Part shown: one piece after another, positions 1 to 64,000 of the stretch
Position numbering within the stretch: position 1 is the first letter of the stretch
Layout: each line of letters opens with the position of its first letter
Assembly: GCF_003418935.1 (NCBI RefSeq)
Contig: NZ_QVMT01000006.1
Coordinates: forward strand, 1 to 64,000
Direction of reading: 5' to 3'
Source: Emticicia sp. C21
GTDB lineage: Bacteria > Bacteroidota > Bacteroidia > Cytophagales > Spirosomataceae
Length of the DNA stretch: 64,000 nt
Notes under the pieces: generated by a model
Seen by the model: only the letters and a program-made list of their open reading frames with translations
Told to the model about the DNA's origin: nothing
Database searches by the model: none
Made by a program: the position numbers and the translations under genes

Positions 1-28
1 TGAACTTTTTAATCTTATCTTTGCTTAG

Positions 29-89
29 GATGCTCATTGTAGGTTTTTATTTTGGTTCGCAAAACAAAATTACTCCTTATTTGAGCATC
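29..89. repeat. Interrupted inverted repeat near window start
   Basis: GATGCTCA at 29-36 is matched by its reverse complement TGAGCATC at 82-89, with a partly self-complementary A/T-rich interior around a GTTCG turn. It could be the terminator of a gene left of the window or the remnant of a mobile end. The arms are only 8 bp, so chance is possible in sequence this rich in A and T. Confidence 0.25.
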
Positions 90-100
90 TTTTTATTTAA

Positions 101-262
101 CCAATAATATTAGACAAGTTCATTGAAAAGATATTCAACATAAAAAATCGAAAATTAATAGATAGTTATTATTTTAATCTGGATGATAGAAGAATTTTGG
201 AAGAAATAGCAAATGGAAATATAAAAATAAAAACCTTTGATTTTGACGGAAAAAAAATATAA
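101..262 (+). pseudogene. Out-of-frame 5' part of the following gene
   Basis: Frame 2 is open from after a TAA at 98-100 to a TAA at 260-262 and reads as a normal hydrophilic protein (for example FIEKIFNIKNRKLIDSYYF from 119). It has no good ATG; ATA codons at 104 and 107 are the only early candidates. It runs into a stretch of eight A (250-257), after which the +1 frame continues without interruption as the protein at 237-818. The simplest reading is one gene of which this is the 5' part, broken by a one-base indel in the A run. A sequencing error or slippage at the A run would look the same. Confidence 0.4.
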
Positions 263-818
263 TTGGAAAGAAGCAAAAGTGTTAATTGTTCAATTGAATG
301 ATGAAATTGAGAATCAAAAAGAGGAAATTATCAAATTGGAAATGCATGCCCTGCAAATCGCATATAAAAGAGCTAAAGAAAAAGGTGTTGGTGAAGAATT
401 TAAAACGAAACTAAATCTATTTATAGAATTAAAAGATAAAGTAGAAATAATAGAGGGAATTAGAAACAGAATCGAAAGAATGAAAAGTTATATTAAAGAA
501 AATTTTCCGTTAGAATTATACCAGATCAAACTGTTGGAAAGTAATATAGATGAGTTATATAATAGTGTTAAAAAGGAATTGGAAGTGGTAAAAGATAGGC
601 GCATTCAAATAAAAACACAGAATATTGAAATTGATAAGCCTTTTGATAATTATCTACTTGATGAGCCTCTACTTTTTTGTGCTAAAGGCTTTTTTAGTTA
701 TGAAAATTTTAATTATTTCTGCACACAAATTTATTCAATGGAATATAAAATTAATCAGGCCTGCATGGCCACTCAAAGAGATTTTATCTATTTTCAGGGA
801 GATTTGTTTAAGGGGTAG
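237..818 (+). CDS. Coiled-coil protein of unknown function
   Basis: I do not recognise a family. The product is up to 193 residues, rich in Lys, Glu and Ile, with long heptad-like helices from about residue 10 to 130 and a more aromatic C-terminal third (FFSYENFNYFC region). There is no signal peptide or membrane segment. The first possible starts are TTG at 237 and 243, neither with a ribosome site. In-frame codons just upstream and the adjoining open frame at 101-262 suggest that the real N terminus lies upstream and is separated by a frameshift at the eight-A run. The gene is visibly more A+T-rich than its neighbours, which may mean it was acquired. It converges with the SIMPL gene on the other side of a shared hairpin. 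Confidence 0.5.
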   Translation: MILTEKKYNWKEAKVLIVQLNDEIENQKEEIIKLEMHALQIAYKRAKEKGVGEEFKTKLNLFIELKDKVEIIEGIRNRIERMKSYIKENFPLELYQIKLLESNIDELYNSVKKELEVVKDRRIQIKTQNIEIDKPFDNYLLDEPLLFCAKGFFSYENFNYFCTQIYSMEYKINQACMATQRDFIYFQGDLFKG

Positions 819-826
819 AAAAAAAC

Positions 827-852
827 AAGTCCTCTGCAACAACAGAGGACTT
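827..852. terminator. Bidirectional hairpin terminator
   Basis: A perfect 10-bp stem AAGTCCTCTG/CAGAGGACTT with a six-base loop lies between two convergent genes. An A run precedes it on the plus strand, giving a U-tract for minus-strand transcripts. Confidence 0.7.
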
Positions 853-860
853 ACCATATA

Positions 861-1580
861 TTACTTAATCTTAAAAGCCGCTTTCATCTTATAGCTGAGC
901 TTTATCTTCTGATATTCCAGACTACTATCTTCCATTGGAGCAGCATCAGCACCAGCTTTCATCATCCGCATGTTAGACATCATCATTGGTTGTGGCGCAT
1001 AGAACTGGTCGTCTAATTCTTCTATCATTAATATATCACTCACTTTTTCGTTGATAGATTCCAATAAATAAGTCGCCTTTTCTTTGGCTGCTTTCAAAGC
1101 ATTTATCTTGATTTCTTTTCTATACTCTTTAATTTGCGAATGGTCAACATGATCGATATTCACATATTCAATGCCTTTATCATCTACTTCATCCAGAATC
1201 ACATCAGATTTATAGAGGTTGTTCATTTTCAGAATATAGCGCTTGCTTTCAAGAAAGTGCAAAGGCTTTTTCTTGCCTGTCCAGTTTCTATAACCTGTAA
1301 TGGCTTTGATAGTCAGATTATCTCTCGGAAATCCGGCTTTGATTACAGCGGCAATCAATTGTTTCTCCAACACATCAATCGTAACCTTATCTTTCTGATT
1401 TTTCTCGTCTTTAAAATATTCTTTGAGCGAAATCGCAAAGTAAATTTCGTCCGGCACAATTTCCATTTCTGCCGAACCAGTTACCTCAATTTTCTTGATG
1501 GGGTCTTTTGCCATATTGTCTTGCGCGTGAGTTGTAAATGTGTAGCCTAGTAAGAGAAAGGCCAGAAATAATCTTTTCAT
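861..1580 (-). CDS. SIMPL (DUF541) domain exported protein
   Basis: A 239-residue exported protein. Residues 1-19 form a signal peptide ending THAQ. The rest resembles the SIMPL/DUF541 family: the conserved start of the domain is visible as VTGSAEMEIVPDEI near residue 34, followed by the long alpha/beta region and a helix of the type INALKAAKEKATYL. A Met-rich segment (PMMMSNMRMM) lies near residue 200. The family is periplasmic or outer-membrane associated in Gram-negative bacteria; its biochemical role is poorly defined. The gene stands alone, converging with the coiled-coil gene, and no operon partner is evident. The start ATG is set by the signal peptide. Confidence 0.85.
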   Translation of the reverse strand: MKRLFLAFLLLGYTFTTHAQDNMAKDPIKKIEVTGSAEMEIVPDEIYFAISLKEYFKDEKNQKDKVTIDVLEKQLIAAVIKAGFPRDNLTIKAITGYRNWTGKKKPLHFLESKRYILKMNNLYKSDVILDEVDDKGIEYVNIDHVDHSQIKEYRKEIKINALKAAKEKATYLLESINEKVSDILMIEELDDQFYAPQPMMMSNMRMMKAGADAAPMEDSSLEYQKIKLSYKMKAAFKIK

Positions 1581-1694
1581 TTTGTGTCAATTTTATGTTC
1601 AAGAATAAACGTTGTGTTTCGGAAGCATAACGCTATACGTCCGATAATTGTTACAAATCCCAATTCATAAAACTGTTAATAATGCGTTAATGCC

Positions 1695-3032
1695 TTAACG
1701 TGCAAATCTCAAACGCTGACCTTTTTTGCTCTCATCAAACTTGCCGTTAGCAAACACAATATTCCCCGAAACAATAGTATGTGTCACTTTAGACTGGAAT
1801 TCTGTGCCTTCAAATGGTGACCAAGCACATTTGCTATACAAGCTATTTTTATCAACCAGAGTAGCCTGATTCAAATCAACCAAAGTCAAATCAGCCCAAT
1901 ATCCCTCTCTGATATATCCACGGCGTTCAATCTGAAAACAATCAGCTACGGCATGCGACATTTTCTGTACAATCTTTTCAAGAGAAATCTTGCCTTGTTT
2001 ATAAAATTCCAGCATCACATTTAATGAATGTTGTACCAATGGCAAACCAGATGGTGCCTGCCAGTAAGATTGTTGTTTTTCATCCAAGGTATGCGGGGCA
2101 TGGTCGGTGGCAATCACATCAAAATGGTCGTCCAATAAGGCTTGCAGGAGCTTCTCTCGATGGTCATGCTTAATCGCAGGATTGCATTTAATCTGATTCC
2201 CTAATCGCTTATAATCTTCCGCATCGAACCATAAATGATGCACGCAAACTTCTGAGGTAATGTGTTTATCAGCCATAGGCCCTTTAGTAAATAAAGGAAT
2301 CTCTTCGCTGCTCGAAATATGCAGAATATGAAGACGTGTTTTATGCTTTTTCGCTAACTCTACTGCCATTGAAGACGAAATATAACAAGCCTCTTCATTT
2401 CTGATAATGGCATGAATATCATAAGGAGGATTATCACCATATAGGGTTTTGTATTTCTCAAGTCTGGCTTTTACAGTAGCTTCATCTTCGCAGTGGGTAG
2501 CAATTAAAGCAGGGAAATTGGCAAATACTTTCGATAGCACATGTTCATCATCTACCAACATATTACCTGTTGAACTCCCCATAAATATCTTCAATCCACA
2601 TACATTCTGAATATCGGTACGCATCACCTCCTCGTAATTATCGTTTGAAGTACCCATGTAGAAAGAGTAGTTGGCTAAAGAAGTTTCTGCTCCTATCACG
2701 TATTTATCAGCCAATAATTCCTGCGTAAGTGCATTCGGAACAGTATTCGGCATTTCCATAAAACTGGTGGTACCTCCGGCCACAGCCGCTTTGGCTTCTG
2801 TATAAATAGTGGCTTTATGGGTAAGCCCCGGCTCACGGAAATGCACCTGATCGTCAATTACACCCGGAAGCAGATATTTGCCAGTGGCATCAATGATACG
2901 GTTAGCTTTCAGGCTAGATAAATCTGAACCAATCTGGTCAATAAATCCATCTTTGATAAATACATCGCGAGGTTCAATCTTCCCTTCGTTTACCACTAGG
3001 GCATTTAATATAAGAATTGTCATGGTATGCAA
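1695..3032 (-). CDS. pyrC: Dihydroorotase (class I type)
   Basis: Catalyses the reversible ring closure of carbamoyl-aspartate to dihydroorotate in pyrimidine synthesis; cytosolic amidohydrolase with a binuclear zinc site. Visible motifs: DDQVHFREPG near residue 60, a Lys in CGLKIFMG as the candidate carbamylated ligand, THCEDEA and HILHIS as His ligands, and ATDHAPHT with the catalytic Asp. In the first motif the usual first His of HxH is Gln; from memory this variant is common in Bacteroidota enzymes. The length of 445 residues is normal. Translation may start at the first ATG (3032) or at the ATG three codons later; nothing in the sequence decides. It is a single-gene unit, divergent from the LytTR gene. 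Confidence 0.92.
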   Translation of the reverse strand: MHTMTILILNALVVNEGKIEPRDVFIKDGFIDQIGSDLSSLKANRIIDATGKYLLPGVIDDQVHFREPGLTHKATIYTEAKAAVAGGTTSFMEMPNTVPNALTQELLADKYVIGAETSLANYSFYMGTSNDNYEEVMRTDIQNVCGLKIFMGSSTGNMLVDDEHVLSKVFANFPALIATHCEDEATVKARLEKYKTLYGDNPPYDIHAIIRNEEACYISSSMAVELAKKHKTRLHILHISSSEEIPLFTKGPMADKHITSEVCVHHLWFDAEDYKRLGNQIKCNPAIKHDHREKLLQALLDDHFDVIATDHAPHTLDEKQQSYWQAPSGLPLVQHSLNVMLEFYKQGKISLEKIVQKMSHAVADCFQIERRGYIREGYWADLTLVDLNQATLVDKNSLYSKCAWSPFEGTEFQSKVTHTIVSGNIVFANGKFDESKKGQRLRFAR

Positions 3033-3170
3033 TGATAAAGTCCGGCACGAAATTAATAAATAAAATGAGCAAGGTCTTTATAAGCAAGATATAAGTTAAA
3101 GTATAGTGAAAAATTGAATATTATTTTTTTGTTATTATGGTACTTGTAAATATTTGGTTGTACTCGACTA

Positions 3171-3193
3171 AAACAAGGGTTTCCCCCTATTTC
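3171..3193. promoter_or_regulatory. G/C-rich motif shared with the sensor-kinase promoter region
   Basis: Read on the minus strand, ATAGGGGGAAACCCTTGTTTT occurs here in almost the same form as at 8647-8668 (ATAAGGGGAAACCCCTGTTTT). It lies in the divergent pyrC/LytTR intergenic region, about 130 bases from either start codon. The G-run/C-run core is a near palindrome, unusual in this A+T-rich setting, and could be an operator. The binding protein is unknown. A TACTTTTG element (3213-3220) follows on the plus strand and may be the -7 box for the LytTR gene. Confidence 0.4.
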
Positions 3194-3319
3194 CCACCAT
3201 ATATACTTACTTTACTTTTGTAGTGTTAATACTGCTTCAATCAGCATTGCATACTAATGAGCGTCTGAATTGCCGAAGTATAAACTAACCTAATATTTAA
3301 CCCAACAAGTACAAACTGT

Positions 3320-3622
3320 ATGTTCACGCCTATTAATAGAAATTCAAGAGTTCTTAATCCCAATGCAGAAAGTACCATTATCTATATCAAGCATCTGGGG
3401 AATCAACCCTATAATGAGGTAAAATTTGATTGTGGCAAAAAAGTAATTGTAAGTTATAGTCTTAACTACTGGCAAAGTGTTTTTCAGGATTTTAAGCGTA
3501 TTAATAAGGGAGTGCTGATAAATCCGCAAAAAGTCATTAGCCCTAATGCAAGCTTTGAGGTCGAACTCACCGATAATTCCCGATTTACCTATTCACGTCG
3601 TAAATACAAAACTCTCTCATAA
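3320..3622 (+). CDS. LytTR-family DNA-binding protein
   Basis: A 100-residue protein that is almost entirely one LytTR domain: the conserved pattern FQDFKRINKGVLINPQKV (about residues 52-70) and the C-terminal strand ending in FTYSRRKYK are visible. LytTR domains bind DNA through beta strands and are usually fused to receivers; here there is no receiver, so it is a stand-alone regulator or part of a system with another sensor. It lies just upstream of, and in the same direction as, a secreted subtilase (18 bases apart), so co-transcription is likely. A TAnnTTTG box about 100 bases upstream is a candidate promoter. Confidence 0.85.
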   Translation: MFTPINRNSRVLNPNAESTIIYIKHLGNQPYNEVKFDCGKKVIVSYSLNYWQSVFQDFKRINKGVLINPQKVISPNASFEVELTDNSRFTYSRRKYKTLS

Positions 3623-3640
3623 ATCTTGTCCCTCTCTATC

Positions 3641-5884
3641 ATGAAAAAAACATGTACTTACCTATTACTGCCCTTTCTATTGGGCATTTTTCTGTCAACA
3701 AAAGCTCAAACCGACGAAGAAAGACAAAAAATAGTTCAGTCTTATACTAACAGTAATACTCGTATTAGTCTTATTGCTTTACAACAACAAGCACAAAGGA
3801 AATTTGAGCAAGACGAAAAGAAAGTGCAGGAATTCCTGACGAAGAATGCACAATTGCGCCGGAGTTTCGTGAAAAATGGCTCCTTATATTATCTGAAGTT
3901 TATTGATGCTAAAGGAAATCCTGTGTATATCAACACGAAAAACCGCGCTTCCGGAGAATTGATTAAGGCCAATCAATTATATAGTGGGGGCTCTGTTGGA
4001 GTGAATATTACAGGCACTAATATGGTAGCAGGTATATGGGATGGAGGACAAGTAAGAGCAACCCACGAACTACTCTCTGGCAAAGTAGCCATGCAGGCTG
4101 GACAAACACTTGATGGAACCGGAGAAAATTACAAAGGGAATAACCATCAGACACACGTTTCAGGGACTATGGTCGGAAAAGATATTGCTAATCAACCTTC
4201 AGCCAGAGGAATTGCCTATGGAGCAACCGCTAAAAACTATGACTGGGAAAATGATTATACAGAGATGACAGCATTTGCAGGACAAGGCTATCTGATTTCG
4301 AACCATTCTTATGGTTATACTAATGGCGAAGGAGATGCAATATGGCGCTTTGGTGCTTATGATGCCTCGTCTGTAGCAATAGATGCTGTTGTTAAAAATG
4401 CCCCAGGTTATTTACCCTTTATTGCAGTTGGGAATGAGCAAGACCCTAATGCGATGGATGACGAAAACAAACATATCAATGGTAACTGGAGTAAAGGCGG
4501 TTTTGATATGGTGACAGGAACTTCTGCTGCTAAAAATGTAGTAACTGTAGGAGCAGTTAATGGAGATAAAACGATGTCGAGTTATAGTAACTGGGGGCCA
4601 ACCGATGATGGCCGTGTAAAGCCGGATATAGTAGCTAAAGGTACAGGCATTAACTCTTCATTATTCGCTGATGAAAACACCAATACACCATCAGATAATG
4701 CCTATAGTGGAAATGGTGAGGGTTCAAGTGGTACCTCTTATGCTACTCCTGCTGTGGCCGCATCAGGTTTATTATTACAGCAATATTATAATAGCTTAAA
4801 TGGCTCTTATATGAAAGCTTCTACATTAAAAGCTCTTTTATTAGGCACTGCAGAAGATTTAGGACTGGCTGGCCCCGACTCTAAATTTGGCTGGGGATTG
4901 GTGAATGTTGAAAAAGCTACGAATGCTATTAAGTATAAAAGTGCATCAGTAAATCCTGCTAATCAGGCACATGCTGATGCTTCAAGCAAAGGTGCATATA
5001 TCGAGGAAATTACGGCTAATCCTACCAATAATTCAACTGCAGAACTGTATCGTACGGTTAAAGCCAGCGGTTGTGAACCACTAATTGTATCTATTGCCTG
5101 GACAGATGATGAAGGGGTTGAACAAGAAGGCGAAACAGTTGACCCGACTACCAGTAGAATGGTATATGATTTTGATATGTTGGTTAAAAACATGGGTACC
5201 AATGCTGAAACCCGTACCTGGAAGCCAGTCACGATGGCTAACCGGGGGGGAACTGCTACTATTTCTACTGTCTGGTTTGATGGGAATGGTAACAACTACA
5301 AACAAGTGAAGATTAATAACCCAACACCTAATCAGGAGTACCGCATTGCTATCAGAAAGAAGGCTTCGTCTCCTGCTGAGGCAAGATTGATTTCGATGGT
5401 TGTAACGGGTACTATGATGGCCGCTCCGGGTGGCAATGCCAGTCAGACTTTGGCTAGTGGCTCTACCATTGCTAATATAGTAGTGACAGGATCAGGCATT
5501 AAATGGTATGATGCGGCTACAGGAGGTAATTTATTAGTTAGTTCTACAGAATTGATGGATGGCACCATTTATTATGCCTCACAGACAATTAATGGCTGTG
5601 AAAGTGCCAGATTAGGGGTAACAATCACGATTGATGGCGAACCGTCACCATGCCAGGCAACACTTACATTAGTGAATCCTACAGATAATGTAGCCACTGG
5701 CACAGTTAATCTAAAGGCCAGCAACTCAATTGAGGCTAGTAATGTTATTTCAGGAACAGCTAAAGTAACCTTAAAAGCTGGAAATAAAATAGAGTTAAAA
5801 CCAAGTACAAACGGAGGTGGAAATAGTTTTGAAGTAGCTAATGGCGCAGTTTTTCATGCTACTATTGGCGGGTGTGAGAATTGA
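3641..5884 (+). CDS. Secreted S8 (subtilisin-like) serine protease
   Basis: The start is taken as ATG 3641 because it opens a clear signal peptide (MKKTCTYLLLPFLLGIFLST, cleavage after KAQ); an upstream in-frame TTG at 3626 would put five residues ahead of it. The 747-residue product has a subtilase domain with candidate triad Asp134 (GIWDGG), His169 (NHQTHVSG, where the family usually has HGTH) and Ser366 (GTSYATP). It is followed by a beta-rich domain, an Ig-like segment (KWYDAATGG) and a C-terminal module of about 60 residues ending in VFHATIGGCEN. The last module recurs in the beta-helix protein at 47282-49672. Likely an extracellular or surface protease, co-transcribed with the LytTR gene upstream. 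Substrate unknown. Confidence 0.9.
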   Translation: MKKTCTYLLLPFLLGIFLSTKAQTDEERQKIVQSYTNSNTRISLIALQQQAQRKFEQDEKKVQEFLTKNAQLRRSFVKNGSLYYLKFIDAKGNPVYINTKNRASGELIKANQLYSGGSVGVNITGTNMVAGIWDGGQVRATHELLSGKVAMQAGQTLDGTGENYKGNNHQTHVSGTMVGKDIANQPSARGIAYGATAKNYDWENDYTEMTAFAGQGYLISNHSYGYTNGEGDAIWRFGAYDASSVAIDAVVKNAPGYLPFIAVGNEQDPNAMDDENKHINGNWSKGGFDMVTGTSAAKNVVTVGAVNGDKTMSSYSNWGPTDDGRVKPDIVAKGTGINSSLFADENTNTPSDNAYSGNGEGSSGTSYATPAVAASGLLLQQYYNSLNGSYMKASTLKALLLGTAEDLGLAGPDSKFGWGLVNVEKATNAIKYKSASVNPANQAHADASSKGAYIEEITANPTNNSTAELYRTVKASGCEPLIVSIAWTDDEGVEQEGETVDPTTSRMVYDFDMLVKNMGTNAETRTWKPVTMANRGGTATISTVWFDGNGNNYKQVKINNPTPNQEYRIAIRKKASSPAEARLISMVVTGTMMAAPGGNASQTLASGSTIANIVVTGSGIKWYDAATGGNLLVSSTELMDGTIYYASQTINGCESARLGVTITIDGEPSPCQATLTLVNPTDNVATGTVNLKASNSIEASNVISGTAKVTLKAGNKIELKPSTNGGGNSFEVANGAVFHATIGGCEN

Positions 5885-5892
5885 TGCAAAAT

Positions 5893-5920
5893 GTAGGGGT
5901 TCAAAATTTTGAACCCCTAC
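5893..5920. terminator. Perfect 28-bp palindrome between convergent genes
   Basis: Arms GTAGGGGTTCAAAA and TTTTGAACCCCTAC (14 bp each) abut with no loop bases, nine bases after the subtilase stop. It can act as a terminator for both converging genes. Its ends (GTAGGG...CCCTAC) match those of the palindrome at 55956-55982, so it may also belong to a dispersed repeat family. Confidence 0.6.
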
Positions 5921-5933
5921 TACATATATATTA

Positions 5934-6557
5934 TCATTTAAAATGCTTCGTAGCCCATATCAGTAAAATATTCTTCTCTTTAGGTAATTCCAATTTCTGA
6001 ATAATATTAGTGCGATGCCCCTCAACTGTTTTTTCGGAAATAAAGAGCATATCAGCTATTTGCTTTGAAGTTTTTTGTTGAGCTATTAGTTCTAAGATTT
6101 TCTTTTCAGTAAAAGTAAGTTTATCAATAGCGTAGTTTTGTCCTGCCGAATGATTATCAATCACTAAATCATTTTCCAAATTCTTACTGATATATTGTTC
6201 GCCTTTCTTTACAGTTTCCAGACATTTCTGTAATTCATCGTAGGCATTTTCTTTTAGGATATAGCCAGATACACCCCATTGATTAGCTTTTTTGAAAATA
6301 GTCATTTCTTTGTGCATAGTCAGTAAAATAACTTTGGTAGGAAGTTTCTGACGATGTACTTTTTCTAGGACTTCAAGCCCATCCATTCCGGGCATATTAA
6401 TATCTAAAATAGCAATTTTAGGCTGTCGCGCCAGAATCAGATTAAAGGCTGTTATCCCGTTTGAACAGACATCTTCTATTTTATAACCCAAAGACTCCAC
6501 AAAAACTTTAGTTCCCATGAGTGTCAGCGGGTGATCGTCGGCGATGAGTATTCTCAT
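5934..6557 (-). CDS. NarL/FixJ-type response regulator
   Basis: 207 residues: an N-terminal receiver (about 1-120) with acidic pair DD at 7-8, phosphoacceptor Asp52 in AILDINMPG and the Thr/Lys positions following, then a LuxR-type helix-turn-helix (about 145-207, with TFTEKKILELIAQQKTSKQI and SEKTVEGHRTNI). It is a DNA-binding partner of a HisKA_3 sensor kinase. The start overlaps the 3' end of the kinase gene by four bases, showing a translationally coupled pair. Because the kinase reading frame is interrupted, phosphorylation of this regulator may be lost or may rely on another donor. Confidence 0.93.
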   Translation of the reverse strand: MRILIADDHPLTLMGTKVFVESLGYKIEDVCSNGITAFNLILARQPKIAILDINMPGMDGLEVLEKVHRQKLPTKVILLTMHKEMTIFKKANQWGVSGYILKENAYDELQKCLETVKKGEQYISKNLENDLVIDNHSAGQNYAIDKLTFTEKKILELIAQQKTSKQIADMLFISEKTVEGHRTNIIQKLELPKEKNILLIWATKHFK

Positions 6558-8536
6558 ATTTTTACAGGGATATTAATTGTGATAACTGTACCATCAGCCG
6601 AAGAGTTGATGTGTGCCTCTCCACCAATCACCCGGCTTCGTTCAATAATATTATGCAGCCCAAAGGCTTTACCACTATTAAGTGTTTCTTTTATACTGAA
6701 TCCCTTACCATTATCTTTTATTTCTACCAACATATTCCCGGGTTGTTCCACTAGGGTAATTTTGGCTGCATAAGCATTAGCATATTTGATAATATTACTC
6801 AGCGACTCCTGAATAATCCGATAAATCTGTAATTCATTGGCTGAACTTAACGAACCACTATAATTCATTTCGGTACTTACAAAAAAGTTGTTCTGGTTTT
6901 GAATACGTTCAACTAATTGTTCAATATTGGGTACTAAACCAATTTTATCAAACATAATCGGATGAAGGTTCCGGCTGATACCCCTAATGTCATTAATAAT
7001 TGTGTCAATCTTACTACTGACTACTTTTGTGTCCTGACTTAAAGTTGATTTCAGATTCAGTAGTTCATGACTGATACTGTCGTGCAAATCTCCGGCAATA
7101 CGCTTGCGTTCTTCCTCTGTGTTTTCCAGGAGTTGTTTAGTAAAATTGGCACTACTTTCTTTTTCCTGTTTTAAGGTTTTTTGCCTTTGCTATAAATAGT
7201 AGGCTGTTGCAGCGGCTATTAAACCGACAATAGAAGCTACCAAAAGTGCAATAAAAGTATTTTTCTGAATCAGTTCTGTTTTCTGCAATTCAATTTGCTG
7301 TTCTTTTTTTTCGGTTTGGTATTTTCTGTCAAATTCTTTTACTCTTATTCTTAGCGCCTTGTTGTTAAGACTATCTTGTGCTATCTGAGCAGCTTCTAAA
7401 TAGGCTAAAGCTGCTTTATAATTCCCTTTAATATAAGCATCATCGTGTAATATCTGATTATACAAGGCAAGGCGTAAATAATCCTGATTTTCTTTTAATG
7501 TTGGGATTTTTTTTAAGTAAAAGTCAATATTTTCAGAACCCTTTCCCACTTTTACGTCATATTCTGATGTAGCATTATAATAATAGTCTAAAGATGATCC
7601 ATCACTCCTTTTCAGACTGATAGGTTTTATTTCATCAAGTACCTTTTTAGCCTCTTCCAGTTTATTGTCATGTACTAACCTGAAAGCATACCAGCTATTG
7701 ACAGCTAGTTTATCATCCTCTATTTTTTGAGTCCATTGTTTGAATATATTCACTGTTGAATCTATAAATGGATAAAGATTCGGATGTTGCATCTGATTAT
7801 AAAGATCTATCCGGTTTAACGAAACCGTCAGAATACCAGTCGTATCTTTTGCTTTTCTTACAATTTTAAGGCCTTGGTTTTCATAACTTTCGGCTGCTGC
7901 ATAATCATCCTGATAACGAAAAATACAGGCAATACCTGAATAACAAGCTGCCAGAAAAGTAGTATCCTTTTGTTGCTCATACATTTCAAGTGCTTTATAG
8001 GCTGATTTAAGAGATTGTTCAAGCTTGCCATTATTGAGGTGGCCAAAAAGTAATCCATAATTTATATCAGCTACATTCTGATAAGTATAAAAGTCTCTAG
8101 GGCGAATATTGCCTTTATTGAGATAATAAGAACAGCTATCATATTGGCCATTGTCACAATAGATAACACCCACATTATGATAGATACCTGAAAAATAACG
8201 GTCTGGTACCTTTGAACTATATTTATTAACAAAATTGATAGCTACCCGAAGAAAAGCAGTATCATATTTAAAATTACTTGCCATGTTTCTGCCCGCCCAG
8301 AATAAAATCTGTGAAGCTGAATCAACCTTATTTTCGGCAATAAACTGCTTAAAACGCTTATAAAAAACCGGAAGAAAGGTACTGTCGTGGAGGCTACTAT
8401 CAGCATTGAGATAAGTGCAATAGGCATCTAGTTGTTCGTCCGATGGTTTCTGGGAAACTTCATGATCCATACTTTTCTTAGAACAAGATGCTAAGTTTAA
8501 AGTAGCTATTAATAAAATGAAAAATAATCTCAGCAT
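6554..8536 (-). pseudogene. TPR sensor histidine kinase interrupted by an in-frame TAG
   Basis: One reading frame runs through both halves: 448 codons, then TAG at 7190-7192, then 211 codons and the natural stop. Right after the TAG the same frame continues as QRQKTLKQEKESS and then ERKRIAGDLHD, the phosphoacceptor box of HisKA_3 kinases (His485 if the TAG counts as residue 449), an HATPase domain with ELQIYRIIQESLSN (N box) and DNGKGF (G box), ending at the regulator overlap. The N-terminal half has a lipoprotein-like signal, TPR repeats and the membrane helix. The TAG falls just after the membrane helix, separating sensor from kinase. Either a nonsense mutation, a sequencing error, or stop-codon readthrough explains it; the downstream frame shows no decay. 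Confidence 0.85.
7190..8536 (-). CDS. N-terminal sensor half of the interrupted kinase
   Basis: This is the product made if translation ends at the TAG: 448 residues. A lipoprotein signal with LASC (Cys18) is followed by several degenerate TPR units (for example YAAAESYENQGLKIV near 216, and KAALAYLEAAQIAQDSL near 380), a coiled coil with many Gln/Lys, and a single membrane helix (TFIALLVASIVGLIAAATAY) ending three residues before the stop. This is the typical periplasmic sensor layout of Bacteroidota TPR kinases. Without the downstream part it cannot signal to the regulator. The 5' region contains the motif at 8647-8668. Confidence 0.7.
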   Translation of the reverse strand: MLRLFFILLIATLNLASCSKKSMDHEVSQKPSDEQLDAYCTYLNADSSLHDSTFLPVFYKRFKQFIAENKVDSASQILFWAGRNMASNFKYDTAFLRVAINFVNKYSSKVPDRYFSGIYHNVGVIYCDNGQYDSCSYYLNKGNIRPRDFYTYQNVADINYGLLFGHLNNGKLEQSLKSAYKALEMYEQQKDTTFLAACYSGIACIFRYQDDYAAAESYENQGLKIVRKAKDTTGILTVSLNRIDLYNQMQHPNLYPFIDSTVNIFKQWTQKIEDDKLAVNSWYAFRLVHDNKLEEAKKVLDEIKPISLKRSDGSSLDYYYNATSEYDVKVGKGSENIDFYLKKIPTLKENQDYLRLALYNQILHDDAYIKGNYKAALAYLEAAQIAQDSLNNKALRIRVKEFDRKYQTEKKEQQIELQKTELIQKNTFIALLVASIVGLIAAATAYYL

Positions 8537-8646
8537 AGGGTTTATAAAATAGGTTAGTGCGTTTACAGACAGTTTTTTAATGGGTTACGATAAACTCTTT
8601 AATCAAAATTAGGATAAAATTTCTTAATTACGTGTTTAGGTTTTCA

Positions 8647-8668
8647 AAACAGGGGTTTCCCCTTATTC
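8647..8668. promoter_or_regulatory. Second copy of the G/C-rich motif
   Basis: AAACAGGGGTTTCCCCTTATTC on the plus strand holds a GGGG-TTT-CCCC core and matches 3171-3193 closely. It lies about 110 bases upstream of the sensor-kinase start. The repetition in front of two regulator loci suggests an operator or promoter element; this is inference. Confidence 0.4.
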
Positions 8669-8719
8669 ATTTTCACTTACGGTATGGTCTCTGTAATTGC
8701 TGATAGCAATACTAAAAGA

Positions 8720-8750
8720 AACGGGATAATCGCATCGCAATTATCCCGTT
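8720..8750 (-). terminator. Terminator after the aspartyl protease gene
   Basis: A perfect 11-bp stem AACGGGATAAT/ATTATCCCGTT with a nine-base loop lies 26 bases beyond the stop of the minus-strand protease, followed on that strand by TCTTTTAG. Confidence 0.7.
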
Positions 8751-8775
8751 TTCATAAGGTCTTATTTTAATACGT

Positions 8776-10047
8776 TTAAATCATTCTTCTCAGCTTAAAG
8801 CTGGCAAATTTCAATTCTCCTTTACGTCTGATGAATAACTCGACATCTTTACCCTCTTTTCTTGACAGGATTTTGTAAATCTCGCTGATAGCCATGTCTT
8901 TTACATTCTGGTTATTTACGAATATAATCTCATCTTCTTCTCTTAGGCCTGCATCGTAGGCCGGAGAGTTTTCAATTACTTTGTTGATAAAGTATTGATT
9001 AAAATTGTCGCCTCTGGCACGAACATCCATGCCACTCATGTCATGCTCGAAAGTTTCTTTAAGACGATTCTTGATAGGTTTCAGAATCATGTAACCGTCT
9101 TTGTAATTAAGGGTTACCGTAAACCGTCTCAATAATTCGCAACCGATACTTCCTTGTCTGCCTTGTACACTCGGTGGGAATTTCATACTGAAAGAAAGGC
9201 TATCAGGAAATGAAGCCAGAATATCTTTCATTTCGAGTGTCCCAAGACGAATTTTATCTACTCTACCGATATGGCCGTTGATTTCGCCATTCAGACCTCT
9301 ACCTAAGTTAGCTCTCATGACCTTGCCGGGTAATTGGATAGGGTCATTTTCTTTGGTGCTTAGTAGAAGTGCGTGTCCTGCGCCCGTGTCAATCACCAAT
9401 CGCATCGGAATCTCTTTATTATCGTTGCTTACCATAGCAATGGCATCTGTATAAGGTTTCGATTGTGTCAATACAATTGGATAAATAGTACCCATCGACC
9501 GTTTATACTTAAACTTGTTAGGGTCTGTGAGTGAGAGCATCTTGTGCTCAAAGTCAATGGTAACTACAAAATTGCTAAAAATGTCGTGTCCGAAAATACC
9601 GTGGATGGGTACACCCAAAAACTCTGATAGTTTCAGCACATCTTCATCTAACACAACAATGTTTTGTTGTGATGCCACTATATCTCCCATTCTAATCGTA
9701 TGTCCTACCGATACATTTGCCATCAAATCTCCGCCTTCTCCTGCCCCTGTTACTCTTACCCGACGTACATATTTTACGTCTAGTGTCAAGGCTCGTTTGG
9801 GGTCGGTTACAATGGTAGAAGTTACCCCCGTATCTAGTATAAATCGGAGGGTATCTGAATCGTCAAGTGTAGCTTTTAAAACGATAAGATTAGCATGTAG
9901 GTCAAACGGGAATTTGGCAAATTTCTGTTTTTTCCCTCTAAAATGATACCCGTATCTGGTATCTTTCTTCCTGTCTTTTTGAGCAAAAGCCAACTGGCTA
10001 GTAATCAATAAGATAGCTATTATGCAGAGTTTGTAAAACTTTTCCAT
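8776..10047 (-). CDS. Exported aspartyl protease with C-terminal PDZ domain
   Basis: 423 residues with a signal peptide (1-22, ending FAQ). Two aspartyl-protease half sites are visible, Asp72 in FILDTGVTST and Asp220 in VIDTGAGHAL, so a single chain carries both catalytic Asp residues of a retropepsin-like fold. A PDZ domain occupies about 335-420 (SPAYDAGLREEDEIIFVNNQ). Such proteins are known in Bacteroidota as periplasmic or surface peptidases; no substrate can be named. The gene is a single transcription unit, closed by a hairpin and preceded by the 10090-10222 repeat. Confidence 0.85.
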   Translation of the reverse strand: MEKFYKLCIIAILLITSQLAFAQKDRKKDTRYGYHFRGKKQKFAKFPFDLHANLIVLKATLDDSDTLRFILDTGVTSTIVTDPKRALTLDVKYVRRVRVTGAGEGGDLMANVSVGHTIRMGDIVASQQNIVVLDEDVLKLSEFLGVPIHGIFGHDIFSNFVVTIDFEHKMLSLTDPNKFKYKRSMGTIYPIVLTQSKPYTDAIAMVSNDNKEIPMRLVIDTGAGHALLLSTKENDPIQLPGKVMRANLGRGLNGEINGHIGRVDKIRLGTLEMKDILASFPDSLSFSMKFPPSVQGRQGSIGCELLRRFTVTLNYKDGYMILKPIKNRLKETFEHDMSGMDVRARGDNFNQYFINKVIENSPAYDAGLREEDEIIFVNNQNVKDMAISEIYKILSRKEGKDVELFIRRKGELKFASFKLRRMI

Positions 10048-10089
10048 AGCTATAGCCTTTTCTAATAAATATAGGTATTACAATTCTAA

Positions 10090-10222
10090 GGAAATTTAGA
10101 ATATTTTTTAGAGAAACAAAAGCTTTTTCAAAAGAGTTTACCATTTGAACTAATTTTGAACGGTTCTTGAACGCTTTTTCGAGGAAAAAGCCTAAAAAAT
10201 AGATACGCTACTCTAAATTTCC
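10090..10222. repeat. Nested inverted repeat, MITE-like, after trpA
   Basis: Three arm blocks occur in the same order on both sides: GGAAATTTAGA (10090-10100) with TCTAAATTTCC (10212-10222), TATTTTTTAG (10102-10111) with CTAAAAAATA (10192-10201), and GCTTTTTC (10122-10129) with GAAAAAGC (10184-10191). A further GCTTTTTC at 10173-10180 makes a tight hairpin with the last arm, which can serve as terminator for the trp operon. No target-site duplication or coding sequence is visible. It could be a miniature transposable element or simply a long terminator structure. Confidence 0.5.
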
Positions 10223-10228
10223 TCCCTC

Positions 10229-11005
10229 TCAACCCACTTTTACAGATTTTATGTATTCTACTACATCAGTTTTAATATCTGAGGCTGCTTGTAAAACACG
10301 GATAAACTGGCTACCAATAATAGCTCCTGCAGCATATTCTGAGGCTTTGGTGAAAGTTTCGTGGTCTTTTATACCAAAACCAATTAATCTTGGGTTTTTC
10401 AGATTCATGGCATTAACCCGATTGAAATATGCTTCCATTTCGTCAGAAATACCAGAAGTTTTACCGGTTACGCTGGCGCTACTTACCATGTAAATAAAGC
10501 CACCTGAAATCTCGTCGATGCGGCGTATACGGGCCTCTGTTGTCTGTGGTGTAATCAGGAAGATATTTAGCAAACCATATTTATCAAAAACAGGCTTGTA
10601 TTCTTCCTCATATTCGTCCATCGGCAGGTCAGGCAGAATCATTCCATCAACACCCACTTCCTGACATTTCTGGCAGAAGTTCTCGATACCAAATTGTAAA
10701 ACCGGATTGATATAACCCATCAGAATAACGGGTATTTGTACCTTTTCACGCATGCCTTTTAACTGCTCAAAAAGCACTTTCAGGCTCATGCCATTATCTA
10801 ATGCAATCTGGTTTGATTGTTGGATAGTTTCACCATCAGCCACAGGGTCTGAGTAGGGCATACCAATTTCAGCAATATCTGCTCCTGCTTCCTGCAATGC
10901 TTCCAGAATTGGCATGGTATCATTCAGCGTGGGATAGCCTGCAGTGAAATATAAATTCAATACGCTATGAAGCTTAGTTTGAAAAAGCTCTGTAATACGA
11001 TTCAT
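10229..11005 (-). CDS. trpA: Tryptophan synthase alpha chain
   Basis: Cleaves indole-3-glycerol phosphate to indole and glyceraldehyde-3-phosphate; indole passes through a tunnel to TrpB in the alpha2-beta2 complex. The 258-residue length is normal. The signature GADIAEIGMPYSDPVADGE carries the catalytic Glu (residue 46), and the phosphate-binding loops near FGIKDHE and GAIIGSQF are present. It is the last gene of the operon, separated from trpB by a Dabb gene and a hairpin, so it may be transcribed at a different level from trpB or have its own promoter. Confidence 0.96.
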   Translation of the reverse strand: MNRITELFQTKLHSVLNLYFTAGYPTLNDTMPILEALQEAGADIAEIGMPYSDPVADGETIQQSNQIALDNGMSLKVLFEQLKGMREKVQIPVILMGYINPVLQFGIENFCQKCQEVGVDGMILPDLPMDEYEEEYKPVFDKYGLLNIFLITPQTTEARIRRIDEISGGFIYMVSSASVTGKTSGISDEMEAYFNRVNAMNLKNPRLIGFGIKDHETFTKASEYAAGAIIGSQFIRVLQAASDIKTDVVEYIKSVKVG

Positions 11006-11042
11006 AAATAAATGAGATAAAAATACGCGAAGATGAAAAGAG

Positions 11043-11082
11043 CAGGCGAGCGTTACATTATCTAACAGATTTCGCTCGCCTG
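11043..11082 (-). terminator. Hairpin between the Dabb gene and trpA
   Basis: A perfect 10-bp G+C-rich stem (CAGGCGAGCG/CGCTCGCCTG) with a 20-base loop lies between the two minus-strand genes. On the minus strand it is followed only by CTCTTTTC, not a strong U-tract, so it may reduce rather than stop transcription into trpA, or protect an RNA end. Confidence 0.45.
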
Positions 11083-11092
11083 ATAGGGGCGA

Positions 11093-11473
11093 TTATTTAC
11101 TTGCCCAATAATCAAGTACCAGAACTTTATCTAAATGTGGGCCTAAAACGCCAACAAAGGCTTTATGTGCCGGATGAGGAAGATATATCTCACGGTCTTT
11201 TTCTGATTTGAATGTTACAAAGAACAAGTGAGTAAATCCCTGGTTCAGGTTTTCAGGGCTATTATTTGTTCCCCACTCAAAACCTTCGATTTCTTTAATC
11301 TGGCTTTTTAATGCCCTGAAAGCATCCTCTACTTTTTTTACGTCCGCAGGACTGCTAGAATCTTTAAATTTGAGTAAAACAGCGTGACGAAGGAGTTTCG
11401 CAGGCTCTTTTGTTTGTGCATTTGCCATGTAAGTGAACGAAAATAAAGCGATGGTTAATAAAAGGGTTTTCAT
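11093..11473 (-). CDS. Exported Dabb-domain (stress-responsive barrel) protein
   Basis: 126 residues with a signal peptide (1-19, ending NAQ) and one Dabb ferredoxin-like alpha/beta-barrel domain: LRHAVLLKFKDSSSPADVKKVE at about 28-49 and the C-terminal HPAHKAFVGVLGPHLDKVLVLD. Dabb proteins usually dimerise; some act on polyketides, but most bacterial ones have no known function. Its place inside the trp operon, between trpB and trpA, is odd because an exported protein has no evident role in tryptophan synthesis. Confidence 0.85.
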   Translation of the reverse strand: MKTLLLTIALFSFTYMANAQTKEPAKLLRHAVLLKFKDSSSPADVKKVEDAFRALKSQIKEIEGFEWGTNNSPENLNQGFTHLFFVTFKSEKDREIYLPHPAHKAFVGVLGPHLDKVLVLDYWASK

Positions 11474-11524
11474 TGTTTATTTTGGATTGTTATTTGATAG
11501 AATTAAATTCCTAAGTGTAATACA

Positions 11525-12733
11525 TTACAAATATTTCATATAAGTAGCCAAATCCTTATCTCCACGACCGGAAAGATTGACGACTACCGTTTCATTTGCC
11601 TCGGCATTGAGGTATTTTAAAACACTTAGTGCATGAGCCGATTCTATGGCAGGAATGATACCTTCTAGTTTAGTCAACTCAAAACCTGCTTCAATAGATT
11701 CTTCGTCGGTAATAGCATAGAATTTAGCTCTGCCAGAATCCCATAGATGTGCGTGTAAAGGACCAATACCCGGGTAATCTAATCCGGCTGAGATACTTTG
11801 GGGTTCTACCACTTGTCCATCTTCGGTTTGCATTAATATACTTTTGCTGCCATGTAAAACTCCCGGCTTGCCCAGGAATGTAGTAGCTGCCGACATACCT
11901 GAATGAATGCCATGTCCACCTGCTTCAGCTGCTATGAGTTTTACATCTAATTCATCTAAGAAATGATAGAATGCTCCGGCAGCATTAGAACCGCCACCCA
12001 CACAAGCAATGACATAATCAGGATTTTCTTTACCTGTTTTTTCTAATAACTGCGAACGGATTTCTTCTGAAATAATCGATTGGAATCGGGCTACCATATC
12101 AGGGTAGGGATGAGGGCCCACTACACTTCCGATGATGTAGTGTGTATCTACAGGATTATTAATCCAATGTCTTAAGGCTTCATTAGTTGCATCTTTCAGG
12201 GTTTTTGACCCACTGGTGGCAGGACGAACCTCTGCGCCAAGCATTTTCATACGAGCCACATTGGGTGCCTGACGTTGAATGTCGATTTCTCCCATATACA
12301 CGATACATTCTAAACCCATCAAGGCACAAACAGTTGCTGTAGCTACTCCATGCTGACCCGCTCCTGTTTCGGCTACTATTTTATGTTTGCCCAAACGTTT
12401 AGCCAATAATATCTGCCCGATAGTATTGTTCACCTTATGCGCACCTGTATGACACAGGTCTTCCCGTTTCAGGTAAATATTGGTTTTATATTTTTCTGAT
12501 AGGCGAGTAGCATAATACAGAGGCGTAGGACGACCCACATAGTTCTTCAACAAATTCTGAAATTCTTCCTGAAAATCAGCCTGGTGAATAATCTGCAGAT
12601 AGTTTTGTTGTAACTCCTCTACATTCGGATGTAACATTTCAGGAATATAGGCTCCCCCAAATTTCCCATAATAGCCTTTGGCATTTACTGCAAAGGCCGT
12701 TTCTTGTCCTTTATGTTGTTCTGTACTCGTCAT
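11525..12733 (-). CDS. trpB: Tryptophan synthase beta chain
   Basis: PLP enzyme that joins indole and serine to give tryptophan. 402 residues, typical of TrpB1. The PLP lysine is Lys100 in HTGAHKVNN; the glycine-rich phosphate loop [10 protein letters not shown] and the monovalent-cation and COMM-domain regions are present, with [10 protein letters not shown] nearby. It follows trpF with 32 bases between them and precedes the Dabb gene. It pairs with trpA, which is normally adjacent. Confidence 0.97.
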
Positions 12734-12765
12734 CTTTATATTATTTTTCTATAGTAATTTTTCTA

Positions 12766-13404
12766 TCATACCTGCACACTTTTTCGCTCCTTCAATTTTG
12801 TAATCAGTTCTGCTACTTTTTCGATGTCCTTTACGCCTGGCTCAATCTCAAATTTGCTATTTACATCAAGCGAATAAGGTTTAGGCGTAATGCTTGCCAA
12901 TTCGTCTAAATTGCCAAGACTGATACCTCCGGCTAAAAAATAAGGCTTCTGGTTATCATACTTTTTCAGAATGCTCCAATCAAATGCTATTCCGTTACCA
13001 CCGTAGCCATCTCCTTTGGCATCAAACAAAAAGAAATCGACATGCGGTTTATAGTTATTCAACTGGCTGAAAATAAATGATTCATCTAAACGAAATGCCT
13101 TAATAATATTTATACCTTTCATCCTTAGGTTTTTGCAAAAATCCGGGGTCTCATTGCCGTGCAATTGCACGTAATTAAGCCCGTATTTTTTGACATTCTG
13201 CAAGATGTAATCAACTGTTGCGTTCACAAAAACACCCACTTTTCTGATTTCTCTTGGTATCGACTGAATCAATTCAGCATCTAAAGTATTACCGACGAAT
13301 CGCGGAGACTTATCGTAAAAAATAAAGCCGATAAAGTCAGGTTTTAATTCAACAAGTGCTTTAATGTTTTCGGCATCACGCATGCCACAGACTTTCAGTT
13401 TCAT
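12766..13404 (-). CDS. trpF: Phosphoribosylanthranilate isomerase
   Basis: Amadori rearrangement of phosphoribosylanthranilate to CdRP. 212 residues forming a TIM barrel. The catalytic Cys lies in the N-terminal LKVCGMRD and the catalytic Asp in FFLFDAKGDG; the phosphate loop FLAGGIS and the C-terminal SLDVNSKFE fit the family. It is a separate gene and not fused to trpC. A 109-base gap to trpC contains no clear signal. Confidence 0.95.
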   Translation of the reverse strand: MKLKVCGMRDAENIKALVELKPDFIGFIFYDKSPRFVGNTLDAELIQSIPREIRKVGVFVNATVDYILQNVKKYGLNYVQLHGNETPDFCKNLRMKGINIIKAFRLDESFIFSQLNNYKPHVDFFLFDAKGDGYGGNGIAFDWSILKKYDNQKPYFLAGGISLGNLDELASITPKPYSLDVNSKFEIEPGVKDIEKVAELITKLKERKSVQV

Positions 13405-13513
13405 AAAAAATATTTCCTTGCCCCCAAAGGAAATTTAATTTTACTCATACTCGGGACAAAAGCATGAATTTTAGAAAAATGGAGAAAAAAGACGTCAAAA
13501 TTAACATTTTTTC

Positions 13514-14317
13514 TTAGATTTTAGCAATAAATTCAGCGAGTTTTGCGCCCGGATTCTCATCTTTCATAAAGGTTTCGCCAATCAGAAAACCTTTGTATCC
13601 TACAGATTTCAATTGATTAATCGTTTCCGGCTGACTAATACAACTTTCCGAAATCTTCACAATCCTTGCTGGAATTTTATCTGCCAATCCCAACGAAGCA
13701 TTCACATTGTTCTCAGCAAAGTTTTTCAGATTTCTATTATTCACCCCAATAATATCAACATTGGCTAACGGACTTCTCTCTAATTCTTCCTCATCATGAA
13801 TTTCCAACAATACTTCCAATCCCAATTCATGTGCTTTCTGGCTTAGTTCCTCTATCTGAGCAGGGCTTAAACAAGCAGCAATCAACAAGATAACATCAGC
13901 GCCCCATGCCTTGGCTTCATAGAGTTGATAAGCATCAATCATGAAGTCTTTTCTTAGGATTGGCGTATCAGGATTCGCATTTCTGGCTTTAAGAATATCC
14001 TCTTTTGCACCACCAAAAAAGTCAGTATCTGTCAGTACAGATAAGCCCGATGCGCCTGCGGTTGCATAACCATTGGTAACAAATTCAACAGTCAACCGGT
14101 CGTTAATAACCCCTTTTGAAGGAGACTTACGTTTATGCTCAGCTATAATTCCCGAAGAACCGTCGGCTTTCAATCGGATGCTCAATGAAATGGTGGTCCT
14201 TGAAAAAAGCGGTTCTTTTACTAAGTCTTCTATAGAAATTTTAGCTTTGGCTTCGGCTACTTCTATGGCTTTCTGTGCAACTATTTTATCTAAAATGGTC
14301 ATGTTTTCGGTATTCAA
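13514..14317 (-). CDS. trpC: Indole-3-glycerol phosphate synthase
   Basis: Closes the indole ring from CdRP with loss of CO2 and water. 267 residues, single-domain TIM barrel. Visible: IIAEHKRKSPSKG with the catalytic Lys, ILRKDFMIDAYQ, LLEIHDEEEL, and NNRNLKNF. The annotated start (14317) gives a five-residue extension before a second ATG (14302) from which the homologous part TILDKIVAQK begins; either is possible. It lies 16 bases after trpD. Confidence 0.96.
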   Translation of the reverse strand: MNTENMTILDKIVAQKAIEVAEAKAKISIEDLVKEPLFSRTTISLSIRLKADGSSGIIAEHKRKSPSKGVINDRLTVEFVTNGYATAGASGLSVLTDTDFFGGAKEDILKARNANPDTPILRKDFMIDAYQLYEAKAWGADVILLIAACLSPAQIEELSQKAHELGLEVLLEIHDEEELERSPLANVDIIGVNNRNLKNFAENNVNASLGLADKIPARIVKISESCISQPETINQLKSVGYKGFLIGETFMKDENPGAKLAEFIAKI

Positions 14318-14333
14318 TGGGTAGTTTTATGGC

Positions 14334-15320
14334 TTATTCTTCAACTAGTTTTTTTAAGGCATTCAAGGCTTTTTTACTTTCTAACGATTCTTTCGCTTGC
14401 GCGATTCCCTCGGCAATACTAATGCCTCTAGCCACACTCAAAGCTACTCCGGCATTGGCTAATACCACATTAGTCTGGGCTTTGGTACCTTTATTCTCTA
14501 AAATATTGATAAGAATATTAGCTGAATCTTCCAAAGTGTTTCCCCCATGCAAGTCTGATTGCTCGGTTAAATCAAAACTGAAATGAGAAGGCGAGTGGAC
14601 AAACACGCCATGACGGGTACCTATGTTAAAATCATTGGTAAATGAAATCTCGTCATACCCCCCTAAATCATGGATGATACCGAATTGCGCAGCCGAACGA
14701 TTGAACAATTGGGTATATAAATCAAACACTTTCATATCATATACACCTGTCAACTGCTTCTGCACTTTAGCCGGATTCAGTAAAGGTCCTAACATATTAA
14801 AGAAAGTCTTCATGGCTAATTCCTTGCGGATAGGTCCAACGAATCTCATGGCCGGATGAAACAAAGGTGCGTGCATATAACAGATGCCTGCCGTTTCAAT
14901 TTTGCGTTTCAGAAAATCGGTATTATTGGTAAATTTTACGCCTAAATATTCTAGAACAGTACTTGAACCGACAGCAGAAGATACGCCGTGATTGCCATGT
15001 TTGGCAATAGCTTGCCCGGCTCCTGCTACTATAAATGCCGAAGTAGTGGATATATTGAAAGTATCTTTGCCATCACCGCCTGTGCCACATACATCCATCG
15101 CATCAAACTCGGACAGGTCGATAGGTATAGCTAATTCAAGCATGGCTTGTTGAAAACCCTCTAATTCTTCCACCGTTACACCACGCATCTGAATCCCCAT
15201 TAGAAAAGCGGCAATCTGTGAATTATTGGTTTCTCCGCGACCTATTTTCAACAAGGCCTCTTTCGCTTCTTCACCGGATAATGTTTGGTTATGTAATAAA
15301 ATCTGCAAATACTGTTTCAT
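14334..15320 (-). CDS. trpD: Anthranilate phosphoribosyltransferase
   Basis: Transfers phosphoribose from PRPP to anthranilate. 328 residues. The PRPP-binding VCGTGGDGKDTFNIST, the KHGNHGVSS loop and the conserved GPLLNPA segment are all present. It is separate from trpG, as is usual in Bacteroidota. It lies 14 bases after trpG, indicating one transcript. Confidence 0.96.
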   Translation of the reverse strand: MKQYLQILLHNQTLSGEEAKEALLKIGRGETNNSQIAAFLMGIQMRGVTVEELEGFQQAMLELAIPIDLSEFDAMDVCGTGGDGKDTFNISTTSAFIVAGAGQAIAKHGNHGVSSAVGSSTVLEYLGVKFTNNTDFLKRKIETAGICYMHAPLFHPAMRFVGPIRKELAMKTFFNMLGPLLNPAKVQKQLTGVYDMKVFDLYTQLFNRSAAQFGIIHDLGGYDEISFTNDFNIGTRHGVFVHSPSHFSFDLTEQSDLHGGNTLEDSANILINILENKGTKAQTNVVLANAGVALSVARGISIAEGIAQAKESLESKKALNALKKLVEE

Positions 15321-15334
15321 TTCAATAATAGGTA

Positions 15335-15901
15335 TTAATTTTTTAACCAGTTTTCAACCATTTTCACACCATGCTGTGTTAGATAAGCTTCTGGATGGAA
15401 TTGTACGCCTCGCACATCATATTTGGTATGGGCTTCGGCCATCACAAAACCTTTTTCGTCAATGGCTGTTACTTTTAACTCTTCAGGCATAGTTTCTGAT
15501 ACCACAGTCCATGAATGATAGCGGCATACTTCTATCTTTTCAGGTACACCCTGAAAAAGCTTTTCATTGGTATCAGTGATTATACAAGAGGTAGTAACGC
15601 CATGTAATACATCGCCCATATTATGCAACTTAGCTCCAAAAGCTTCTCCGATAGCCTGATGTCCTAAGCATACCCCAAAGATGCTTTTCTTGGGGGCATA
15701 TTCTTTAATTACGTCAAGCATAATTCCTGCTTCTTCCGGTATGCCAGGTCCTGGCGAAAGCAGGATTTTATCGTATTGTGCTACGTCTTCTAAAGCTATT
15801 TTATCATTTCTGAATACATCTACGTTTCCACCCAGGTCTTTTAGAATATAGACCAGGTTATAAACGAATGAATCATAATTATCAAGAACCAGAATTTTCA
15901 T
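15335..15901 (-). CDS. trpG: Anthranilate synthase glutamine amidotransferase subunit
   Basis: Class I glutaminase that supplies ammonia to TrpE. 188 residues, with the nucleophile Cys78 in GVCLGHQAIG and the His/Glu pair in VQFHPEA. The oxyanion segment SPGPGIPEEAG is visible. In some bacteria the same subunit also serves PabB; this cannot be told here. It lies 85 bases after trpE, and that gap holds a small palindrome. Confidence 0.94.
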   Translation of the reverse strand: MKILVLDNYDSFVYNLVYILKDLGGNVDVFRNDKIALEDVAQYDKILLSPGPGIPEEAGIMLDVIKEYAPKKSIFGVCLGHQAIGEAFGAKLHNMGDVLHGVTTSCIITDTNEKLFQGVPEKIEVCRYHSWTVVSETMPEELKVTAIDEKGFVMAEAHTKYDVRGVQFHPEAYLTQHGVKMVENWLKN

Positions 15902-15960
15902 TTTTTGATATTTTTATTATTTAGTGGTAATCTACGGATTACTAAAACTTTCTCTTTAAC

Positions 15961-15979
15961 CGCGAACTGGAAGTTCGCG
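15961..15979. repeat. GCGAAC palindrome between trpE and trpG
   Basis: CGCGAACT/AGTTCGCG with a three-base GGA loop. The core GCGAAC...GTTCGC recurs at 55956-55982 and 56642-56674, suggesting a dispersed intergenic repeat (REP-like). Inside an operon it could modulate mRNA stability between trpE and trpG. Confidence 0.5.
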
Positions 15980-15986
15980 CCACAAA

Positions 15987-17411
15987 TCATATATCGCTTG
16001 CCATTTCAATGGCTTTTCTTAGAGCGGCTAGTTTCAGATGAATTTCTTTCATTTCTAGCTCAACATCTGATTTGGCTACTACGCCCATACCTGCCTGATA
16101 GAATAATGTATTGTTTTTACTTAAGAATGTACGAATCGCAATGGCATGGTTAAAATTGCCTTTGAAATCCATGAAACCTATGGCACCTCCGTAGATGCTA
16201 CGATTGGTCGGTTCAAAACGGTTAATGATGGTCATGGCATTGTGCTTAGGTGCGCCAGAGAGTGTACCAGCCGGGAAAGTGTCGGCTACCAATTGTAGCG
16301 GATTCGTACCCTTATGCATTTTTCCGGTTACTTTTGAAACCAGATGGATTACATGGCTGTAGAACTGTACTTCTTTGAATATATCTACTTTTACCGAATC
16401 CGAACTCCTCGATAAATCGTTGCGGGCTAAATCAACTAACATCACGTGTTCTGCTGATTCTTTAGGGTCGGCGTGTAGTTGACGGGCTAATTCAGCATCG
16501 CTTTCATCATCACCTGTACGTCTGAAAGTACCTGCAATCGGATGAATTTCGGCCTGACCGTCTTTGATAAAGATCTGTTTTTCCGGCGAACTTCCAAAGA
16601 TATGATAATCGCCACCATCAAAATAGAACAAGTAAGGAGATGGATTAATAGAACGAAGGGCACGATACACATTGAAATCATCACCCTCGAATGTTCTTGA
16701 AAAGCGTCTCGATGGCACTATCTGAAAAACATCACCTCTTAGACAATGACCGATACATTTATTGATGATGTCGCGCATGTCATCGTCATTAATATTGGTC
16801 GTTTCTTCGCTGTCAGCTTTGAATTTTGAGGTAGTTACTTTTGGGTTTTTCACGAAAAACTCTAAAGTCTCTAAACCATCTTTGGCAGGTTGAGGCTCTT
16901 GTCCGTCTGGTGTATAAGTATGTTCAAAAATATATAATTCGTCTTTGAAATGGTTTATCGCAATTACGTATCGGTAAACACGGTACAGGATTTGAGGAAT
17001 AGTAGTTTCAGCACTTTTTTCCTGTATTTCTATATCCTCAAAATATTCAACCGAATCGTAGGTAATATGTCCGAATAAACCATTGGTGATAAAATTGAAA
17101 TCGCTTTTGGGCATTTCGAATTGAGAAGCGAAATCTTTCAACACACCTACTGCTTCTTTTCGATTTGCTAAAGGGAATTGGTTTTTAGAGCCATTAGGGA
17201 ATTTCTGTGTAACAACGTCATTATCCAGAACAAAACTGGCTACTTCGTCGCAGGCAATATAACTGAAACTATTGTGCATAGCATGGTAATCGGCACTTTC
17301 GAGAATAACCGAATGCGGATAATGATTGCGGATTCTTTGAAAAATCCCGACCGGTGTAAGCATATCGGCCAATAAACGTTTGTAACGGGTGGTTATACCA
17401 AACTTTTGCAT
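15987..17411 (-). CDS. trpE: Anthranilate synthase component I
   Basis: Converts chorismate plus ammonia to anthranilate, the first committed step, and is normally feedback-inhibited by Trp. 474 residues. The C-terminal chorismate-binding domain shows CLRGDVFQIVPSRRFSR, GSSPEKQIFIKDG, IAGTFRRTGD, LVDLARNDL, FPAGTLSGAPK and IYGGAIGFMD. The N-terminal regulatory domain contains ILESADYH, matching the LLES Trp-binding box of the family. The start lies 5 bases after the PH-like gene, so expression depends on the attenuated transcript. Confidence 0.96.
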   Translation of the reverse strand: MQKFGITTRYKRLLADMLTPVGIFQRIRNHYPHSVILESADYHAMHNSFSYIACDEVASFVLDNDVVTQKFPNGSKNQFPLANRKEAVGVLKDFASQFEMPKSDFNFITNGLFGHITYDSVEYFEDIEIQEKSAETTIPQILYRVYRYVIAINHFKDELYIFEHTYTPDGQEPQPAKDGLETLEFFVKNPKVTTSKFKADSEETTNINDDDMRDIINKCIGHCLRGDVFQIVPSRRFSRTFEGDDFNVYRALRSINPSPYLFYFDGGDYHIFGSSPEKQIFIKDGQAEIHPIAGTFRRTGDDESDAELARQLHADPKESAEHVMLVDLARNDLSRSSDSVKVDIFKEVQFYSHVIHLVSKVTGKMHKGTNPLQLVADTFPAGTLSGAPKHNAMTIINRFEPTNRSIYGGAIGFMDFKGNFNHAIAIRTFLSKNNTLFYQAGMGVVAKSDVELEMKEIHLKLAALRKAIEMASDI

Positions 17412-17416
17412 TTCTA

Positions 17417-17827
17417 TCAGAGGTTTGTGCTAATATTTTTATTAATCAATTTCAATATTTGAATGAATTCAGTCTGCCTTTCTGGCGAAATAATCACAGA
17501 ATCATATTTATCATAGTATATCTCAATTCTATCTCTTACTGATAAAGCCGGAGAGCTAATAGGATTATCTGTTTTTTCTATTTTTCTAATCTTTTTTATG
17601 TCAACTTCCTGCTTGAACAAGAATCCACATACAATCTTTAAAGTATCTCCCTCAATCTGGTAATAGGTTCTAAACAAAAAACTAAGTATTAAAGCTGTTG
17701 CGCCTAAAAGAACAATTATCCCTATCCAAAGCTTTTGCATGACTGTCATGACTAACAATACCATGAGAAAACATAGTAGAGGAACGAAGAGCCAATAGCT
17801 TATTTTTGAGTTGAATCTTTGATACAT
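17417..17827 (-). CDS. Membrane protein with PH-like domain, first gene of the trp operon
   Basis: 136 residues from ATG 17827. A GTG seven codons upstream (17848) lies inside the attenuator stem and is rejected. Two hydrophobic helices (about residues 12-55: SYWLFVPLLCFLMVLLVMTV and IGIIVLLGATALILSFLF) are followed by a small beta domain resembling the bacterial PH_4/DUF1200 family, with YYQIEGDTLKIVCG, the central SSPALSVRDRIEIYY and the terminal SPERQTEFIQIL. The function is unknown. Its position between the leader and trpE, with a five-base gap, makes it part of the Trp-regulated transcript. Confidence 0.75.
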   Translation of the reverse strand: MYQRFNSKISYWLFVPLLCFLMVLLVMTVMQKLWIGIIVLLGATALILSFLFRTYYQIEGDTLKIVCGFLFKQEVDIKKIRKIEKTDNPISSPALSVRDRIEIYYDKYDSVIISPERQTEFIQILKLINKNISTNL

Positions 17828-17832
17828 GGCAC

Positions 17833-17868
17833 AAAAAAAGCGGCTCACAGGATGAACTGTAAGCCGCT
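17833..17868 (-). terminator. trp attenuator terminator
   Basis: On the minus strand AGCGGCTTACAG (17868-17857) pairs with CTGTGAGCCGCT (17850-17839) through 12 bp, including one G-U pair, around a six-base loop TTCATC, followed by seven U. This is an intrinsic terminator placed after the Trp-rich leader peptide and before the first structural gene. Its 5' arm end and loop (GTTCATCC) are also the 3' half of the alternative antiterminator stem. Confidence 0.9.
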
Positions 17869-17954
17869 GAATATATTTTGATTTCTCAATACATAGCTAC
17901 GCTGTTCATCCTTTTTTGGAAGAACGCCACCACCATATGTTAGCTATGATATTG
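17850..17954 (-). promoter_or_regulatory. Alternative RNA stems of the trp leader
   Basis: Pause stem: CAATATCATAGCTA (17954-17941, inside the leader reading frame) pairs with TAGCTATGTATTG (17899-17887) with one bulged base. Antiterminator: GGATGAAC (17911-17904, spanning the leader stop codon) pairs with GTTCATCC (17857-17850), which dismantles the terminator. A ribosome stalled on the Trp codons (17935-17927) covers the first arm but leaves GGATGAAC free, favouring read-through. A ribosome reaching the stop codon masks GGATGAAC and lets the terminator form. The stems are seen directly; the mechanism is inferred from the classical trp attenuation model. Confidence 0.85.
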
Positions 17955-17965
17955 TGTTGAGTCAT
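17906..17965 (-). CDS. trpL: trp operon leader peptide
   Basis: A 19-codon frame, MTQHNIIANIWWWRSSKKG, starting at ATG 17965 and ending in TGA. Three adjacent Trp codons in so short a peptide are diagnostic of a regulatory leader that senses charged tRNA-Trp. A promoter of the Bacteroidota type lies 24 bases upstream, and mutually exclusive stems plus a terminator follow. The peptide itself probably has no function after synthesis. Confidence 0.93.
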   Translation of the reverse strand: MTQHNIIANIWWWRSSKKG

Positions 17966-17988
17966 TGTCTATGTTTACTATCTTGTTA

Positions 17989-18017
17989 CAAAAGTATTGA
18001 GTAATTTTTTAAAACAA
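17989..18017 (-). promoter_or_regulatory. trp operon promoter
   Basis: On the minus strand TTG (18017-18015), 18 bases, then TACTTTTG (17996-17989) fits the Bacteroidota sigma-A consensus TTG/TAnnTTTG. Transcription would begin roughly 15-20 bases before the leader ATG. Confidence 0.7.
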
Positions 18018-18080
18018 AATTTTTTAAGATTTTTTTTATTTGGTGGATTAATGTAAAATCCCACCTTTTAAAAGCAGAGT

Positions 18081-18479
18081 TTACTTATACGTATCAATAA
18101 TACCCCCATTCTGAAACGATACCTCTTTTACCAGACTGGCGGCATTAAAATAGAGAAGCATAGAAAGCGAATTGGTTGCGTTCTGAATATGCTCACATTG
18201 CGGCCCTTTTTCCAGAAAATATACAAAGACTTTTTCATTGCGTCGGCTCAGTATCTGATAATCATATCGTCCGAAGTTTTCAATAATCTGATTTTCGCTT
18301 AATCCCAGTATTTTGGGTTTTAAGGCTTTTAAAGGCTCAATCAGTTTTACTCTCTTATCTTCACAACCTCCACGGTCGGTCTTAAAATTTTGCAAATCAA
18401 AGTCGCCTAAATCTGCTTTTTTCTTCTGGCAGGCAAAGGCAAATAAAGCCAGAAGAGCAATTACTAATATTTTACGCAT
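18081..18479 (-). CDS. Small lipoprotein of unknown function
   Basis: 132 residues. A short signal with lipobox FAFAC puts the lipidated Cys at position 17, followed by a Lys-rich spacer. The mature part has two further Cys (GGCEDK, PQCEHI) that could form a disulphide and no family I recognise. A segment KILGLSENQIIENFGRYDYQ looks like the SmpA/BamE-type turn (a helix then a G-x-aromatic) but is not enough for a call. It lies just downstream of the Gfo/Idh/MocA gene (5 bases), so the two may be co-transcribed. Confidence 0.65.
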   Translation of the reverse strand: MRKILVIALLALFAFACQKKKADLGDFDLQNFKTDRGGCEDKRVKLIEPLKALKPKILGLSENQIIENFGRYDYQILSRRNEKVFVYFLEKGPQCEHIQNATNSLSMLLYFNAASLVKEVSFQNGGIIDTYK

Positions 18480-18484
18480 TGTTT

Positions 18485-19882
18485 TTAGATTTTTACTTCT
18501 ACCATTTGTTTGCCTAAACGGCTTTTTTCGGCCATAAAGCCCATCACATGACTTTCTATAGAGGCTTCAATGGTTGATGTTAATAATTCAGGTTTATTCT
18601 GGGCTACTGCCTGCACAAAATTACGGGCTAAGCCATAATCTCCTCCGGCATGGCCTGATGCCTGACTTTTATATTCTGGTAATTCACTTGCACGCCATCT
18701 AGTATTTTGTTTCGTGCGGAAGTCATAAGTTTGAATCTCGTCCATATCTCCCCATACTTCGCCATGCGAAAACATCAGGCGGGTTTTACGGGCTTCAAAA
18801 GAAGTAAAGGCTTCCATCGCGAAATTAACTGTAATCCCTCCCTCAAACTCCATTGATGTAGTATAATGGTCTGGTTGATCATTATTCATTCTATAAACAC
18901 AACGACCATACGGAGAAGTTTTCAATTTGTCTAAAATCTCATCACCTTGCTTGGCCGGGTCGTCGGTTACATCCAATACTCTTACTCGTAGGCGTTGCTT
19001 ATAATAGATACTTAGCGCTGAAAATGGACATTCCTTTTCTACTTTACAACTATCTGCACAACGTTCAGTACTACCTTCTGGTGCATTCTCTTTTCTGAAC
19101 CAACTTAAAGAACCATAAGCCGCTACACTTTTACAAGGCTTCCCGATAATCCAACGGAGAATATCTAAATCATGACAGGACTTTGCCAGAATAATCGGAT
19201 TAGTATCTTTCGCCACATGCCAGTTGCCACGCACATAGGAGTGCGCCATGTGCTGGTATTCAATTCCCTCTAAATGGTTAACACTGATTAATTGCCCGAA
19301 CTGCCCGCTTTGCGCAATTTCTTTCAGTTTTCTGAAATACGGTGTATAGCGTAGTACATGACAAACAGCTATAATTCTTTTGGTCTTTTTCGCCATCGCT
19401 AATATATCCAGACATTCCTGATAGGATGGCGAAATAGGCTTTTCTAGCAATACATGATAACCCATTTCTAAGGCTTTCATGGCCGGACCATAATGCAAAT
19501 CATCAGGAGTTGAGATGATAATAGCATCGGCAAACTTAGGCACCTTGAAAACATCTTCCCAGGTTTTAAAGCGATTTTTGTCTTCTATATTATGGGCTAA
19601 AGAATATTTATCATTTCTGAACGGAATCGGTTCTGCTACACCTACAATATCTAACTCATTCGGAAATGCCAACGCAAAACGACCATAGACATTTCCCCGA
19701 TTACCTGCCCCTAAAACAATAGCTGTAACAGCTTTTTCCAGTGGAATGTATCGGTCATCATGGGGTAATTCGATTGGTTCATCAGTAAGATTTTCGGCAA
19801 AAGCATCATTGTTTAGGAAAGATAAACCACCGGCGGTTAAGCCAAAGGTTTTCAATATATCTCGTCTTGAAAAACTGTCCAT
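18485..19882 (-). CDS. Gfo/Idh/MocA family oxidoreductase with Tat signal
   Basis: 465 residues. The N terminus SRRDILKTFGLTAGG is a twin-arginine signal, so the folded enzyme is exported with its cofactor. A Rossmann domain follows (IVLGAGNRGNVYGRFA, near residue 55) with EKPISPSYQE as the conserved EKP motif around 145. The C-terminal substrate domain holds a Cys-rich insert (CADSCKVEKECPF) often seen in Cytophagales members, and a further Cys at GRCVYR. NAD(P)-dependent action on sugars or cyclitols is likely; the substrate is unknown. It is divergent from the small membrane gene at 19949. Confidence 0.88.
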   Translation of the reverse strand: MDSFSRRDILKTFGLTAGGLSFLNNDAFAENLTDEPIELPHDDRYIPLEKAVTAIVLGAGNRGNVYGRFALAFPNELDIVGVAEPIPFRNDKYSLAHNIEDKNRFKTWEDVFKVPKFADAIIISTPDDLHYGPAMKALEMGYHVLLEKPISPSYQECLDILAMAKKTKRIIAVCHVLRYTPYFRKLKEIAQSGQFGQLISVNHLEGIEYQHMAHSYVRGNWHVAKDTNPIILAKSCHDLDILRWIIGKPCKSVAAYGSLSWFRKENAPEGSTERCADSCKVEKECPFSALSIYYKQRLRVRVLDVTDDPAKQGDEILDKLKTSPYGRCVYRMNNDQPDHYTTSMEFEGGITVNFAMEAFTSFEARKTRLMFSHGEVWGDMDEIQTYDFRTKQNTRWRASELPEYKSQASGHAGGDYGLARNFVQAVAQNKPELLTSTIEASIESHVMGFMAEKSRLGKQMVEVKI

Positions 19883-19948
19883 CGTAGGGTAGAATCTTTA
19901 AAATTGATTACTTTTGCAAATATACTATAAACACAAATACATTAGCCG

Positions 19949-20158
19949 ATGCAAGGAAAATTAGCAAAGATAGTACCTGCTTTCATGCTCGCAATCATGA
20001 TTATCATTACAGCCGCTGTCTTAGTAGCCTATTATACCGGGCATCAGGAATTAGCACTCGTGATTCAGAAAATTCAGTTTTATGTAATTGGTGTAGGGGC
20101 TATTATAAGTTTGTTTTTGTTGTTTAAGCAACGCCAGCAAAAGAAAAAAGCTGAATAA
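19949..20158 (+). CDS. Small two-helix membrane protein
   Basis: 69 residues with two transmembrane helices (about 8-30 and 40-60) and a Lys/Gln-rich C-terminal tail (KQRQQKKKAE). No family is recognised; it is a typical conserved hypothetical inner-membrane protein. A TACTTTTG box at 19909-19916 lies about 30 bases upstream and may be the -7 element, although no good TTG is spaced properly. The stop codon sits inside the terminator stem that follows. Confidence 0.65.
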   Translation: MQGKLAKIVPAFMLAIMIIITAAVLVAYYTGHQELALVIQKIQFYVIGVGAIISLFLLFKQRQQKKKAE

Positions 20159-20179
20159 ACAATCGGGTTTATTCAGCTT
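20148..20179. terminator. Bidirectional terminator
   Basis: A perfect 12-bp stem AAGCTGAATAAA/TTTATTCAGCTT with an eight-base loop overlaps the stop of the upstream gene and lies just beyond the stop of the convergent GH32 gene. A-rich sequence precedes it on the plus strand. Confidence 0.75.
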
Positions 20180-20194
20180 CTACTTTCAGGCAAC

Positions 20195-21697
20195 TTAATC
20201 CTTCTGCCATTCCCATACTTTCAGTTTAGTAACTTTCGCTCTGCCATCTCGGCTGAACAATTGCCAGTTACCACTATTACCATCCGGAAAAATCAGGCTG
20301 GTTACTACAGCCTCTCCATCATTTCCAAATACTTCTATCGACGACTGATCTACAAAAATCAAAAGCCTTACTGTCCCTCTTTCAACTTTCATCGGGCTGG
20401 CATCCATTGAGGCAAAATTCGGCGAAATCACTTTACCTGAATTAATACGATTAACATACAATTGTTCGCTGTCTTTCTGATAGCCTATTAATGTTTCCTG
20501 ATTGCTCCCCGGATTTTTCATCACTTTAACACCTACTTCTCGAGCATTACCCAATTCAAATTCTACGTCTATCATGTAAGAAGACGGTTGATTCTGCCAC
20601 ATCATGCCATTGTCTTCTTCTATGCCCATTTCCTCCATCTGAACTATCCCACGCCAGTTTTTTGCTTTTAGTACTTCTTCGGCAGGTTTCTGCAAAAGTC
20701 TTAAGCCTTCTGCTGTTCTTTTTAAAGAAATCTCTCTAGGAATACTCATTTGACCCTTCCATGGGAAAGTCGGCAAGGCGTCTGTATAATTCCAACTAGC
20801 CATCCAGCCCAACATACTTTTCTTAGGCGCATTGTAGAAAGGAATAGCCGCATAAAAATCTTTTCCATAATCGACGTAGAGTTTAGTGTCTGCCGGATTA
20901 TCATTGGTAAATGTTTTTCCATCAAAATTGCCGACAAAGTATTGCATGCCTATAAAATCCTGATGAGGTCCGTTAGAAGATAACATCAATACCCATTTAG
21001 TACCTTGTTCACCCTCAATCTGTAATTCAACTAATGATGGGCATTCCCACATTTTTCGTAAATCGCCCTGTTTGGCAAACTCACTTAACAATGTCCAGTT
21101 TGTCAGATTTTTTGAGCCATAAAACTGTGCTTTAAATTCAAGAGGCAATACTACTACCATTACCCATTGTTTAGTTGGCTCATGCCAGAACATATTGGGG
21201 TCACGGAAATCTTTTATAGGCTTACCACTCGGAAGTGGAGCCGGGATAATCGGGTTATTCTTATACTTTGTCCAGGTCCGGCCATTATCAGTAGAATAGG
21301 CAAGATGTTGATTTTCTTTCTTTCCATGATAATCGCCCGTATAAATAGCTACCATACTATTTTTACCGAATCCGCTTGTATTATCTTTATCCACTACTAT
21401 ACCACCCGAAAAAATCCATACCGAATCTTCAGGAATAGCCAACGGTAGATGCTCCCAGTTTACCAGATCTTTGCTCACGGCATGCCCCCAACTCATATGT
21501 CCCCATTTGTTTTCAAAAGGATTATGCTGGTAGAATATATGCCATTCCCCCTCATGATACACCAATCCATTAGGGTCATTTGTCCAGTTTTGGGCAGGCG
21601 AGAAATGAAAATTAGGTCTCCATTGTTCGGTAGGGGCTTGTTGGGCACAAGCTATATAGGAGGTGAACAGGCACAAGGAAAGGATAAGAGTTCTCAT
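20195..21697 (-). CDS. Glycoside hydrolase family 32 (levanase/fructan hydrolase type)
   Basis: Releases fructose from fructans or sucrose. 500 residues with a signal peptide (1-18, ending CAQ). The GH32 five-bladed propeller shows nucleophile Asp41 in WTNDPNG, stabiliser Asp166 in FRDPNMF and acid/base Glu218 in WECPSL. The C-terminal beta-sandwich covers about 355-500, with DQSSIEVFGNDGEAV. It resembles levanases and exo-inulinases more than invertases, but specificity cannot be read. It is an isolated gene, not next to a SusC/SusD pair or a fructokinase in this window. Confidence 0.92.
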   Translation of the reverse strand: MRTLILSLCLFTSYIACAQQAPTEQWRPNFHFSPAQNWTNDPNGLVYHEGEWHIFYQHNPFENKWGHMSWGHAVSKDLVNWEHLPLAIPEDSVWIFSGGIVVDKDNTSGFGKNSMVAIYTGDYHGKKENQHLAYSTDNGRTWTKYKNNPIIPAPLPSGKPIKDFRDPNMFWHEPTKQWVMVVVLPLEFKAQFYGSKNLTNWTLLSEFAKQGDLRKMWECPSLVELQIEGEQGTKWVLMLSSNGPHQDFIGMQYFVGNFDGKTFTNDNPADTKLYVDYGKDFYAAIPFYNAPKKSMLGWMASWNYTDALPTFPWKGQMSIPREISLKRTAEGLRLLQKPAEEVLKAKNWRGIVQMEEMGIEEDNGMMWQNQPSSYMIDVEFELGNAREVGVKVMKNPGSNQETLIGYQKDSEQLYVNRINSGKVISPNFASMDASPMKVERGTVRLLIFVDQSSIEVFGNDGEAVVTSLIFPDGNSGNWQLFSRDGRAKVTKLKVWEWQKD

Positions 21698-21856
21698 AGG
21701 ATAAAGATTAAGAAAATCTATACTACAAACATAAAGGAAATTATCAATGGAAGCAGATTTTATGAATTAATTATATCTTTCATTTTGTATTGAAAATTCA
21801 GAATATATTGATATAGAAACTGTATACTGCCAGTTTATCATTATTTTTGGCTTATT

Positions 21857-21886
21857 TGTTTTCCCATCATTCCTTTGTACCTTTGC
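21857..21886 (+). promoter_or_regulatory. Promoter giving a nearly leaderless mRNA
   Basis: TTG (21857-21859), 19 bases, then TACCTTTG (21879-21886) is a full match to the Bacteroidota consensus. The start codon ATG is at 21893, six bases after the box, so the transcript should begin at or within a few bases of the initiation codon. Confidence 0.75.
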
Positions 21887-21892
21887 GCCGTT

Positions 21893-22933
21893 ATGCAAGA
21901 GTTTTTCACAGATTCAGTTCAAAAATTACAAGAATTTAACGATTTATTGGCATCACCCAAAAGAATTGTTATCACTACTCATCAAAACCCAGATGCCGAT
22001 GCTCTTGGCTCATCGTTGGGTTTGGCTTCCTATTTAAAGAAAAAAAATCATGTTGTAACGGTTATTACGCCTACCGATTACCCTGAGTTTTTACAATGGA
22101 TGTCGGGAGAGAAAGAGGTGATTAATTTTGAAAGTGATAAGCAAGAACTTGCTAAACAATTAGTAGCGGATGCTGAAGTGATTTTTTGCCTTGATTTTTC
22201 GGTTTTAAACCGTATTAAAAGCATGGAAGAATATGTGAGTAAAGCATCTGCCCAAAAAGTATTGATAGATCATCATCAACAGCCGGAAAGATTTGCTGAT
22301 TTTGTTTTCTGGAATGAGAAGGCAGCGGCTACCTGTGAGTTGATTTATCAGCTCATTGAAATTCTTGGCGATAAAGCTCTGATTGATATTCCTTGTGCTG
22401 AGTGTTTGTATGCAGGTCTGGTAACAGATACGGGTTCTTTTAGATTTGATAGTACCACTAAAGATTTGCATAGAGTGGCCGGTGAACTGATAGAAATAGG
22501 AGTTGAAACAAATAATGTTCACCGGAAAATATTTGACAACAATTCTTTAGAGCGCATCCAGTTTTTAGGATTTGCCATTAGTCAGAAATTAGTCTATTTG
22601 CCTGAGTATAGAGTATCTTATATGACTATTTCTAAGGAAGAATTAGCCAGATATGGCTCTAAAAACGGAGATACTGAGGGTATTGTGAATTATGGACTTT
22701 CGATTAAAGGGATAGAAATGACAGCCATGCTAGTAGAGAGAGACGATATGATACGTATCTCATTTCGCTCGGTAAAAGATTTTTCAGTAAGCGATTTTGC
22801 CAGAAATCATTTTAATGGAGGTGGACATAAAAATGCAGCAGGCGGTCGTTCTTACGAAAGCCTGGCAAAAACACTTGAAAAATTCCTAAGTCTTTTGCCT
22901 CATTATAAAGAACAATTATTAAATATTGAATAA
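21893..22933 (+). CDS. DHH-family phosphoesterase (NrnA-like)
   Basis: 346 residues from ATG 21893; an upstream in-frame TTG at 21875 overlaps the promoter and is rejected. DHH domain: TTHQNPDADALGSSLG, CLDFS and IDHHQQP; DHHA1 domain: GGGHKNAAGG near the C terminus. The family includes oligoribonuclease NrnA and pAp phosphatase; a double role in nanoRNA degradation and pAp removal is known in Firmicutes members. It is the first gene of a unit with two FKBP lipoproteins (60-base gap). Confidence 0.9.
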   Translation: MQEFFTDSVQKLQEFNDLLASPKRIVITTHQNPDADALGSSLGLASYLKKKNHVVTVITPTDYPEFLQWMSGEKEVINFESDKQELAKQLVADAEVIFCLDFSVLNRIKSMEEYVSKASAQKVLIDHHQQPERFADFVFWNEKAAATCELIYQLIEILGDKALIDIPCAECLYAGLVTDTGSFRFDSTTKDLHRVAGELIEIGVETNNVHRKIFDNNSLERIQFLGFAISQKLVYLPEYRVSYMTISKEELARYGSKNGDTEGIVNYGLSIKGIEMTAMLVERDDMIRISFRSVKDFSVSDFARNHFNGGGHKNAAGGRSYESLAKTLEKFLSLLPHYKEQLLNIE

Positions 22934-22993
22934 GTAGATTATCGAACAGCGAATAAATATCTGATTACGTAATATATTATAACAATAAATTTC

Positions 22994-23836
22994 ATGACAA
23001 AATTTTTGAAACCTACATTAGGTCTTACGGTAGCAACAAGTTTGCTTTTTTCTTGCGGTGATTTTAAAGTAACCCAGGAGGCCGATGGCTCAAAATACCA
23101 GATTCACGAAGGTGGCGACGGTAAAATAAAGGCAAAAGAGGGAGATATCGTAACTTTTGATTTAGTAATAAAAGCCCCTAACGATACAGTATTTACAGAT
23201 ACTTACAAAAGAAAAGAACCGATTACGATGCCAGTTCAAAAAGGAGCATTTAAAGGCTCTTTTGAAAACTCACTTACACACTTAACTGTAGGCGATAGCG
23301 CAACTGTTCTAGTAAGTGCCGATTCATTGTTTATGCGTGTACAACAACCTTTGCCTCCGGGAGTACCAAAAGGTTCTGATATGAAATTTATTGTAAAAAT
23401 CAGATCGATTCAGACAATGGCGCAATTCCAGAAGGCACAGGAAGAAAAGAAGAATAGTGAGCTGAAACTGATGGATAATTTTGCAAAGAAAAATTTCCCT
23501 AATGCTACTAAAACACAATTTGGAATGTATCGTGTCGTTCTTAAAGAAGGAGCTGGTGCAACCATTACTACCGGACAAACCGTCAAAGTAGATTATACGG
23601 GCAAATTGATGAACGGAACCATCTTTGATAGTTCTACAGGTAAACAACCACTGGAGTTTCCGATAGGACAAGGGGCAGTAATACCGGGTTGGGAACAAGC
23701 ATTAATGTTGATGAAAAAGGGAGAAAAAAGCATTTTCTTTATTCCATCAAACTTAGCTTATGGTGAACAAGGAAGCGGCCCAATTCCACCATTCAGCCCA
23801 TTGATTTTTGAAATGGAAGTTATCGATGTGAAATAA
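22994..23836 (+). CDS. FKBP-type peptidyl-prolyl isomerase lipoprotein
   Basis: 280 residues. Lipoprotein signal ending LLFSC (Cys21). A first FKBP-like segment is at about 35-130, with altered active-site residues (GDIVTFDLVIKAPND), and a canonical FKBP domain follows at about 185-280: VKVDYTGKLMNGTIFDSS, VIPGWEQAL, IPSNLAYGEQGSGPIPP and LIFEMEVIDV. It assists prolyl isomerisation in the periplasm, anchored to a membrane. The tandem gene downstream (14 bases) is a paralog. Confidence 0.92.
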   Translation: MTKFLKPTLGLTVATSLLFSCGDFKVTQEADGSKYQIHEGGDGKIKAKEGDIVTFDLVIKAPNDTVFTDTYKRKEPITMPVQKGAFKGSFENSLTHLTVGDSATVLVSADSLFMRVQQPLPPGVPKGSDMKFIVKIRSIQTMAQFQKAQEEKKNSELKLMDNFAKKNFPNATKTQFGMYRVVLKEGAGATITTGQTVKVDYTGKLMNGTIFDSSTGKQPLEFPIGQGAVIPGWEQALMLMKKGEKSIFFIPSNLAYGEQGSGPIPPFSPLIFEMEVIDVK

Positions 23837-23850
23837 ATAATTTAATTGTA

Positions 23851-24735
23851 ATGAAAAAGATAGTACTTGGCTTAGTAGTATGTTGTTCGGTTTTATTGAG
23901 TTCTTGTGGAGGGTTCCTTGCCAATGATCTGGAAGAAACCGTTAAGTTAAATGACCAGCAGATGTTGAATTATATCAACAACAAAAGTCTTACCATGACC
24001 AAAGCAGACAATGGTATGTATTACCAGATGATAAAGACTAATGCTGCCGGAAAAAATGTGAAGATAGGTGATGAAGTTAAGTTTCACTATGTGATGTCAT
24101 TACTAGATGGTACAAAAATTGACAGTACTGAAAGATTAAAAAATGCACCTGCATCTGCTATTTTCGGTGGTACTATCGGCTTACAAGGCTTATTAGATGC
24201 TCTCAATCAACTGAAAGAAGGTGAGAGAGGATTTTTCCTGATTCCATCTTATTTGGCTTTTGGTTCTCAGACACAAGGTAAAATTCCGGCTAAATCGGTG
24301 GTTGCATTCGATATAGAGGTGTTAAGATACCGCTCGGAAGAACAACAAATGCAAGAATATATTGATACAGGTTCTAATACAACCTTTATATCAAAAGATA
24401 CGACAGCCTCTGGCGTAAAAGTGCTTAAAATGGTGGCCGGAACAGGTACGCAGTTGGCCGCAGGCCAAACAGCTACTGTGAAATATACCGGATACTTGGC
24501 CAGTAATATCAAACAATTTGATACAGGCCAGATAGATGTATATCTTGGTGGTGGAAATGTAGTAAAAGGTTTTGATGAAGGTTTGCAGAAACTGAAAGTG
24601 GGCGATAAAGCTGTACTGGTTTTCCGTTCAGAATTAGGATATGGTGTACAAGGTCGGCAGGATTCGAATGGTGCATTTGTCATACCACCTTATTCGCCTT
24701 TAATCTTTGTTGTAGAGATTAAGAGCACCAAATAA
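23851..24735 (+). CDS. Second FKBP-type isomerase lipoprotein
   Basis: 294 residues with signal and lipobox LLSSC (Cys19). Two FKBP domains: the first at about 65-160 (DEVKFHYVMSLLDGTKIDST, FLIPSYLAFG), the second at about 195-294 (ATVKYTGYL, VVKGFDEGLQKLKVGDKAV, FRSELGYG, LIFVVEIKS). Periplasmic folding helper, paralogous to its upstream neighbour. In the first domain the usual W or F core residues are replaced in places, so it may serve for dimerisation or binding only. The unit ends at the hairpin 24760-24786. Confidence 0.92.
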   Translation: MKKIVLGLVVCCSVLLSSCGGFLANDLEETVKLNDQQMLNYINNKSLTMTKADNGMYYQMIKTNAAGKNVKIGDEVKFHYVMSLLDGTKIDSTERLKNAPASAIFGGTIGLQGLLDALNQLKEGERGFFLIPSYLAFGSQTQGKIPAKSVVAFDIEVLRYRSEEQQMQEYIDTGSNTTFISKDTTASGVKVLKMVAGTGTQLAAGQTATVKYTGYLASNIKQFDTGQIDVYLGGGNVVKGFDEGLQKLKVGDKAVLVFRSELGYGVQGRQDSNGAFVIPPYSPLIFVVEIKSTK

Positions 24736-24759
24736 AAAATCATTATTTTTTGTAATTTT

Positions 24760-24786
24760 AAAGCCTCTGAACTTTTCAGAGGCTTT
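24760..24786 (+). terminator. Terminator after the FKBP unit
   Basis: A perfect 12-bp stem AAAGCCTCTGAA/TTCAGAGGCTTT with a three-base loop, followed by ATCGTTTT. Confidence 0.8.
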
Positions 24787-24816
24787 ATCGTTTTATGTAG
24801 AACGTATTGTTAAATT

Positions 24817-25371
24817 ATGGGAAAAATACCTAAGGAACTCGAAAAAGCGATTCTCGGCCTTCCTGCCAAAGAAAAGGATAAAATACTTTTACGCTTGATT
24901 GGCAGAAATGAATTATTAACCCAGCAATTGCAATACCAATTGTTGGAGAATGAATCGTTTTTAGAAGATAGGAGGGATGAAATTAAAAAGAGTATTCAAA
25001 GGGTTTCTAAGATGCACCATGACACACCAGGTTGGTTGATGATGGATATGCGGGAGTTGAATAGTAGAATCACTATGCATGTAAAAGTAACAAAGGATAA
25101 GTATGGAGAAGTAGAACTGACCCTTTATTTATTGAATGCTTTCTTTGAAAATCAGTCTAAATTATTAGAGAAATATAGCAGCAAGTCTGATACGGTGGCC
25201 CTTTATATAGCCAAGCGAACAGAGTTTGTACTAAAAAAACTGCCCAAACTCCATGAAGATTATTATATAGAGTTTGAGCGCGATGTGAATAAATTATTAG
25301 AGCGAGTGTATAAGTATGCCCCTGCTTATTATGCCCGACAAATGGACTTACCCAAAAGCTGGGATTATTAA
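24817..25371 (+). CDS. Conserved hypothetical protein
   Basis: 184 residues, hydrophilic and mostly alpha-helical, without signal peptide. No family is recognised. The N terminus IPKELEKAILGLPAKEKDKILLRLI has a short hydrophobic periodic helix, and the C terminus has many Tyr (YKYAPAYYARQ). It ends with a four-base overlap with the convergent PaiB gene. The downstream half is likely a helical bundle; a cytosolic scaffold or regulator is possible but unsupported. Confidence 0.6.
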   Translation: MGKIPKELEKAILGLPAKEKDKILLRLIGRNELLTQQLQYQLLENESFLEDRRDEIKKSIQRVSKMHHDTPGWLMMDMRELNSRITMHVKVTKDKYGEVELTLYLLNAFFENQSKLLEKYSSKSDTVALYIAKRTEFVLKKLPKLHEDYYIEFERDVNKLLERVYKYAPAYYARQMDLPKSWDY

Positions 25372-25976
25372 TCTTTCTGCATGAGTTCAGAAACATGACG
25401 AGCAATAGGGTCGGGCGATTGTTGCAAGTGTTCAACTACTCGTTGATAATCTTCTGGATTTCTATTTTGTGAAAGTTTGTATTTGGCTTGTATATCGGTA
25501 ATTTCGATCTCAAAGCCCACAATAGCTCGCATCTGGTTCTCTACCATTTTTTCTGACATCGTTTCAATACTCACCGGATTTTCAGAAGCTTGTTCATACT
25601 TATCAACCAGTTTCTTTAAAGATTGCCACAAGTCCTGCCCTTCAATAATCCTAATTTTTCCGTATACATGCACAGCTACATAATTCCAGGTTGGTACACT
25701 TTCACCTTTGTACCATGAGGCCGAAATATAGGCGTGAGGGCCTATAAAAATGGTTAAAACCTCTTTGTTCTCATCAAAACTACGCCATTGTTCATTCGCT
25801 CGGGCTAAATGTCCACAAAGCACCTTTTTGCCGTCTCTTTCCTCCAATTCAATCGGAATATGTGTGGCAAGTGGTATGCCATTTTTTAAACTCACTAAAA
25901 TCCCGAAGCTATTCTGGCGTATAAACTCCTCTATCTCTTCCGGGTTTTCGTTCTTAAATATCTTAGGTATGTACAT
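25368..25976 (-). CDS. PaiB-type FMN-binding protein
   Basis: 202 residues resembling the PaiB/FMN-binding negative transcriptional regulator family: MYIPKIFKNENPEEIEEF at the start, AHIPIEL-like LATHIPIELEERDGKK, SWYKGESVPTWNYVAVHVYGK and the C-terminal MVENQMRAIVGFEIEI. These proteins have a flavin-reductase-like split barrel. In Bacillus PaiB is linked to repression of sporulation and protease genes, but in most bacteria its role is unproven. It starts 2 bases after the rocD stop codon and is almost certainly co-transcribed with it. Confidence 0.88.
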   Translation of the reverse strand: MYIPKIFKNENPEEIEEFIRQNSFGILVSLKNGIPLATHIPIELEERDGKKVLCGHLARANEQWRSFDENKEVLTIFIGPHAYISASWYKGESVPTWNYVAVHVYGKIRIIEGQDLWQSLKKLVDKYEQASENPVSIETMSEKMVENQMRAIVGFEIEITDIQAKYKLSQNRNPEDYQRVVEHLQQSPDPIARHVSELMQKD

Positions 25977-25978
25977 GC

Positions 25979-27217
25979 CTACTCAAAGCTTCTGATAGTG
26001 TCTGAAATAATCTCGATACAATCCCATAATTGAGATTCTGTCATTACTAAAGGTGGTGCCAGACGTATTTTATTACCATGTGTAGGTTTAGCCAATACAC
26101 CATTATCTTTCAATTTATTACAGATATCCCAGGCAAGGTCAGAATCTTCTGTTGTATCAATTAAAATAGCATTTAATAAGCCTTTGCCGCGCACTTGCGT
26201 AACAATGGTTGTTTCAACTACCAACTTCTGCATTTCCTGACGGAAGATGTTTCCTAAAAGCTCAGCATTTTCAGCCAGATTTTCCTCTTTTACCACTTTC
26301 AATGCTTCCATAGCCACTGCACAAGCCAATGGGTTACCACCATAGGTAGATCCATGCTCTCCCGGTTTCAGCGTAAGCATAATCTCATCATCTGCCAATA
26401 CTGCGGATACCGGTAAAACTCCTCCAGAAAGGGCTTTGCCCAGAATAATCATATCCGGACGAATATTGTAATGGTCAGTTGCCAATAGCTTACCTGTTCG
26501 GGCAATACCTGTCTGAATCTCGTCAGCGATGAAAAGTACATTGCTTGCTTTACACATTCTATAAGCCTCCGGTAAATACTGGTCGTCAGGTACTACAACA
26601 CCTGCTTCTCCTTGGATAGGTTCTACTATAAAGCCTGCAATATATGGATCGTTGATTAGGGCTTCTTCTAAAGCTTCTATATTGTTGTAAGGCACTATTT
26701 CAATGCCTGTCATATAAGGCCCGAATTCTTTTTTGGCTGTTGGGTCAGTAGAAGCGGAAATAACTGATAGCGTGCGCCCGTGAAAATTACCTCCGGCAAA
26801 AATTATTTTTGCTTTGTTTTCAGGAATACCCTTCACCTGATAACCCCACTTCCGGCACAATTTCATAGCTGTTTCTACTGCTTCTACGCCTGTATTCATA
26901 GGCAATACACGGTCATAACCAAAGTATTGGGTAATGTATTCTTCAAAACGACCAAGCATCGAATTATAAAATGCCCTTGAAGTAAGCGTCAGCTTTTGTG
27001 ATTGCTCAATTAAAGCATTGATGATGCGAGGATGACAATGCCCCTGATTAACCGCAGAATAAGCCGATAGAAAGTCGTAGTAACGTTTGCCTTCAACATC
27101 CCATACATACACGCCTTTGCCTTTGTCTAAAACAACAGAAAGAGGATGATAATTATGGGCTCCGTAGCGTTCTTCCAATTCAATTAGTTGTTCGCTTAAT
27201 TGAGTGTCTACTAACAT
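25979..27217 (-). CDS. rocD: Ornithine--oxo-acid aminotransferase
   Basis: PLP enzyme that moves the delta-amino group of ornithine to 2-oxoglutarate, giving glutamate semialdehyde for proline or glutamate synthesis. 412 residues from ATG 27217; an in-frame ATG 23 codons upstream adds an unusual hydrophobic tail ([11 protein letters not shown]) and is rejected. The fold-type I signature [18 protein letters not shown] precedes the PLP lysine in [31 protein letters not shown] is the typical start of ornithine transaminases. It is divergent from an Lrp regulator, a classical arrangement for amino-acid catabolism. Confidence 0.93.
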
Positions 27218-27367
27218 AATTATAGTATTTAATATTTCTTTGGATACATATACGACAAAAATGTTAAAATGACTTATAATAAACAATAATTAAGTTATAT
27301 TTACTTTATTTCTAAAAAATAGGGAAAATACTGACGTATAAATAGCTAATAAAATTTACTTTGACTT

Positions 27368-27835
27368 ATGGTGAATGACGAATTTTTAGATGATTTTGAT
27401 AAACAAATTCTGATTCAACTGGAAAAAGATGGCCGGAAACCTTACTCGGAAATTGCCAAGAATCTGAACATTTCTAATACGATGGTCCATCAACGCATAG
27501 CCCGTATGAAGAAAGTAGGTATTCTAAAAGGTGCTGGAATTATTTTAGACGAACGGAAGTTAGGATATGAATGGAGCGCCTTTACAGGGATTATTCTGAA
27601 AGAAGATTCAGACTCAAAGCTGATTATTGAGGAACTTAGAAAAATACCTGAAGTTACCGAATGTTATTATATCACAGGAGAGTATACCTTATACACCCGC
27701 ATCGTTGCTAAATCGAGCGAGCATATGCGGAGGGTATTATATGATAAAATTGATAATATCAATGGCGTACTCAAAACAGAGTCGATGATTGACTTCGGGG
27801 CGGCTTTCAAACGAAATGTGAGTGTAGAACTATGA
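27368..27835 (+). CDS. Lrp/AsnC family transcriptional regulator
   Basis: 155 residues. N-terminal winged helix (about 8-60: DKQILIQLEKDGRKPYSEIAKNLNISNTMVHQRI) and C-terminal RAM effector-binding domain (about 70-150, with VTECYYITGEYTLYTRI). It is transcribed away from rocD with an 81-base A+T-rich gap from the rocD start used here, so autoregulation and control of rocD by an amino acid are likely. The sequence does not reveal the ligand. Confidence 0.93.
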   Translation: MVNDEFLDDFDKQILIQLEKDGRKPYSEIAKNLNISNTMVHQRIARMKKVGILKGAGIILDERKLGYEWSAFTGIILKEDSDSKLIIEELRKIPEVTECYYITGEYTLYTRIVAKSSEHMRRVLYDKIDNINGVLKTESMIDFGAAFKRNVSVEL

Positions 27836-27892
27836 TAGTCCAATAGGTAAGTTTTGCCAAATAAAATTTGCTTAGTCTATTGATTATGTGGG

Positions 27893-27923
27893 TTGTACAA
27901 TACAAAAACAAATATTAATTTTG
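27893..27923 (+). promoter_or_regulatory. Promoter of the cysteine desulfurase gene
   Basis: TTG (27893-27895), 20 bases, then TAATTTTG (27916-27923) fits the Bacteroidota promoter consensus. The start codon follows 16 bases after the box, giving a very short untranslated leader. Confidence 0.65.
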
Positions 27924-27939
27924 TAGAAACAAATTAACA

Positions 27940-29097
27940 ATGCCTCGTATATATCTTGATAATGCCGCCACTACTCGTCTTGACGACGAAGTTCTGCAGG
28001 CCATGTTACCCCTGATGACGGAAAATTTCGGGAACCCCTCTTCTATCCATGCGCATGGTCGACAGGTGCGTTCTGCTATAGAGAGAGCCCGTAAAACTAT
28101 CGCTACTTTACTGAGTGCATCGCCGTCAGAAATTTTCTTTACATCGGGTGGAACCGAGGCAGATAATACCGCCATTACCTGCAGTATTGATACCTATCAG
28201 TTGAAACATGCGATTACTTCACCAACTGAGCATCATGCTGTTTTACATACACTGGAACATCTGGCAAAGCAGGGGATTATTGAGTTAAGCTATGTAAAAC
28301 TCAACGAAAAAGGCCAGGTAGATGTGGCTCATCTGGAAGAACTATTGCGCACTAAACCACGTACTTTGGTGTCATTAATGCACGGCAATAATGAGATTGG
28401 TAACCTGATAGATTTAAAGCAAATAAGCGAAATATGCAAGAAATATAATGCGATTTTCCATTCTGATACTGTTCAGACAATGGGACATTATACTCATAAT
28501 CTGCAGGATTTAAACATTGATTTCATAGTAGGAGCGGCACATAAATTTCATGGCCCTAAGGGGGTAGGTTTCTTGTATATCAATGCCAATAACAAGATTC
28601 ATCCGTTTATTCATGGCGGCTCACAGGAGCGTAATATGCGTGGAGGTACAGAGAATGTGTATGGAATTGTAGGGATGGCAAAGGCTCTTGAAATTGCTTA
28701 CCGGGATATGGAAGCCCACCAGAATCATATCAAAGGACTAAAAACCAGAATGATTGAAAAACTGACAGCCAATATTCCGGGTATTACTTTCAACGGAGAT
28801 TCGGCTAATGTAGACAACAGCCTTTATACAGTACTGAGCGTAAGTTTCCCGCCAAGTTCAGATAACGATATGCTATTGTTTAATCTGGATATAGCGCAGA
28901 TTTCTTGTTCGAGTGGCAGTGCCTGTTCAAGCGGTACAGATGTGGGTTCCCATGTTTTAGGAGCGTTAAATGTACACCCTGACAGAGGCAATGTTCGTTT
29001 TTCTTTCGGGAAATATAACACGGAAGAAGAAATTGATAAAGTGATAGATGTTCTGACAGAGATATATGCTAAGAAAGTACTAGCCCCTAACCCCTAA
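27940..29097 (+). CDS. Cysteine desulfurase (NifS/IscS type)
   Basis: Transfers sulfur from cysteine to an acceptor for Fe-S clusters or thiolated tRNA. 385 residues of the class V aminotransferase fold. LDNAATTRLDDEVL opens the protein, GNPSSIHAHG is the conserved loop, and the PLP lysine is in GAAHKFHGPKGVG. The active-site loop SCSSGSACSSGT carries the nucleophilic Cys. The group I/IscS-like motif and length fit NifS more than SufS. No iscU, sufE or other cluster gene lies beside it, so the partner is unknown. Confidence 0.93.
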   Translation: MPRIYLDNAATTRLDDEVLQAMLPLMTENFGNPSSIHAHGRQVRSAIERARKTIATLLSASPSEIFFTSGGTEADNTAITCSIDTYQLKHAITSPTEHHAVLHTLEHLAKQGIIELSYVKLNEKGQVDVAHLEELLRTKPRTLVSLMHGNNEIGNLIDLKQISEICKKYNAIFHSDTVQTMGHYTHNLQDLNIDFIVGAAHKFHGPKGVGFLYINANNKIHPFIHGGSQERNMRGGTENVYGIVGMAKALEIAYRDMEAHQNHIKGLKTRMIEKLTANIPGITFNGDSANVDNSLYTVLSVSFPPSSDNDMLLFNLDIAQISCSSGSACSSGTDVGSHVLGALNVHPDRGNVRFSFGKYNTEEEIDKVIDVLTEIYAKKVLAPNP

Positions 29098-29122
29098 AGG
29101 GGACAAAACAACTTTGAAATGG

Positions 29123-29150
29123 AAAAGGGGCTTTTTCAGAAACCCCTTAT
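29123..29150. terminator. Hairpin between convergent genes
   Basis: AAGGGG (29125-29130) and CCCCTT (29143-29148) form a stem around CTTTTTCAGAAA, with A runs before and T-rich sequence after. It ends csd transcription and probably that of the minus-strand gene as well. A separate CCCCTAA-type G/C run sits at the csd stop (29084-29101). Confidence 0.55.
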
Positions 29151-29154
29151 TCAT

Positions 29155-29811
29155 TTATAGAGTATTATAATAATTAACAACTGCAGCAACTGAGGCGTCT
29201 TCTTTAAAGTTTGTTTTGTTATCTTTAATATATTGTTCTACTTCTGCGGATTTATCACTCAGAGCTGCGATAATTGCCTTCTTGTCTCTTTTTACTTTGG
29301 TATAAGTACCATCGCTCTTTAACAGATAATAATTGGTATTTTCACCAAATGTTCTGGTTATACTAGCGGAATTATAACCTTTACTCTCTCTGATTACTTT
29401 CTTGGTTTTCTTCAGAAACTTTACTTTCTTTCCATCACTCAATACTTCAAAATAGGGGTCTTTTTCAGTCTCTTTTATTTCAGGAACCGTAATAAAACTC
29501 ATAGCTACGTTATTAGGATAGAGCATAAAAGATTTCACAAGTGAAGTAAAACCCATATCAGCCCCATTTTTTCCTTTGAAAAAAACGATTCCTTCAACTT
29601 GATCATATTTCAGGTCAAGGTCTTTATGAGCTTTCCCATCAGCTAATATTACTTCGCCCTTGGTCCAGTTTTCAAAAATATAGGGTGTCCCTACCATGTC
29701 AACATATTTACTCGTCAATAACGGTTTACCACTTACATCCTGCATATAGTATTGAGCTTGAGCAGCCAGACAGGCAAGAAAAAGAGAAACGCACAAAATA
29801 GTTTTGTTCAT
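29155..29811 (-). CDS. Exported protein of unknown function
   Basis: 218 residues with a signal peptide (1-20, ending QAQ). No family is recognised. The mature part alternates strands and charged loops (for example YFEVLSDGKKVKFLKKTKK, YYLLKSDGTYTKVKRDKK) and has a Lys-rich C terminus. It is the gene after the first SusC/SusD pair but is separated from it by a terminator hairpin, so a functional link is not supported. A periplasmic or surface role is likely. Confidence 0.6.
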   Translation of the reverse strand: MNKTILCVSLFLACLAAQAQYYMQDVSGKPLLTSKYVDMVGTPYIFENWTKGEVILADGKAHKDLDLKYDQVEGIVFFKGKNGADMGFTSLVKSFMLYPNNVAMSFITVPEIKETEKDPYFEVLSDGKKVKFLKKTKKVIRESKGYNSASITRTFGENTNYYLLKSDGTYTKVKRDKKAIIAALSDKSAEVEQYIKDNKTNFKEDASVAAVVNYYNTL

Positions 29812-29873
29812 AGTCAGAATAGTTTTAGCAAATATAATGATGAATAACGATGAGTCGAGTGCTAAAGGTATAA

Positions 29874-29905
29874 AAAAGCCCGACTTAAAAATAAGCCGGG
29901 CTTTT
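29874..29905 (-). terminator. Terminator after SusD-1
   Basis: A 14-bp stem (AAAAGCCCGACTTA with TAAGCCGGGCTTTT) with one A-C mismatch and a four-base loop, 15 bases beyond the minus-strand SusD stop, with A/T runs on both sides. Confidence 0.75.
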
Positions 29906-29920
29906 GTTCAAAAAACCAGA

Positions 29921-31318
29921 TTAATATCCAGGATTTTGTGAAATATTTGGATTAGCATTTCTTTCAGTCTGAGGTATTGGCCCAATTCTGAAATTGCTAG
30001 TATAAGGAACATTTCTGATTTGGTATTTACCACCTACACGAACGATGTCTCTTTTCAAACGGTTCAAATCAAAGAATCTGTCACCTTCAAAAGCTAATTC
30101 TTTTCTACGTTCAGTAATGATGTCTTCAATTAAAGTAGCACCAGTAGAAGCATAAACAAAGCCCGGGTCTCTTTGTGCAATCAAAGCGTTGAGATATTTC
30201 AAAGCATCTGTTTCTTTGTTTGTACGTGCCGCTGATTCAGCTGCAATTAAATATACTTCTGATAAACGAAGCACTTTTTTATCGTCTCTGTCACCCGCTA
30301 CGTTTTGATATTTATTTACAATGTAAGCTGGGTTTTCAGCTTGTGCTCTTGAACCAATTGTGATTAGTTTTTTTCTAACATCAGTATCTGAATATAGTTT
30401 ATATAACTCTTCGTTAGCCAATAAATCGCCGTAACCAGCCTGGTTGTAGATATATCCTAGTTCATCAGTACCTACGTTCAAAGTAGCATCAGCCGATACT
30501 TCAAATAAAGTTTCGGTTTTAACAGTACTAGTGTTTGAAGCAGGAGATGCCCAGTAAGCGGCTACTTTGTCTGCAGTTACTAGCGTGAAACCACTGCTAT
30601 TGATTACTTCGGTAGAATAAGTCAATGCTTTGTCATAATCACCCTGGTAGAAACTAACTTTAGCTGCTAAAGCACGAGCAGCAAATTTAGAGAATCTTGC
30701 AGAACCAGTATACTCAGTCATTGAAGTATAAGCCTTGTCTAAATCAGACTGAATTTGTGTATATACTTCCTGTACAGTATTACGTTTTGGCTTCAATGTC
30801 GGGTCATAATGCAATACAATAGGTACTCCTTCCGATGCTAATTCACCAGATTTTGAAAAGCTGCGGACCAGGTTGAAATACAACAGAGCTCTGATAGCAT
30901 AAGCTTCACCTTTTATCTGATTTACGTTCGCATTTTCAGTCAATTTTGCATCAATGATGTTGTTTGCTCTCAAAATAGCAGTATAGGCATTGTTCCAGTA
31001 ACCTTCATAATCAGCATTCGCTGTAGTAATTACGTATTGGTCGAATGCAAAATATCTACCAGAGTTTCTTGACGAAAGAAACACGTTGTCGGCACCTAAA
31101 TCTCCGATAACCGGAATAGTGCGACCAAACAAGTTTGCACTTCTTAATTGTGCATAAGTTCCTCTCAAAGCTACTAGTAAGTCAGCTTCTGTAGAAACAG
31201 CCACTTCATTCGGAACCTGGGTATATGGAGATAGTTCTAAGAAAGAATCCTTACAAGAAGAAAGAAAACTTGTAATAAGAACTCCCAAGATTACTATTTT
31301 ATGATTAAATCTTTTCAT
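29921..31318 (-). CDS. SusD/RagB-family lipoprotein (pair 1)
   Basis: 465-residue outer-membrane lipoprotein with lipobox LSSC (Cys22). It caps a SusC porin and binds the ligand. N-terminal FLELSPYTQVPNEVAVSTEAD and central GEAYAIRALLYFNLVR are hallmark SusD segments; the C-terminal region has EVYLIAAESAARTNK and ERRKELAFEGDRFFDLNRL. This is the classical SusD type (starch-utilisation fold), unlike the other two SusD proteins here, which resemble SusD-like_2. It lies 23 bases after its SusC. Confidence 0.92.
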   Translation of the reverse strand: MKRFNHKIVILGVLITSFLSSCKDSFLELSPYTQVPNEVAVSTEADLLVALRGTYAQLRSANLFGRTIPVIGDLGADNVFLSSRNSGRYFAFDQYVITTANADYEGYWNNAYTAILRANNIIDAKLTENANVNQIKGEAYAIRALLYFNLVRSFSKSGELASEGVPIVLHYDPTLKPKRNTVQEVYTQIQSDLDKAYTSMTEYTGSARFSKFAARALAAKVSFYQGDYDKALTYSTEVINSSGFTLVTADKVAAYWASPASNTSTVKTETLFEVSADATLNVGTDELGYIYNQAGYGDLLANEELYKLYSDTDVRKKLITIGSRAQAENPAYIVNKYQNVAGDRDDKKVLRLSEVYLIAAESAARTNKETDALKYLNALIAQRDPGFVYASTGATLIEDIITERRKELAFEGDRFFDLNRLKRDIVRVGGKYQIRNVPYTSNFRIGPIPQTERNANPNISQNPGY

Positions 31319-31341
31319 GATAATTCTTTAGAAATTGTGTA

Positions 31342-34300
31342 TTAAAACGCGACTTGTAAACCACCTGTAAACGTTTTTGGAAGATAGATCTCTAAGTTCG
31401 TAGAACTATTGATATAAGTCTCTGGGTCATAAGGTAAGTTTTTGTCTTTCACCCATGTCCAAAGATTGCTTCCTCTTACGTATAATTTCACATTGCTCAA
31501 TTTCACTTTCGAAACTATATTTGATGGTAAGGTATAACCCAATGAGATGTCTCTTAAACGGATGTAATCGCCAGCATATAAATATCTGCTAGATAATGAG
31601 TTAGACGCACTAGCTCCACCATAAACGTATTTCGGTACATTAGTGATGTCGCCAGGTTTTTGCCATCTTTGTAACTGGATAGCCACTCTGTTGAAGGTTG
31701 CATTGTACCCATCACTTTGTGTATAGTTAGCCCAGTTATCGCGTACCATGTTTCCGAAGTTATAGTAGAACAAGAAATCAAGGCTCAGACCTTTGTAAGA
31801 GAAAGTAGAGCTAAAGCTACCAAATGCTTTCGGAGTAGCCGAACCTACAATCTGTTGTTTGGCGTTGTTAAGAATGCTGGTTGTTTCAGTGCGAGATTCG
31901 TCAATATACCATAACGGAGCACCATTAGCCGGATTAACACCTGCCCATGCTCTTACATAGTATGATTGGTAATCTTCGCCTACTCTTCTTATAAACGGAG
32001 AAACTACCTGATCTGCGTTATTAACTAGCGCTAAAATTTTATTTTTGTTCAAAGCAATATTGAAAGCGGCATCCCATGTGAAATCACCTGCAATAACTGG
32101 TGTACCAGAAACAGAAATTTCAATACCTTGGTTTTGTAGTGAACCAATGTTGTTTTTGAAGCTTGTGAATCCGGTTGTTCTTGATAATGGTTCATCCAAC
32201 AATAGATTTGTTGTTTTTCTTGTATACCACTCAAAAGTTAAATTCAAGCGTTTTTTCAACAAAGTCGCGTCAAAACCAATATCAAATGGACGGTTTTCTT
32301 CCCAGGTAAGATTTACGTTACCTACAGCGTTAGGACCACTACCAGTTGCACCTAAGTAGTTAAATCCGGCACCGTATGCATAAGTTGGCTGCCAGTCATA
32401 ATCACCAATTGCAGCATTACCATTCACACCATAAGAAGCTCTTAATTTCAATTGATCAATGAAGGTAATATCTGTCATGAAAGATTCTTTGTGGATATTC
32501 CACGCACCGCCTACCGACCAGAAATTACCATATCTGTTATTGCTACCAAATCTTGAAGAACCATCTCTACGGAAACTACCTGATAAAACGTATTTGTTTT
32601 GTACAGAGAAGTTAGCCATTGCTAATGCTGAAGAAAAAGAATAGTCGCTGTTTGATCCAACTGCCGAGTTATAAACCGAACCAGCCGAAGGAACAGTAAT
32701 GTTTATATTTGAAGGCAAACCATAAGCTGTTACACTTGAGGTAAACAACTGAGATTTTTGTGCTTCATAACCTGCAATCACATTCAACACATAATCATCA
32801 TTTTTAGTAATATCCCAGGTATAGTCAGCTAAGTTTGTCCAAACCCAGTTGAAATAACGTGTATAGAATCTGTATGAACGACCACCATCATTTCTACCAT
32901 CACCATGGAATGGGTTATTGTAGGCATCTTCTTCGTAGTTATTATAGTCAAGACCAATTTTTGAAGAGATTTTCAAATCTCTTAAAACCTGATACTCTAG
33001 AGAAGCTGTAGTAATACCTTTTAAACCACTTGTTTTTCTTTTATCCATTGAGGCAATGGCTACCGGATTGAAAAGTGCACCTGCAGGAAAATCCGGGCCA
33101 CTGATATTTGGTGTTCCGTCAGCATTTCTTGGAGAATAAGAAGGTAACAAGAAATAAGCATTTAATACAGGATTAGCAAATAAACCACCTGCACTAGGGC
33201 CTTTCTGACCTGTAGAAGAAAGCATAATGTTTGCTTTTAAGGTCAATTTATCAGTGATTTTATTAGTCAGGTTCATGTTACCGGTGTAACGATTGAACAA
33301 AGACTGAATAACTGTACCTTCTTGTTTAAAATAACCACCAGAGAAATAGAACTGAGTTTTTTCATTACCACCACTCGCCGAAAGGTTATACTGTTGTTGT
33401 GTACCTGTGCGGGTAACTTCATCTAACCAGTTTGTATTAACACCATTGTTGGTTCTGAAGTTTTGGTCTACTAATGCTTGCGCTTCGGTTAAGTTAGCTG
33501 CCTGACCACCATTTACCAAACCTTCCGCTGTTAATTCGCGCCATTCTGATGAAGTCAACGGGCGGTTAGCATCGCTTAAATAAGCAATATCAGCTACCCC
33601 AACCTCAGTGTCGAAACGGATTCTGGTTTTTCCGGCTTTACCTTTTTTGGTAGTAATTAAGATTACACCATTCGCTGCACGAGAACCATAGATTGAGGCA
33701 GAGGCTGCATCTTTCAATACCGTTACACTTTCAATATCGTTAGGATTAATACCTGCTAAAGCATTGGCAGTAGTTGTATTTCTTGTTAAATCCCCAGAGT
33801 TGATTGGAATACCGTCAACTACATATAATGGATCAGAACCAGCGGTCATCGAACCAATACCACGGATACGGATATTCTGAACTGAACCTGGTTGACCAGA
33901 ACCACCTGCTGACTGCAAACCTGCTACACGGCCTTGAATCGCCTTATCAACAGAAGTAAATGGTGTATTCTCAATTTTTTCAGAGTTTACTACACCGACT
34001 GCACCTGTTTTCTTAATAGAAGAGGTTGTTCCGTAGCCGATTACAATGGCTTCGGCCAATTCCTGAGCATCAGAAGCTAATTGTACATCGATCACTGTGC
34101 GGTTGTTTATCTGAACTTGTTGGGTAACAAAGCCGATAAAACTGAATGTAAGAGTTGCGTTGCCTGGTACTGTGATGCTGTAAACACCTTCTGCATTTGT
34201 TGTTGTACCTTTAGTAGAGCCTTTTAGGGTAACACTTACACCCGGAAGAGCAGAACCATCGTCAGATGATGTAACCTTGCCGGATATAGTTTTGTCTTGT

Positions 34301-34362
34301 GCAAATACTTGGACGCTCCAAAACAATACCAATAGAAGACTTGGTAGAAGAGATTTCCTCAT
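31342..34362 (-). CDS. SusC/RagA-type TonB-linked outer-membrane transporter (pair 1)
   Basis: 1006 residues. A signal peptide (1-21, ending FAQ) is followed by a CarboxypepD-like domain (SGKVTSSDDGSALPGVSV at about 26-100), the TonB-dependent plug with VNSEKIENTPFTSVDKAIQG and the conserved SIYGSRAANGVILITTKKG, and a beta-barrel that ends in the aromatic FTGGLQVAF. Imports polymers or peptides through the outer membrane with SusD as lid, driven by TonB. The ligand is unknown: no polysaccharide-degrading enzyme sits next to it. A candidate promoter (34429-34460) and a perfect palindrome lie upstream. Confidence 0.94.
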   Translation of the reverse strand: MRKSLLPSLLLVLFWSVQVFAQDKTISGKVTSSDDGSALPGVSVTLKGSTKGTTTNAEGVYSITVPGNATLTFSFIGFVTQQVQINNRTVIDVQLASDAQELAEAIVIGYGTTSSIKKTGAVGVVNSEKIENTPFTSVDKAIQGRVAGLQSAGGSGQPGSVQNIRIRGIGSMTAGSDPLYVVDGIPINSGDLTRNTTTANALAGINPNDIESVTVLKDAASASIYGSRAANGVILITTKKGKAGKTRIRFDTEVGVADIAYLSDANRPLTSSEWRELTAEGLVNGGQAANLTEAQALVDQNFRTNNGVNTNWLDEVTRTGTQQQYNLSASGGNEKTQFYFSGGYFKQEGTVIQSLFNRYTGNMNLTNKITDKLTLKANIMLSSTGQKGPSAGGLFANPVLNAYFLLPSYSPRNADGTPNISGPDFPAGALFNPVAIASMDKRKTSGLKGITTASLEYQVLRDLKISSKIGLDYNNYEEDAYNNPFHGDGRNDGGRSYRFYTRYFNWVWTNLADYTWDITKNDDYVLNVIAGYEAQKSQLFTSSVTAYGLPSNINITVPSAGSVYNSAVGSNSDYSFSSALAMANFSVQNKYVLSGSFRRDGSSRFGSNNRYGNFWSVGGAWNIHKESFMTDITFIDQLKLRASYGVNGNAAIGDYDWQPTYAYGAGFNYLGATGSGPNAVGNVNLTWEENRPFDIGFDATLLKKRLNLTFEWYTRKTTNLLLDEPLSRTTGFTSFKNNIGSLQNQGIEISVSGTPVIAGDFTWDAAFNIALNKNKILALVNNADQVVSPFIRRVGEDYQSYYVRAWAGVNPANGAPLWYIDESRTETTSILNNAKQQIVGSATPKAFGSFSSTFSYKGLSLDFLFYYNFGNMVRDNWANYTQSDGYNATFNRVAIQLQRWQKPGDITNVPKYVYGGASASNSLSSRYLYAGDYIRLRDISLGYTLPSNIVSKVKLSNVKLYVRGSNLWTWVKDKNLPYDPETYINSSTNLEIYLPKTFTGGLQVAF

Positions 34363-34428
34363 AATCGTTTGTTTGGTTTTTAGTTTGTTTTTACTAGAAT
34401 AAATACCCTTGTGAGAGTATTCTTTTTA

Positions 34429-34460
34429 CAAAAATAATGGAGAGAAAATTCAAAAAACAA
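34429..34460 (-). promoter_or_regulatory. Candidate promoter of SusC-1
   Basis: On the minus strand TTG (34460-34458), 21 bases, then TATTTTTG (34436-34429) approximates the Bacteroidota consensus, about 66 bases before the SusC start. Confidence 0.5.
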
Positions 34461-34503
34461 CAGTTTTTTTTAAAAAAAGGCAAGAAAAACTTTGAATATT
34501 TTT

Positions 34504-34537
34504 AATAAAATACAAAAAAATGTTTTTGTATTTTATT
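34504..34537. repeat. Perfect 15-bp A+T inverted repeat upstream of SusC-1
   Basis: AATAAAATACAAAAA (34504-34518) and TTTTTGTATTTTATT (34523-34537) flank a four-base loop, in the 331-base gap before SusC-1, about 45 bases upstream of the candidate promoter. The rest of the gap holds the SusD-2 terminator and low-complexity A/T. A regulator operator or a weak terminator are both possible. Confidence 0.5.
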
Positions 34538-34642
34538 GATTATAAGTTGCTTATGAAATTGAAATTGTGTATTTTTTTTAGTTAGAATATTTGGCTATTG
34601 TGGGCATTAATTTTTTCTGAAATACGGGCTTAAAAACAAAAA

Positions 34643-34662
34643 AGGCAGCCTAATGACTGCCT
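34643..34662 (-). terminator. Terminator after SusD-2
   Basis: A six-bp stem AGGCAG/CTGCCT with an eight-base loop, followed on the minus strand by TTTTTTG, 31 bases beyond the SusD-2 stop. Confidence 0.75.
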
Positions 34663-34693
34663 CTTTGCGATATATGTGTTTCGGTAATTATGC

Positions 34694-36142
34694 TTATTTT
34701 TTATCCCACCAAACGCGTGTATCCTGGGTATCAGCTCCTTGGGCTGCCACTGCTTTATCGTAGTTAGCTTTGTTCAAAGTTTGCTCTGTAACAGGGTAGG
34801 CCAAACGACGAGGAATAAGACCACTTGGGTTCAATGGGTTAGCTGCCGGAGTCAAAGCAGGATAACCTGTACGACGCCATTCAGCCCATGCTTCATTGCC
34901 CTGGTAGAACAAGGCAATCCATTTTTGTGTACCAATTTGCTCTAATGCCTTAGCATCATCATATTTTACATCAGGTTGTTGCAAGTAAGCATTCACTACT
35001 GCATCAGTAGCGGCAGATGTACCAATCCATTGTTCGATAGACGCTTTGATAGCACTTTCGTACAATGCTTTTACGTCACCTGAAATCCATCCTAATTTAA
35101 CGGCTTCTGCTTCAGAAAATAACACCTGAGCATAAGTTACTACGTTAGCAGGTGAATTTTGCTGACGAATTGAACTTGCTGCCAACGAAACATCCTGTGC
35201 TTTCCAGGTAGGAGGAAATACACCATAAGGTACACCTACATATTTTTGTAAGATGTTTTGGTCTGCCATTCCCGGAATACGAGGATCATTATTTTTAATC
35301 AGGTAATTCATGAAAGTACTACTTACAGCAAAATCCTTACGGTTGCTTGTAATGTAGTTATTATACAATGGGTGCTCATTATTAGCTTCTGCCAGATAAT
35401 TATATTTTACATTATCAGCGTTAGAGGCTAATACGCCATCTGCCATTGCTGCAGCAAATTCAGTTTTACCTTTAGCAGGATCTACTTTTGACAAACGAAG
35501 CGCCATAATCATACGTAAAGTATTGGCAAATTTCTTCCAACGGGTAGCATTGCCATTCAAAAGAATATCACCTTTTACGGTTGCACCACCGTCAAACTGC
35601 GCTTGTGCTTCTTTCAACTCTTTAAACAAATCGGTATAAATAGCTTGTTGCGTATCATAAGCCGGGCTAAAGTTTGCGCTACCTTTCAATGCCTGAGAAT
35701 AAGGAATATCTCCCCAGCGATCAGTCATCCACATATAAGTATAGGCTTTAGCAATACGGGCAATAGCAATCTGGTTATTGTTTGAACCATTGGCTGCTGC
35801 TGTAACTTTAGTATCAGCATTTGTATTCAAGTCAATAATGGCCTGATAAGTTACCAAAGGGCCTGTATAAAAACCATTGAAGTTGAAATTGATGGTTTTA
35901 TAACGAGAATCCTCAATATAGGTTACATCACCAAATTGTTGTGTATAAAGTGCCGGAACCATTTCGGTAGTCATCCCTCCGATATTACGCAATGCGCCTG
36001 TGAGGAACCCTGCAGTATTCGGAGTTGATGGGTTATTTGGGCTAAGGTTCATATTGCCAAAATCACCCGGATCGCACGAAGTAGTGGCAATTGCTAAGCC
36101 GAGTGCCACTACTAATGATTTGTATGCTGTTATTTTTTTCAT
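34694..36142 (-). CDS. SusD-like lipoprotein (pair 2)
   Basis: 482 residues with lipobox TTSC (Cys23). It has the pattern of the SusD-like_2 group: SPNNPSTPNTAGFL after the lipidated Cys, IAKAYTYMWMTDRWGDIPYSQALKG, and C-terminal GTQKWIALFYQGNEAWAEWRRTGYPALTPA. Such proteins partner SusC in uptake of unknown ligands, often peptides or glycans. It lies 71 bases after its SusC, and a terminator follows at 34643-34662. Confidence 0.92.
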   Translation of the reverse strand: MKKITAYKSLVVALGLAIATTSCDPGDFGNMNLSPNNPSTPNTAGFLTGALRNIGGMTTEMVPALYTQQFGDVTYIEDSRYKTINFNFNGFYTGPLVTYQAIIDLNTNADTKVTAAANGSNNNQIAIARIAKAYTYMWMTDRWGDIPYSQALKGSANFSPAYDTQQAIYTDLFKELKEAQAQFDGGATVKGDILLNGNATRWKKFANTLRMIMALRLSKVDPAKGKTEFAAAMADGVLASNADNVKYNYLAEANNEHPLYNNYITSNRKDFAVSSTFMNYLIKNNDPRIPGMADQNILQKYVGVPYGVFPPTWKAQDVSLAASSIRQQNSPANVVTYAQVLFSEAEAVKLGWISGDVKALYESAIKASIEQWIGTSAATDAVVNAYLQQPDVKYDDAKALEQIGTQKWIALFYQGNEAWAEWRRTGYPALTPAANPLNPSGLIPRRLAYPVTEQTLNKANYDKAVAAQGADTQDTRVWWDKK

Positions 36143-36213
36143 TTTTTTAATAGTGTTTAACGACAGTAGTACTTAACGTTAAAAAGATAAGTTTATTGCC
36201 GAATCTCTAATAA

Positions 36214-39200
36214 TTAGAATCCTAAATTAAGGTTGATACCATATGAGCGAACCGGAGGCAACTGGCCACCTTCTGTCCAGTAAAGTTCAGCTTCTGAAAT
36301 ATCGATACCGCCACCTGCTGCACTATAAATCAACCACGGGTTACGTACAATTAAACCAACTCTGGCCGATTTAAATACTTTTCCGTTAAACAATGATTTA
36401 GGAACATTATAATTTAAAGAGACCTCTCTCAATTTTACGTAAGTCTGGTCATAAATCCAGGCTTCGTTAAATCCAAACATTTTGTCTTCGTAGAACGATT
36501 GCGTTTCTACACGAACGGTATTTGGCTTACCGTCAGCTGTTACACCCGGTAATAAAATACCACCACCGTCAGCTACAGCATCACGTTTTGGTTTACCTAA
36601 TTCGTTCAAACCTGCTGTTTCTGCTGCCAGACCTGCATAGGCGTTAAACATACGGGTAGTAGAGAAGAATTTGCCGCCTACGATAAAGTCGATATTAGCA
36701 CGCAATGATAAATTTTTATAAGTAAATACGTTCAGGAATCCACCTTTGAATTTAGGAAGGACAGAACCTAGTGGTTTAGTATCTTTCACTAAATAATGGC
36801 CGTCCGGACCAACTACTTTCTCACCTTTATCATTAGTTACATAACCTTTCCCTTCCAAAAGGCCCCATTGTTCACCTACACGGGCATTTACTGTTAAAGT
36901 TCTCCAGGTTGGGCCACCTAACTGGTAGTTATTTAAGCCAGCAGCCAACTCAACAATTTTAGAAGTACTACGATCAAAATTGATGTCCATATCCCAAGTG
37001 AAACCAGAAGCAGTTTTCACAGGAGTAGCTCCAATATGTAACTCAAAACCTTGTGTCTGGATCAAACCTGCATTGATAAGTGTAGAAGAATAACCACTGG
37101 CAGAAGGAACTGATAAATCAATAATCTGATTTTTGTTATCGTTTTTATAAGCTGTAAACTCTAAGCTCACACGGTTGTTGAAGAATTTTAAATCGATACC
37201 ACCTTCATAAGCGGATGAAAGACCTGGTTTCAAATCAGCATTTGGTAGTCTTGATTGAGGATATAATGTAGGATTAGAAACATAAGGGTTTCCCACATTA
37301 TAAACCTGATAAATGTTATAAGGGCCTACGTCAGTACCAACTTGTGCATAACTACCTCTGATTTTCGCAAATGATAATACGCTGTTTTTAGGTATCCATT
37401 CAGAAACCACGATACTTCCACCAATTGATGGGTAGATATATGAGTTATGAGCTACCGGAAGCGTTGATGACCAGTCGTTACGAATGGTACCTTCGAGGAA
37501 GTAGGTATTATCGTAGCCTAAGCTTAAGCTACCATACAAACTGTTTACTTGTCTTTCAAACAGGTTATTAGAAACAGCCGGACGGTCTTTTGAAGCGGCT
37601 ATATTATAGAAACCAGGCGTAGTAAGACCACCCACAGTTGCCTGAGAAACTACAGTAGTTTTGGCATATCTGATGTTACCACCGGCGTTAGCTACAACCG
37701 AAATTTTACCGAAAGATTTATCTAATGCTAATAAAGCTTCGTGGTTGTTTTCATAACCTGTAGTTGCATAGTTGGCATAGGCTCCTAATCCACCAGCATT
37801 TAATGTACCGTTGGCAATTCTACCTTCTCCATAGTAGTTTCTCCAGTCTTTACGAGAAGTAACTGAAGCAGTTAAGAAATCGAAAATTTTATAACTTAAA
37901 CCGAAGCTACCATAAATACGGTCGTTATTATTCAGGTTAGTATTGGCATACATCTGTGTGTATGGGCTATCCCAGTACTTTGGTTTTGCATCAGTAGGAC
38001 CACCTATATTCCAACTTCTGAAAGTACCGTCAGGGTTTTGATAATTTCTTAAATCTTCAATTTTGATTTGGCGTTGGAACCATTGGTTGAATGAACCAAC
38101 CGTCTGGTTATAACCAACAGCTGCAATTGGAACACCTGTTGGAAGACCAACACCACCTAAAGTACCACCAGAAGAACCATAATTATCGGCAGGAACATTT
38201 CTTGCACGGGTTGACGAGTAAGTAATATCCAATGTAGCCGAAAATTTCTTTGTAAAATTAAAGGTGTTTTTAGCACTAATATAATCTTTTATTTGCTTAC
38301 TATTAGGGATAATACCGTTGTTATCTAAGTGTGTAAATGATACACGGCTTTGAAAATTATCTCCACCTTTAGCAAAAGAAAGGTTAGTATTATGGCTGAA
38401 AGGTTTTTCGAAGAAATCTCTAACGTTATTAGGAGCTGCCTCGTAAGGAGTTAGTTGTCCAAACTGTGGGCCTTGTTGCCATGAGAAAGCCGAACGGTGA
38501 GGAGAACCATCTAAGCGAGGTCCCCAGCTTTCGTCAGCCGAATAATCTAATATTTTTTGTCCGTTAAATGAAGACCACGCAGCAGGATGAATAGCAGGGT
38601 TAAATTGGAATGTATCCCACTCTTGCGAGTATCCGCCACCGTATTCGTTTTGATATTTTGGCAAAAGACCTACTCTATCCATTGTTGTACTATGGTTGAT
38701 AGTAAAGGTAGTTTCACCAGCTTTAGCACGTTTGGTAGTAATAACGATTACACCACCTGAAGCACGGTTACCATACAGGGCAGTTGCTGAAGGTCCTTTC
38801 AATACGGTAAGGTTTTCTACGTCATCCATGTTTACGTCTGAAATATTACCAACTGGAGTACCATCTACTACATACAATGGGTCACCACCATTCAATGAGT
38901 TTACCCCACGGATACGGATATTTGGTGAACCAAATTTTGCACCTGATTGGCCTAATACCTGAACCCCTGCAATCTTACCTGCCAAAGCATTACCTACGTT
39001 CGCATCACGCGAAACTGTGAGTTTTTCTGAGTTAATACTTTGTGCAGTGTAAGTCAATGATTTTTTCTCGCGAGAGATACCCAAAGCCGTTACTACCACT
39101 TCATTCAATTGAGCGGCGTCGCTTTTCAATGTTACGTTAATCACCGACATATTGCCTACAGCAATTGTTTGTGTTTCAAAGCCAATAAAGCTAAACAAGA

Positions 39201-39402
39201 GAGAAGAGCCTTTGGTAGCTGCGATTTTGTAATTACCATCCGCGTCGGTTTGTGTACCTCTGTTTGTGCCCTGTAGCACAACACTTACACCAGGAAGAGC
39301 AGATCCGTCATCAGCGGTAACCTTTCCGGTTACATTTACATCTTGGGCAAAAGCGCAGCTTGCCCAGGCCAGCATAATGCAGGCGAGTAGAAGTTTCCTC
39401 AT
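36214..39402 (-). CDS. SusC/RagA-type TonB-linked outer-membrane transporter (pair 2)
   Basis: 1062 residues. Signal peptide (1-19, ending FAQ), CarboxypepD-like domain (TGKVTADDGSALPGVSV), plug with the motif ALYGNRASGGVIVITTKRAK, and a C-terminal barrel ending SYGINLNLGF. The first 115 residues are close to those of the SusC of pair 3, so these two are recent paralogs and differ most in the barrel loops. The 5' bases around the ATG are also similar. Ligand unknown. Confidence 0.94.
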   Translation of the reverse strand: MRKLLLACIMLAWASCAFAQDVNVTGKVTADDGSALPGVSVVLQGTNRGTQTDADGNYKIAATKGSSLLFSFIGFETQTIAVGNMSVINVTLKSDAAQLNEVVVTALGISREKKSLTYTAQSINSEKLTVSRDANVGNALAGKIAGVQVLGQSGAKFGSPNIRIRGVNSLNGGDPLYVVDGTPVGNISDVNMDDVENLTVLKGPSATALYGNRASGGVIVITTKRAKAGETTFTINHSTTMDRVGLLPKYQNEYGGGYSQEWDTFQFNPAIHPAAWSSFNGQKILDYSADESWGPRLDGSPHRSAFSWQQGPQFGQLTPYEAAPNNVRDFFEKPFSHNTNLSFAKGGDNFQSRVSFTHLDNNGIIPNSKQIKDYISAKNTFNFTKKFSATLDITYSSTRARNVPADNYGSSGGTLGGVGLPTGVPIAAVGYNQTVGSFNQWFQRQIKIEDLRNYQNPDGTFRSWNIGGPTDAKPKYWDSPYTQMYANTNLNNNDRIYGSFGLSYKIFDFLTASVTSRKDWRNYYGEGRIANGTLNAGGLGAYANYATTGYENNHEALLALDKSFGKISVVANAGGNIRYAKTTVVSQATVGGLTTPGFYNIAASKDRPAVSNNLFERQVNSLYGSLSLGYDNTYFLEGTIRNDWSSTLPVAHNSYIYPSIGGSIVVSEWIPKNSVLSFAKIRGSYAQVGTDVGPYNIYQVYNVGNPYVSNPTLYPQSRLPNADLKPGLSSAYEGGIDLKFFNNRVSLEFTAYKNDNKNQIIDLSVPSASGYSSTLINAGLIQTQGFELHIGATPVKTASGFTWDMDINFDRSTSKIVELAAGLNNYQLGGPTWRTLTVNARVGEQWGLLEGKGYVTNDKGEKVVGPDGHYLVKDTKPLGSVLPKFKGGFLNVFTYKNLSLRANIDFIVGGKFFSTTRMFNAYAGLAAETAGLNELGKPKRDAVADGGGILLPGVTADGKPNTVRVETQSFYEDKMFGFNEAWIYDQTYVKLREVSLNYNVPKSLFNGKVFKSARVGLIVRNPWLIYSAAGGGIDISEAELYWTEGGQLPPVRSYGINLNLGF

Positions 39403-39723
39403 ACAGTTCGTTAGTTTGTTTTAATTAATTTTAAGTACTTTTTTTATTGTACTTTAGTGCTAAGTTAGAGTGTTTTTTTGAGAAAATGGAAACTTTTTAA
39501 AAAAAATTAAATATATGTTGCGATGAACATAGAAATTCCAGCGACTGACCTCATACAATTTTCGACAAAAGTTGAAGAAATCAGCGTAAACACACTTTTT
39601 GTTTAGATAGTTGATGTAAATTGGGTTATTTGAGATAGACTATAATTTTGAAAATGGTATTATTTAAACAAAAAAAGGTCTCTTCGGAGACCTTTTTTTG
39701 TTTATTTATTTGGGATAAAATGA
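39403..39723. other. Gap between SusC-2 and SusD-3
   Basis: A 321-base, A+T-rich stretch. It holds the terminator of SusD-3 (39670-39699) and should hold the promoter of SusC-2. No box pair close to TTG/TAnnTTTG is convincing. No open frame longer than a few dozen codons stands out. Confidence 0.5.
39670..39699. terminator. Strong bidirectional terminator after SusD-3
   Basis: A perfect 13-bp stem AAAAAAAGGTCTC/GAGACCTTTTTTT with a UUCG tetraloop. It sits 24 bases beyond the SusD-3 stop, with runs of A and T on its two sides. Confidence 0.9.
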
Positions 39724-41253
39724 TTAATCAACGTCCCAGAATATCCTCGTACTAAACACATCTATAGTGCCTTGTGCTTTTACATTAGCACCATTCGATC
39801 CATTTTCTGTATTAGGATAGAACAAACGTAGTGGACGCTTCGTCTCACCAACGATCTGGATACTTTGCGGAGTAACCGGAAGATTAGTTCTTCTGTATTC
39901 TGTCCATGCTTCAAAACCACTGAAGTTATTCAGGGCAATCCATTTCTGGATAGCAATAGCTGTTAATTTATCCGGAGATGCCTCCCAGTCGTAGTTAACA
40001 ACACCGCTTCCTTTGAAAGCATCAGCGTTAGCAGCACCTGCACCTAATACACGGAATGATTGTTTGATACCCTCTTCGAAATACTGTTGGGCAGTATTAG
40101 GTAGAGCTACATCGGCATATCTTTGCTTTGCCTCAGCCAGCATAAACTGAACTTCAGCGGCAGTCATGATAATATAAGGGCGATTATATTCACCTTTTAC
40201 CAATAAACTTGGTCCTAGTGGTACAGTGTTAGCAGGTAAATAGCCTGAGCTTACACCAAATGGAGTTCCTCTATAGTTAGTAACAACCTCTTTCAGGATA
40301 CTTGTGCCTGGCACATTACCATTTTCGCCACTGTTAGCATAGGCAATTCTTTTCAAACGAAGTGTATCACCAGATGCTTTCAGATTATTCACTAAAAACT
40401 CGGTGATACGAGGATAGTTATTCAAGGCTCTTTTAGCACCGTTTGCATCATAACCCCAACGGTCATAAATAGGATTCAATTTACCAGCAGTTGCTAAATA
40501 AAAGAAAGAACCACCGATACCTACCTCTTCACCTGTAATAAAACCTGAACCTTCGCTTAGAATTTTAGCAATTTCGCCTTTGATATAAGCTTCTTTTCCG
40601 GCAACTCTTGACTGACGAATCAAGATTCTCATTTTCAATGAATTAGCAAACTGAGTCCATTTAGTAAGGTTACCTCTGAATACGATATCCGAACCAGAGA
40701 ATGCACTTGCAAAAGGATTAGCTTTTATATCAGCAATAGCTTCATCTAATAATTTAATCAGATTATCATAAATAGCTTTCTGATCATCAAATTTCGGAGC
40801 TAATGAAGATGTTCCTTTCAACGCATCTGAGAAAGGTACATTGCCATACATATCAACTAAGTGTTGGTATGTCATTGCTTTCATTACTTTAGCCGGGCCT
40901 TTGAAATATTTCTGGTTGTTGGCATCGGCATTCTGAATCACATATTCGTAATCAGACAAATTATCATAGATACCATCCCAATAATTGAAATCACCATCGG
41001 TAAAGTTATAAGCAAACTGAGTAGTACTGATAATATACCCGTTTCCTTGTGACCATTGGCCAGACCAGTACGAGCCGAGCTCATTATAACCAAGCATGTT
41101 GGTTGATGTTACGTTTACCGCATTGGTAAATACAAAGCTTGGCGATGCAGTAGGTAGGGAGTTAGGGTTAGTGTTGATGTCGAAATATGATTCTTTACAG
41201 CTACTACCAACCAAAACAACCAAAGCTGATATAAATAATGATTTTAATTTCAT
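39724..41253 (-). CDS. SusD-like lipoprotein (pair 3)
   Basis: 509 residues with lipobox VGSSC (Cys19). Belongs to the SusD-like_2 group: YFDINTNPNSLPTASPSFVF follows the lipidated Cys, MTYQHLVDMYGNVPFSDALKG, and AIQKWIALNNFSGFEAWTEYRRTNLP near the C terminus. Substrate-binding lid for the SusC upstream (22 bases). No enzyme in the same unit shows the substrate. Confidence 0.92.
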   Translation of the reverse strand: MKLKSLFISALVVLVGSSCKESYFDINTNPNSLPTASPSFVFTNAVNVTSTNMLGYNELGSYWSGQWSQGNGYIISTTQFAYNFTDGDFNYWDGIYDNLSDYEYVIQNADANNQKYFKGPAKVMKAMTYQHLVDMYGNVPFSDALKGTSSLAPKFDDQKAIYDNLIKLLDEAIADIKANPFASAFSGSDIVFRGNLTKWTQFANSLKMRILIRQSRVAGKEAYIKGEIAKILSEGSGFITGEEVGIGGSFFYLATAGKLNPIYDRWGYDANGAKRALNNYPRITEFLVNNLKASGDTLRLKRIAYANSGENGNVPGTSILKEVVTNYRGTPFGVSSGYLPANTVPLGPSLLVKGEYNRPYIIMTAAEVQFMLAEAKQRYADVALPNTAQQYFEEGIKQSFRVLGAGAANADAFKGSGVVNYDWEASPDKLTAIAIQKWIALNNFSGFEAWTEYRRTNLPVTPQSIQIVGETKRPLRLFYPNTENGSNGANVKAQGTIDVFSTRIFWDVD

Positions 41254-41275
41254 GTTTAGTCAATTGTATTGTTGA

Positions 41276-44200
41276 TTAAAATGTAAGGTTAAGGTTCACA
41301 CCATACTGACGTACCGGAGGTGTTTGGTTCGTGTTGTTGATACCTAAACCGTTTCCTGTTGTAAAGCTATACTCAGGGTCAGTATAGAAGTTCATTTTGT
41401 CTACGATAGTAATCAGGTTACGACCGTAAAGAGCAATGCTTGCACCTGAGAAAATCTTTGTTTTAGAAAGGATGCTTTGCGGAACGCTGTACGAAAGATT
41501 AATATCACGTAATTTGATAAACCATGCTTTATTAACAAAGTTTTCAGAGATATTACGATAGTTATCAACCCATAGTGCGTACTCAGGCTCACGAACTTTA
41601 ACAGTTGTATTTGGAACCACTTTACCATCAGCATCCAAGTAAGCAGAGTTCGGGAAGATGTGGTCTGTTCTGTTTTCAGTCCATGCACCAGAGCCGGTAA
41701 AGGTCATTTGTCTTCCTATGTCACTATACATATAGTTACCACCACGATATTCGAAGTTAAACGTGAAAGCAAAGGCACCATAGCTCATTCTTGAACCTAA
41801 ACCAACAATATGGCGAGGTAATGTACCTCCTCTTGGTGTAAGCGTTGTCTGACGTAACGGATATCCAGTTGTTGCACTAACTAAACGATAGCCTGAGCCA
41901 TCTGGTGCATATTGGTATCCATCAGTTTTCAACATCGGGAAGCGTGAACCTTTGATAACGTTTGTGTTAGCATAAGAATAACCACTTACTAAGAACTCGT
42001 TGATACCAGGATAAAGCTCAAGTACTTTGTTGTCATTATATGAATATCTAACGCTCGCATCCCATGAAAACTTGCTTCCTCTTGAAATTAAGTATTTAAA
42101 CTCACCTTCATATCCGAAGTTTTTAGTTTCACCAACGTTTATCAGGAGGCTAGGGAAACCAGTTGAATTAGGAACTTTAACTGTAATTACCTGTCCTTTT
42201 GAATTTTGTGTATAAGCCGATACATCGATGTTCACTCTGTTATCAAATAACTGGAATTCACCACCTACTTCAGCTGATGTTACAGTTTCAGGTTTCAGGT
42301 TTGCATCTGGTAATCTGTTACCTACTGTTAAACCTACTGTATTACCATAAGGGAAGTTCGCACCGTTCGGGTAGGTTAAATCTAAACCATATACATCAAT
42401 GTTGTCGTTTGCGTTTTTATTGTAGTTTACGCGTAATTTAGCATAATTTAACACATTGCTTTTCAAAGATGGGAACGCATCTGTTGGGATAAACGACAAG
42501 GCAACACCATAGTAAGGATATGACCAAAGGTTGTTCGGACGAGTTGGTTTGTAGAACAAAGAAGTCTGGTCATAACGGAAAGTACCGTTCAGAATCAACC
42601 AGTTTTTGTAGTTAGAGGTTAAGTCAGCATAGTAACCTACACGACGTTGAAGCGTGTTACCTTCGCCACCACCTAACTCGCCCTGACGGTTTGAAACGTT
42701 GTATACATCAGGTACAACAATTGAGCTCGAACTTACGGTTACTTCTTTTACATAACGTTGGTATAAGCTATGACCTAAGATTAATTTATTAGCAAACGGA
42801 CCAAAATCTTTCTCAAATAATAACTGGAACTCGTTATTCAATACATTTTCAGTCTTGGTAAAATCGTTAACCCCACCTAAGATGTCGGTAATAGCACGGT
42901 AAACACCGGTACCGTCTCCCTCACGGAAGAAAGGTTCTGCAATAAATGCTTTTGTTTTAGCGTAATCAGAATACAGGAATTTACCTGTTGTATTCTTCTG
43001 AGTACGAGAGTTATTCATAATACCCAAACGGTTGCTAACAGTAGCCCAAGGCGTGATTTTATAAGTTGCATTGAGGTTACCACTGATGTTTGCATCTTTA
43101 TACACCTGACGGTTGTTGTCAGCATTGAAGTACGGGTTATTATAATAATCGTTGAAGAATGCATTCGGGTTAGCAAACTTATCTGTTTTCCAGTTACGGT
43201 ATTCATGAACCGGAAGGTTAGCTGGCTGGTTGATTACATCATTATAAAAGTCGGAAGAGGTTCTATCGTATTGTGCTTGTGTATAACTTGCATTGAAACC
43301 AACCGAAAGTTTGTTGAATTCTCTGGTAGAAGAGATACGTGCACCTGTTCTTTCACTTTTATCTCTTGGAACAATACCCTGAATCTTTTGATTTTCTAAT
43401 GACATATAGAATGTACTGTTGTCGTCACCACCGGTGAAGTTAATCTGGTTGTTCATTGAAACGCCAGTATCAAAAGCTTTGTAGCGTGCATTTTTAACGG
43501 CTGCATACGGAACAATATTAGTAGTACCATCTTCGGCACTACGACCTAACTGACGCATTGAACCATCGAATGGGTCGCCGAATTGTTGGTTTTCATAAGC
43601 ACGCCAGTTACCTTTCATACGAACCAATGGGTCGGCACTGTAACCTGCTGAACCAAAAGATGGGTAGTAGTGCGAACCTGAACCGTATTTATCCTGGAAA
43701 TCTGGTAAAAAGCTGATTTGCTCAAAGTTAGTACTGTTTGAGAAACCCACTTTAATTTTACCTTTTGAACCTCTTTTAGTTGTAATAACCATCGCACCAT
43801 TAATACCTGCCGAACCATATAAAGTAGCCGCCTGACCACCTTTCAGGATAGAGATATTATCAATATCGTTAGGGTTAATCATTGCTAATACTGTAGAGGT
43901 AGTTTGCATACCATCTACAACGATTAAAGCTTCGTTGTTACCTGTTAATGAACGGAAACCACGTAATACGATTTTTACAGATGGGTCAACACTATTATTA
44001 ACGTTATAAACCGCCAGACCGGTTACTTTTCCTGAAAGGGCTTGTGCCAATTGAGGAGAGCGACCTACTGTTACATCTTCAGTGCTTACTTTAGAATAAG
44101 CATAACCTACCTCTCTCAGGTTTTTACGAATACCCTGAGCAGTTACAACCACCTCATTTAATTGAGCTGCATCACTTTTTAAAGTAATGTCAATAGTAGT

Positions 44201-44455
44201 CGAATTACCGACAGTTGCGGTTTGTGTTTCAAAACCAATAAAACTGAATAAAAGGGACGCTCCTTTTTTCGCAGAAATTTTGTAAATACCATTTGCGTCT
44301 GTTTGTACACCTTGATTTGTGCCTTTTACTACGACACTCACACCAGGAAGAACTGAACCGTCGTCGGCAGTAACTTTTCCAGTTACATTGACATTTTGGG
44401 CATAAGCATAGCTACCCCATACCAGCATCATGCAGGCAAGTAGAAGTTTCCTCAT
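41276..44455 (-). CDS. SusC/RagA-type TonB-linked outer-membrane transporter (pair 3)
   Basis: 1059 residues. Signal peptide (1-19, ending YAQ), CarboxypepD-like domain (TGKVTADDGSVLPGVSV), plug with TLYGSAGINGAMVITTKRGS, and a C-terminal barrel ending QYGVNLNLTF. Strong N-terminal similarity to pair 2 marks it as a paralog. It is the first gene of the Sus series read in the direction of transcription. The 251-base upstream gap is A+T-rich and holds a small hairpin. Confidence 0.94.
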   Translation of the reverse strand: MRKLLLACMMLVWGSYAYAQNVNVTGKVTADDGSVLPGVSVVVKGTNQGVQTDANGIYKISAKKGASLLFSFIGFETQTATVGNSTTIDITLKSDAAQLNEVVVTAQGIRKNLREVGYAYSKVSTEDVTVGRSPQLAQALSGKVTGLAVYNVNNSVDPSVKIVLRGFRSLTGNNEALIVVDGMQTTSTVLAMINPNDIDNISILKGGQAATLYGSAGINGAMVITTKRGSKGKIKVGFSNSTNFEQISFLPDFQDKYGSGSHYYPSFGSAGYSADPLVRMKGNWRAYENQQFGDPFDGSMRQLGRSAEDGTTNIVPYAAVKNARYKAFDTGVSMNNQINFTGGDDNSTFYMSLENQKIQGIVPRDKSERTGARISSTREFNKLSVGFNASYTQAQYDRTSSDFYNDVINQPANLPVHEYRNWKTDKFANPNAFFNDYYNNPYFNADNNRQVYKDANISGNLNATYKITPWATVSNRLGIMNNSRTQKNTTGKFLYSDYAKTKAFIAEPFFREGDGTGVYRAITDILGGVNDFTKTENVLNNEFQLLFEKDFGPFANKLILGHSLYQRYVKEVTVSSSSIVVPDVYNVSNRQGELGGGEGNTLQRRVGYYADLTSNYKNWLILNGTFRYDQTSLFYKPTRPNNLWSYPYYGVALSFIPTDAFPSLKSNVLNYAKLRVNYNKNANDNIDVYGLDLTYPNGANFPYGNTVGLTVGNRLPDANLKPETVTSAEVGGEFQLFDNRVNIDVSAYTQNSKGQVITVKVPNSTGFPSLLINVGETKNFGYEGEFKYLISRGSKFSWDASVRYSYNDNKVLELYPGINEFLVSGYSYANTNVIKGSRFPMLKTDGYQYAPDGSGYRLVSATTGYPLRQTTLTPRGGTLPRHIVGLGSRMSYGAFAFTFNFEYRGGNYMYSDIGRQMTFTGSGAWTENRTDHIFPNSAYLDADGKVVPNTTVKVREPEYALWVDNYRNISENFVNKAWFIKLRDINLSYSVPQSILSKTKIFSGASIALYGRNLITIVDKMNFYTDPEYSFTTGNGLGINNTNQTPPVRQYGVNLNLTF

Positions 44456-44607
44456 ACAGTTTGTTTAGTTTGTTTTTTAGTTTATTTAGTTTAGTATATG
44501 TGTGTTAGGCCACATACTGAAACGTTAAATTAATAACTTTTTTATTTACTGCATAATTTCAGATAAAAAAAAAATAAATTTTTGATTTTTTTTACAAAGA
44601 AATGTAC

Positions 44608-44633
44608 AATAGTCCCAGAAAGATAGGACTATT
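44608..44633. other. Small hairpin between the SDR gene and SusC-3
   Basis: AATAGTCC/GGACTATT (8 bp, ten-base loop) lies about 75 bases beyond the SDR stop and 150 bases before SusC-3. Without a U-tract on the minus strand, it may be a weak terminator or chance. Confidence 0.35.
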
Positions 44634-44706
44634 CTTAGAAAGCTACTGTTCCGTCTGGTAAAATGATTTTTGGGAAAATTTTCTTAAAACTGATTTTGGC
44701 AGAATA

Positions 44707-45504
44707 TTATTTGGGCATTTGGTTTCTCATAATCTTGGAAAGTAAGCCCGGGAAGAAACGTTTTAAATAAACACCTAATACTTCTTTGCGGCCGATATAG
44801 ACCTCTTCCTTGTTTTTTGCAATCGCATTCACAATACTTTTAGCACAATCTTCCGGCGATATGCCATTGGCTTGATTCTGATCCATTTTACCATGCTTGC
44901 TCCCATCGGCAGAAATTGCATTAACAGAGATATTGGTATGTATATAGCCCGGGCAGATAATAGTGATACCAATGTTTTCTTTCCATACTTCGGCTCTTAA
45001 TGAATCAAAAAAACCATGAAGTGCGTGTTTGGTGGCACAGTAGCCTGAGCGCATAGGTGTGCCTAATTTTCCGGATACACTACTTGTTACGGCAATATTC
45101 CCACTTTTTTGTTTAATCATGATAGGCAATACGGCCTTTGTCAAAGCCACCACACCAAAGAAATTAATATCCATAATTTTATGGTATACTTCCATATCGC
45201 TTTCTAACACCGAGCTCCTCTGTGAAATACCTGCATTATTAAATAGCACATCTATCTTACTAAAGTGCTTGATTACTTCTTTTACTTTAGCCGGAAATTC
45301 CTCTTGCTTTTCTACATCAATGGGCAATACTAATACATCAGCGTCAGGCAGATTGGTGTTTTTCTTTACCCTTTGTAGCTCATCTTCTCTTCTGGCAGAA
45401 ATAACCAGTTTGGCACCCTCTTTAGCAAATTCATAAACGGTGGCTTCGCCAATACCTGAAGAAGCACCTGTAATCCAGACAACCTTATTTAAAAATCTTT
45501 TCAT
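44707..45504 (-). CDS. Short-chain dehydrogenase/reductase
   Basis: 265 residues, classical SDR: cofactor loop WITGASSGIGEATVYEF (about 10-26), NNAG at about 90, catalytic Ser in VTSSVSGKLG and YCATKHALHG (Tyr/Lys). The C-terminal region IICPGYIHTNIS and the DHRS7-like extension suggest a membrane-associated reductase of unknown substrate. NADPH preference is suggested by Arg residues in the ISARREDEL segment. It is an isolated gene facing away from rlmN. Confidence 0.9.
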   Translation of the reverse strand: MKRFLNKVVWITGASSGIGEATVYEFAKEGAKLVISARREDELQRVKKNTNLPDADVLVLPIDVEKQEEFPAKVKEVIKHFSKIDVLFNNAGISQRSSVLESDMEVYHKIMDINFFGVVALTKAVLPIMIKQKSGNIAVTSSVSGKLGTPMRSGYCATKHALHGFFDSLRAEVWKENIGITIICPGYIHTNISVNAISADGSKHGKMDQNQANGISPEDCAKSIVNAIAKNKEEVYIGRKEVLGVYLKRFFPGLLSKIMRNQMPK

Positions 45505-45645
45505 CGGTTTGTTAATTCTTTCAAGCGACTAAACTTCTATTCAATCTTTATTGTTTACTTAAACTGGGGTTTTATGATGATAATTCCATAGATTTTGGTA
45601 AAAACCCCGAATATTTCAGAACTTTGCAAAATAGTTGAAGAAAAT

Positions 45646-46695
45646 ATGGAAAAACAAGATATACGAAAGCTTTCTGTCGACCAGCTGAAAACCTGGCTTT
45701 CAGAAAATGGTGAGCAGGGTTTTCGGGCAAAACAGATTTCGGAATGGTTGTGGAAGAAGTCGGCAAGGAGTTTTGATGAAATGACCAATCTGTCCTTAAA
45801 AACACGAGAGCTGTTAAAAGAAAAATTTGAAATCAGGCCTGTTTCGGTGCTGAGAAAGCAGGTATCGAACGATAAAACCATTAAATCGGGTTTCCGATTG
45901 TTTGATGGTAATCTGGTAGAGGGAGTACTGATTCCGGCAGATGACCGGATGACTGCGTGTGTATCTTCGCAAGTGGGTTGCTCACTTACCTGCAAGTTCT
46001 GTGCTACAGGTTATATGCCTCGTAAAAGAAATCTGGATGCTGCCGAGATTTACGACCAGGTTGTACTAATCAAACAACAGGCCGAACAACATTATCAGGC
46101 TCCGTTGACCAATATAGTATATATGGGCATGGGTGAACCCTTGCTCAACTATGCCAGTATGATAGAGTCTATCGACCGCATTACCTCTCCTGATGGATTA
46201 GGCTGGTCTCCTAAGCGTATTACGGTTAGTACAGCAGGTATTGCCAAAATGATTCAGAAATTGGGTGATGATGGCGTGAAGTTTAATCTGGCCTTATCAC
46301 TTCATGCGGCTAATGATGTGAAGCGTAATGAGATTATGCCTATCAATGAAACCAATTCATTGAAGAACCTGGCAACAGCTTTGAATTACTTCTATAAAAA
46401 GACAGGCAATCGTATTACATTTGAATATATCGTTTTCAACGATTTCAATGATTCATTACAGGATGCTAAAGAATTATGGGAGTTTACGAAGAAAGTACCC
46501 GCCAAAGTAAATATCATAGAATATAACCCGATTGCGGAAGCAGACTTTGTGAATACCTCAGAAGATAAGTTGAGCAAATTTGCCAAATTCTTAGAGGATA
46601 AAGGAGTTATCGTGAATGTGCGGAGAAGTAGAGGGAAAGACATTGATGCCGCCTGTGGGCAATTGGCCATTAAAGAGCCAAATGCTGCGGCTTAA
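45646..46695 (+). CDS. rlmN: 23S rRNA/tRNA (adenine-C2) methyltransferase
   Basis: Radical SAM enzyme that methylates C2 of A2503 in 23S rRNA and A37 in some tRNAs. 349 residues from ATG 45646; an in-frame TTG at 45595 adds 17 unlikely residues. The cluster motif is Cys112-x3-Cys116-x2-Cys119 (GCSLTCKFCATG), followed by VYMGMGEPLLNY, and the C-terminal methyl-carrying Cys is in DAACGQL. The length and the order of motifs are typical of RlmN and distinguish it from Cfr only weakly. Confidence 0.93.
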   Translation: MEKQDIRKLSVDQLKTWLSENGEQGFRAKQISEWLWKKSARSFDEMTNLSLKTRELLKEKFEIRPVSVLRKQVSNDKTIKSGFRLFDGNLVEGVLIPADDRMTACVSSQVGCSLTCKFCATGYMPRKRNLDAAEIYDQVVLIKQQAEQHYQAPLTNIVYMGMGEPLLNYASMIESIDRITSPDGLGWSPKRITVSTAGIAKMIQKLGDDGVKFNLALSLHAANDVKRNEIMPINETNSLKNLATALNYFYKKTGNRITFEYIVFNDFNDSLQDAKELWEFTKKVPAKVNIIEYNPIAEADFVNTSEDKLSKFAKFLEDKGVIVNVRRSRGKDIDAACGQLAIKEPNAAA

Positions 46696-46701
46696 AGAGA
46701 A

Positions 46702-46774
46702 GGAGAAAGGATAATGCATGAAAGGAATTTTATTCTCATTTCCTCCGTGTTGCTTTTTCCATTCTCCTTTCTCC
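46702..46774. repeat. Inverted repeat between convergent genes
   Basis: GGAGAAAGGA (46702-46711) and TCCTTTCTCC (46765-46774) are reverse complements, with further partial pairing (GAAAGGAAT against ATTTCCTCC) inside. It begins about 7 bases after the rlmN stop, near the DoxX end, and may act as a terminator for both or be a small repeat. Confidence 0.45.
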
Positions 46775-46807
46775 CTTCATTCAAAAGCGTTGTGTGGATT
46801 AATTGTT

Positions 46808-47170
46808 TTATTTGATAGTAGTGTTCAGCCAGACATTTATGGCCAGAATCAGCATTAAATGAGCTAGCACTGTTAGTTGAGTAAATAATTCTTTTTTGGG
46901 TTCACGATGAATTAAATTTGTAAAAACTCCGCCTGATAATATAATTGCCCAGATAGCAATGCCAAACAAACGAAGCTCAGGGAAAAGGATTGATACAGCT
47001 CCGATAATCTCAATCACACCAATCACCTGCATTATCTTCATTGAGTATCCCCAAGTGGCAAATTTTCTTATTTTAGCGGGTTCTGCCATCATTTTAGCGT
47101 AACCAAAGTATAAAGTAGGCCCTACAAAAAGCGCTACTAAAATCCATAGAAGAGTTGTTAATAGTTCCAT
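46808..47170 (-). CDS. DoxX-like membrane protein
   Basis: 120 residues with four predicted hydrophobic helices. The pattern EPAKIRKFATWGYSMKIMQVIGVIEIIGAVSILFPE is typical of the DoxX/DoxX-like family of small quinone- or thiosulfate-related membrane proteins, most of unknown function. No catalytic residues are evident. It is an isolated gene. Confidence 0.8.
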   Translation of the reverse strand: MELLTTLLWILVALFVGPTLYFGYAKMMAEPAKIRKFATWGYSMKIMQVIGVIEIIGAVSILFPELRLFGIAIWAIILSGGVFTNLIHREPKKELFTQLTVLAHLMLILAINVWLNTTIK

Positions 47171-47281
47171 AATTAAGGTCGTTTATTGTTTCCTTAACAA
47201 AGGTACTACCCCCTATTGACAACCCTATGTCAGCAATGTTTCAGTTTTTTTTTTCAAAATTTTTTAGAAATAGTTTTTAAC

Positions 47282-49672
47282 CTAATTACAGCCACCAATC
47301 TGTGCTGTAAATACTACGCCATTGCCACCTGCCATGAAACCTGGTTGTAAAACAATCGCACTCTTAGCATCAAAAGTTGTATTAGAGGTGGGTATTACTT
47401 TACTGGTAGAGGTAAGGACACTGCCATCCTGAACGGTCAAGAGACCATTATTAAAAGTCTGTGAAAGATTCTGATTACTCAAACAAATCTGATTCCCTTC
47501 ATATGCTCCTAAATCTATTTTCAGATTAGCTAATCGGTCATTGAAGCCTAAATCTTTTGTTAAGCCTGCAAGTGTAGCCAAGGCATTATCACCGATGTTC
47601 CTGCAAGGAGAGCTTTCTTTTAAGGTAAATGCATTCGTATTAAATTGCGGGTCTACGGCTAATACATTCGTTCCGGTAAATTGATTGTTCTGAATAGTTG
47701 TATTAGCAATAGCTAAGCCGCTGATAAAACCTATTGTTTCGATCTGCGGATTAAACAGAGAAGGATTATCCCAGATAATAGAATTATAGATTTTAAATTC
47801 AGATTTTAGTTTTTTGCCAAATGTGGCATAATAAAGCCCTCCTGACCCATATAGATCTGACATATTTTTACTGATAGTACAGTTAATCAGATGCGTTGAA
47901 TGAAAAAGTGTATCGGTATAAGAGGCAGAAGAACAATGAGAGACTGCTCCCCCTTGTGCTGATTTGTTATCTACAAACAAAGTTCCATAAACTCTTAATC
48001 TTGATGGGGCTGAGCGAACAGTTATATGGGCAATACCACCTCCAGCATACCATGATTCATTATTTCGGATAATACAGTTTCTTACAATAAGTTCAGTAGT
48101 ATCCTGCCCTCCAGCTACCAGAATACCGCCGCCTGACGGTGCTTCATAGTTAATATCCGAAACAATTCCTTTTGTGTTGCCATCCTGAATAATTAAGCCG
48201 TCGATAAGTGCTTTATTTCCTTTAATGGTGAAAATATGGTAGGTGTTATCTTCACTGGTATTTTGGTTACCAATATTCCCGGTTATTATAGTCGGATTTG
48301 TCGCCCAGTTTCGGCTTTCCAAGGTTGATTCATTACCTGCGAAACCACCATATACTTTTAACTGGTCTTTCAATTCAAAAGAGACAGTTCGGTCATTGGT
48401 TTGCGAAGGTCTATAAGTCCCGCTTGCTATCCAGATAGTTTTACTATAAATACATCCTGTTTCCTGTAAATAAAATAGATCAGTAAAGGCATCTGTCCAT
48501 GATGAGCCATCATTTTTACCGTTAGCATTTTTATTGACATATATCTGAGGGAGTTCGTCTACATATTGTGTGGAGCTTGCACATTCATAAGCACCCATAT
48601 CAAGTGTTTTTTTAATACGGTTGTTTCCCAGAATATCTATCAGAGGTAGGACTGTATAATTATTGATTAAATAAGGGCTATTGCCACGGTCTACACTCCT
48701 GCCACAGGGATTAGGCGTATAATCATGAATCGTTGGATTTGTAAACTGTGGATTAATGCTGATGAGACTCCGGTTTTCATCAGCATTAATCCCTTGTATA
48801 TTTGAATAAAAAGCTTCGGCTTTTGCACCTACCCCCTCGTTTTCGATACTTTGTGAAGCAGGTGCTATATTCTCCCAGATTATACTATTGAAAATAGAGT
48901 CGCGCGCTAAAGCACTAACATTCGTTGAATAATTGAAAATGCCTCCCCCTTTTACGCTGGCAGTGTTTTTGGCTATCGTGCAATTAATCATTTTGACAGA
49001 TGCACTACCATTGCCTGCCAGGTTACTTATAGCGCCACCCCTTGGTGCTCCATTACCATAGATAGCAGTATTGATCAAGGTTATTTGTGTTGGATAATAA
49101 AGACTAAAAGTACAAATACCCCCACCCAGAGTTGCGGTGAAATTTCTGGTAATAATACAATTTGCGATAATGGCAGAGCTTGGTTGTCCATTAAAGCCAT
49201 TAGTTACTAGTATACCACCACCTCTATTGCCAGCTCCTTCCTGAATAGTAAATCCATCTAATAAGGGGGCGGTACTGGCATTGTAGAAATAGACTACATT
49301 ATAGCTATTATCTAAAGAATCGCTGGGGTTACCGATATTACCGCTTAAAATAGTTTTGTTGATAGCCCAGTTACGATGCTCTAATGCTATTTCATTGCCT
49401 GCAAATCCTCCGTATATTTTTACGCCATTGGGTATGGCAAAACTTATATTTCTATCGCTAGCACTTGGTTTATAAACGCCTTTTGCTACCCAGATAATGT
49501 CTCCATTCTGCGCAACTCCTAAAGCGCTTTGTAAATTAGTAAAAGCAGCAGCCCAGTTAACACCTGTATTAGGTCCGGTAGCGTCTATCTTAACAAAAAA
49601 CTGTCTGGCTATAACGGCTTTTTCAATAAAAAAATGAGAAAGTAAGAAAATAAGTATAAATATCTTTTTCAT
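47282..49672 (-). CDS. Secreted right-handed beta-helix protein, choice-of-anchor type
   Basis: 796 residues. Signal peptide (1-22), then two long repeats of parallel beta-helix, each opening with the same signature (GDIIWVAKGVYKPS, TIWIASGTYRPS) and continuing with KIYGGFAGNE or KVYGGFAGNE, so the protein contains an internal duplication. Strings like ITRNFTATLGGGI and IAKNTASVKGGGI are coil turns. The C terminus FMAGGNGVVFTAQIGGCN matches the end of the subtilase at 3641-5884. Polysaccharide binding or adhesion is likely; enzymatic activity cannot be claimed. Confidence 0.85.
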   Translation of the reverse strand: MKKIFILIFLLSHFFIEKAVIARQFFVKIDATGPNTGVNWAAAFTNLQSALGVAQNGDIIWVAKGVYKPSASDRNISFAIPNGVKIYGGFAGNEIALEHRNWAINKTILSGNIGNPSDSLDNSYNVVYFYNASTAPLLDGFTIQEGAGNRGGGILVTNGFNGQPSSAIIANCIITRNFTATLGGGICTFSLYYPTQITLINTAIYGNGAPRGGAISNLAGNGSASVKMINCTIAKNTASVKGGGIFNYSTNVSALARDSIFNSIIWENIAPASQSIENEGVGAKAEAFYSNIQGINADENRSLISINPQFTNPTIHDYTPNPCGRSVDRGNSPYLINNYTVLPLIDILGNNRIKKTLDMGAYECASSTQYVDELPQIYVNKNANGKNDGSSWTDAFTDLFYLQETGCIYSKTIWIASGTYRPSQTNDRTVSFELKDQLKVYGGFAGNESTLESRNWATNPTIITGNIGNQNTSEDNTYHIFTIKGNKALIDGLIIQDGNTKGIVSDINYEAPSGGGILVAGGQDTTELIVRNCIIRNNESWYAGGGIAHITVRSAPSRLRVYGTLFVDNKSAQGGAVSHCSSASYTDTLFHSTHLINCTISKNMSDLYGSGGLYYATFGKKLKSEFKIYNSIIWDNPSLFNPQIETIGFISGLAIANTTIQNNQFTGTNVLAVDPQFNTNAFTLKESSPCRNIGDNALATLAGLTKDLGFNDRLANLKIDLGAYEGNQICLSNQNLSQTFNNGLLTVQDGSVLTSTSKVIPTSNTTFDAKSAIVLQPGFMAGGNGVVFTAQIGGCN

Positions 49673-49695
49673 AAAATTTCAGTGTATAAAGGCTG

Positions 49696-51237
49696 TTAAT
49701 TCTGGCAGTTAATAAGGTTAATGGAAAGTAGAGCTGATTTGCGAGGACAGTTATTATTAGTAACTGTTACTGTATATGTTCCTGCGGCATTAATAGTATG
49801 TATAGCTACTGTAGCTCCGGCAATGGCGTCTCCATCTTTATACCATTGATAAGTATTCTGCGCACCAGTGGCATTAGTAGGCACCTGTAATTGATAGCTT
49901 TGTCCAATGCAATATGACCCAGTACTGTTTGTATTGATGCTGAAATTTGTATCGCTACTATGCGTATTCATACATTCAACGGCTTTTTGTAGGTTTAGTC
50001 TTCCATATCCCAGATTCAATTTATGCGTAGGGTTTTGTACTGAAATATCATCTGCCGTGTTTTTGATGAGGGCTTCGATAGTAGTTGCACTCATTTCTGG
50101 TTTTATCGAGAGTAAAAAGCCGATGGCTCCTGTTACCAATGGGCTTGCCATTGAAGTACCTGTCAGAAAAGCATATCCGTTAACAGGTATAGTGCTGTAT
50201 ATGTCCTCGCCAGGAGCAGAAATATCAACATACTCGCCAAAACAAGAAGTGAGACTTTTAACATCCTGAATGTTGGTAGATGCTACTGCAATAACTCCAT
50301 CGAACGCAGCGGGGTAACGGAGTTGATTAGTGTTAGTATTACCTGCAGAAGCTACCAGTATTATACCCGCTTGTCGGGCCAATTGAATAATTGTGTTTTC
50401 GGTCTCACTGTAACTAGTCGAACTCCAAGACATGTTAATAACTCTTACATAGCCTAGTTCTATGGCTTTCACAACAGCCTCATAGTCGGCGGGTAGCGCA
50501 CCAAGATTTGTCGCCGCATTTAGTCCGATAACCTTAACCCGATTAAAACCTACACCTGTTGCCCCGATTCCGTTGTTACTAACTGCACCGATAATGCCAG
50601 AAACATGAGTACCATGCGCTATACTTGTCCTTGGGGGTCTTACATCAAAGTCATTATTTGCTACATCTTCACAAAAAATCATATTTGAGAATAAATCGGG
50701 GTGATCAACCTGCATAAATGCATCAATGACTGCTACGGGGATAATGGCTTTAGATGGCACAGTATTAAATACCTGAAGTGCTTTAATAGTATTCAGATGC
50801 CAATCCTTATCCAGAGCAGGTTGAGTAGCTGTTTCTATAAATTGTGTGGTTGCAATAGGTATTCTCTCTGCATATTCAACCAAGGGATTTTTGTTCAGTT
50901 CCGCTACGAACTTTTCTACCATAGTAGAATCACTTATCTGAATGCGATAAACTTGTTGAAGCTTGTCAGACTTTGAGAAATAGAAAGGCCTTATTGCCTG
51001 TGTATACTGATATTTCTGCATCATGTTTTGCAGTGCAGTTAGTTCCTGGCTGACATTGACGATGGCAGATGAAGCATTGGGCAAAAACTTAACTTCACCA
51101 GGTTTTAGCTTTACATAGATTTCAGTTCCTGAATAAGTTTTTCCCTGATTGATAGTCTGTGATGCAGCCGTATGACTTATCAAAAAAACAATTAATCCGA
51201 GCAGTTTTATGAAAGAGGATAGAGCGTTTGGCTGCAT
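49696..51237 (-). CDS. Secreted S8 serine protease with Ig-like tail
   Basis: 513 residues. Signal peptide (about 1-26), a propeptide with EIYVKLKPGEVKFLP, then a subtilase domain with Asp172 (AVIDAFMQVDHPDL), His208 (HGTHVSG) and Ser362 (GTSMASP); Asn300 in SAGNTNTN is the oxyanion residue. A C-terminal Ig-like domain (TYQWYKDGDAIAGA) ends with three Cys. The start precedes the signal peptide. It lies 23 bases before the beta-helix gene and is probably co-transcribed with it. The small protein at 51258 precedes it. Confidence 0.92.
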   Translation of the reverse strand: MQPNALSSFIKLLGLIVFLISHTAASQTINQGKTYSGTEIYVKLKPGEVKFLPNASSAIVNVSQELTALQNMMQKYQYTQAIRPFYFSKSDKLQQVYRIQISDSTMVEKFVAELNKNPLVEYAERIPIATTQFIETATQPALDKDWHLNTIKALQVFNTVPSKAIIPVAVIDAFMQVDHPDLFSNMIFCEDVANNDFDVRPPRTSIAHGTHVSGIIGAVSNNGIGATGVGFNRVKVIGLNAATNLGALPADYEAVVKAIELGYVRVINMSWSSTSYSETENTIIQLARQAGIILVASAGNTNTNQLRYPAAFDGVIAVASTNIQDVKSLTSCFGEYVDISAPGEDIYSTIPVNGYAFLTGTSMASPLVTGAIGFLLSIKPEMSATTIEALIKNTADDISVQNPTHKLNLGYGRLNLQKAVECMNTHSSDTNFSINTNSTGSYCIGQSYQLQVPTNATGAQNTYQWYKDGDAIAGATVAIHTINAAGTYTVTVTNNNCPRKSALLSINLINCQN

Positions 51238-51257
51238 GTAAAATGGATAATTTAATT

Positions 51258-51410
51258 TTATAAATGATTCAACTCAGTTTCTATGGCTTGTGCCTGATAG
51301 TGGAAATAGACAATGAGTGCTACAAGTAATGGAATGAAAATGGCTAAAGCCCAGAACCAGAACTGTGGCTTGCTGAAAAATTGATATTTTTTGCTGAAAG
51401 GCTTTATCAT
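51258..51410 (-). CDS. 50-residue single-helix membrane protein
   Basis: An ATG frame, MIKPFSKKYQFFSKPQFWFW at the start, then one hydrophobic helix (ALAIFIPLLVALIVYF) and a short tail ending ELNHL. The positive N terminus predicts that the tail faces the periplasm. It is too short for routine gene finding but has good codon use and lies 20 bases before the subtilase start, in the same direction, so it may be the first gene of that unit. Confidence 0.55.
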   Translation of the reverse strand: MIKPFSKKYQFFSKPQFWFWALAIFIPLLVALIVYFHYQAQAIETELNHL

Positions 51411-51570
51411 GTTGCAAAGCTTACTTTATAGGAAGAAAAGACCAAAGAAAGGGGTTGGACAAAAATGGGACATCTTCAGAAGTCCCTAAAAAGAGGGCAG
51501 ATTCTAACGGAAAATATACTTACTATGGATGGATTTAACTATTTTTGTTAGTCCAAACACTTTCCTTACT

Positions 51571-53241
51571 ATGAAAAGCTTTTTTTGTCAGATACTCCTC
51601 TTATACATGATTTTCGGTCGACTATCGGCTCAGGGAAAATTTGAGTTAAAGGCATTTGAAAGCTTCAACTTTAAAGAAAGATATGCGTATGCATTGAAAG
51701 TTTTTGTAGCTATACAGCATGATACCGTAGCTGTAAAAAAATATCTACAGGGGGCACTACCTATTGCCCGACAGAAAAAAGACCATGCTACCGAGGTACT
51801 TTTACAGATACAGCATTTCAGCTATTTATACTACATAGCTAATCATCAATCAACCAGACTTGTCAGAGAGGCTATTACTGAGGCTATTCAAACAGCTGAA
51901 GAATATGATTTGCCCATTCAGTTGAATATTGCACGTATACACTATGGCGGGTTTTTGTATAAAAGAGAGAATAGTTACGATAAGGCTTATGAGGTTTTCC
52001 TGCGGGCTTATGAAGGGCTGGAAGAAGTAGGTTTTGAAAAAATGCAATATTATCCCGGAGCAACTTTAAGTGGTATTCTTTATTACCCTGGATTGAATTT
52101 TTATCAACTCGATGATTATGCCAATGCGATTAAGTTTTTACAGACGGCTTATCAATATCCCGACTACAAGGACCAGTTTACTACCTGGCAAGTGATGAAT
52201 ACATTGGGGCTTTGTTATCTGAAAAGCAATCAGCCCGAACAGGCTATCAAATACTTCCGTAAAGGGCATGAGTATGCCAAAAGTATTAATTCGGAGATAT
52301 GGCAAGGGATAAGTTATGGGAATATAGGTAATACGCTTATCAAAAGTAATAAATATACCGAAGCTTTGCCTTATGTAAAAACTGACTATGAAACCGCCAA
52401 AAAAAGAGGAGAAAAGGAGTCGATGTTTAATGCTTTGAGCAATTTAATGCTCATCTATTATAATAAGAAACAATATAAAGAGTCTGAAGATGCGCTAAAA
52501 GAGGCAGAAGAGATGTATCGGGATATTAAAGAATTGAGATATAATCAGGAGTATTTTAATGAATTTAAACTGATAAATATTTATCGGATAAAGGCGGGCT
52601 TGTACGAAACAGAGGGAAATGCTATTGAGGCATTAGCATATAACAAAAAGTATATTAAACTAAAGGACAGTCTGGATAAAAGAAACGATGCCAGAAAATA
52701 CAAGCTGGTTCAACAACGCCTGGAAGCCGAAAAATATGTGGCTAAGGTAAATAAGCTGGAAGAAGAGAAGAAAACAGAAATATGGAAACGTAATAGTGCT
52801 ATTTTTATCCTTGTATTAGGTTTGGGTTTCGGGCTATTTAAATACAGGGATGTAAAGGCGAAACAAAAACAGGCTGAATCCCAACTGGATGTGTTTACAA
52901 AAAATTTCAAAGCCAAGAGCGAATTAGCCGATAGTCTGCAAAAAGAAATCAACGAAATGATTTCGCAAGGGCAGCAGGTAGAGACCTTGGAACAACTCAA
53001 GAAAAAGACGATATTGACAGAAGACGATTGGAGCGAATTTAAAATTCTTTTCGATAAGGTATACCCAGATTTTATTAATAATCTCTACAAACAGAATCCT
53101 GACATTACCCATGCGGAAGTGCGTTTATTAGCTTTGTCTCAACTCAATCTCCGCGACCACGAAATGGCTAATATGCTAGGTGTTTCTACTGATGCTATCC
53201 GTAAAGCAAGGTATCGTTTCAGAAAGAAAACTACTATGTAA
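51571..53241 (+). CDS. TPR protein with membrane helix and C-terminal helix-turn-helix
   Basis: 556 residues from ATG 51571; the upstream ATG at 51529 overlaps the TATTTTTG box (51540-51547) and is rejected. Signal peptide (ending SAQ), TPR repeats (for example YANAIKFLQTAYQYP, PEQAIKYFRKGHEYAKS), a single membrane helix near residue 420 (IFILVLGLGFGLF), a coiled coil, and a C-terminal DNA-binding region VRLLALSQLNLRDHEMANML with GVSTDAIRKARYRFRKK. This is a membrane-tethered one-component regulator: the TPR part senses in the periplasm and the tail binds DNA. It is divergent from the subtilase unit and may control it. Confidence 0.88.
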   Translation: MKSFFCQILLLYMIFGRLSAQGKFELKAFESFNFKERYAYALKVFVAIQHDTVAVKKYLQGALPIARQKKDHATEVLLQIQHFSYLYYIANHQSTRLVREAITEAIQTAEEYDLPIQLNIARIHYGGFLYKRENSYDKAYEVFLRAYEGLEEVGFEKMQYYPGATLSGILYYPGLNFYQLDDYANAIKFLQTAYQYPDYKDQFTTWQVMNTLGLCYLKSNQPEQAIKYFRKGHEYAKSINSEIWQGISYGNIGNTLIKSNKYTEALPYVKTDYETAKKRGEKESMFNALSNLMLIYYNKKQYKESEDALKEAEEMYRDIKELRYNQEYFNEFKLINIYRIKAGLYETEGNAIEALAYNKKYIKLKDSLDKRNDARKYKLVQQRLEAEKYVAKVNKLEEEKKTEIWKRNSAIFILVLGLGFGLFKYRDVKAKQKQAESQLDVFTKNFKAKSELADSLQKEINEMISQGQQVETLEQLKKKTILTEDDWSEFKILFDKVYPDFINNLYKQNPDITHAEVRLLALSQLNLRDHEMANMLGVSTDAIRKARYRFRKKTTM

Positions 53242-53441
53242 ACCGCTGAAAATTAAATTAGTATAAGTCCTTTTAGCCTTGCTGGAGGATAGTTATATTT
53301 GTTGAATCTTGCCGTTCAATACATTTGTACAAACAAATTATAAAGTATCCTTTTTTTGCAGCTTTAGCTAGGTTATTTCTATGTGCTCAGAGTAAGATAT
53401 TATCAAATAAACATACGTGCTTATAACTCGGAAATAAATCA

Positions 53442-54203
53442 ATGGAAACTCAAAACAGACGAGATTTCGGTAAACAAATCTTAGGTACAGCTCTCAACTA
53501 TTTTCTCTTAGAAAGCCTTTTTAGTTCACAGGCTTTTGCTAAACCCGTCGCCCCAATTGCTAATCATTGGGCAAAACAATTGAGTGAAATATGTAATGAT
53601 TTAAAACTGGAAAAGATTTCTCCAGCGCTATGGCAAAGCCAGGTAGAAAAACTATTCAATCATATAGAGTTAGAGGAAATGCTGAAATTCATAGATTTTG
53701 AGACATTGACTAAAAACTTTGAATATCCTGATTTAGGGGTCAATACCAAAATGATTACGTTCCCGAAATTGGATGACTTGCCTGAAAAGACCGTCTTTAT
53801 CAAGAAATTATTCGGTATGAAAAAAGACCGGGCCATTATTCCGCATGGGCATTCTAATATGTCGTCGGCGCATCTGGTTCTGAAAGGAGAGTTTGCTTTG
53901 AAACATTATGACAAAGTGCATGAGGACGAAAAGAATCTATTTATCAAGCCAACTATCGAAAAAACCGCTAAATTGGGTAGTAGTTCATCTATCTCAGACG
54001 AAAAGAATAATATCCATTGGTTTATCGCCAATACTGAAACCGCCTTTACTTTTGATATAATTATGCTTGATTTAGGAGGAAAAGAATATGATATTCATAA
54101 TATTGATATTGAAGCCGGAGAGAAAACAGGTAATGGCATAATACGCGCCCCAAAAATGGATGTGCAGACGGCGTTAAAAAAATATGGCAAGCAACACCAT
54201 TAA
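53442..54203 (+). CDS. Tat-exported cupin-like protein
   Basis: 253 residues. The N terminus NRRDFGKQILGTALNYF carries a twin-arginine motif and ends in QAFAKP, so the folded protein is exported. The middle part has a cupin-like pattern: HGHSNMSSAHLVLKGEFALKHYDKV (about 132-156), with His residues that can bind metal, and a second motif near EYDIHNIDIEAGE. No specific family was recognised. It lies 33 bases before the esterase and is probably co-transcribed with it. Confidence 0.65.
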   Translation: METQNRRDFGKQILGTALNYFLLESLFSSQAFAKPVAPIANHWAKQLSEICNDLKLEKISPALWQSQVEKLFNHIELEEMLKFIDFETLTKNFEYPDLGVNTKMITFPKLDDLPEKTVFIKKLFGMKKDRAIIPHGHSNMSSAHLVLKGEFALKHYDKVHEDEKNLFIKPTIEKTAKLGSSSSISDEKNNIHWFIANTETAFTFDIIMLDLGGKEYDIHNIDIEAGEKTGNGIIRAPKMDVQTALKKYGKQHH

Positions 54204-54236
54204 CAAACAGATATAATTACACTAAACTAAACCCCT

Positions 54237-55946
54237 ATGAAAAAGAATCTCCTTTGGGCTTTTCTGCTTTTATCGGTAGCAAGCTATGCACAACCCCAGT
54301 TTTCAATTACAGCCCCTAATCAGAAAGACCTATTAGATGGTAGGTTATTGGTGATGCTATCAACCAATGCCGATAAAGAACCACGTTTTGATGTAACTGA
54401 TGCCTTAAATACCCAATTGGTATTTGGTGTCGATGTCGAAAACTGGAAAGGTGCTCAGGCGAAAATAGTCAATAATGCCAATGGCTTTGGCTACCCGAAA
54501 AGATATATGAAAGAAGTGCCTGCCGGAGAATATTATGTGCAGGTACTATTGCATAAATATGAAACTTTTCATCGCAAAGACGGTCACACCGTAAAAATGC
54601 CGATGGACAGGGGAGAAGGGCAGCAATGGAACAGAGCACCTGGTAACCTGTACTCAAAACCTATCAAAATAAAATTTGATTCTAAAGGTACTTCGATAAT
54701 AAAACTAAGCTTAGACCAGGTAATCCCACCCATTGAAGAGCCAAAAGATACTAAGTATATCAAGCATATCAAGATTCAAAGCAAATTGCTGACGGAATTC
54801 TGGGGCAGACCTATGTATTTGGGTGCTCATATTTTATTACCAGAGGGTTTCGATGAACATCCGAACGTAAAATATCCATTGGCCATTTTTCACGGCCATT
54901 TCCCTGAAGACTTTGATGGCTTCCGTACTATTCCGCCGGATGAAAACCTGAAGACTGACGATTATAATACCCGTTTTAAACTCTATGGCTATAATAAAAT
55001 AGTTCAGCAGGAAGCATACGATTTCTATAAAATGTGGACAGGTAAAGATTTTCCTCGTGTACTGGCGATAGAGATTCAACATGCTTGTCCGTTTTATGAT
55101 GATTCGTATGCCGTCAATTCAGAAAATATCGGGCCTTATGGGGATGCCATTACTTATGAATTGATTCCTGAAATTGAAAAACGATTCAGAGGCATTGGCG
55201 AGGGCTGGGCAAGGTTCACCTATGGTGGTTCGACAGGTGGTTGGGAGGCCTTGGCAGTACAGGTAAAATATCCCGACCAATACAATGGCTGCTATGCCGC
55301 CTGCCCTGACCCGATAGATTTCAGAGCGTTTACGACCGTAAATATCTATGAAGATAAAAATGCCTATTGGTACGAAAGCCAGTTTAAAAAATTAGCTAAA
55401 CCAGGGCATAGAGATTACTTAGGACAAGTGTCTGCCACAGTAGCCGAAATGAATATGAGAGAACTAGCTCTAGGCACTAAAACACGTAGCGGGCAACAAT
55501 TTGACATCTGGGAGGCAGTTTATTCGCCAGTGGGTAAAGATGGCTATCCAAAGCGAATATGGGATAAAGAAACGGGGGTAATAGACAAGGACGTAGCCAA
55601 CTATTGGAAAGAGAATTACGATTTAGCTTATATCCTAAAAAGAGACTGGGCTAAAAATGGAGAAAAGTGGAAAGGTCGAATCCATATTTACTGCGGAGAT
55701 ATGGATAATTATTATCTGAATAATGCCGTGTATCTGGCAGAAGATATGCTAAAAGAGCTGAAGAATCCATCTTATGATGGAGAGGTTGATTATGGTGATA
55801 GAGCCGAACACTGTTGGAACGGAGACCATACCCAGCCTAATGCTATTTCAAGATTACGTTACCACCGGATGTTTGTGCCCAAATGGGCAGAAGAAGTGAA
55901 GAAAACTGCTCCAAAAGGCGCAGATTTGAAAAGCTGGAGGTACTAA
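54237..55946 (+). CDS. Exported esterase-family alpha/beta hydrolase
   Basis: 569 residues. Signal peptide (1-18, ending YAQ). The C-terminal two thirds is an esterase D/S-formylglutathione-hydrolase-like fold, nucleophile Ser332 in YGGSTGGWEAL, with His candidate in EHCWNGDHTQ. An N-terminal domain of about 170 residues has an Ig-like look. Candidates are carboxylic ester bonds on glycans or feruloyl/acetyl esters. It ends just before the repeat 55956-55982. Confidence 0.85.
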   Translation: MKKNLLWAFLLLSVASYAQPQFSITAPNQKDLLDGRLLVMLSTNADKEPRFDVTDALNTQLVFGVDVENWKGAQAKIVNNANGFGYPKRYMKEVPAGEYYVQVLLHKYETFHRKDGHTVKMPMDRGEGQQWNRAPGNLYSKPIKIKFDSKGTSIIKLSLDQVIPPIEEPKDTKYIKHIKIQSKLLTEFWGRPMYLGAHILLPEGFDEHPNVKYPLAIFHGHFPEDFDGFRTIPPDENLKTDDYNTRFKLYGYNKIVQQEAYDFYKMWTGKDFPRVLAIEIQHACPFYDDSYAVNSENIGPYGDAITYELIPEIEKRFRGIGEGWARFTYGGSTGGWEALAVQVKYPDQYNGCYAACPDPIDFRAFTTVNIYEDKNAYWYESQFKKLAKPGHRDYLGQVSATVAEMNMRELALGTKTRSGQQFDIWEAVYSPVGKDGYPKRIWDKETGVIDKDVANYWKENYDLAYILKRDWAKNGEKWKGRIHIYCGDMDNYYLNNAVYLAEDMLKELKNPSYDGEVDYGDRAEHCWNGDHTQPNAISRLRYHRMFVPKWAEEVKKTAPKGADLKSWRY

Positions 55947-55955
55947 AGTTTTTTT

Positions 55956-55982
55956 GTAGGGCGAACGGGATGTTCGCCCTAC
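55956..55982. repeat. GTAGGGCGAAC palindrome
   Basis: Perfect 11-bp arms GTAGGGCGAAC/GTTCGCCCTAC with a five-base loop, preceded by seven T. It may terminate the esterase transcript. The GCGAAC...GTTCGC core is shared with 15961-15979 and 56642-56674, and the GTAGGG...CCCTAC ends with 5893-5920. Confidence 0.65.
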
Positions 55983-56099
55983 ATGTGTCACAATAGTGCC
56001 AGTTAACAATATTTAATATTCCTACTTCATAAATTTTTCTTACTTTTGACGTTCTATCAATAATTGAGTGAAGTCTAATCAAAAAGTAAAGAAATCAAA

Positions 56100-56597
56100 G
56101 TGATAAAACTAGAAGGCAAGCTTGCCAAATATAAAGAACTGATTTCATATTTCCTGATTGCCTGTTCGGGGGTGGTTGTACAGTTGATTGTAAGTTCTAT
56201 TACACAAAACTTCTTTGGTTTTTCTTTTGAATTGTCGATTGCGATAGGGTATATAATCGCTTTTATTATTGGCTTTTTTCTCACCAAGATTTTTGCGTTT
56301 AATCAACGACATTCAAAGAACTCTTTCAGAGAGGGTGTCAAATTTCTATTGGTCTCTTTTGTTTCAGGTCTTATTACTGTAAAAGGGGCTTATTATTGCA
56401 AGGTTTTTTTAGACGAATCTGGTATTTTTGGTAAAGAGCAACTCATATTCGGAAAAAGCATTGATATAGCCGAACTAGTTTCTCACTTCTTTGGTATGGG
56501 CATGAGCTTTGTAGTTAATTTTATTTCACACAAGCACTTCACTTTTAGAACTACCGGCATCTACCATAATTTTAGGTTGTTTTTTCAGAAAGGGTAA
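56100..56597 (+). CDS. GtrA-family membrane protein
   Basis: 165 residues with four hydrophobic helices: FLIACSGVVVQLIVSSI, LSIAIGYIIAFIIGFFLTKIF, FLLVSFVSGLITV and FGMGMSFVVNFISHKHFTF. The last two match the GtrA signature (the Asn-Phe and FxF motif before the end). GtrA proteins are proposed flippases for polyprenyl-linked sugars in O-antigen or glycan modification. The start is GTG at 56100, chosen since no ATG lies nearby. No glycosyltransferase partner is adjacent. Confidence 0.88.
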   Translation: MIKLEGKLAKYKELISYFLIACSGVVVQLIVSSITQNFFGFSFELSIAIGYIIAFIIGFFLTKIFAFNQRHSKNSFREGVKFLLVSFVSGLITVKGAYYCKVFLDESGIFGKEQLIFGKSIDIAELVSHFFGMGMSFVVNFISHKHFTFRTTGIYHNFRLFFQKG

Positions 56598-56641
56598 TAG
56601 ATTGTGTATGACGATTTAAAAAATCATTTTATATAATGAAA

Positions 56642-56674
56642 GGCGAACGAGCGGAAGCCGCGCGGACGTTCGCC
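56642..56674. repeat. GGCGAACG palindrome with GC-rich loop
   Basis: GGCGAACG (56642-56649) and CGTTCGCC (56667-56674) flank AGCGGAAGCCGCGCGGA. The core matches the GCGAAC/GTTCGC repeats at 15961 and 55956. It lies between convergent GtrA and gluconokinase genes. Confidence 0.55.
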
Positions 56675-56688
56675 CCACAATACAGTAA

Positions 56689-58134
56689 TCAAAATTCATC
56701 TTTCAGCTTATCATAAAGCCTTTCAAATTTCTGATGTAGTTGGGTGTATCTTTCAGCAACTGCAGTGTTGGGCAGAAATTCTTTTCCTTTAGTTACAGTA
56801 TTCACGGCCTCTTGCATGTTTAACGCTTTCATAGCTACCAGGGCTGCTCCCCAGGCCGAACCCTCAACGGTTTCACAAATCACTACTTTTTTCTGAAAAA
56901 TGTCTGCCACTAATTGTAGCCAGAAATCACTTTTGGCAAAACCTCCGCTGGCACATATCTCATGAATCTGTTGCTGTTCCATCAAAATCTTACCAATCGA
57001 ATACATATTTAGAATCAAGCCCTCCATGACAGCCCTTACAATATGAGCTTGCGTATGGGTAATGCTCAATCCGAAGAATACTCCTCTGGCTTCTGCATTC
57101 CAGACTGGTGCTCTTTCTCCTAAAATATAGGGTAAGAATAAAAGGTTCTCACTGCCAATCTCTAATTTCTGAGCTTCTTCAATCAGTTTGGAAATAGGGT
57201 TCTTAGAGTTTAATATTTGCTCTTCGAGCCATTGCAATACTATTCCGCCATTATTAGTAGCACCACCAATGATATATTGATTTTCAAAAAGAAAAAAGTT
57301 GAAAGTCCGCATTTTGGGGTCAGTATAAGGCTGTGTTACACACATTCTTACTGCCCCGCTGGTACCCATAGTAAAAGCCATTTGTCCGGGCTTCATGGCA
57401 CCAGAACCTAGATTGGCTAAAGGCCCATCACCTGCCCCAATCACATAATTGACTAAAGGAAGATTTGAATTTGTATCGTTTTTCTGGATATGCGTAGTAG
57501 AAACCAATCTGGGTAATTGTTCCTCTGAGATACCTAAAGTTTCTAAAACCAATGTATCCCAGGTGGATTCTCTGAAATTAAATAAACCACTCCCTGAGGC
57601 CAAAGAATAATCAATGGTATATTCACCAAATAGTCTAAACCATAGATATTCCTTAATCCCTATAAATTTATAGGTCTTGCTAAAAATCTCAGGCTCATTT
57701 TCTTTCAGCCACAAAATTTTGCTGAAAACCGAAAAAGGATGAATCGGAATGCCTGTGCGATGATAGAGTTCTTGTCCTAAATCAGTAGGCTTTAATCGGT
57801 TGGCTAATTCGGTAGCCCGATTATCAGCCCATAATATCAGATTGGTGAGAGGTTTTCCATCGGCATCAATCGCTATCAATCCATGCATAGCCGATGAAAA
57901 AGAAACAATGCTTTTAGCAGCTACTGATGGGGGAACTATAACACCCAAAGACTTCTGAAATGCTGCGTATATTTCTTCGGGATTCTGCTCGCTCCAGTTA
58001 GGGTGGGGGTGCGTCATGCCATAGCCACTGCTAAACTGGCTCAATACATTGCCGTTTTTATCAAAAGCAACGGCTTTGGTAGTGGTGGTACCTACATCAA
58101 TACCCACGAAATATTCATACAATACCTCTTCCAT
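56689..58134 (-). CDS. Gluconokinase-type FGGY carbohydrate kinase
   Basis: Phosphorylates gluconate to 6-phosphogluconate (inferred). 481 residues, FGGY fold: FVGIDVGTTTTKAVAFDKNG near residue 9 as phosphate-1 loop, IVSFSSAMHGLIAID, LILWADNRA, and the C-terminal ICASGGFAKSDFWLQLVADI. The C-terminal WGAALVA motif is typical of the family. The assignment to gluconate is supported by the adjacent 6-phosphogluconate dehydrogenase (9 bases apart), the next enzyme. Xylulose or other sugar kinases would be alternatives without that neighbour. Confidence 0.9.
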   Translation of the reverse strand: MEEVLYEYFVGIDVGTTTTKAVAFDKNGNVLSQFSSGYGMTHPHPNWSEQNPEEIYAAFQKSLGVIVPPSVAAKSIVSFSSAMHGLIAIDADGKPLTNLILWADNRATELANRLKPTDLGQELYHRTGIPIHPFSVFSKILWLKENEPEIFSKTYKFIGIKEYLWFRLFGEYTIDYSLASGSGLFNFRESTWDTLVLETLGISEEQLPRLVSTTHIQKNDTNSNLPLVNYVIGAGDGPLANLGSGAMKPGQMAFTMGTSGAVRMCVTQPYTDPKMRTFNFFLFENQYIIGGATNNGGIVLQWLEEQILNSKNPISKLIEEAQKLEIGSENLLFLPYILGERAPVWNAEARGVFFGLSITHTQAHIVRAVMEGLILNMYSIGKILMEQQQIHEICASGGFAKSDFWLQLVADIFQKKVVICETVEGSAWGAALVAMKALNMQEAVNTVTKGKEFLPNTAVAERYTQLHQKFERLYDKLKDEF

Positions 58135-58143
58135 GCAACAATT

Positions 58144-59046
58144 CTAGTTCGCTTTTTCTACTGCGTGTCCACCAAATTCATTTCTCAAAGCCGCTACTAC
58201 TTTACCCGAAAAAGTATCATCCTGTTGCGAACGATAGCGCATCAGTAAAGATAAGGCAATCACGGGCGTAGGCACACCTAAATCAAGCGCTGTTTCAAGC
58301 GTCCACTTACCTTCACCAGATGAGTGCATAATACCTTTGATTGCATCAAGATGTGGGTCCTTTCTGAAAGCATTTTCAGTCAATTCCATCAGCCAGCTTC
58401 TTACTACCGAACCATGATTGAAAAGTTTGGCTACAGCTTCGAAATTAATATCGTATTCCGAGCGTTCGAAAACCTCAAATCCTTCGGCAATGGCCTGCAT
58501 CATGCCATATTCAATCCCATTGTGTACCATTTTCACAAAGTGCCCGCTACCTGATGCTCCTGTGTAGAGATACCCATTTTCTAACGAAATATCTTTGAAT
58601 ACACTTTCTACATACGCAAACACGTCTTTATCTCCGCCAATCATAGTGCATGCGCCGTGTAGCGCGCCACTGGTACCACCGCTTGTACCACAATCCAGGA
58701 AATTGATCTGTTTGGATTTCAGGTAATTATAACGTCTGACAGATTCTTTATAGTGAGAGTTACCGCCATCTATTACAATATCATTTGGCGAAAGATAATT
58801 GAGTAATTCTTCAATCACAATATCTACAATACCGCCTGCCGGAACCATCAGCCAGATGACTCTTCTGCCTGTGAGTTTTTCGCATATTTCCTGGAGCGTG
58901 TTAGCAGGGGCAATTCCGCCCTCTTCTCCTATTTTCTTTACCGATTCGACATTTACATCCTGTGCTACTACCTCGTAGTTATGATTACGTAAGTTTAATG
59001 CCAGATTATAGCCCATTTTACCGAGCCCGACAATTCCTATTTGCAT
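58144..59046 (-). CDS. 6-Phosphogluconate dehydrogenase, decarboxylating (short type)
   Basis: Oxidises and decarboxylates 6-phosphogluconate to ribulose-5-phosphate. 300 residues, the short (YqeC-like) class, with dinucleotide loop MQIGIVGLGKMGYNLALNL, VIDGGNSHYKESVRR, GTSGGTSGA and the catalytic segment GSGHFVKMVHNGIEYG with the Lys/His/Asn set. With the kinase it forms a two-gene gluconate shunt. The upstream gap (223 bases) is divergent to the acyltransferase gene and holds no clear promoter boxes. Confidence 0.93.
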   Translation of the reverse strand: MQIGIVGLGKMGYNLALNLRNHNYEVVAQDVNVESVKKIGEEGGIAPANTLQEICEKLTGRRVIWLMVPAGGIVDIVIEELLNYLSPNDIVIDGGNSHYKESVRRYNYLKSKQINFLDCGTSGGTSGALHGACTMIGGDKDVFAYVESVFKDISLENGYLYTGASGSGHFVKMVHNGIEYGMMQAIAEGFEVFERSEYDINFEAVAKLFNHGSVVRSWLMELTENAFRKDPHLDAIKGIMHSSGEGKWTLETALDLGVPTPVIALSLLMRYRSQQDDTFSGKVVAALRNEFGGHAVEKAN

Positions 59047-59269
59047 ATGAAAAGCACCCTTATAGGGTAGGTTTAAATGAGAAAATATTTATTCAATCAA
59101 ATTTAAAGTATCAGATTCTTTGATGATAGATAAAATGTGAGTTTGTTACTCCTGTCTCAAAACTACAAAAATTTCTTTGCTTGCAGGAGTCTGAACGGAT
59201 AAAAGACCTGTATACTAGCAAAATCAAATAGATAATTATTAAATTGCCTGAAAATAAACCCTGCCAGAA

Positions 59270-60538
59270 ATGAAGCAACGCCTGACGTCATTAGACGTTT
59301 TCAGAGGCATGACCATCATGCTAATGACTATTGTGAACAATCCGGGAGATTGGGGTAATCTCTATCCACCACTCGAACACGCCGAATGGCACGGTTGCAC
59401 ACCTACCGATTTAGTATTTCCTTTTTTCCTGTTTATTGTGGGTATCTCTTCAGTTTTATCAATGCCTATCAAAAGGTTTGATGCCTCTACTTTTGAGCGG
59501 ATAGTTACCCGTACTTTAAGAATTTTTCTGCTAGGGCTATTCCTGAATTTTTATTCTAAAATACATATAGGCGAGATTTCAGGCTTACCACTCATGTTGA
59601 TTCGTCTGGTTTTCACTGCCCTTATCGTAATGGCTTTATTAGGTGATTATGACAAACGAAAACAGTTTTTTATAGCTCTTGGCTTATTCATATTAATGAT
59701 GATTTTAGCTTTTGTGGCCGACGATTTCAAAGAAGTACGTATTCCGGGGGTATTGCAGCGTATTGCTATTGTTTACATGATTGTTTCGGTGCTTTATGCT
59801 ACTACCAATACTACTACTCAAATTATAGTCGGGCTGGTGTGTTTATTAGGCTATTGGGCTTTGATGGCATTGGTACCTGTGCCGGGTGTGGGAGCAGCCA
59901 ATTTTGATAAAGGGACTAATCTGGCGGCGTGGTTAGATAATCTCTTATTACCGGGACATTTATGGGCAACCTCAAAAACCTGGGATCCGGAAGGAATACT
60001 AAGTACTATCCCCGCAATAGGAACAGGTATTGCCGGACTATTAACAGGAACATTACTCACCAATAATTTCGATAAAAATAAGAAAGCTATTTATTTGCTT
60101 ACTGCCGGTGTATTAAGTGTGGGGATTGGGTTCCTATGGGATATGGTCTTCCCTATCAATAAGGCTCTTTGGACGAGTTCTTTTGTATTATATACTGCTG
60201 GCTGGGCCTTGCTGGTATTGGGTGTTTTGTATTTTGTAATTGATGTAGTACGCTTTGATTTCTGGACAAAACCTTTTGTGATTTTTGGGGTGAACCCGAT
60301 GGTTGTGTTTTTCTTTTCGGGTATTATCCCCCGTGCATTGAATGCCATTAAGATTCCTGTAGCAGATAGAACTCCTGAAGAAAGTCCGGGTTTAATCTCG
60401 TGGATATATGAATATGGTATCGCACCATTATTTACCGAACCTAAAAATGCTTCTCTCGCAGGAGCTTTGGTGTATGTCCTTATCTGGTTTGTAATTCTTT
60501 GGCTTTTTTATCGAAGAAAATTAATATTTAAAGTATAG
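59270..60538 (+). CDS. HGSNAT-like (DUF5009/1624) membrane acyltransferase
   Basis: 422 residues with about ten hydrophobic helices. The N-terminal LTSLDVFRGMTIMLMTIVNNPG and EWHGCTPTDLVFPFFLFIVG motifs match the heparan-alpha-glucosaminide N-acetyltransferase-like family, in which the His (here in AEWHGCT) is used for acetyl transfer across the membrane. The C-terminal FWTKPFVIFGVNPMVVFFFSG is conserved. The likely role is transfer of acetyl groups to an exported amino sugar or glycan. It is followed 50 bases later by the DUF1080 gene, so may share its transcript. Confidence 0.88.
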   Translation: MKQRLTSLDVFRGMTIMLMTIVNNPGDWGNLYPPLEHAEWHGCTPTDLVFPFFLFIVGISSVLSMPIKRFDASTFERIVTRTLRIFLLGLFLNFYSKIHIGEISGLPLMLIRLVFTALIVMALLGDYDKRKQFFIALGLFILMMILAFVADDFKEVRIPGVLQRIAIVYMIVSVLYATTNTTTQIIVGLVCLLGYWALMALVPVPGVGAANFDKGTNLAAWLDNLLLPGHLWATSKTWDPEGILSTIPAIGTGIAGLLTGTLLTNNFDKNKKAIYLLTAGVLSVGIGFLWDMVFPINKALWTSSFVLYTAGWALLVLGVLYFVIDVVRFDFWTKPFVIFGVNPMVVFFFSGIIPRALNAIKIPVADRTPEESPGLISWIYEYGIAPLFTEPKNASLAGALVYVLIWFVILWLFYRRKLIFKV

Positions 60539-60588
60539 ATTTCGTTTCTTAGTACAAATTTTCACTATATCAACCTAAGTATCTGACA

Positions 60589-61248
60589 ATGAAAAAATTA
60601 TTGATTTCTGCTTTAGCTATTTGTGCGATCAATGCATCGGCACAGACAGGCAAATGGGTAAAATTATTTGATGGAAAAACCACCACCGGCTGGCATACCT
60701 GGCAGGCAAAAGAAGTAAAAGGGTGGCACGTAATGAACGGTGTGCTAATGACACATGGTGGCAGTGGCGACCTTGTCTCAGATAAAGAATACGGCGACTT
60801 TGAATTGGAATTTGATTTTAAAGCAGCCCCTAAAGGCAATAGCGGAGTGATTTATAAAGTATTAGAAACACCTGATGCAAAATCAAGCTATATGTCTGGT
60901 CCTGAATACCAGATTATTGATGACGCTAATTATCCGGCGCAACTGAAAGATTCTCAAAAGACAGCTTCAAACTACGATTTACAACCGCCAAAAGATTTCA
61001 GCATTGTAAAACCTGCCGGACAATGGAATAAAGGTAAAATTGTGGTAAAAGACGGCCATATTGAACACTGGTTGAATGGTGAAAAGGTAGTGGAGTATGA
61101 GTATGGTAGCACCGATTGGCACTCAATGGTAGCGAAAAGTAAATTTCCGACCTGGGAGTATGCTAAACCTCATGATAAAGGTAAAATAGCCTTACAAGAC
61201 CATGGCGATATGGTATCGTTCAGAAATATCAGAGTAAGAGAATTATGA
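60589..61248 (+). CDS. DUF1080 (3-keto-disaccharide hydrolase family) exported protein
   Basis: 219 residues. Signal peptide (1-18, ending SAQ). The DUF1080 domain is a jelly-roll: WVKLFDGKTTTGWHTWQ, DFELEFDFKAAPKGNSGVIYK, GPEYQIIDDANYP, and WLNGEKVVEYE. Related proteins in Bacteroidota were reported to hydrolyse 3-keto-glucosides made by Gfo/Idh/MocA dehydrogenases. A Gfo-type gene lies elsewhere in the window (18485-19882), so a common pathway is possible but not shown. Confidence 0.9.
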   Translation: MKKLLISALAICAINASAQTGKWVKLFDGKTTTGWHTWQAKEVKGWHVMNGVLMTHGGSGDLVSDKEYGDFELEFDFKAAPKGNSGVIYKVLETPDAKSSYMSGPEYQIIDDANYPAQLKDSQKTASNYDLQPPKDFSIVKPAGQWNKGKIVVKDGHIEHWLNGEKVVEYEYGSTDWHSMVAKSKFPTWEYAKPHDKGKIALQDHGDMVSFRNIRVREL

Positions 61249-61270
61249 TTTCTTAGATAGACTTTAAAAA

Positions 61271-61303
61271 CGAAATAGGAGGGTTATCGGCCCTCCTATT
61301 TCG
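61271..61303. terminator. Strong bidirectional terminator
   Basis: A perfect 13-bp stem CGAAATAGGAGGG/CCCTCCTATTTCG with a seven-base loop between convergent genes, with A and T runs on the two sides. Confidence 0.85.
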
Positions 61304-61320
61304 TTTAATGGAGACAACTA

Positions 61321-61830
61321 TCAGAATTTAAGAGTAATACCTAATGAAGTATATGGAAATCCTGCTTCTGCGTATACTCCTAGTTTTTCTTTGAAGTAAT
61401 AACGGGCCCCTGCATAACCACCAAAAGAGATTAGTAAATCTGTTGCATTGCCGTAATAATTAGTGTAGTCGTCATTATAGTTTGCTATTCTGAGGCCACC
61501 GCTTAATCCGACATAAGGGTCAAACTTATTATCATCAATACTCAAAGCTTCATTCACAAATTTGCCTATATGAACGGCACCTCTCACGCCTAATCCGATA
61601 TAAGTTGTCCGATAACCCCAATAGTTTCTCGAAGAGAAAGCGCCACCGACGCCAACACTTACTAATTCATGAACGCCTACATCAAAAGAGGCATTAGCAC
61701 CTACTCCGTATCCTAATCCGAGACCTACGTTCAGATTTTTTGTTCCTTTTTGAAATGCTTGAGCTTGTGTGTTTTCTGCAAAAATGCAACATAAAATTGC
61801 AACAGCAGCAATGGTAAGTAATTTTTTCAT
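61321..61830 (-). CDS. Small outer-membrane beta-barrel protein
   Basis: 169 residues. Signal peptide (1-23). The mature part has eight or so amphipathic strands rich in Gly and aromatic residues (LNVGLGLGYGVGANASFDVG, YIGLGVRGAVHIG, LISFGGYAGARYYF), and ends in a Phe (LGITLKF), the usual C terminus of barrels assembled by BAM. Role unknown; adhesion or structure is possible. Confidence 0.8.
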   Translation of the reverse strand: MKKLLTIAAVAILCCIFAENTQAQAFQKGTKNLNVGLGLGYGVGANASFDVGVHELVSVGVGGAFSSRNYWGYRTTYIGLGVRGAVHIGKFVNEALSIDDNKFDPYVGLSGGLRIANYNDDYTNYYGNATDLLISFGGYAGARYYFKEKLGVYAEAGFPYTSLGITLKF

Positions 61831-61967
61831 AACAACGTTTTTTTAATTTGAAAGCCGAAAATTAGATAATGTGGAATATACGAACACTAATTTTTGACAT
61901 GAATTGCACGAAAATTATATTAAACGGTCGTAAAACATGTTTAAGTTGTTAGTGCTAAAAGTATCAA

Positions 61968-62807
61968 TTATTGCGAAACCTCGTCTAAAATCTGGTTGTA
62001 AACCTTCGACCGGCGTTTCTTTTTCTGGTTTTCAGCAATCACTTCGGCCTTTTTGTATCCCCCCATGTAATAGCGCTGAAACCAGGGTACCATCGTTATA
62101 AAAATATCCAGAGGAGCAGGGCTACCAATTGCCGCCAGAATGCCCCAGGTAACTACGCCCCCGGTTAATAATAATGAGTTAAAACCATTTTTTACGTCTC
62201 CAGCATAAAACTGTCCCAACCCTGGCATTATAATACTCAATACTTTCGCTTTCTTAGGATTCAGACGGCTTATTTTATCGTTCTTAACGAATAAAGCTTC
62301 TATTTTTTGCTTACCATCTACATTGTTCGCATCAACCAGAGTTAAAAACTCTTTTTTTGATTTGTCATATTTCTCTGTTGAAAAATGAAGAATCGCTGAG
62401 TAAAAGGTTTTACGTCTTTGTTGTTCAGGAGTAAGATTGTCAGGGATATTAACTAATTCCACCTCTGCATATTCAAAATTGCCCAGAATCAGAAAGCAGG
62501 ATAATTTACGGAGTAATACTTCGGTTTCGGTACTATCTGTTTTTTGCTGATAAAAAGCCAGCTCATAATAATCAGCCGCTTCTTCAAAGTTTTGCGTAGC
62601 ATATAAGCAATCAGCAATGTTTTTATAACAAAGCTTTCTGAACTCTTCTTTTTTATCAAAGAAAATGACTCTTCTATAGGTATTAGCTGCTCCTTGGTAA
62701 TCTTTCTTTACATAGAGTTCATTGGCAAAGTCAAAGGTTTCTTTGAGATCTTGAGAATAAACCAGTAACGGAAGACATAGAAAGAGGATGCTTAAATATC
62801 TTTTCAT
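61968..62807 (-). CDS. TPR protein with DUF5683-like membrane domain
   Basis: 279 residues from ATG 62807; the upstream ATG 62831 adds eight residues before a good signal peptide (MKRYLSILFLCLPLLVYSQ). TPR region (about 20-170: YQGAANTYRRVIFFDKKEEF, EEAADYYELAFYQQK) and a C-terminal membrane region with IIMPGLGQFYAGDVKNGFNS, a motif shared with the next gene and with DUF5683-type proteins. Its function is unknown. It lies in tandem with a paralog and yidD, 50 bases apart. Confidence 0.75.
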   Translation of the reverse strand: MKRYLSILFLCLPLLVYSQDLKETFDFANELYVKKDYQGAANTYRRVIFFDKKEEFRKLCYKNIADCLYATQNFEEAADYYELAFYQQKTDSTETEVLLRKLSCFLILGNFEYAEVELVNIPDNLTPEQQRRKTFYSAILHFSTEKYDKSKKEFLTLVDANNVDGKQKIEALFVKNDKISRLNPKKAKVLSIIMPGLGQFYAGDVKNGFNSLLLTGGVVTWGILAAIGSPAPLDIFITMVPWFQRYYMGGYKKAEVIAENQKKKRRSKVYNQILDEVSQ

Positions 62808-62857
62808 AATTCCTGAAAATATACGTAACAAGAAATGGTTTTAGATGAAGAAGATTA

Positions 62858-63685
62858 TCAGAAATAGCTATTGAACAGGTTATCTATTCTGTTTCTGATG
62901 GTCTGGTGACTTTTTTTGTTGTAGTTCTTTGCCGAAACTACTGAGCCATGAATATTACCTAAATAAAAGCCTAAACCTACACCACCGAATATCCACCCAC
63001 GCGTACTGTTTACACCGCTTTTGCTAAAGCCTCTGATAGATTGAAAGGCCATAGTGCCCACAAAAAACATGGAAACAATACCATCTTTCCAGTCTTTGGT
63101 ATAAAAACGGCCTGTACCCGGAATAATGGTTGACATGATACCCGCTAAGGCCGGGCTTTTCTTCTTAATCTTTAATGCCTGAGCTGCCAAAGTCTTGTAA
63201 TCTGTAGCCAGTTTATGGTCTTCGTCTTTTAAGACAGATAAAATCTCGTTGGCTGATTTATAATTGTCCTGCAGGATTTCGGAAGTAGCCGAAAGAATTA
63301 CTTTATCAGGCTGAGACAATTGGGTATTGGTTACCCAGAATTCTCTGGCAACTTTATAATCGGTTTTTAGTAATAAACTCCGGCTATACTCAACGGCAGA
63401 TGGTGACGACATTAAGGAAATATCAGGATATAGCTGTCTTCCACGCAATAATGCCTCATCTAATTTACCTGAACGGCGATACATTGATAAAAGAGAAGTT
63501 TTAAGACTATCGTTTTGCGGAAGCATAAAAATCAAACGCTCATACTCACGGGTAGCTAATTCATACTGACCGGACTTAGAAAGATACTCGGCAAATTTTT
63601 TAGAATTATCGTAGTTGTAAAGGTCTTGTGCTGAAGAATTTATGAATTTGAATAGAACTAAAAGCAATAATAAGGTTTTTTTCAT
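62858..63685 (-). CDS. Paralogous TPR protein with DUF5683-like domain
   Basis: 275 residues. Signal peptide (1-19, ending SAQ), TPR region (YELATREYERLIFMLPQND, DEALLRGRQLYPD) and two C-terminal hydrophobic helices with the shared motif GIMSTIIPGTGRFYTKDWKDGIVS. It is a paralog of the preceding gene. The pairing with YidD suggests a membrane or envelope biogenesis role, but this rests on context only. Confidence 0.75.
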   Translation of the reverse strand: MKKTLLLLLVLFKFINSSAQDLYNYDNSKKFAEYLSKSGQYELATREYERLIFMLPQNDSLKTSLLSMYRRSGKLDEALLRGRQLYPDISLMSSPSAVEYSRSLLLKTDYKVAREFWVTNTQLSQPDKVILSATSEILQDNYKSANEILSVLKDEDHKLATDYKTLAAQALKIKKKSPALAGIMSTIIPGTGRFYTKDWKDGIVSMFFVGTMAFQSIRGFSKSGVNSTRGWIFGGVGLGFYLGNIHGSVVSAKNYNKKSHQTIRNRIDNLFNSYF

Positions 63686-63690
63686 CAGGA

Positions 63691-63984
63691 TTAGGGTTTA
63701 TCAATCAACAACTTGGCCTTCACGTCAATCTCGTACTTCATAGGGCTTAAACCATTGCAACGGGTGAGCCTGTCCATCGTTCTGATACCTCCCATCAATA
63801 CACCATATTTCTTCACAGTCAGGATACCGTATTCAGAACATGAAGGGGTAAAAGTACAGACAGTTAAATCCTGCGACGAGAAGAAAGTTTTATAAAACAA
63901 GAAAAGACCAGAGAACAGGTATTCTACCTCATTCTTATTGCCCTTTGCTTCTTTATACACTCTTTTAGGGGCTTGTTGTATCAC
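63691..63984 (-). CDS. yidD: Membrane protein insertion efficiency factor
   Basis: 97 residues. The core is the YidD signature: CTFTPSCSEYGILTVKKYGVLMGG with the conserved Cys pair, and RTMDRLTRCNGLSP near the C terminus, with the third Cys. Members of the family help the YidC insertase. Starts at GTG 63984; the frame stays open to the end of the window, so the true start may lie outside. A Lys/Asn-rich 20-residue N-terminal extension is unusual. It is the first gene of a unit with two TPR paralogs, five bases from the next gene. Confidence 0.88.
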   Translation of the reverse strand: MIQQAPKRVYKEAKGNKNEVEYLFSGLFLFYKTFFSSQDLTVCTFTPSCSEYGILTVKKYGVLMGGIRTMDRLTRCNGLSPMKYEIDVKAKLLIDKP

Positions 63985-64000
63985 ATTTCTATGAAGACTT

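Follow-up and report, generated by a model that had tools for sequence, protein, structure and literature searches.

The stretch of DNA analysed (64,000 nt, hereafter the window) comes from Emticicia sp. C21, a bacterium of a genus that NCBI taxonomy places in the Bacteroidota, Cytophagales, Leadbetterellaceae. Its minus strand carries a trp operon preceded by the elements listed in Table 1, and its TrpE is 93–95% identical to that of the three nearest named Emticicia strains. The candidate attenuator is followed by a bPH_4 ORF, then, 5 nt after the end of that ORF, by trpE, and then by trpG, trpD, trpC, trpF, trpB, a Dabb ORF and trpA. The original prediction had the element immediately before the trp genes; the trp operon does lie downstream, but the bPH_4 ORF (17827-17417) intervenes before trpE, so the two do not directly adjoin. 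Similar ORFs occupy this slot in loci L002 (where the ORF is shorter), L003 and L013, the domain itself having been searched in the window protein only, and in the other Emticicia loci seen about 117–215 nt separate the leader stop from trpE. The presence of a bPH_4-type ORF in some Emticicia loci and not in others suggests that it was gained in, or lost from, a Trp-regulated slot within the genus. Other insertions were encountered in passing. In the Allomuricauda/Flagellimonas loci L049, L058 and L077, the place between attenuator and trpE is taken by a GIY-YIG ORF (Pfam E 3.5e-17, a value for the protein of L077 alone); in Lacihabitans soyangensis (L008), direct repeats, MSDPLSHRYVGSAQPP in translation, lie between the terminator and trpE; and in the window itself the ORF between trpB and trpA (11093-11473, minus strand) encodes a stress-responsive A/B barrel (Dabb) protein with, by eye, a signal-peptide-like start.

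Table 1. Features of the trp region of the window, in the direction of transcription.
Feature	Position	Strand	Basis or remark
Upstream gene	18081-18479	-	precedes promoter and leader
Predicted promoter, Bacteroidota sigma-A type: TTG (18017-18015), N18, TACTTTTG (17996-17989)	17989..18017	-	sequence
Leader ORF, 19 codons and TGA, MTQHNIIANIWWWRSSKKG	17906..17965	-	sequence; Trp codons 17935-17927, stop 17908-17906
Protector (anti-antiterminator), 5' arm CAATATCATAGCTA	17941..17954	-	inside leader ORF, just before Trp codons; fold and pair counts in 37 relatives
Protector, 3' arm TAGCTATGTATTG	17887..17899	-	17899-17895 common to antiterminator; fold and pair counts
Antiterminator, 5' arm	17895..17912	-	contains leader stop; RNAduplex -18.3 kcal/mol, 15 pairs; seed 100% paired in 37 relatives
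Antiterminator, 3' arm	17849..17865	-	terminator loop and much of terminator 5' arm
Intrinsic terminator: 12-bp hairpin 17868-17839 (-20.6 kcal/mol) and U7 17839-17833	17833..17868	-	fold; covariation
Small protein with bPH_4 domain (bacterial PH domain, PF06713), 136 codons	17417..17827	-	Pfam E 1.5e-23
trpE, anthranilate synthase component I	15987..17411	-	Pfam PF00425, PF04715
trpG, trpD, trpC, trpF, trpB, Dabb-domain ORF, trpA	10229..15901	-	Pfam

The promoter, the 19-codon leader with its three adjacent Trp codons and the 12-bp terminator with seven U had all been read from the sequence beforehand, and all are present on the minus strand, the terminator as a hairpin at 17868-17839 with seven T at 17839-17833. 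A TANNTTTG box lies at the same distance in L002, L003 and L013 as in the window. In Flavobacterium psychrophilum the -7 box TANNTTTG sits at -12 to -5, according to a passage of PMC9723704, and on that spacing the transcript of the window is predicted to start at 17984, with a 5' UTR of 19 nt. The region 17826-17985 folds at -44.6 kcal/mol, compared with -30.4 kcal/mol (sd 3.5) for shuffled versions (z -4.1, none of 200 as good). Since protector and antiterminator both use 17899-17895, these two pairings directly exclude each other. Two exclusive pairings had been foreseen and both are there, but the size of 8 bp given for the antiterminator did not hold: that pairing, GGATGAAC (17911-17904) facing GTTCATCC in the terminator loop, would by itself open only the top pair of the terminator, whereas the best duplex has 15 bp and, being of this length, reaches into the 5' arm of the terminator. 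The leader stop does lie inside the antiterminator arm, as had been noted (TGA 17908-17906 within 17912-17895).

The window holds ten distinct short ATG ORFs with WW or WxW, five per strand; besides the trp leader, only one of these (at 26343, minus strand, without WW) is followed by a terminator-like hairpin (-12.9 kcal/mol), a weak one, and this second combination is probably due to chance. It could be argued that the trp terminator is constitutive, ending a short transcript or that of the upstream gene, with a Trp-rich ORF in front of it by accident. Intrinsic terminators after short transcripts are indeed common, and a model (R1) built from the alignment A1 of Cytophagales leaders described below matches eight other places in the genome of the strain, at up to 35.5 bits against 111.8 bits for the trp leader, so that terminator-like parts of the element are not rare. 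However, the predicted promoter separates the leader from the upstream gene, 17 control loci give no R1 match at E up to 1, and the combination of leader and terminator is found repeatedly before trpE. A rule requiring a Trp-rich leader and a terminator upstream of trpE has no hit when the reverse strands of 58 such upstream regions are scanned. A constitutive terminator is accordingly a highly improbable explanation.

The recurrence of the pair was assessed by applying this rule to 192 trpE loci: that of the window, 80 named loci (the best 80 of 207 TrpE relatives), 3 from Emticicia, and two further sets of 50 (L106-L155) and 58 (L156-L213), some species possibly being in both the named and the unnamed sets. 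The search that gave these 3 yielded 11 TrpE loci; the other 8, that of the strain itself included, were omitted as repeats of loci in the set, judged by leader and terminator. The rule was passed by 161 of the 192 regions; the 31 failures comprise 7 named loci, 10 from the class draw and 14 from other classes. Among the named loci 73 of 80 passed. Two of the failing ones offer little upstream sequence (2 nt in L047, 53 nt in L059), and in the other five (L019, L051, L052, L073 and L075) a leader that the rule missed is visible by eye, so that all 78 named loci with upstream sequence have a leader with WW or WWW before trpE, that of L075 starting with TTG. A draw of 198 genomes across the phylum gave 170 with a TrpE match, and all 45 with a match in the GTDB class of the window, its own genome included, passed the rule. 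In a further draw within the class, 43 of 119 genomes had a TrpE match; 30 of these were new and 23 were fetched, of which 13 passed, 8 failed and 2 were cut, 21 having usable upstream sequence (the 10 class-draw loci counted above as not passing include L144, with 9 nt upstream, and L143, with 157 nt and no WW leader there). Of 40 genomes from other classes of the phylum, hand-picked at one to a few per family and hence not a random sample, 26 passed and 14 failed. Four adjacent Trp codons occur in three leaders from these classes (L175, L178 and L204). In the flavobacterial loci L051, L052, L073 and L076, the trp hairpin has no uninterrupted T run directly after the stem, and termination there may therefore be weaker or differ.

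Covariation of the stems in related genomes had been proposed as a check, its absence being named as a refutation, and it is present in A1, which holds 37 Cytophagales leaders (L014, L020, L021, L032, L040, L041 and L042 being omitted, as were identical rows). In the terminator, 9 of 12 pairs have changed on both sides, 96.8% of cells pair, and none of 500 shuffles reaches the covariation score. The conserved part of the antiterminator is a seed of 6 bp (A1 columns 58-63 with 121-126), paired in 100% of cells; 13 sequences show a double change from U-A to A-U, and there are several G-U changes. Over all 15 bp of the antiterminator, 68.8% of cells pair, compared with at most 40.8% when slid. 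The covariation score is above all 500 shuffles, while the count of double-changed pairs in A1 is equalled or surpassed by 206 of the 500; its outer and inner helices pair in 34% and 54% of cells, respectively, and are mostly confined to Emticicia-like leaders. The protector behaves similarly: 69.9% of cells pair, compared with 30–46% when slid, and none of 500 shuffles attains its score, while 133 of them attain its number of double-changed pairs in A1. The seed is retained where the stop codon has moved. The ORF ends earlier, at TAG, and is followed by GATGAACAG in L004-L007, and ends at TAA followed by TCGTGA in L055 and L061, the seed being kept in both groups; L048 and L051 have TAA as stop where others have TGA, and a corresponding CUUACGA in the loop of the terminator. 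In 112 of the 161 leaders, the best antiterminator pairs one or more bases of the stop codon.

The specificity of the pairing between leader and terminator was measured over the 161 leaders. The best duplex of a leader with its own terminator averages -16.5 kcal/mol, compared with -11.4 kcal/mol with the terminators of other clusters and -9.9 kcal/mol for shuffled leaders. Own pairing beats the swapped mean in 26 of 28 cluster representatives (Wilcoxon p 2.5e-7) and in 151 of all 161 leaders, although it ranks in the best 5% of swaps for only 41 of the 161 leaders and 13 of the 28 representatives. Each leader was also folded with a ribosome footprint placed at the stop codon or on the Trp codons (the second Trp codon if there are several), the measure being any pairing of terminator bases with upstream sequence. 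Mean sequestration of the terminator over the 161 leaders is 0.93 with the ribosome stalled at Trp, 0.24 with the ribosome at the stop and 0.36 without a ribosome. It exceeds 0.6 at Trp in 153 leaders and is below 0.4 at the stop in 119, while 42 stay at or above 0.4 at the stop codon; the Trp value exceeds the stop value by more than 0.3 in 138. When the stretch between Trp codons and terminator is shuffled, the Trp value falls from 0.93 to 0.47, the own sequence giving the higher value in 156 of 161. A ribosome at the stop covers the antiterminator arm for 0.81 of pairs, a moderate excess over the 0.64 expected from uniform placement, and a ribosome at Trp for 0.03, compared with 0.06, the search for the arm having been confined to sequence downstream of the last Trp codon. 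In the window, sequestration of the terminator is 1.00 with the ribosome at Trp, 0.01 with it at the stop and 0.78 without a ribosome. The model thus predicts a clear switch between a stalled and a terminating ribosome, and a state without ribosome that is not clearly terminating.

The elements in place, their conservation, the covariation, the swap test and the footprint folding agree, and the element is therefore most probably (at about 0.93) a ribosome-mediated transcription attenuator of the trp operon. What typifies such an attenuator is found here, namely a leader with consecutive Trp codons before the trp operon and a conserved terminator with an exclusive antiterminator, the choice between the two structures being decided, in silico, by whether the ribosome is on Trp or at the stop. 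From this I infer the transcript start, translation of the leader, termination in vivo and dependence on Trp. In the mechanism proposed, RNA polymerase would transcribe the leader with a ribosome following. When Trp-tRNA is plentiful, the ribosome would reach the stop inside the antiterminator arm and cover that arm, so that the terminator hairpin would form before 17833. When Trp-tRNA is scarce, it would stall on the three Trp codons and cover the 5' arm of the protector; the antiterminator (17912-17895 with 17865-17849) would then form first and capture the terminator loop and part of the terminator 5' arm. With the terminator blocked, polymerase would go on to transcribe the bPH_4 gene and trpEGDCFBA. 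If no ribosome is present, the protector hairpin is expected to tip the balance towards the terminator. Read-through into the trp genes would thus probably occur only under tryptophan scarcity.

Another sensor acting on the same terminator, such as a T-box that reads tRNA-Trp, a TRAP-like protein or an RNA that binds tryptophan, would also be compatible with a structured leader and a terminator upstream of the trp genes; the short ORF would then be incidental. However, no Rfam family, T-box included, matches the window at threshold, and the eight weaker matches include no T-box. Most loci examined retain the Trp codons, and the logic of the pairings agrees with the positions of the ribosome, so that such a sensor is very unlikely. 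T-box, TRAP-like and riboswitch readings were set aside on the evidence of Rfam searches of the window only. Alternatively, translation of the leader could act by reinitiation or by general translation coupling, with no sensing of Trp by termination. Part of PMC4833913 proposes reinitiation for leader genes that end near the next start, Bacteroidetes included; yet in the window 78 nt, with a covarying terminator in between, separate the leader end from the next ATG, and the same source states that attenuation needs a longer distance of this kind, at least 40 bp. Reinitiation or coupling is correspondingly difficult to credit, and ribosome-mediated attenuation is the reading retained below.

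How far such an element had been described in the Bacteroidota, a point left open by the original prediction, is answered by RF01692 (Bacteroid-trp, 'Bacteroidete tryptophan peptide leader RNA') and by papers that already place such leaders in the phylum: Table 1 of Weinberg et al. 2010, in the portion of PMC2864571 that concerns it, gives a likely RNA that is likely cis-regulatory, and a section of PMC6414381 discusses the family as a trp leader; a published account concerning F. psychrophilum compares it to the leader of E. coli. An impression that the element was undescribed, gained from a search of the window against Rfam at gathering level, was overturned when relatives matched RF01692. 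The family matches L050, L064 and L107 over the leaders found here (16 loci searched, 15 of them trp), and L055 as well. In the window RF01692 has no match at gathering (49 bits), nor is it among the eight matches at E up to 10, and it has none in the genome of the strain. Some members of A1, Cytophagales like Emticicia, may bridge the gap to the window, one scoring above the cut-off of 49 bits and two below it (Arcicella aurantiaca, L036, 49.5; Arcicella rosea, L023, 47.8; Flectobacillus, L027, 39.4), and L219 reaches 49.5 bits, a match by score alone. RF01692 matches at least 4 of 61 genomes of the GTDB family of the window, at least 2 of them above the cut-off, in a search whose filters lose weak matches. 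None of 20 leaders from other classes, out of the 26 found, was recognised by it. In the reverse direction, R1 detects the trpE leader in each of 33 flavobacterial loci, at 23.5–50.1 bits; as other places in the genome of the strain reach 35.5 bits, this is weak evidence of homology. The element of the window resembles the family in that it too is a Trp leader peptide RNA of the Bacteroidota. The seeds differ: in the Flavobacteriaceae of the set, UCGUGA pairs with UCACGA, which spans the terminator loop and the first part of its 3' arm, whereas in the Cytophagales UGAACAG pairs with CUGUUCA, made up of the last part of the 5' arm and the loop.

In the trp attenuator of E. coli (RF00513, Trp_leader), Trp codons in a short ORF, exclusive hairpins and an intrinsic terminator precede trpE. 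The same elements are present in the window, where RF00513 scores 20.4 bits (E 0.098), below its gathering score of 41 bits. In E. coli the leader stop codon lies just before segment 2, whereas in the window it lies inside the antiterminator arm. Closer to Emticicia, transcriptome maps of F. psychrophilum, one of the Flavobacteriaceae, likewise have structured 5' leaders before amino-acid operons, with strong indications that leader peptides attenuate operons for amino-acid biosynthesis (PMC9723704), a paper whose main text does not contain 'trp'. Leader-peptide-like sORFs are mentioned for B. thetaiotaomicron in an extract of PMC7366714. Among the matches listed in a literature search, no paper deals with attenuation of trp in Emticicia, with seeds that contain a stop codon or with leaderless trp leaders of Bacteroidota, which weighs little as most subscription journals lie outside that search.

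The last of these topics arises from the position of the promoter. In 44 of the 161 leaders, the end of TANNTTTG is 4 or 5 nt upstream of the leader ATG, which predicts a transcript start at, or 1 nt before, the ATG. Such predicted leaderless ORFs account for 35 of 74 named loci (the window being counted here), 9 of 61 other loci of the same class and none of 26 from other classes, where TANNTTTG occurs within 60 nt in only 5 of the 26; the background of TANNTTTG further upstream is 0.043 per 100 nt. With its predicted 5' UTR of 19 nt, the window is not of this type. Only 5.5% of the mRNAs of F. psychrophilum are leaderless, according to an excerpt of PMC9723704. A parallel is trpL of Sinorhizobium meliloti, whose transcript begins at the ATG in the account given in a passage of PMC7298713. 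It shares with the leaders studied here attenuation by a Trp leader peptide and, with the 44 of 161, a start at the ATG as predicted within 0–1 nt; it differs in being alphaproteobacterial, and from the window by the 19-nt 5' UTR predicted for the latter.

The kind of element is thus already known in the phylum, and that of Emticicia is a diverged new example outside the public RF01692 model. What is new are the leaders from other classes that Rfam misses, an antiterminator arm that in many leaders encloses the stop codon, and the predicted leaderless ORFs in 44 of 161. A hypothesis, for which I would give even odds, is that leader-peptide attenuation is the ancestral trp control in Bacteroidota, including the classes that RF01692 misses, with an architecture of its own: the stop codon would be part of the antiterminator seed, which would make the terminating ribosome itself the off-switch, and the leader ORF of many genera would start at the first base of the transcript, leaderless, in bacteria not reliant on Shine-Dalgarno sequences. 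With this locus, trp attenuation outside the proteobacterial model can be tested on a diverged example. RF01692 sees only part of the trp leaders in the comparative set. Terminators covarying with a stop-codon-containing seed would help to annotate such leaders across Bacteroidota, and the predicted leaderless ones pose the question of how ribosome loading can be fast enough for control of termination without a Shine-Dalgarno sequence.

Elsewhere in the genome of the strain, no attenuator was seen before hisG and pheA. One of its two PF00920 (IlvD/Edd) genes (L216) is preceded, 265-211 nt upstream of the start of the PF00920 domain, by a leader, MSQNKVIIVPIILLLNK. After the stop of this leader, GTGAAGAAGG is complementary to CCTTCTTCAC of the terminator that follows, and from its sequence the element is likely to be a branched-chain attenuator of a build similar to the trp one.
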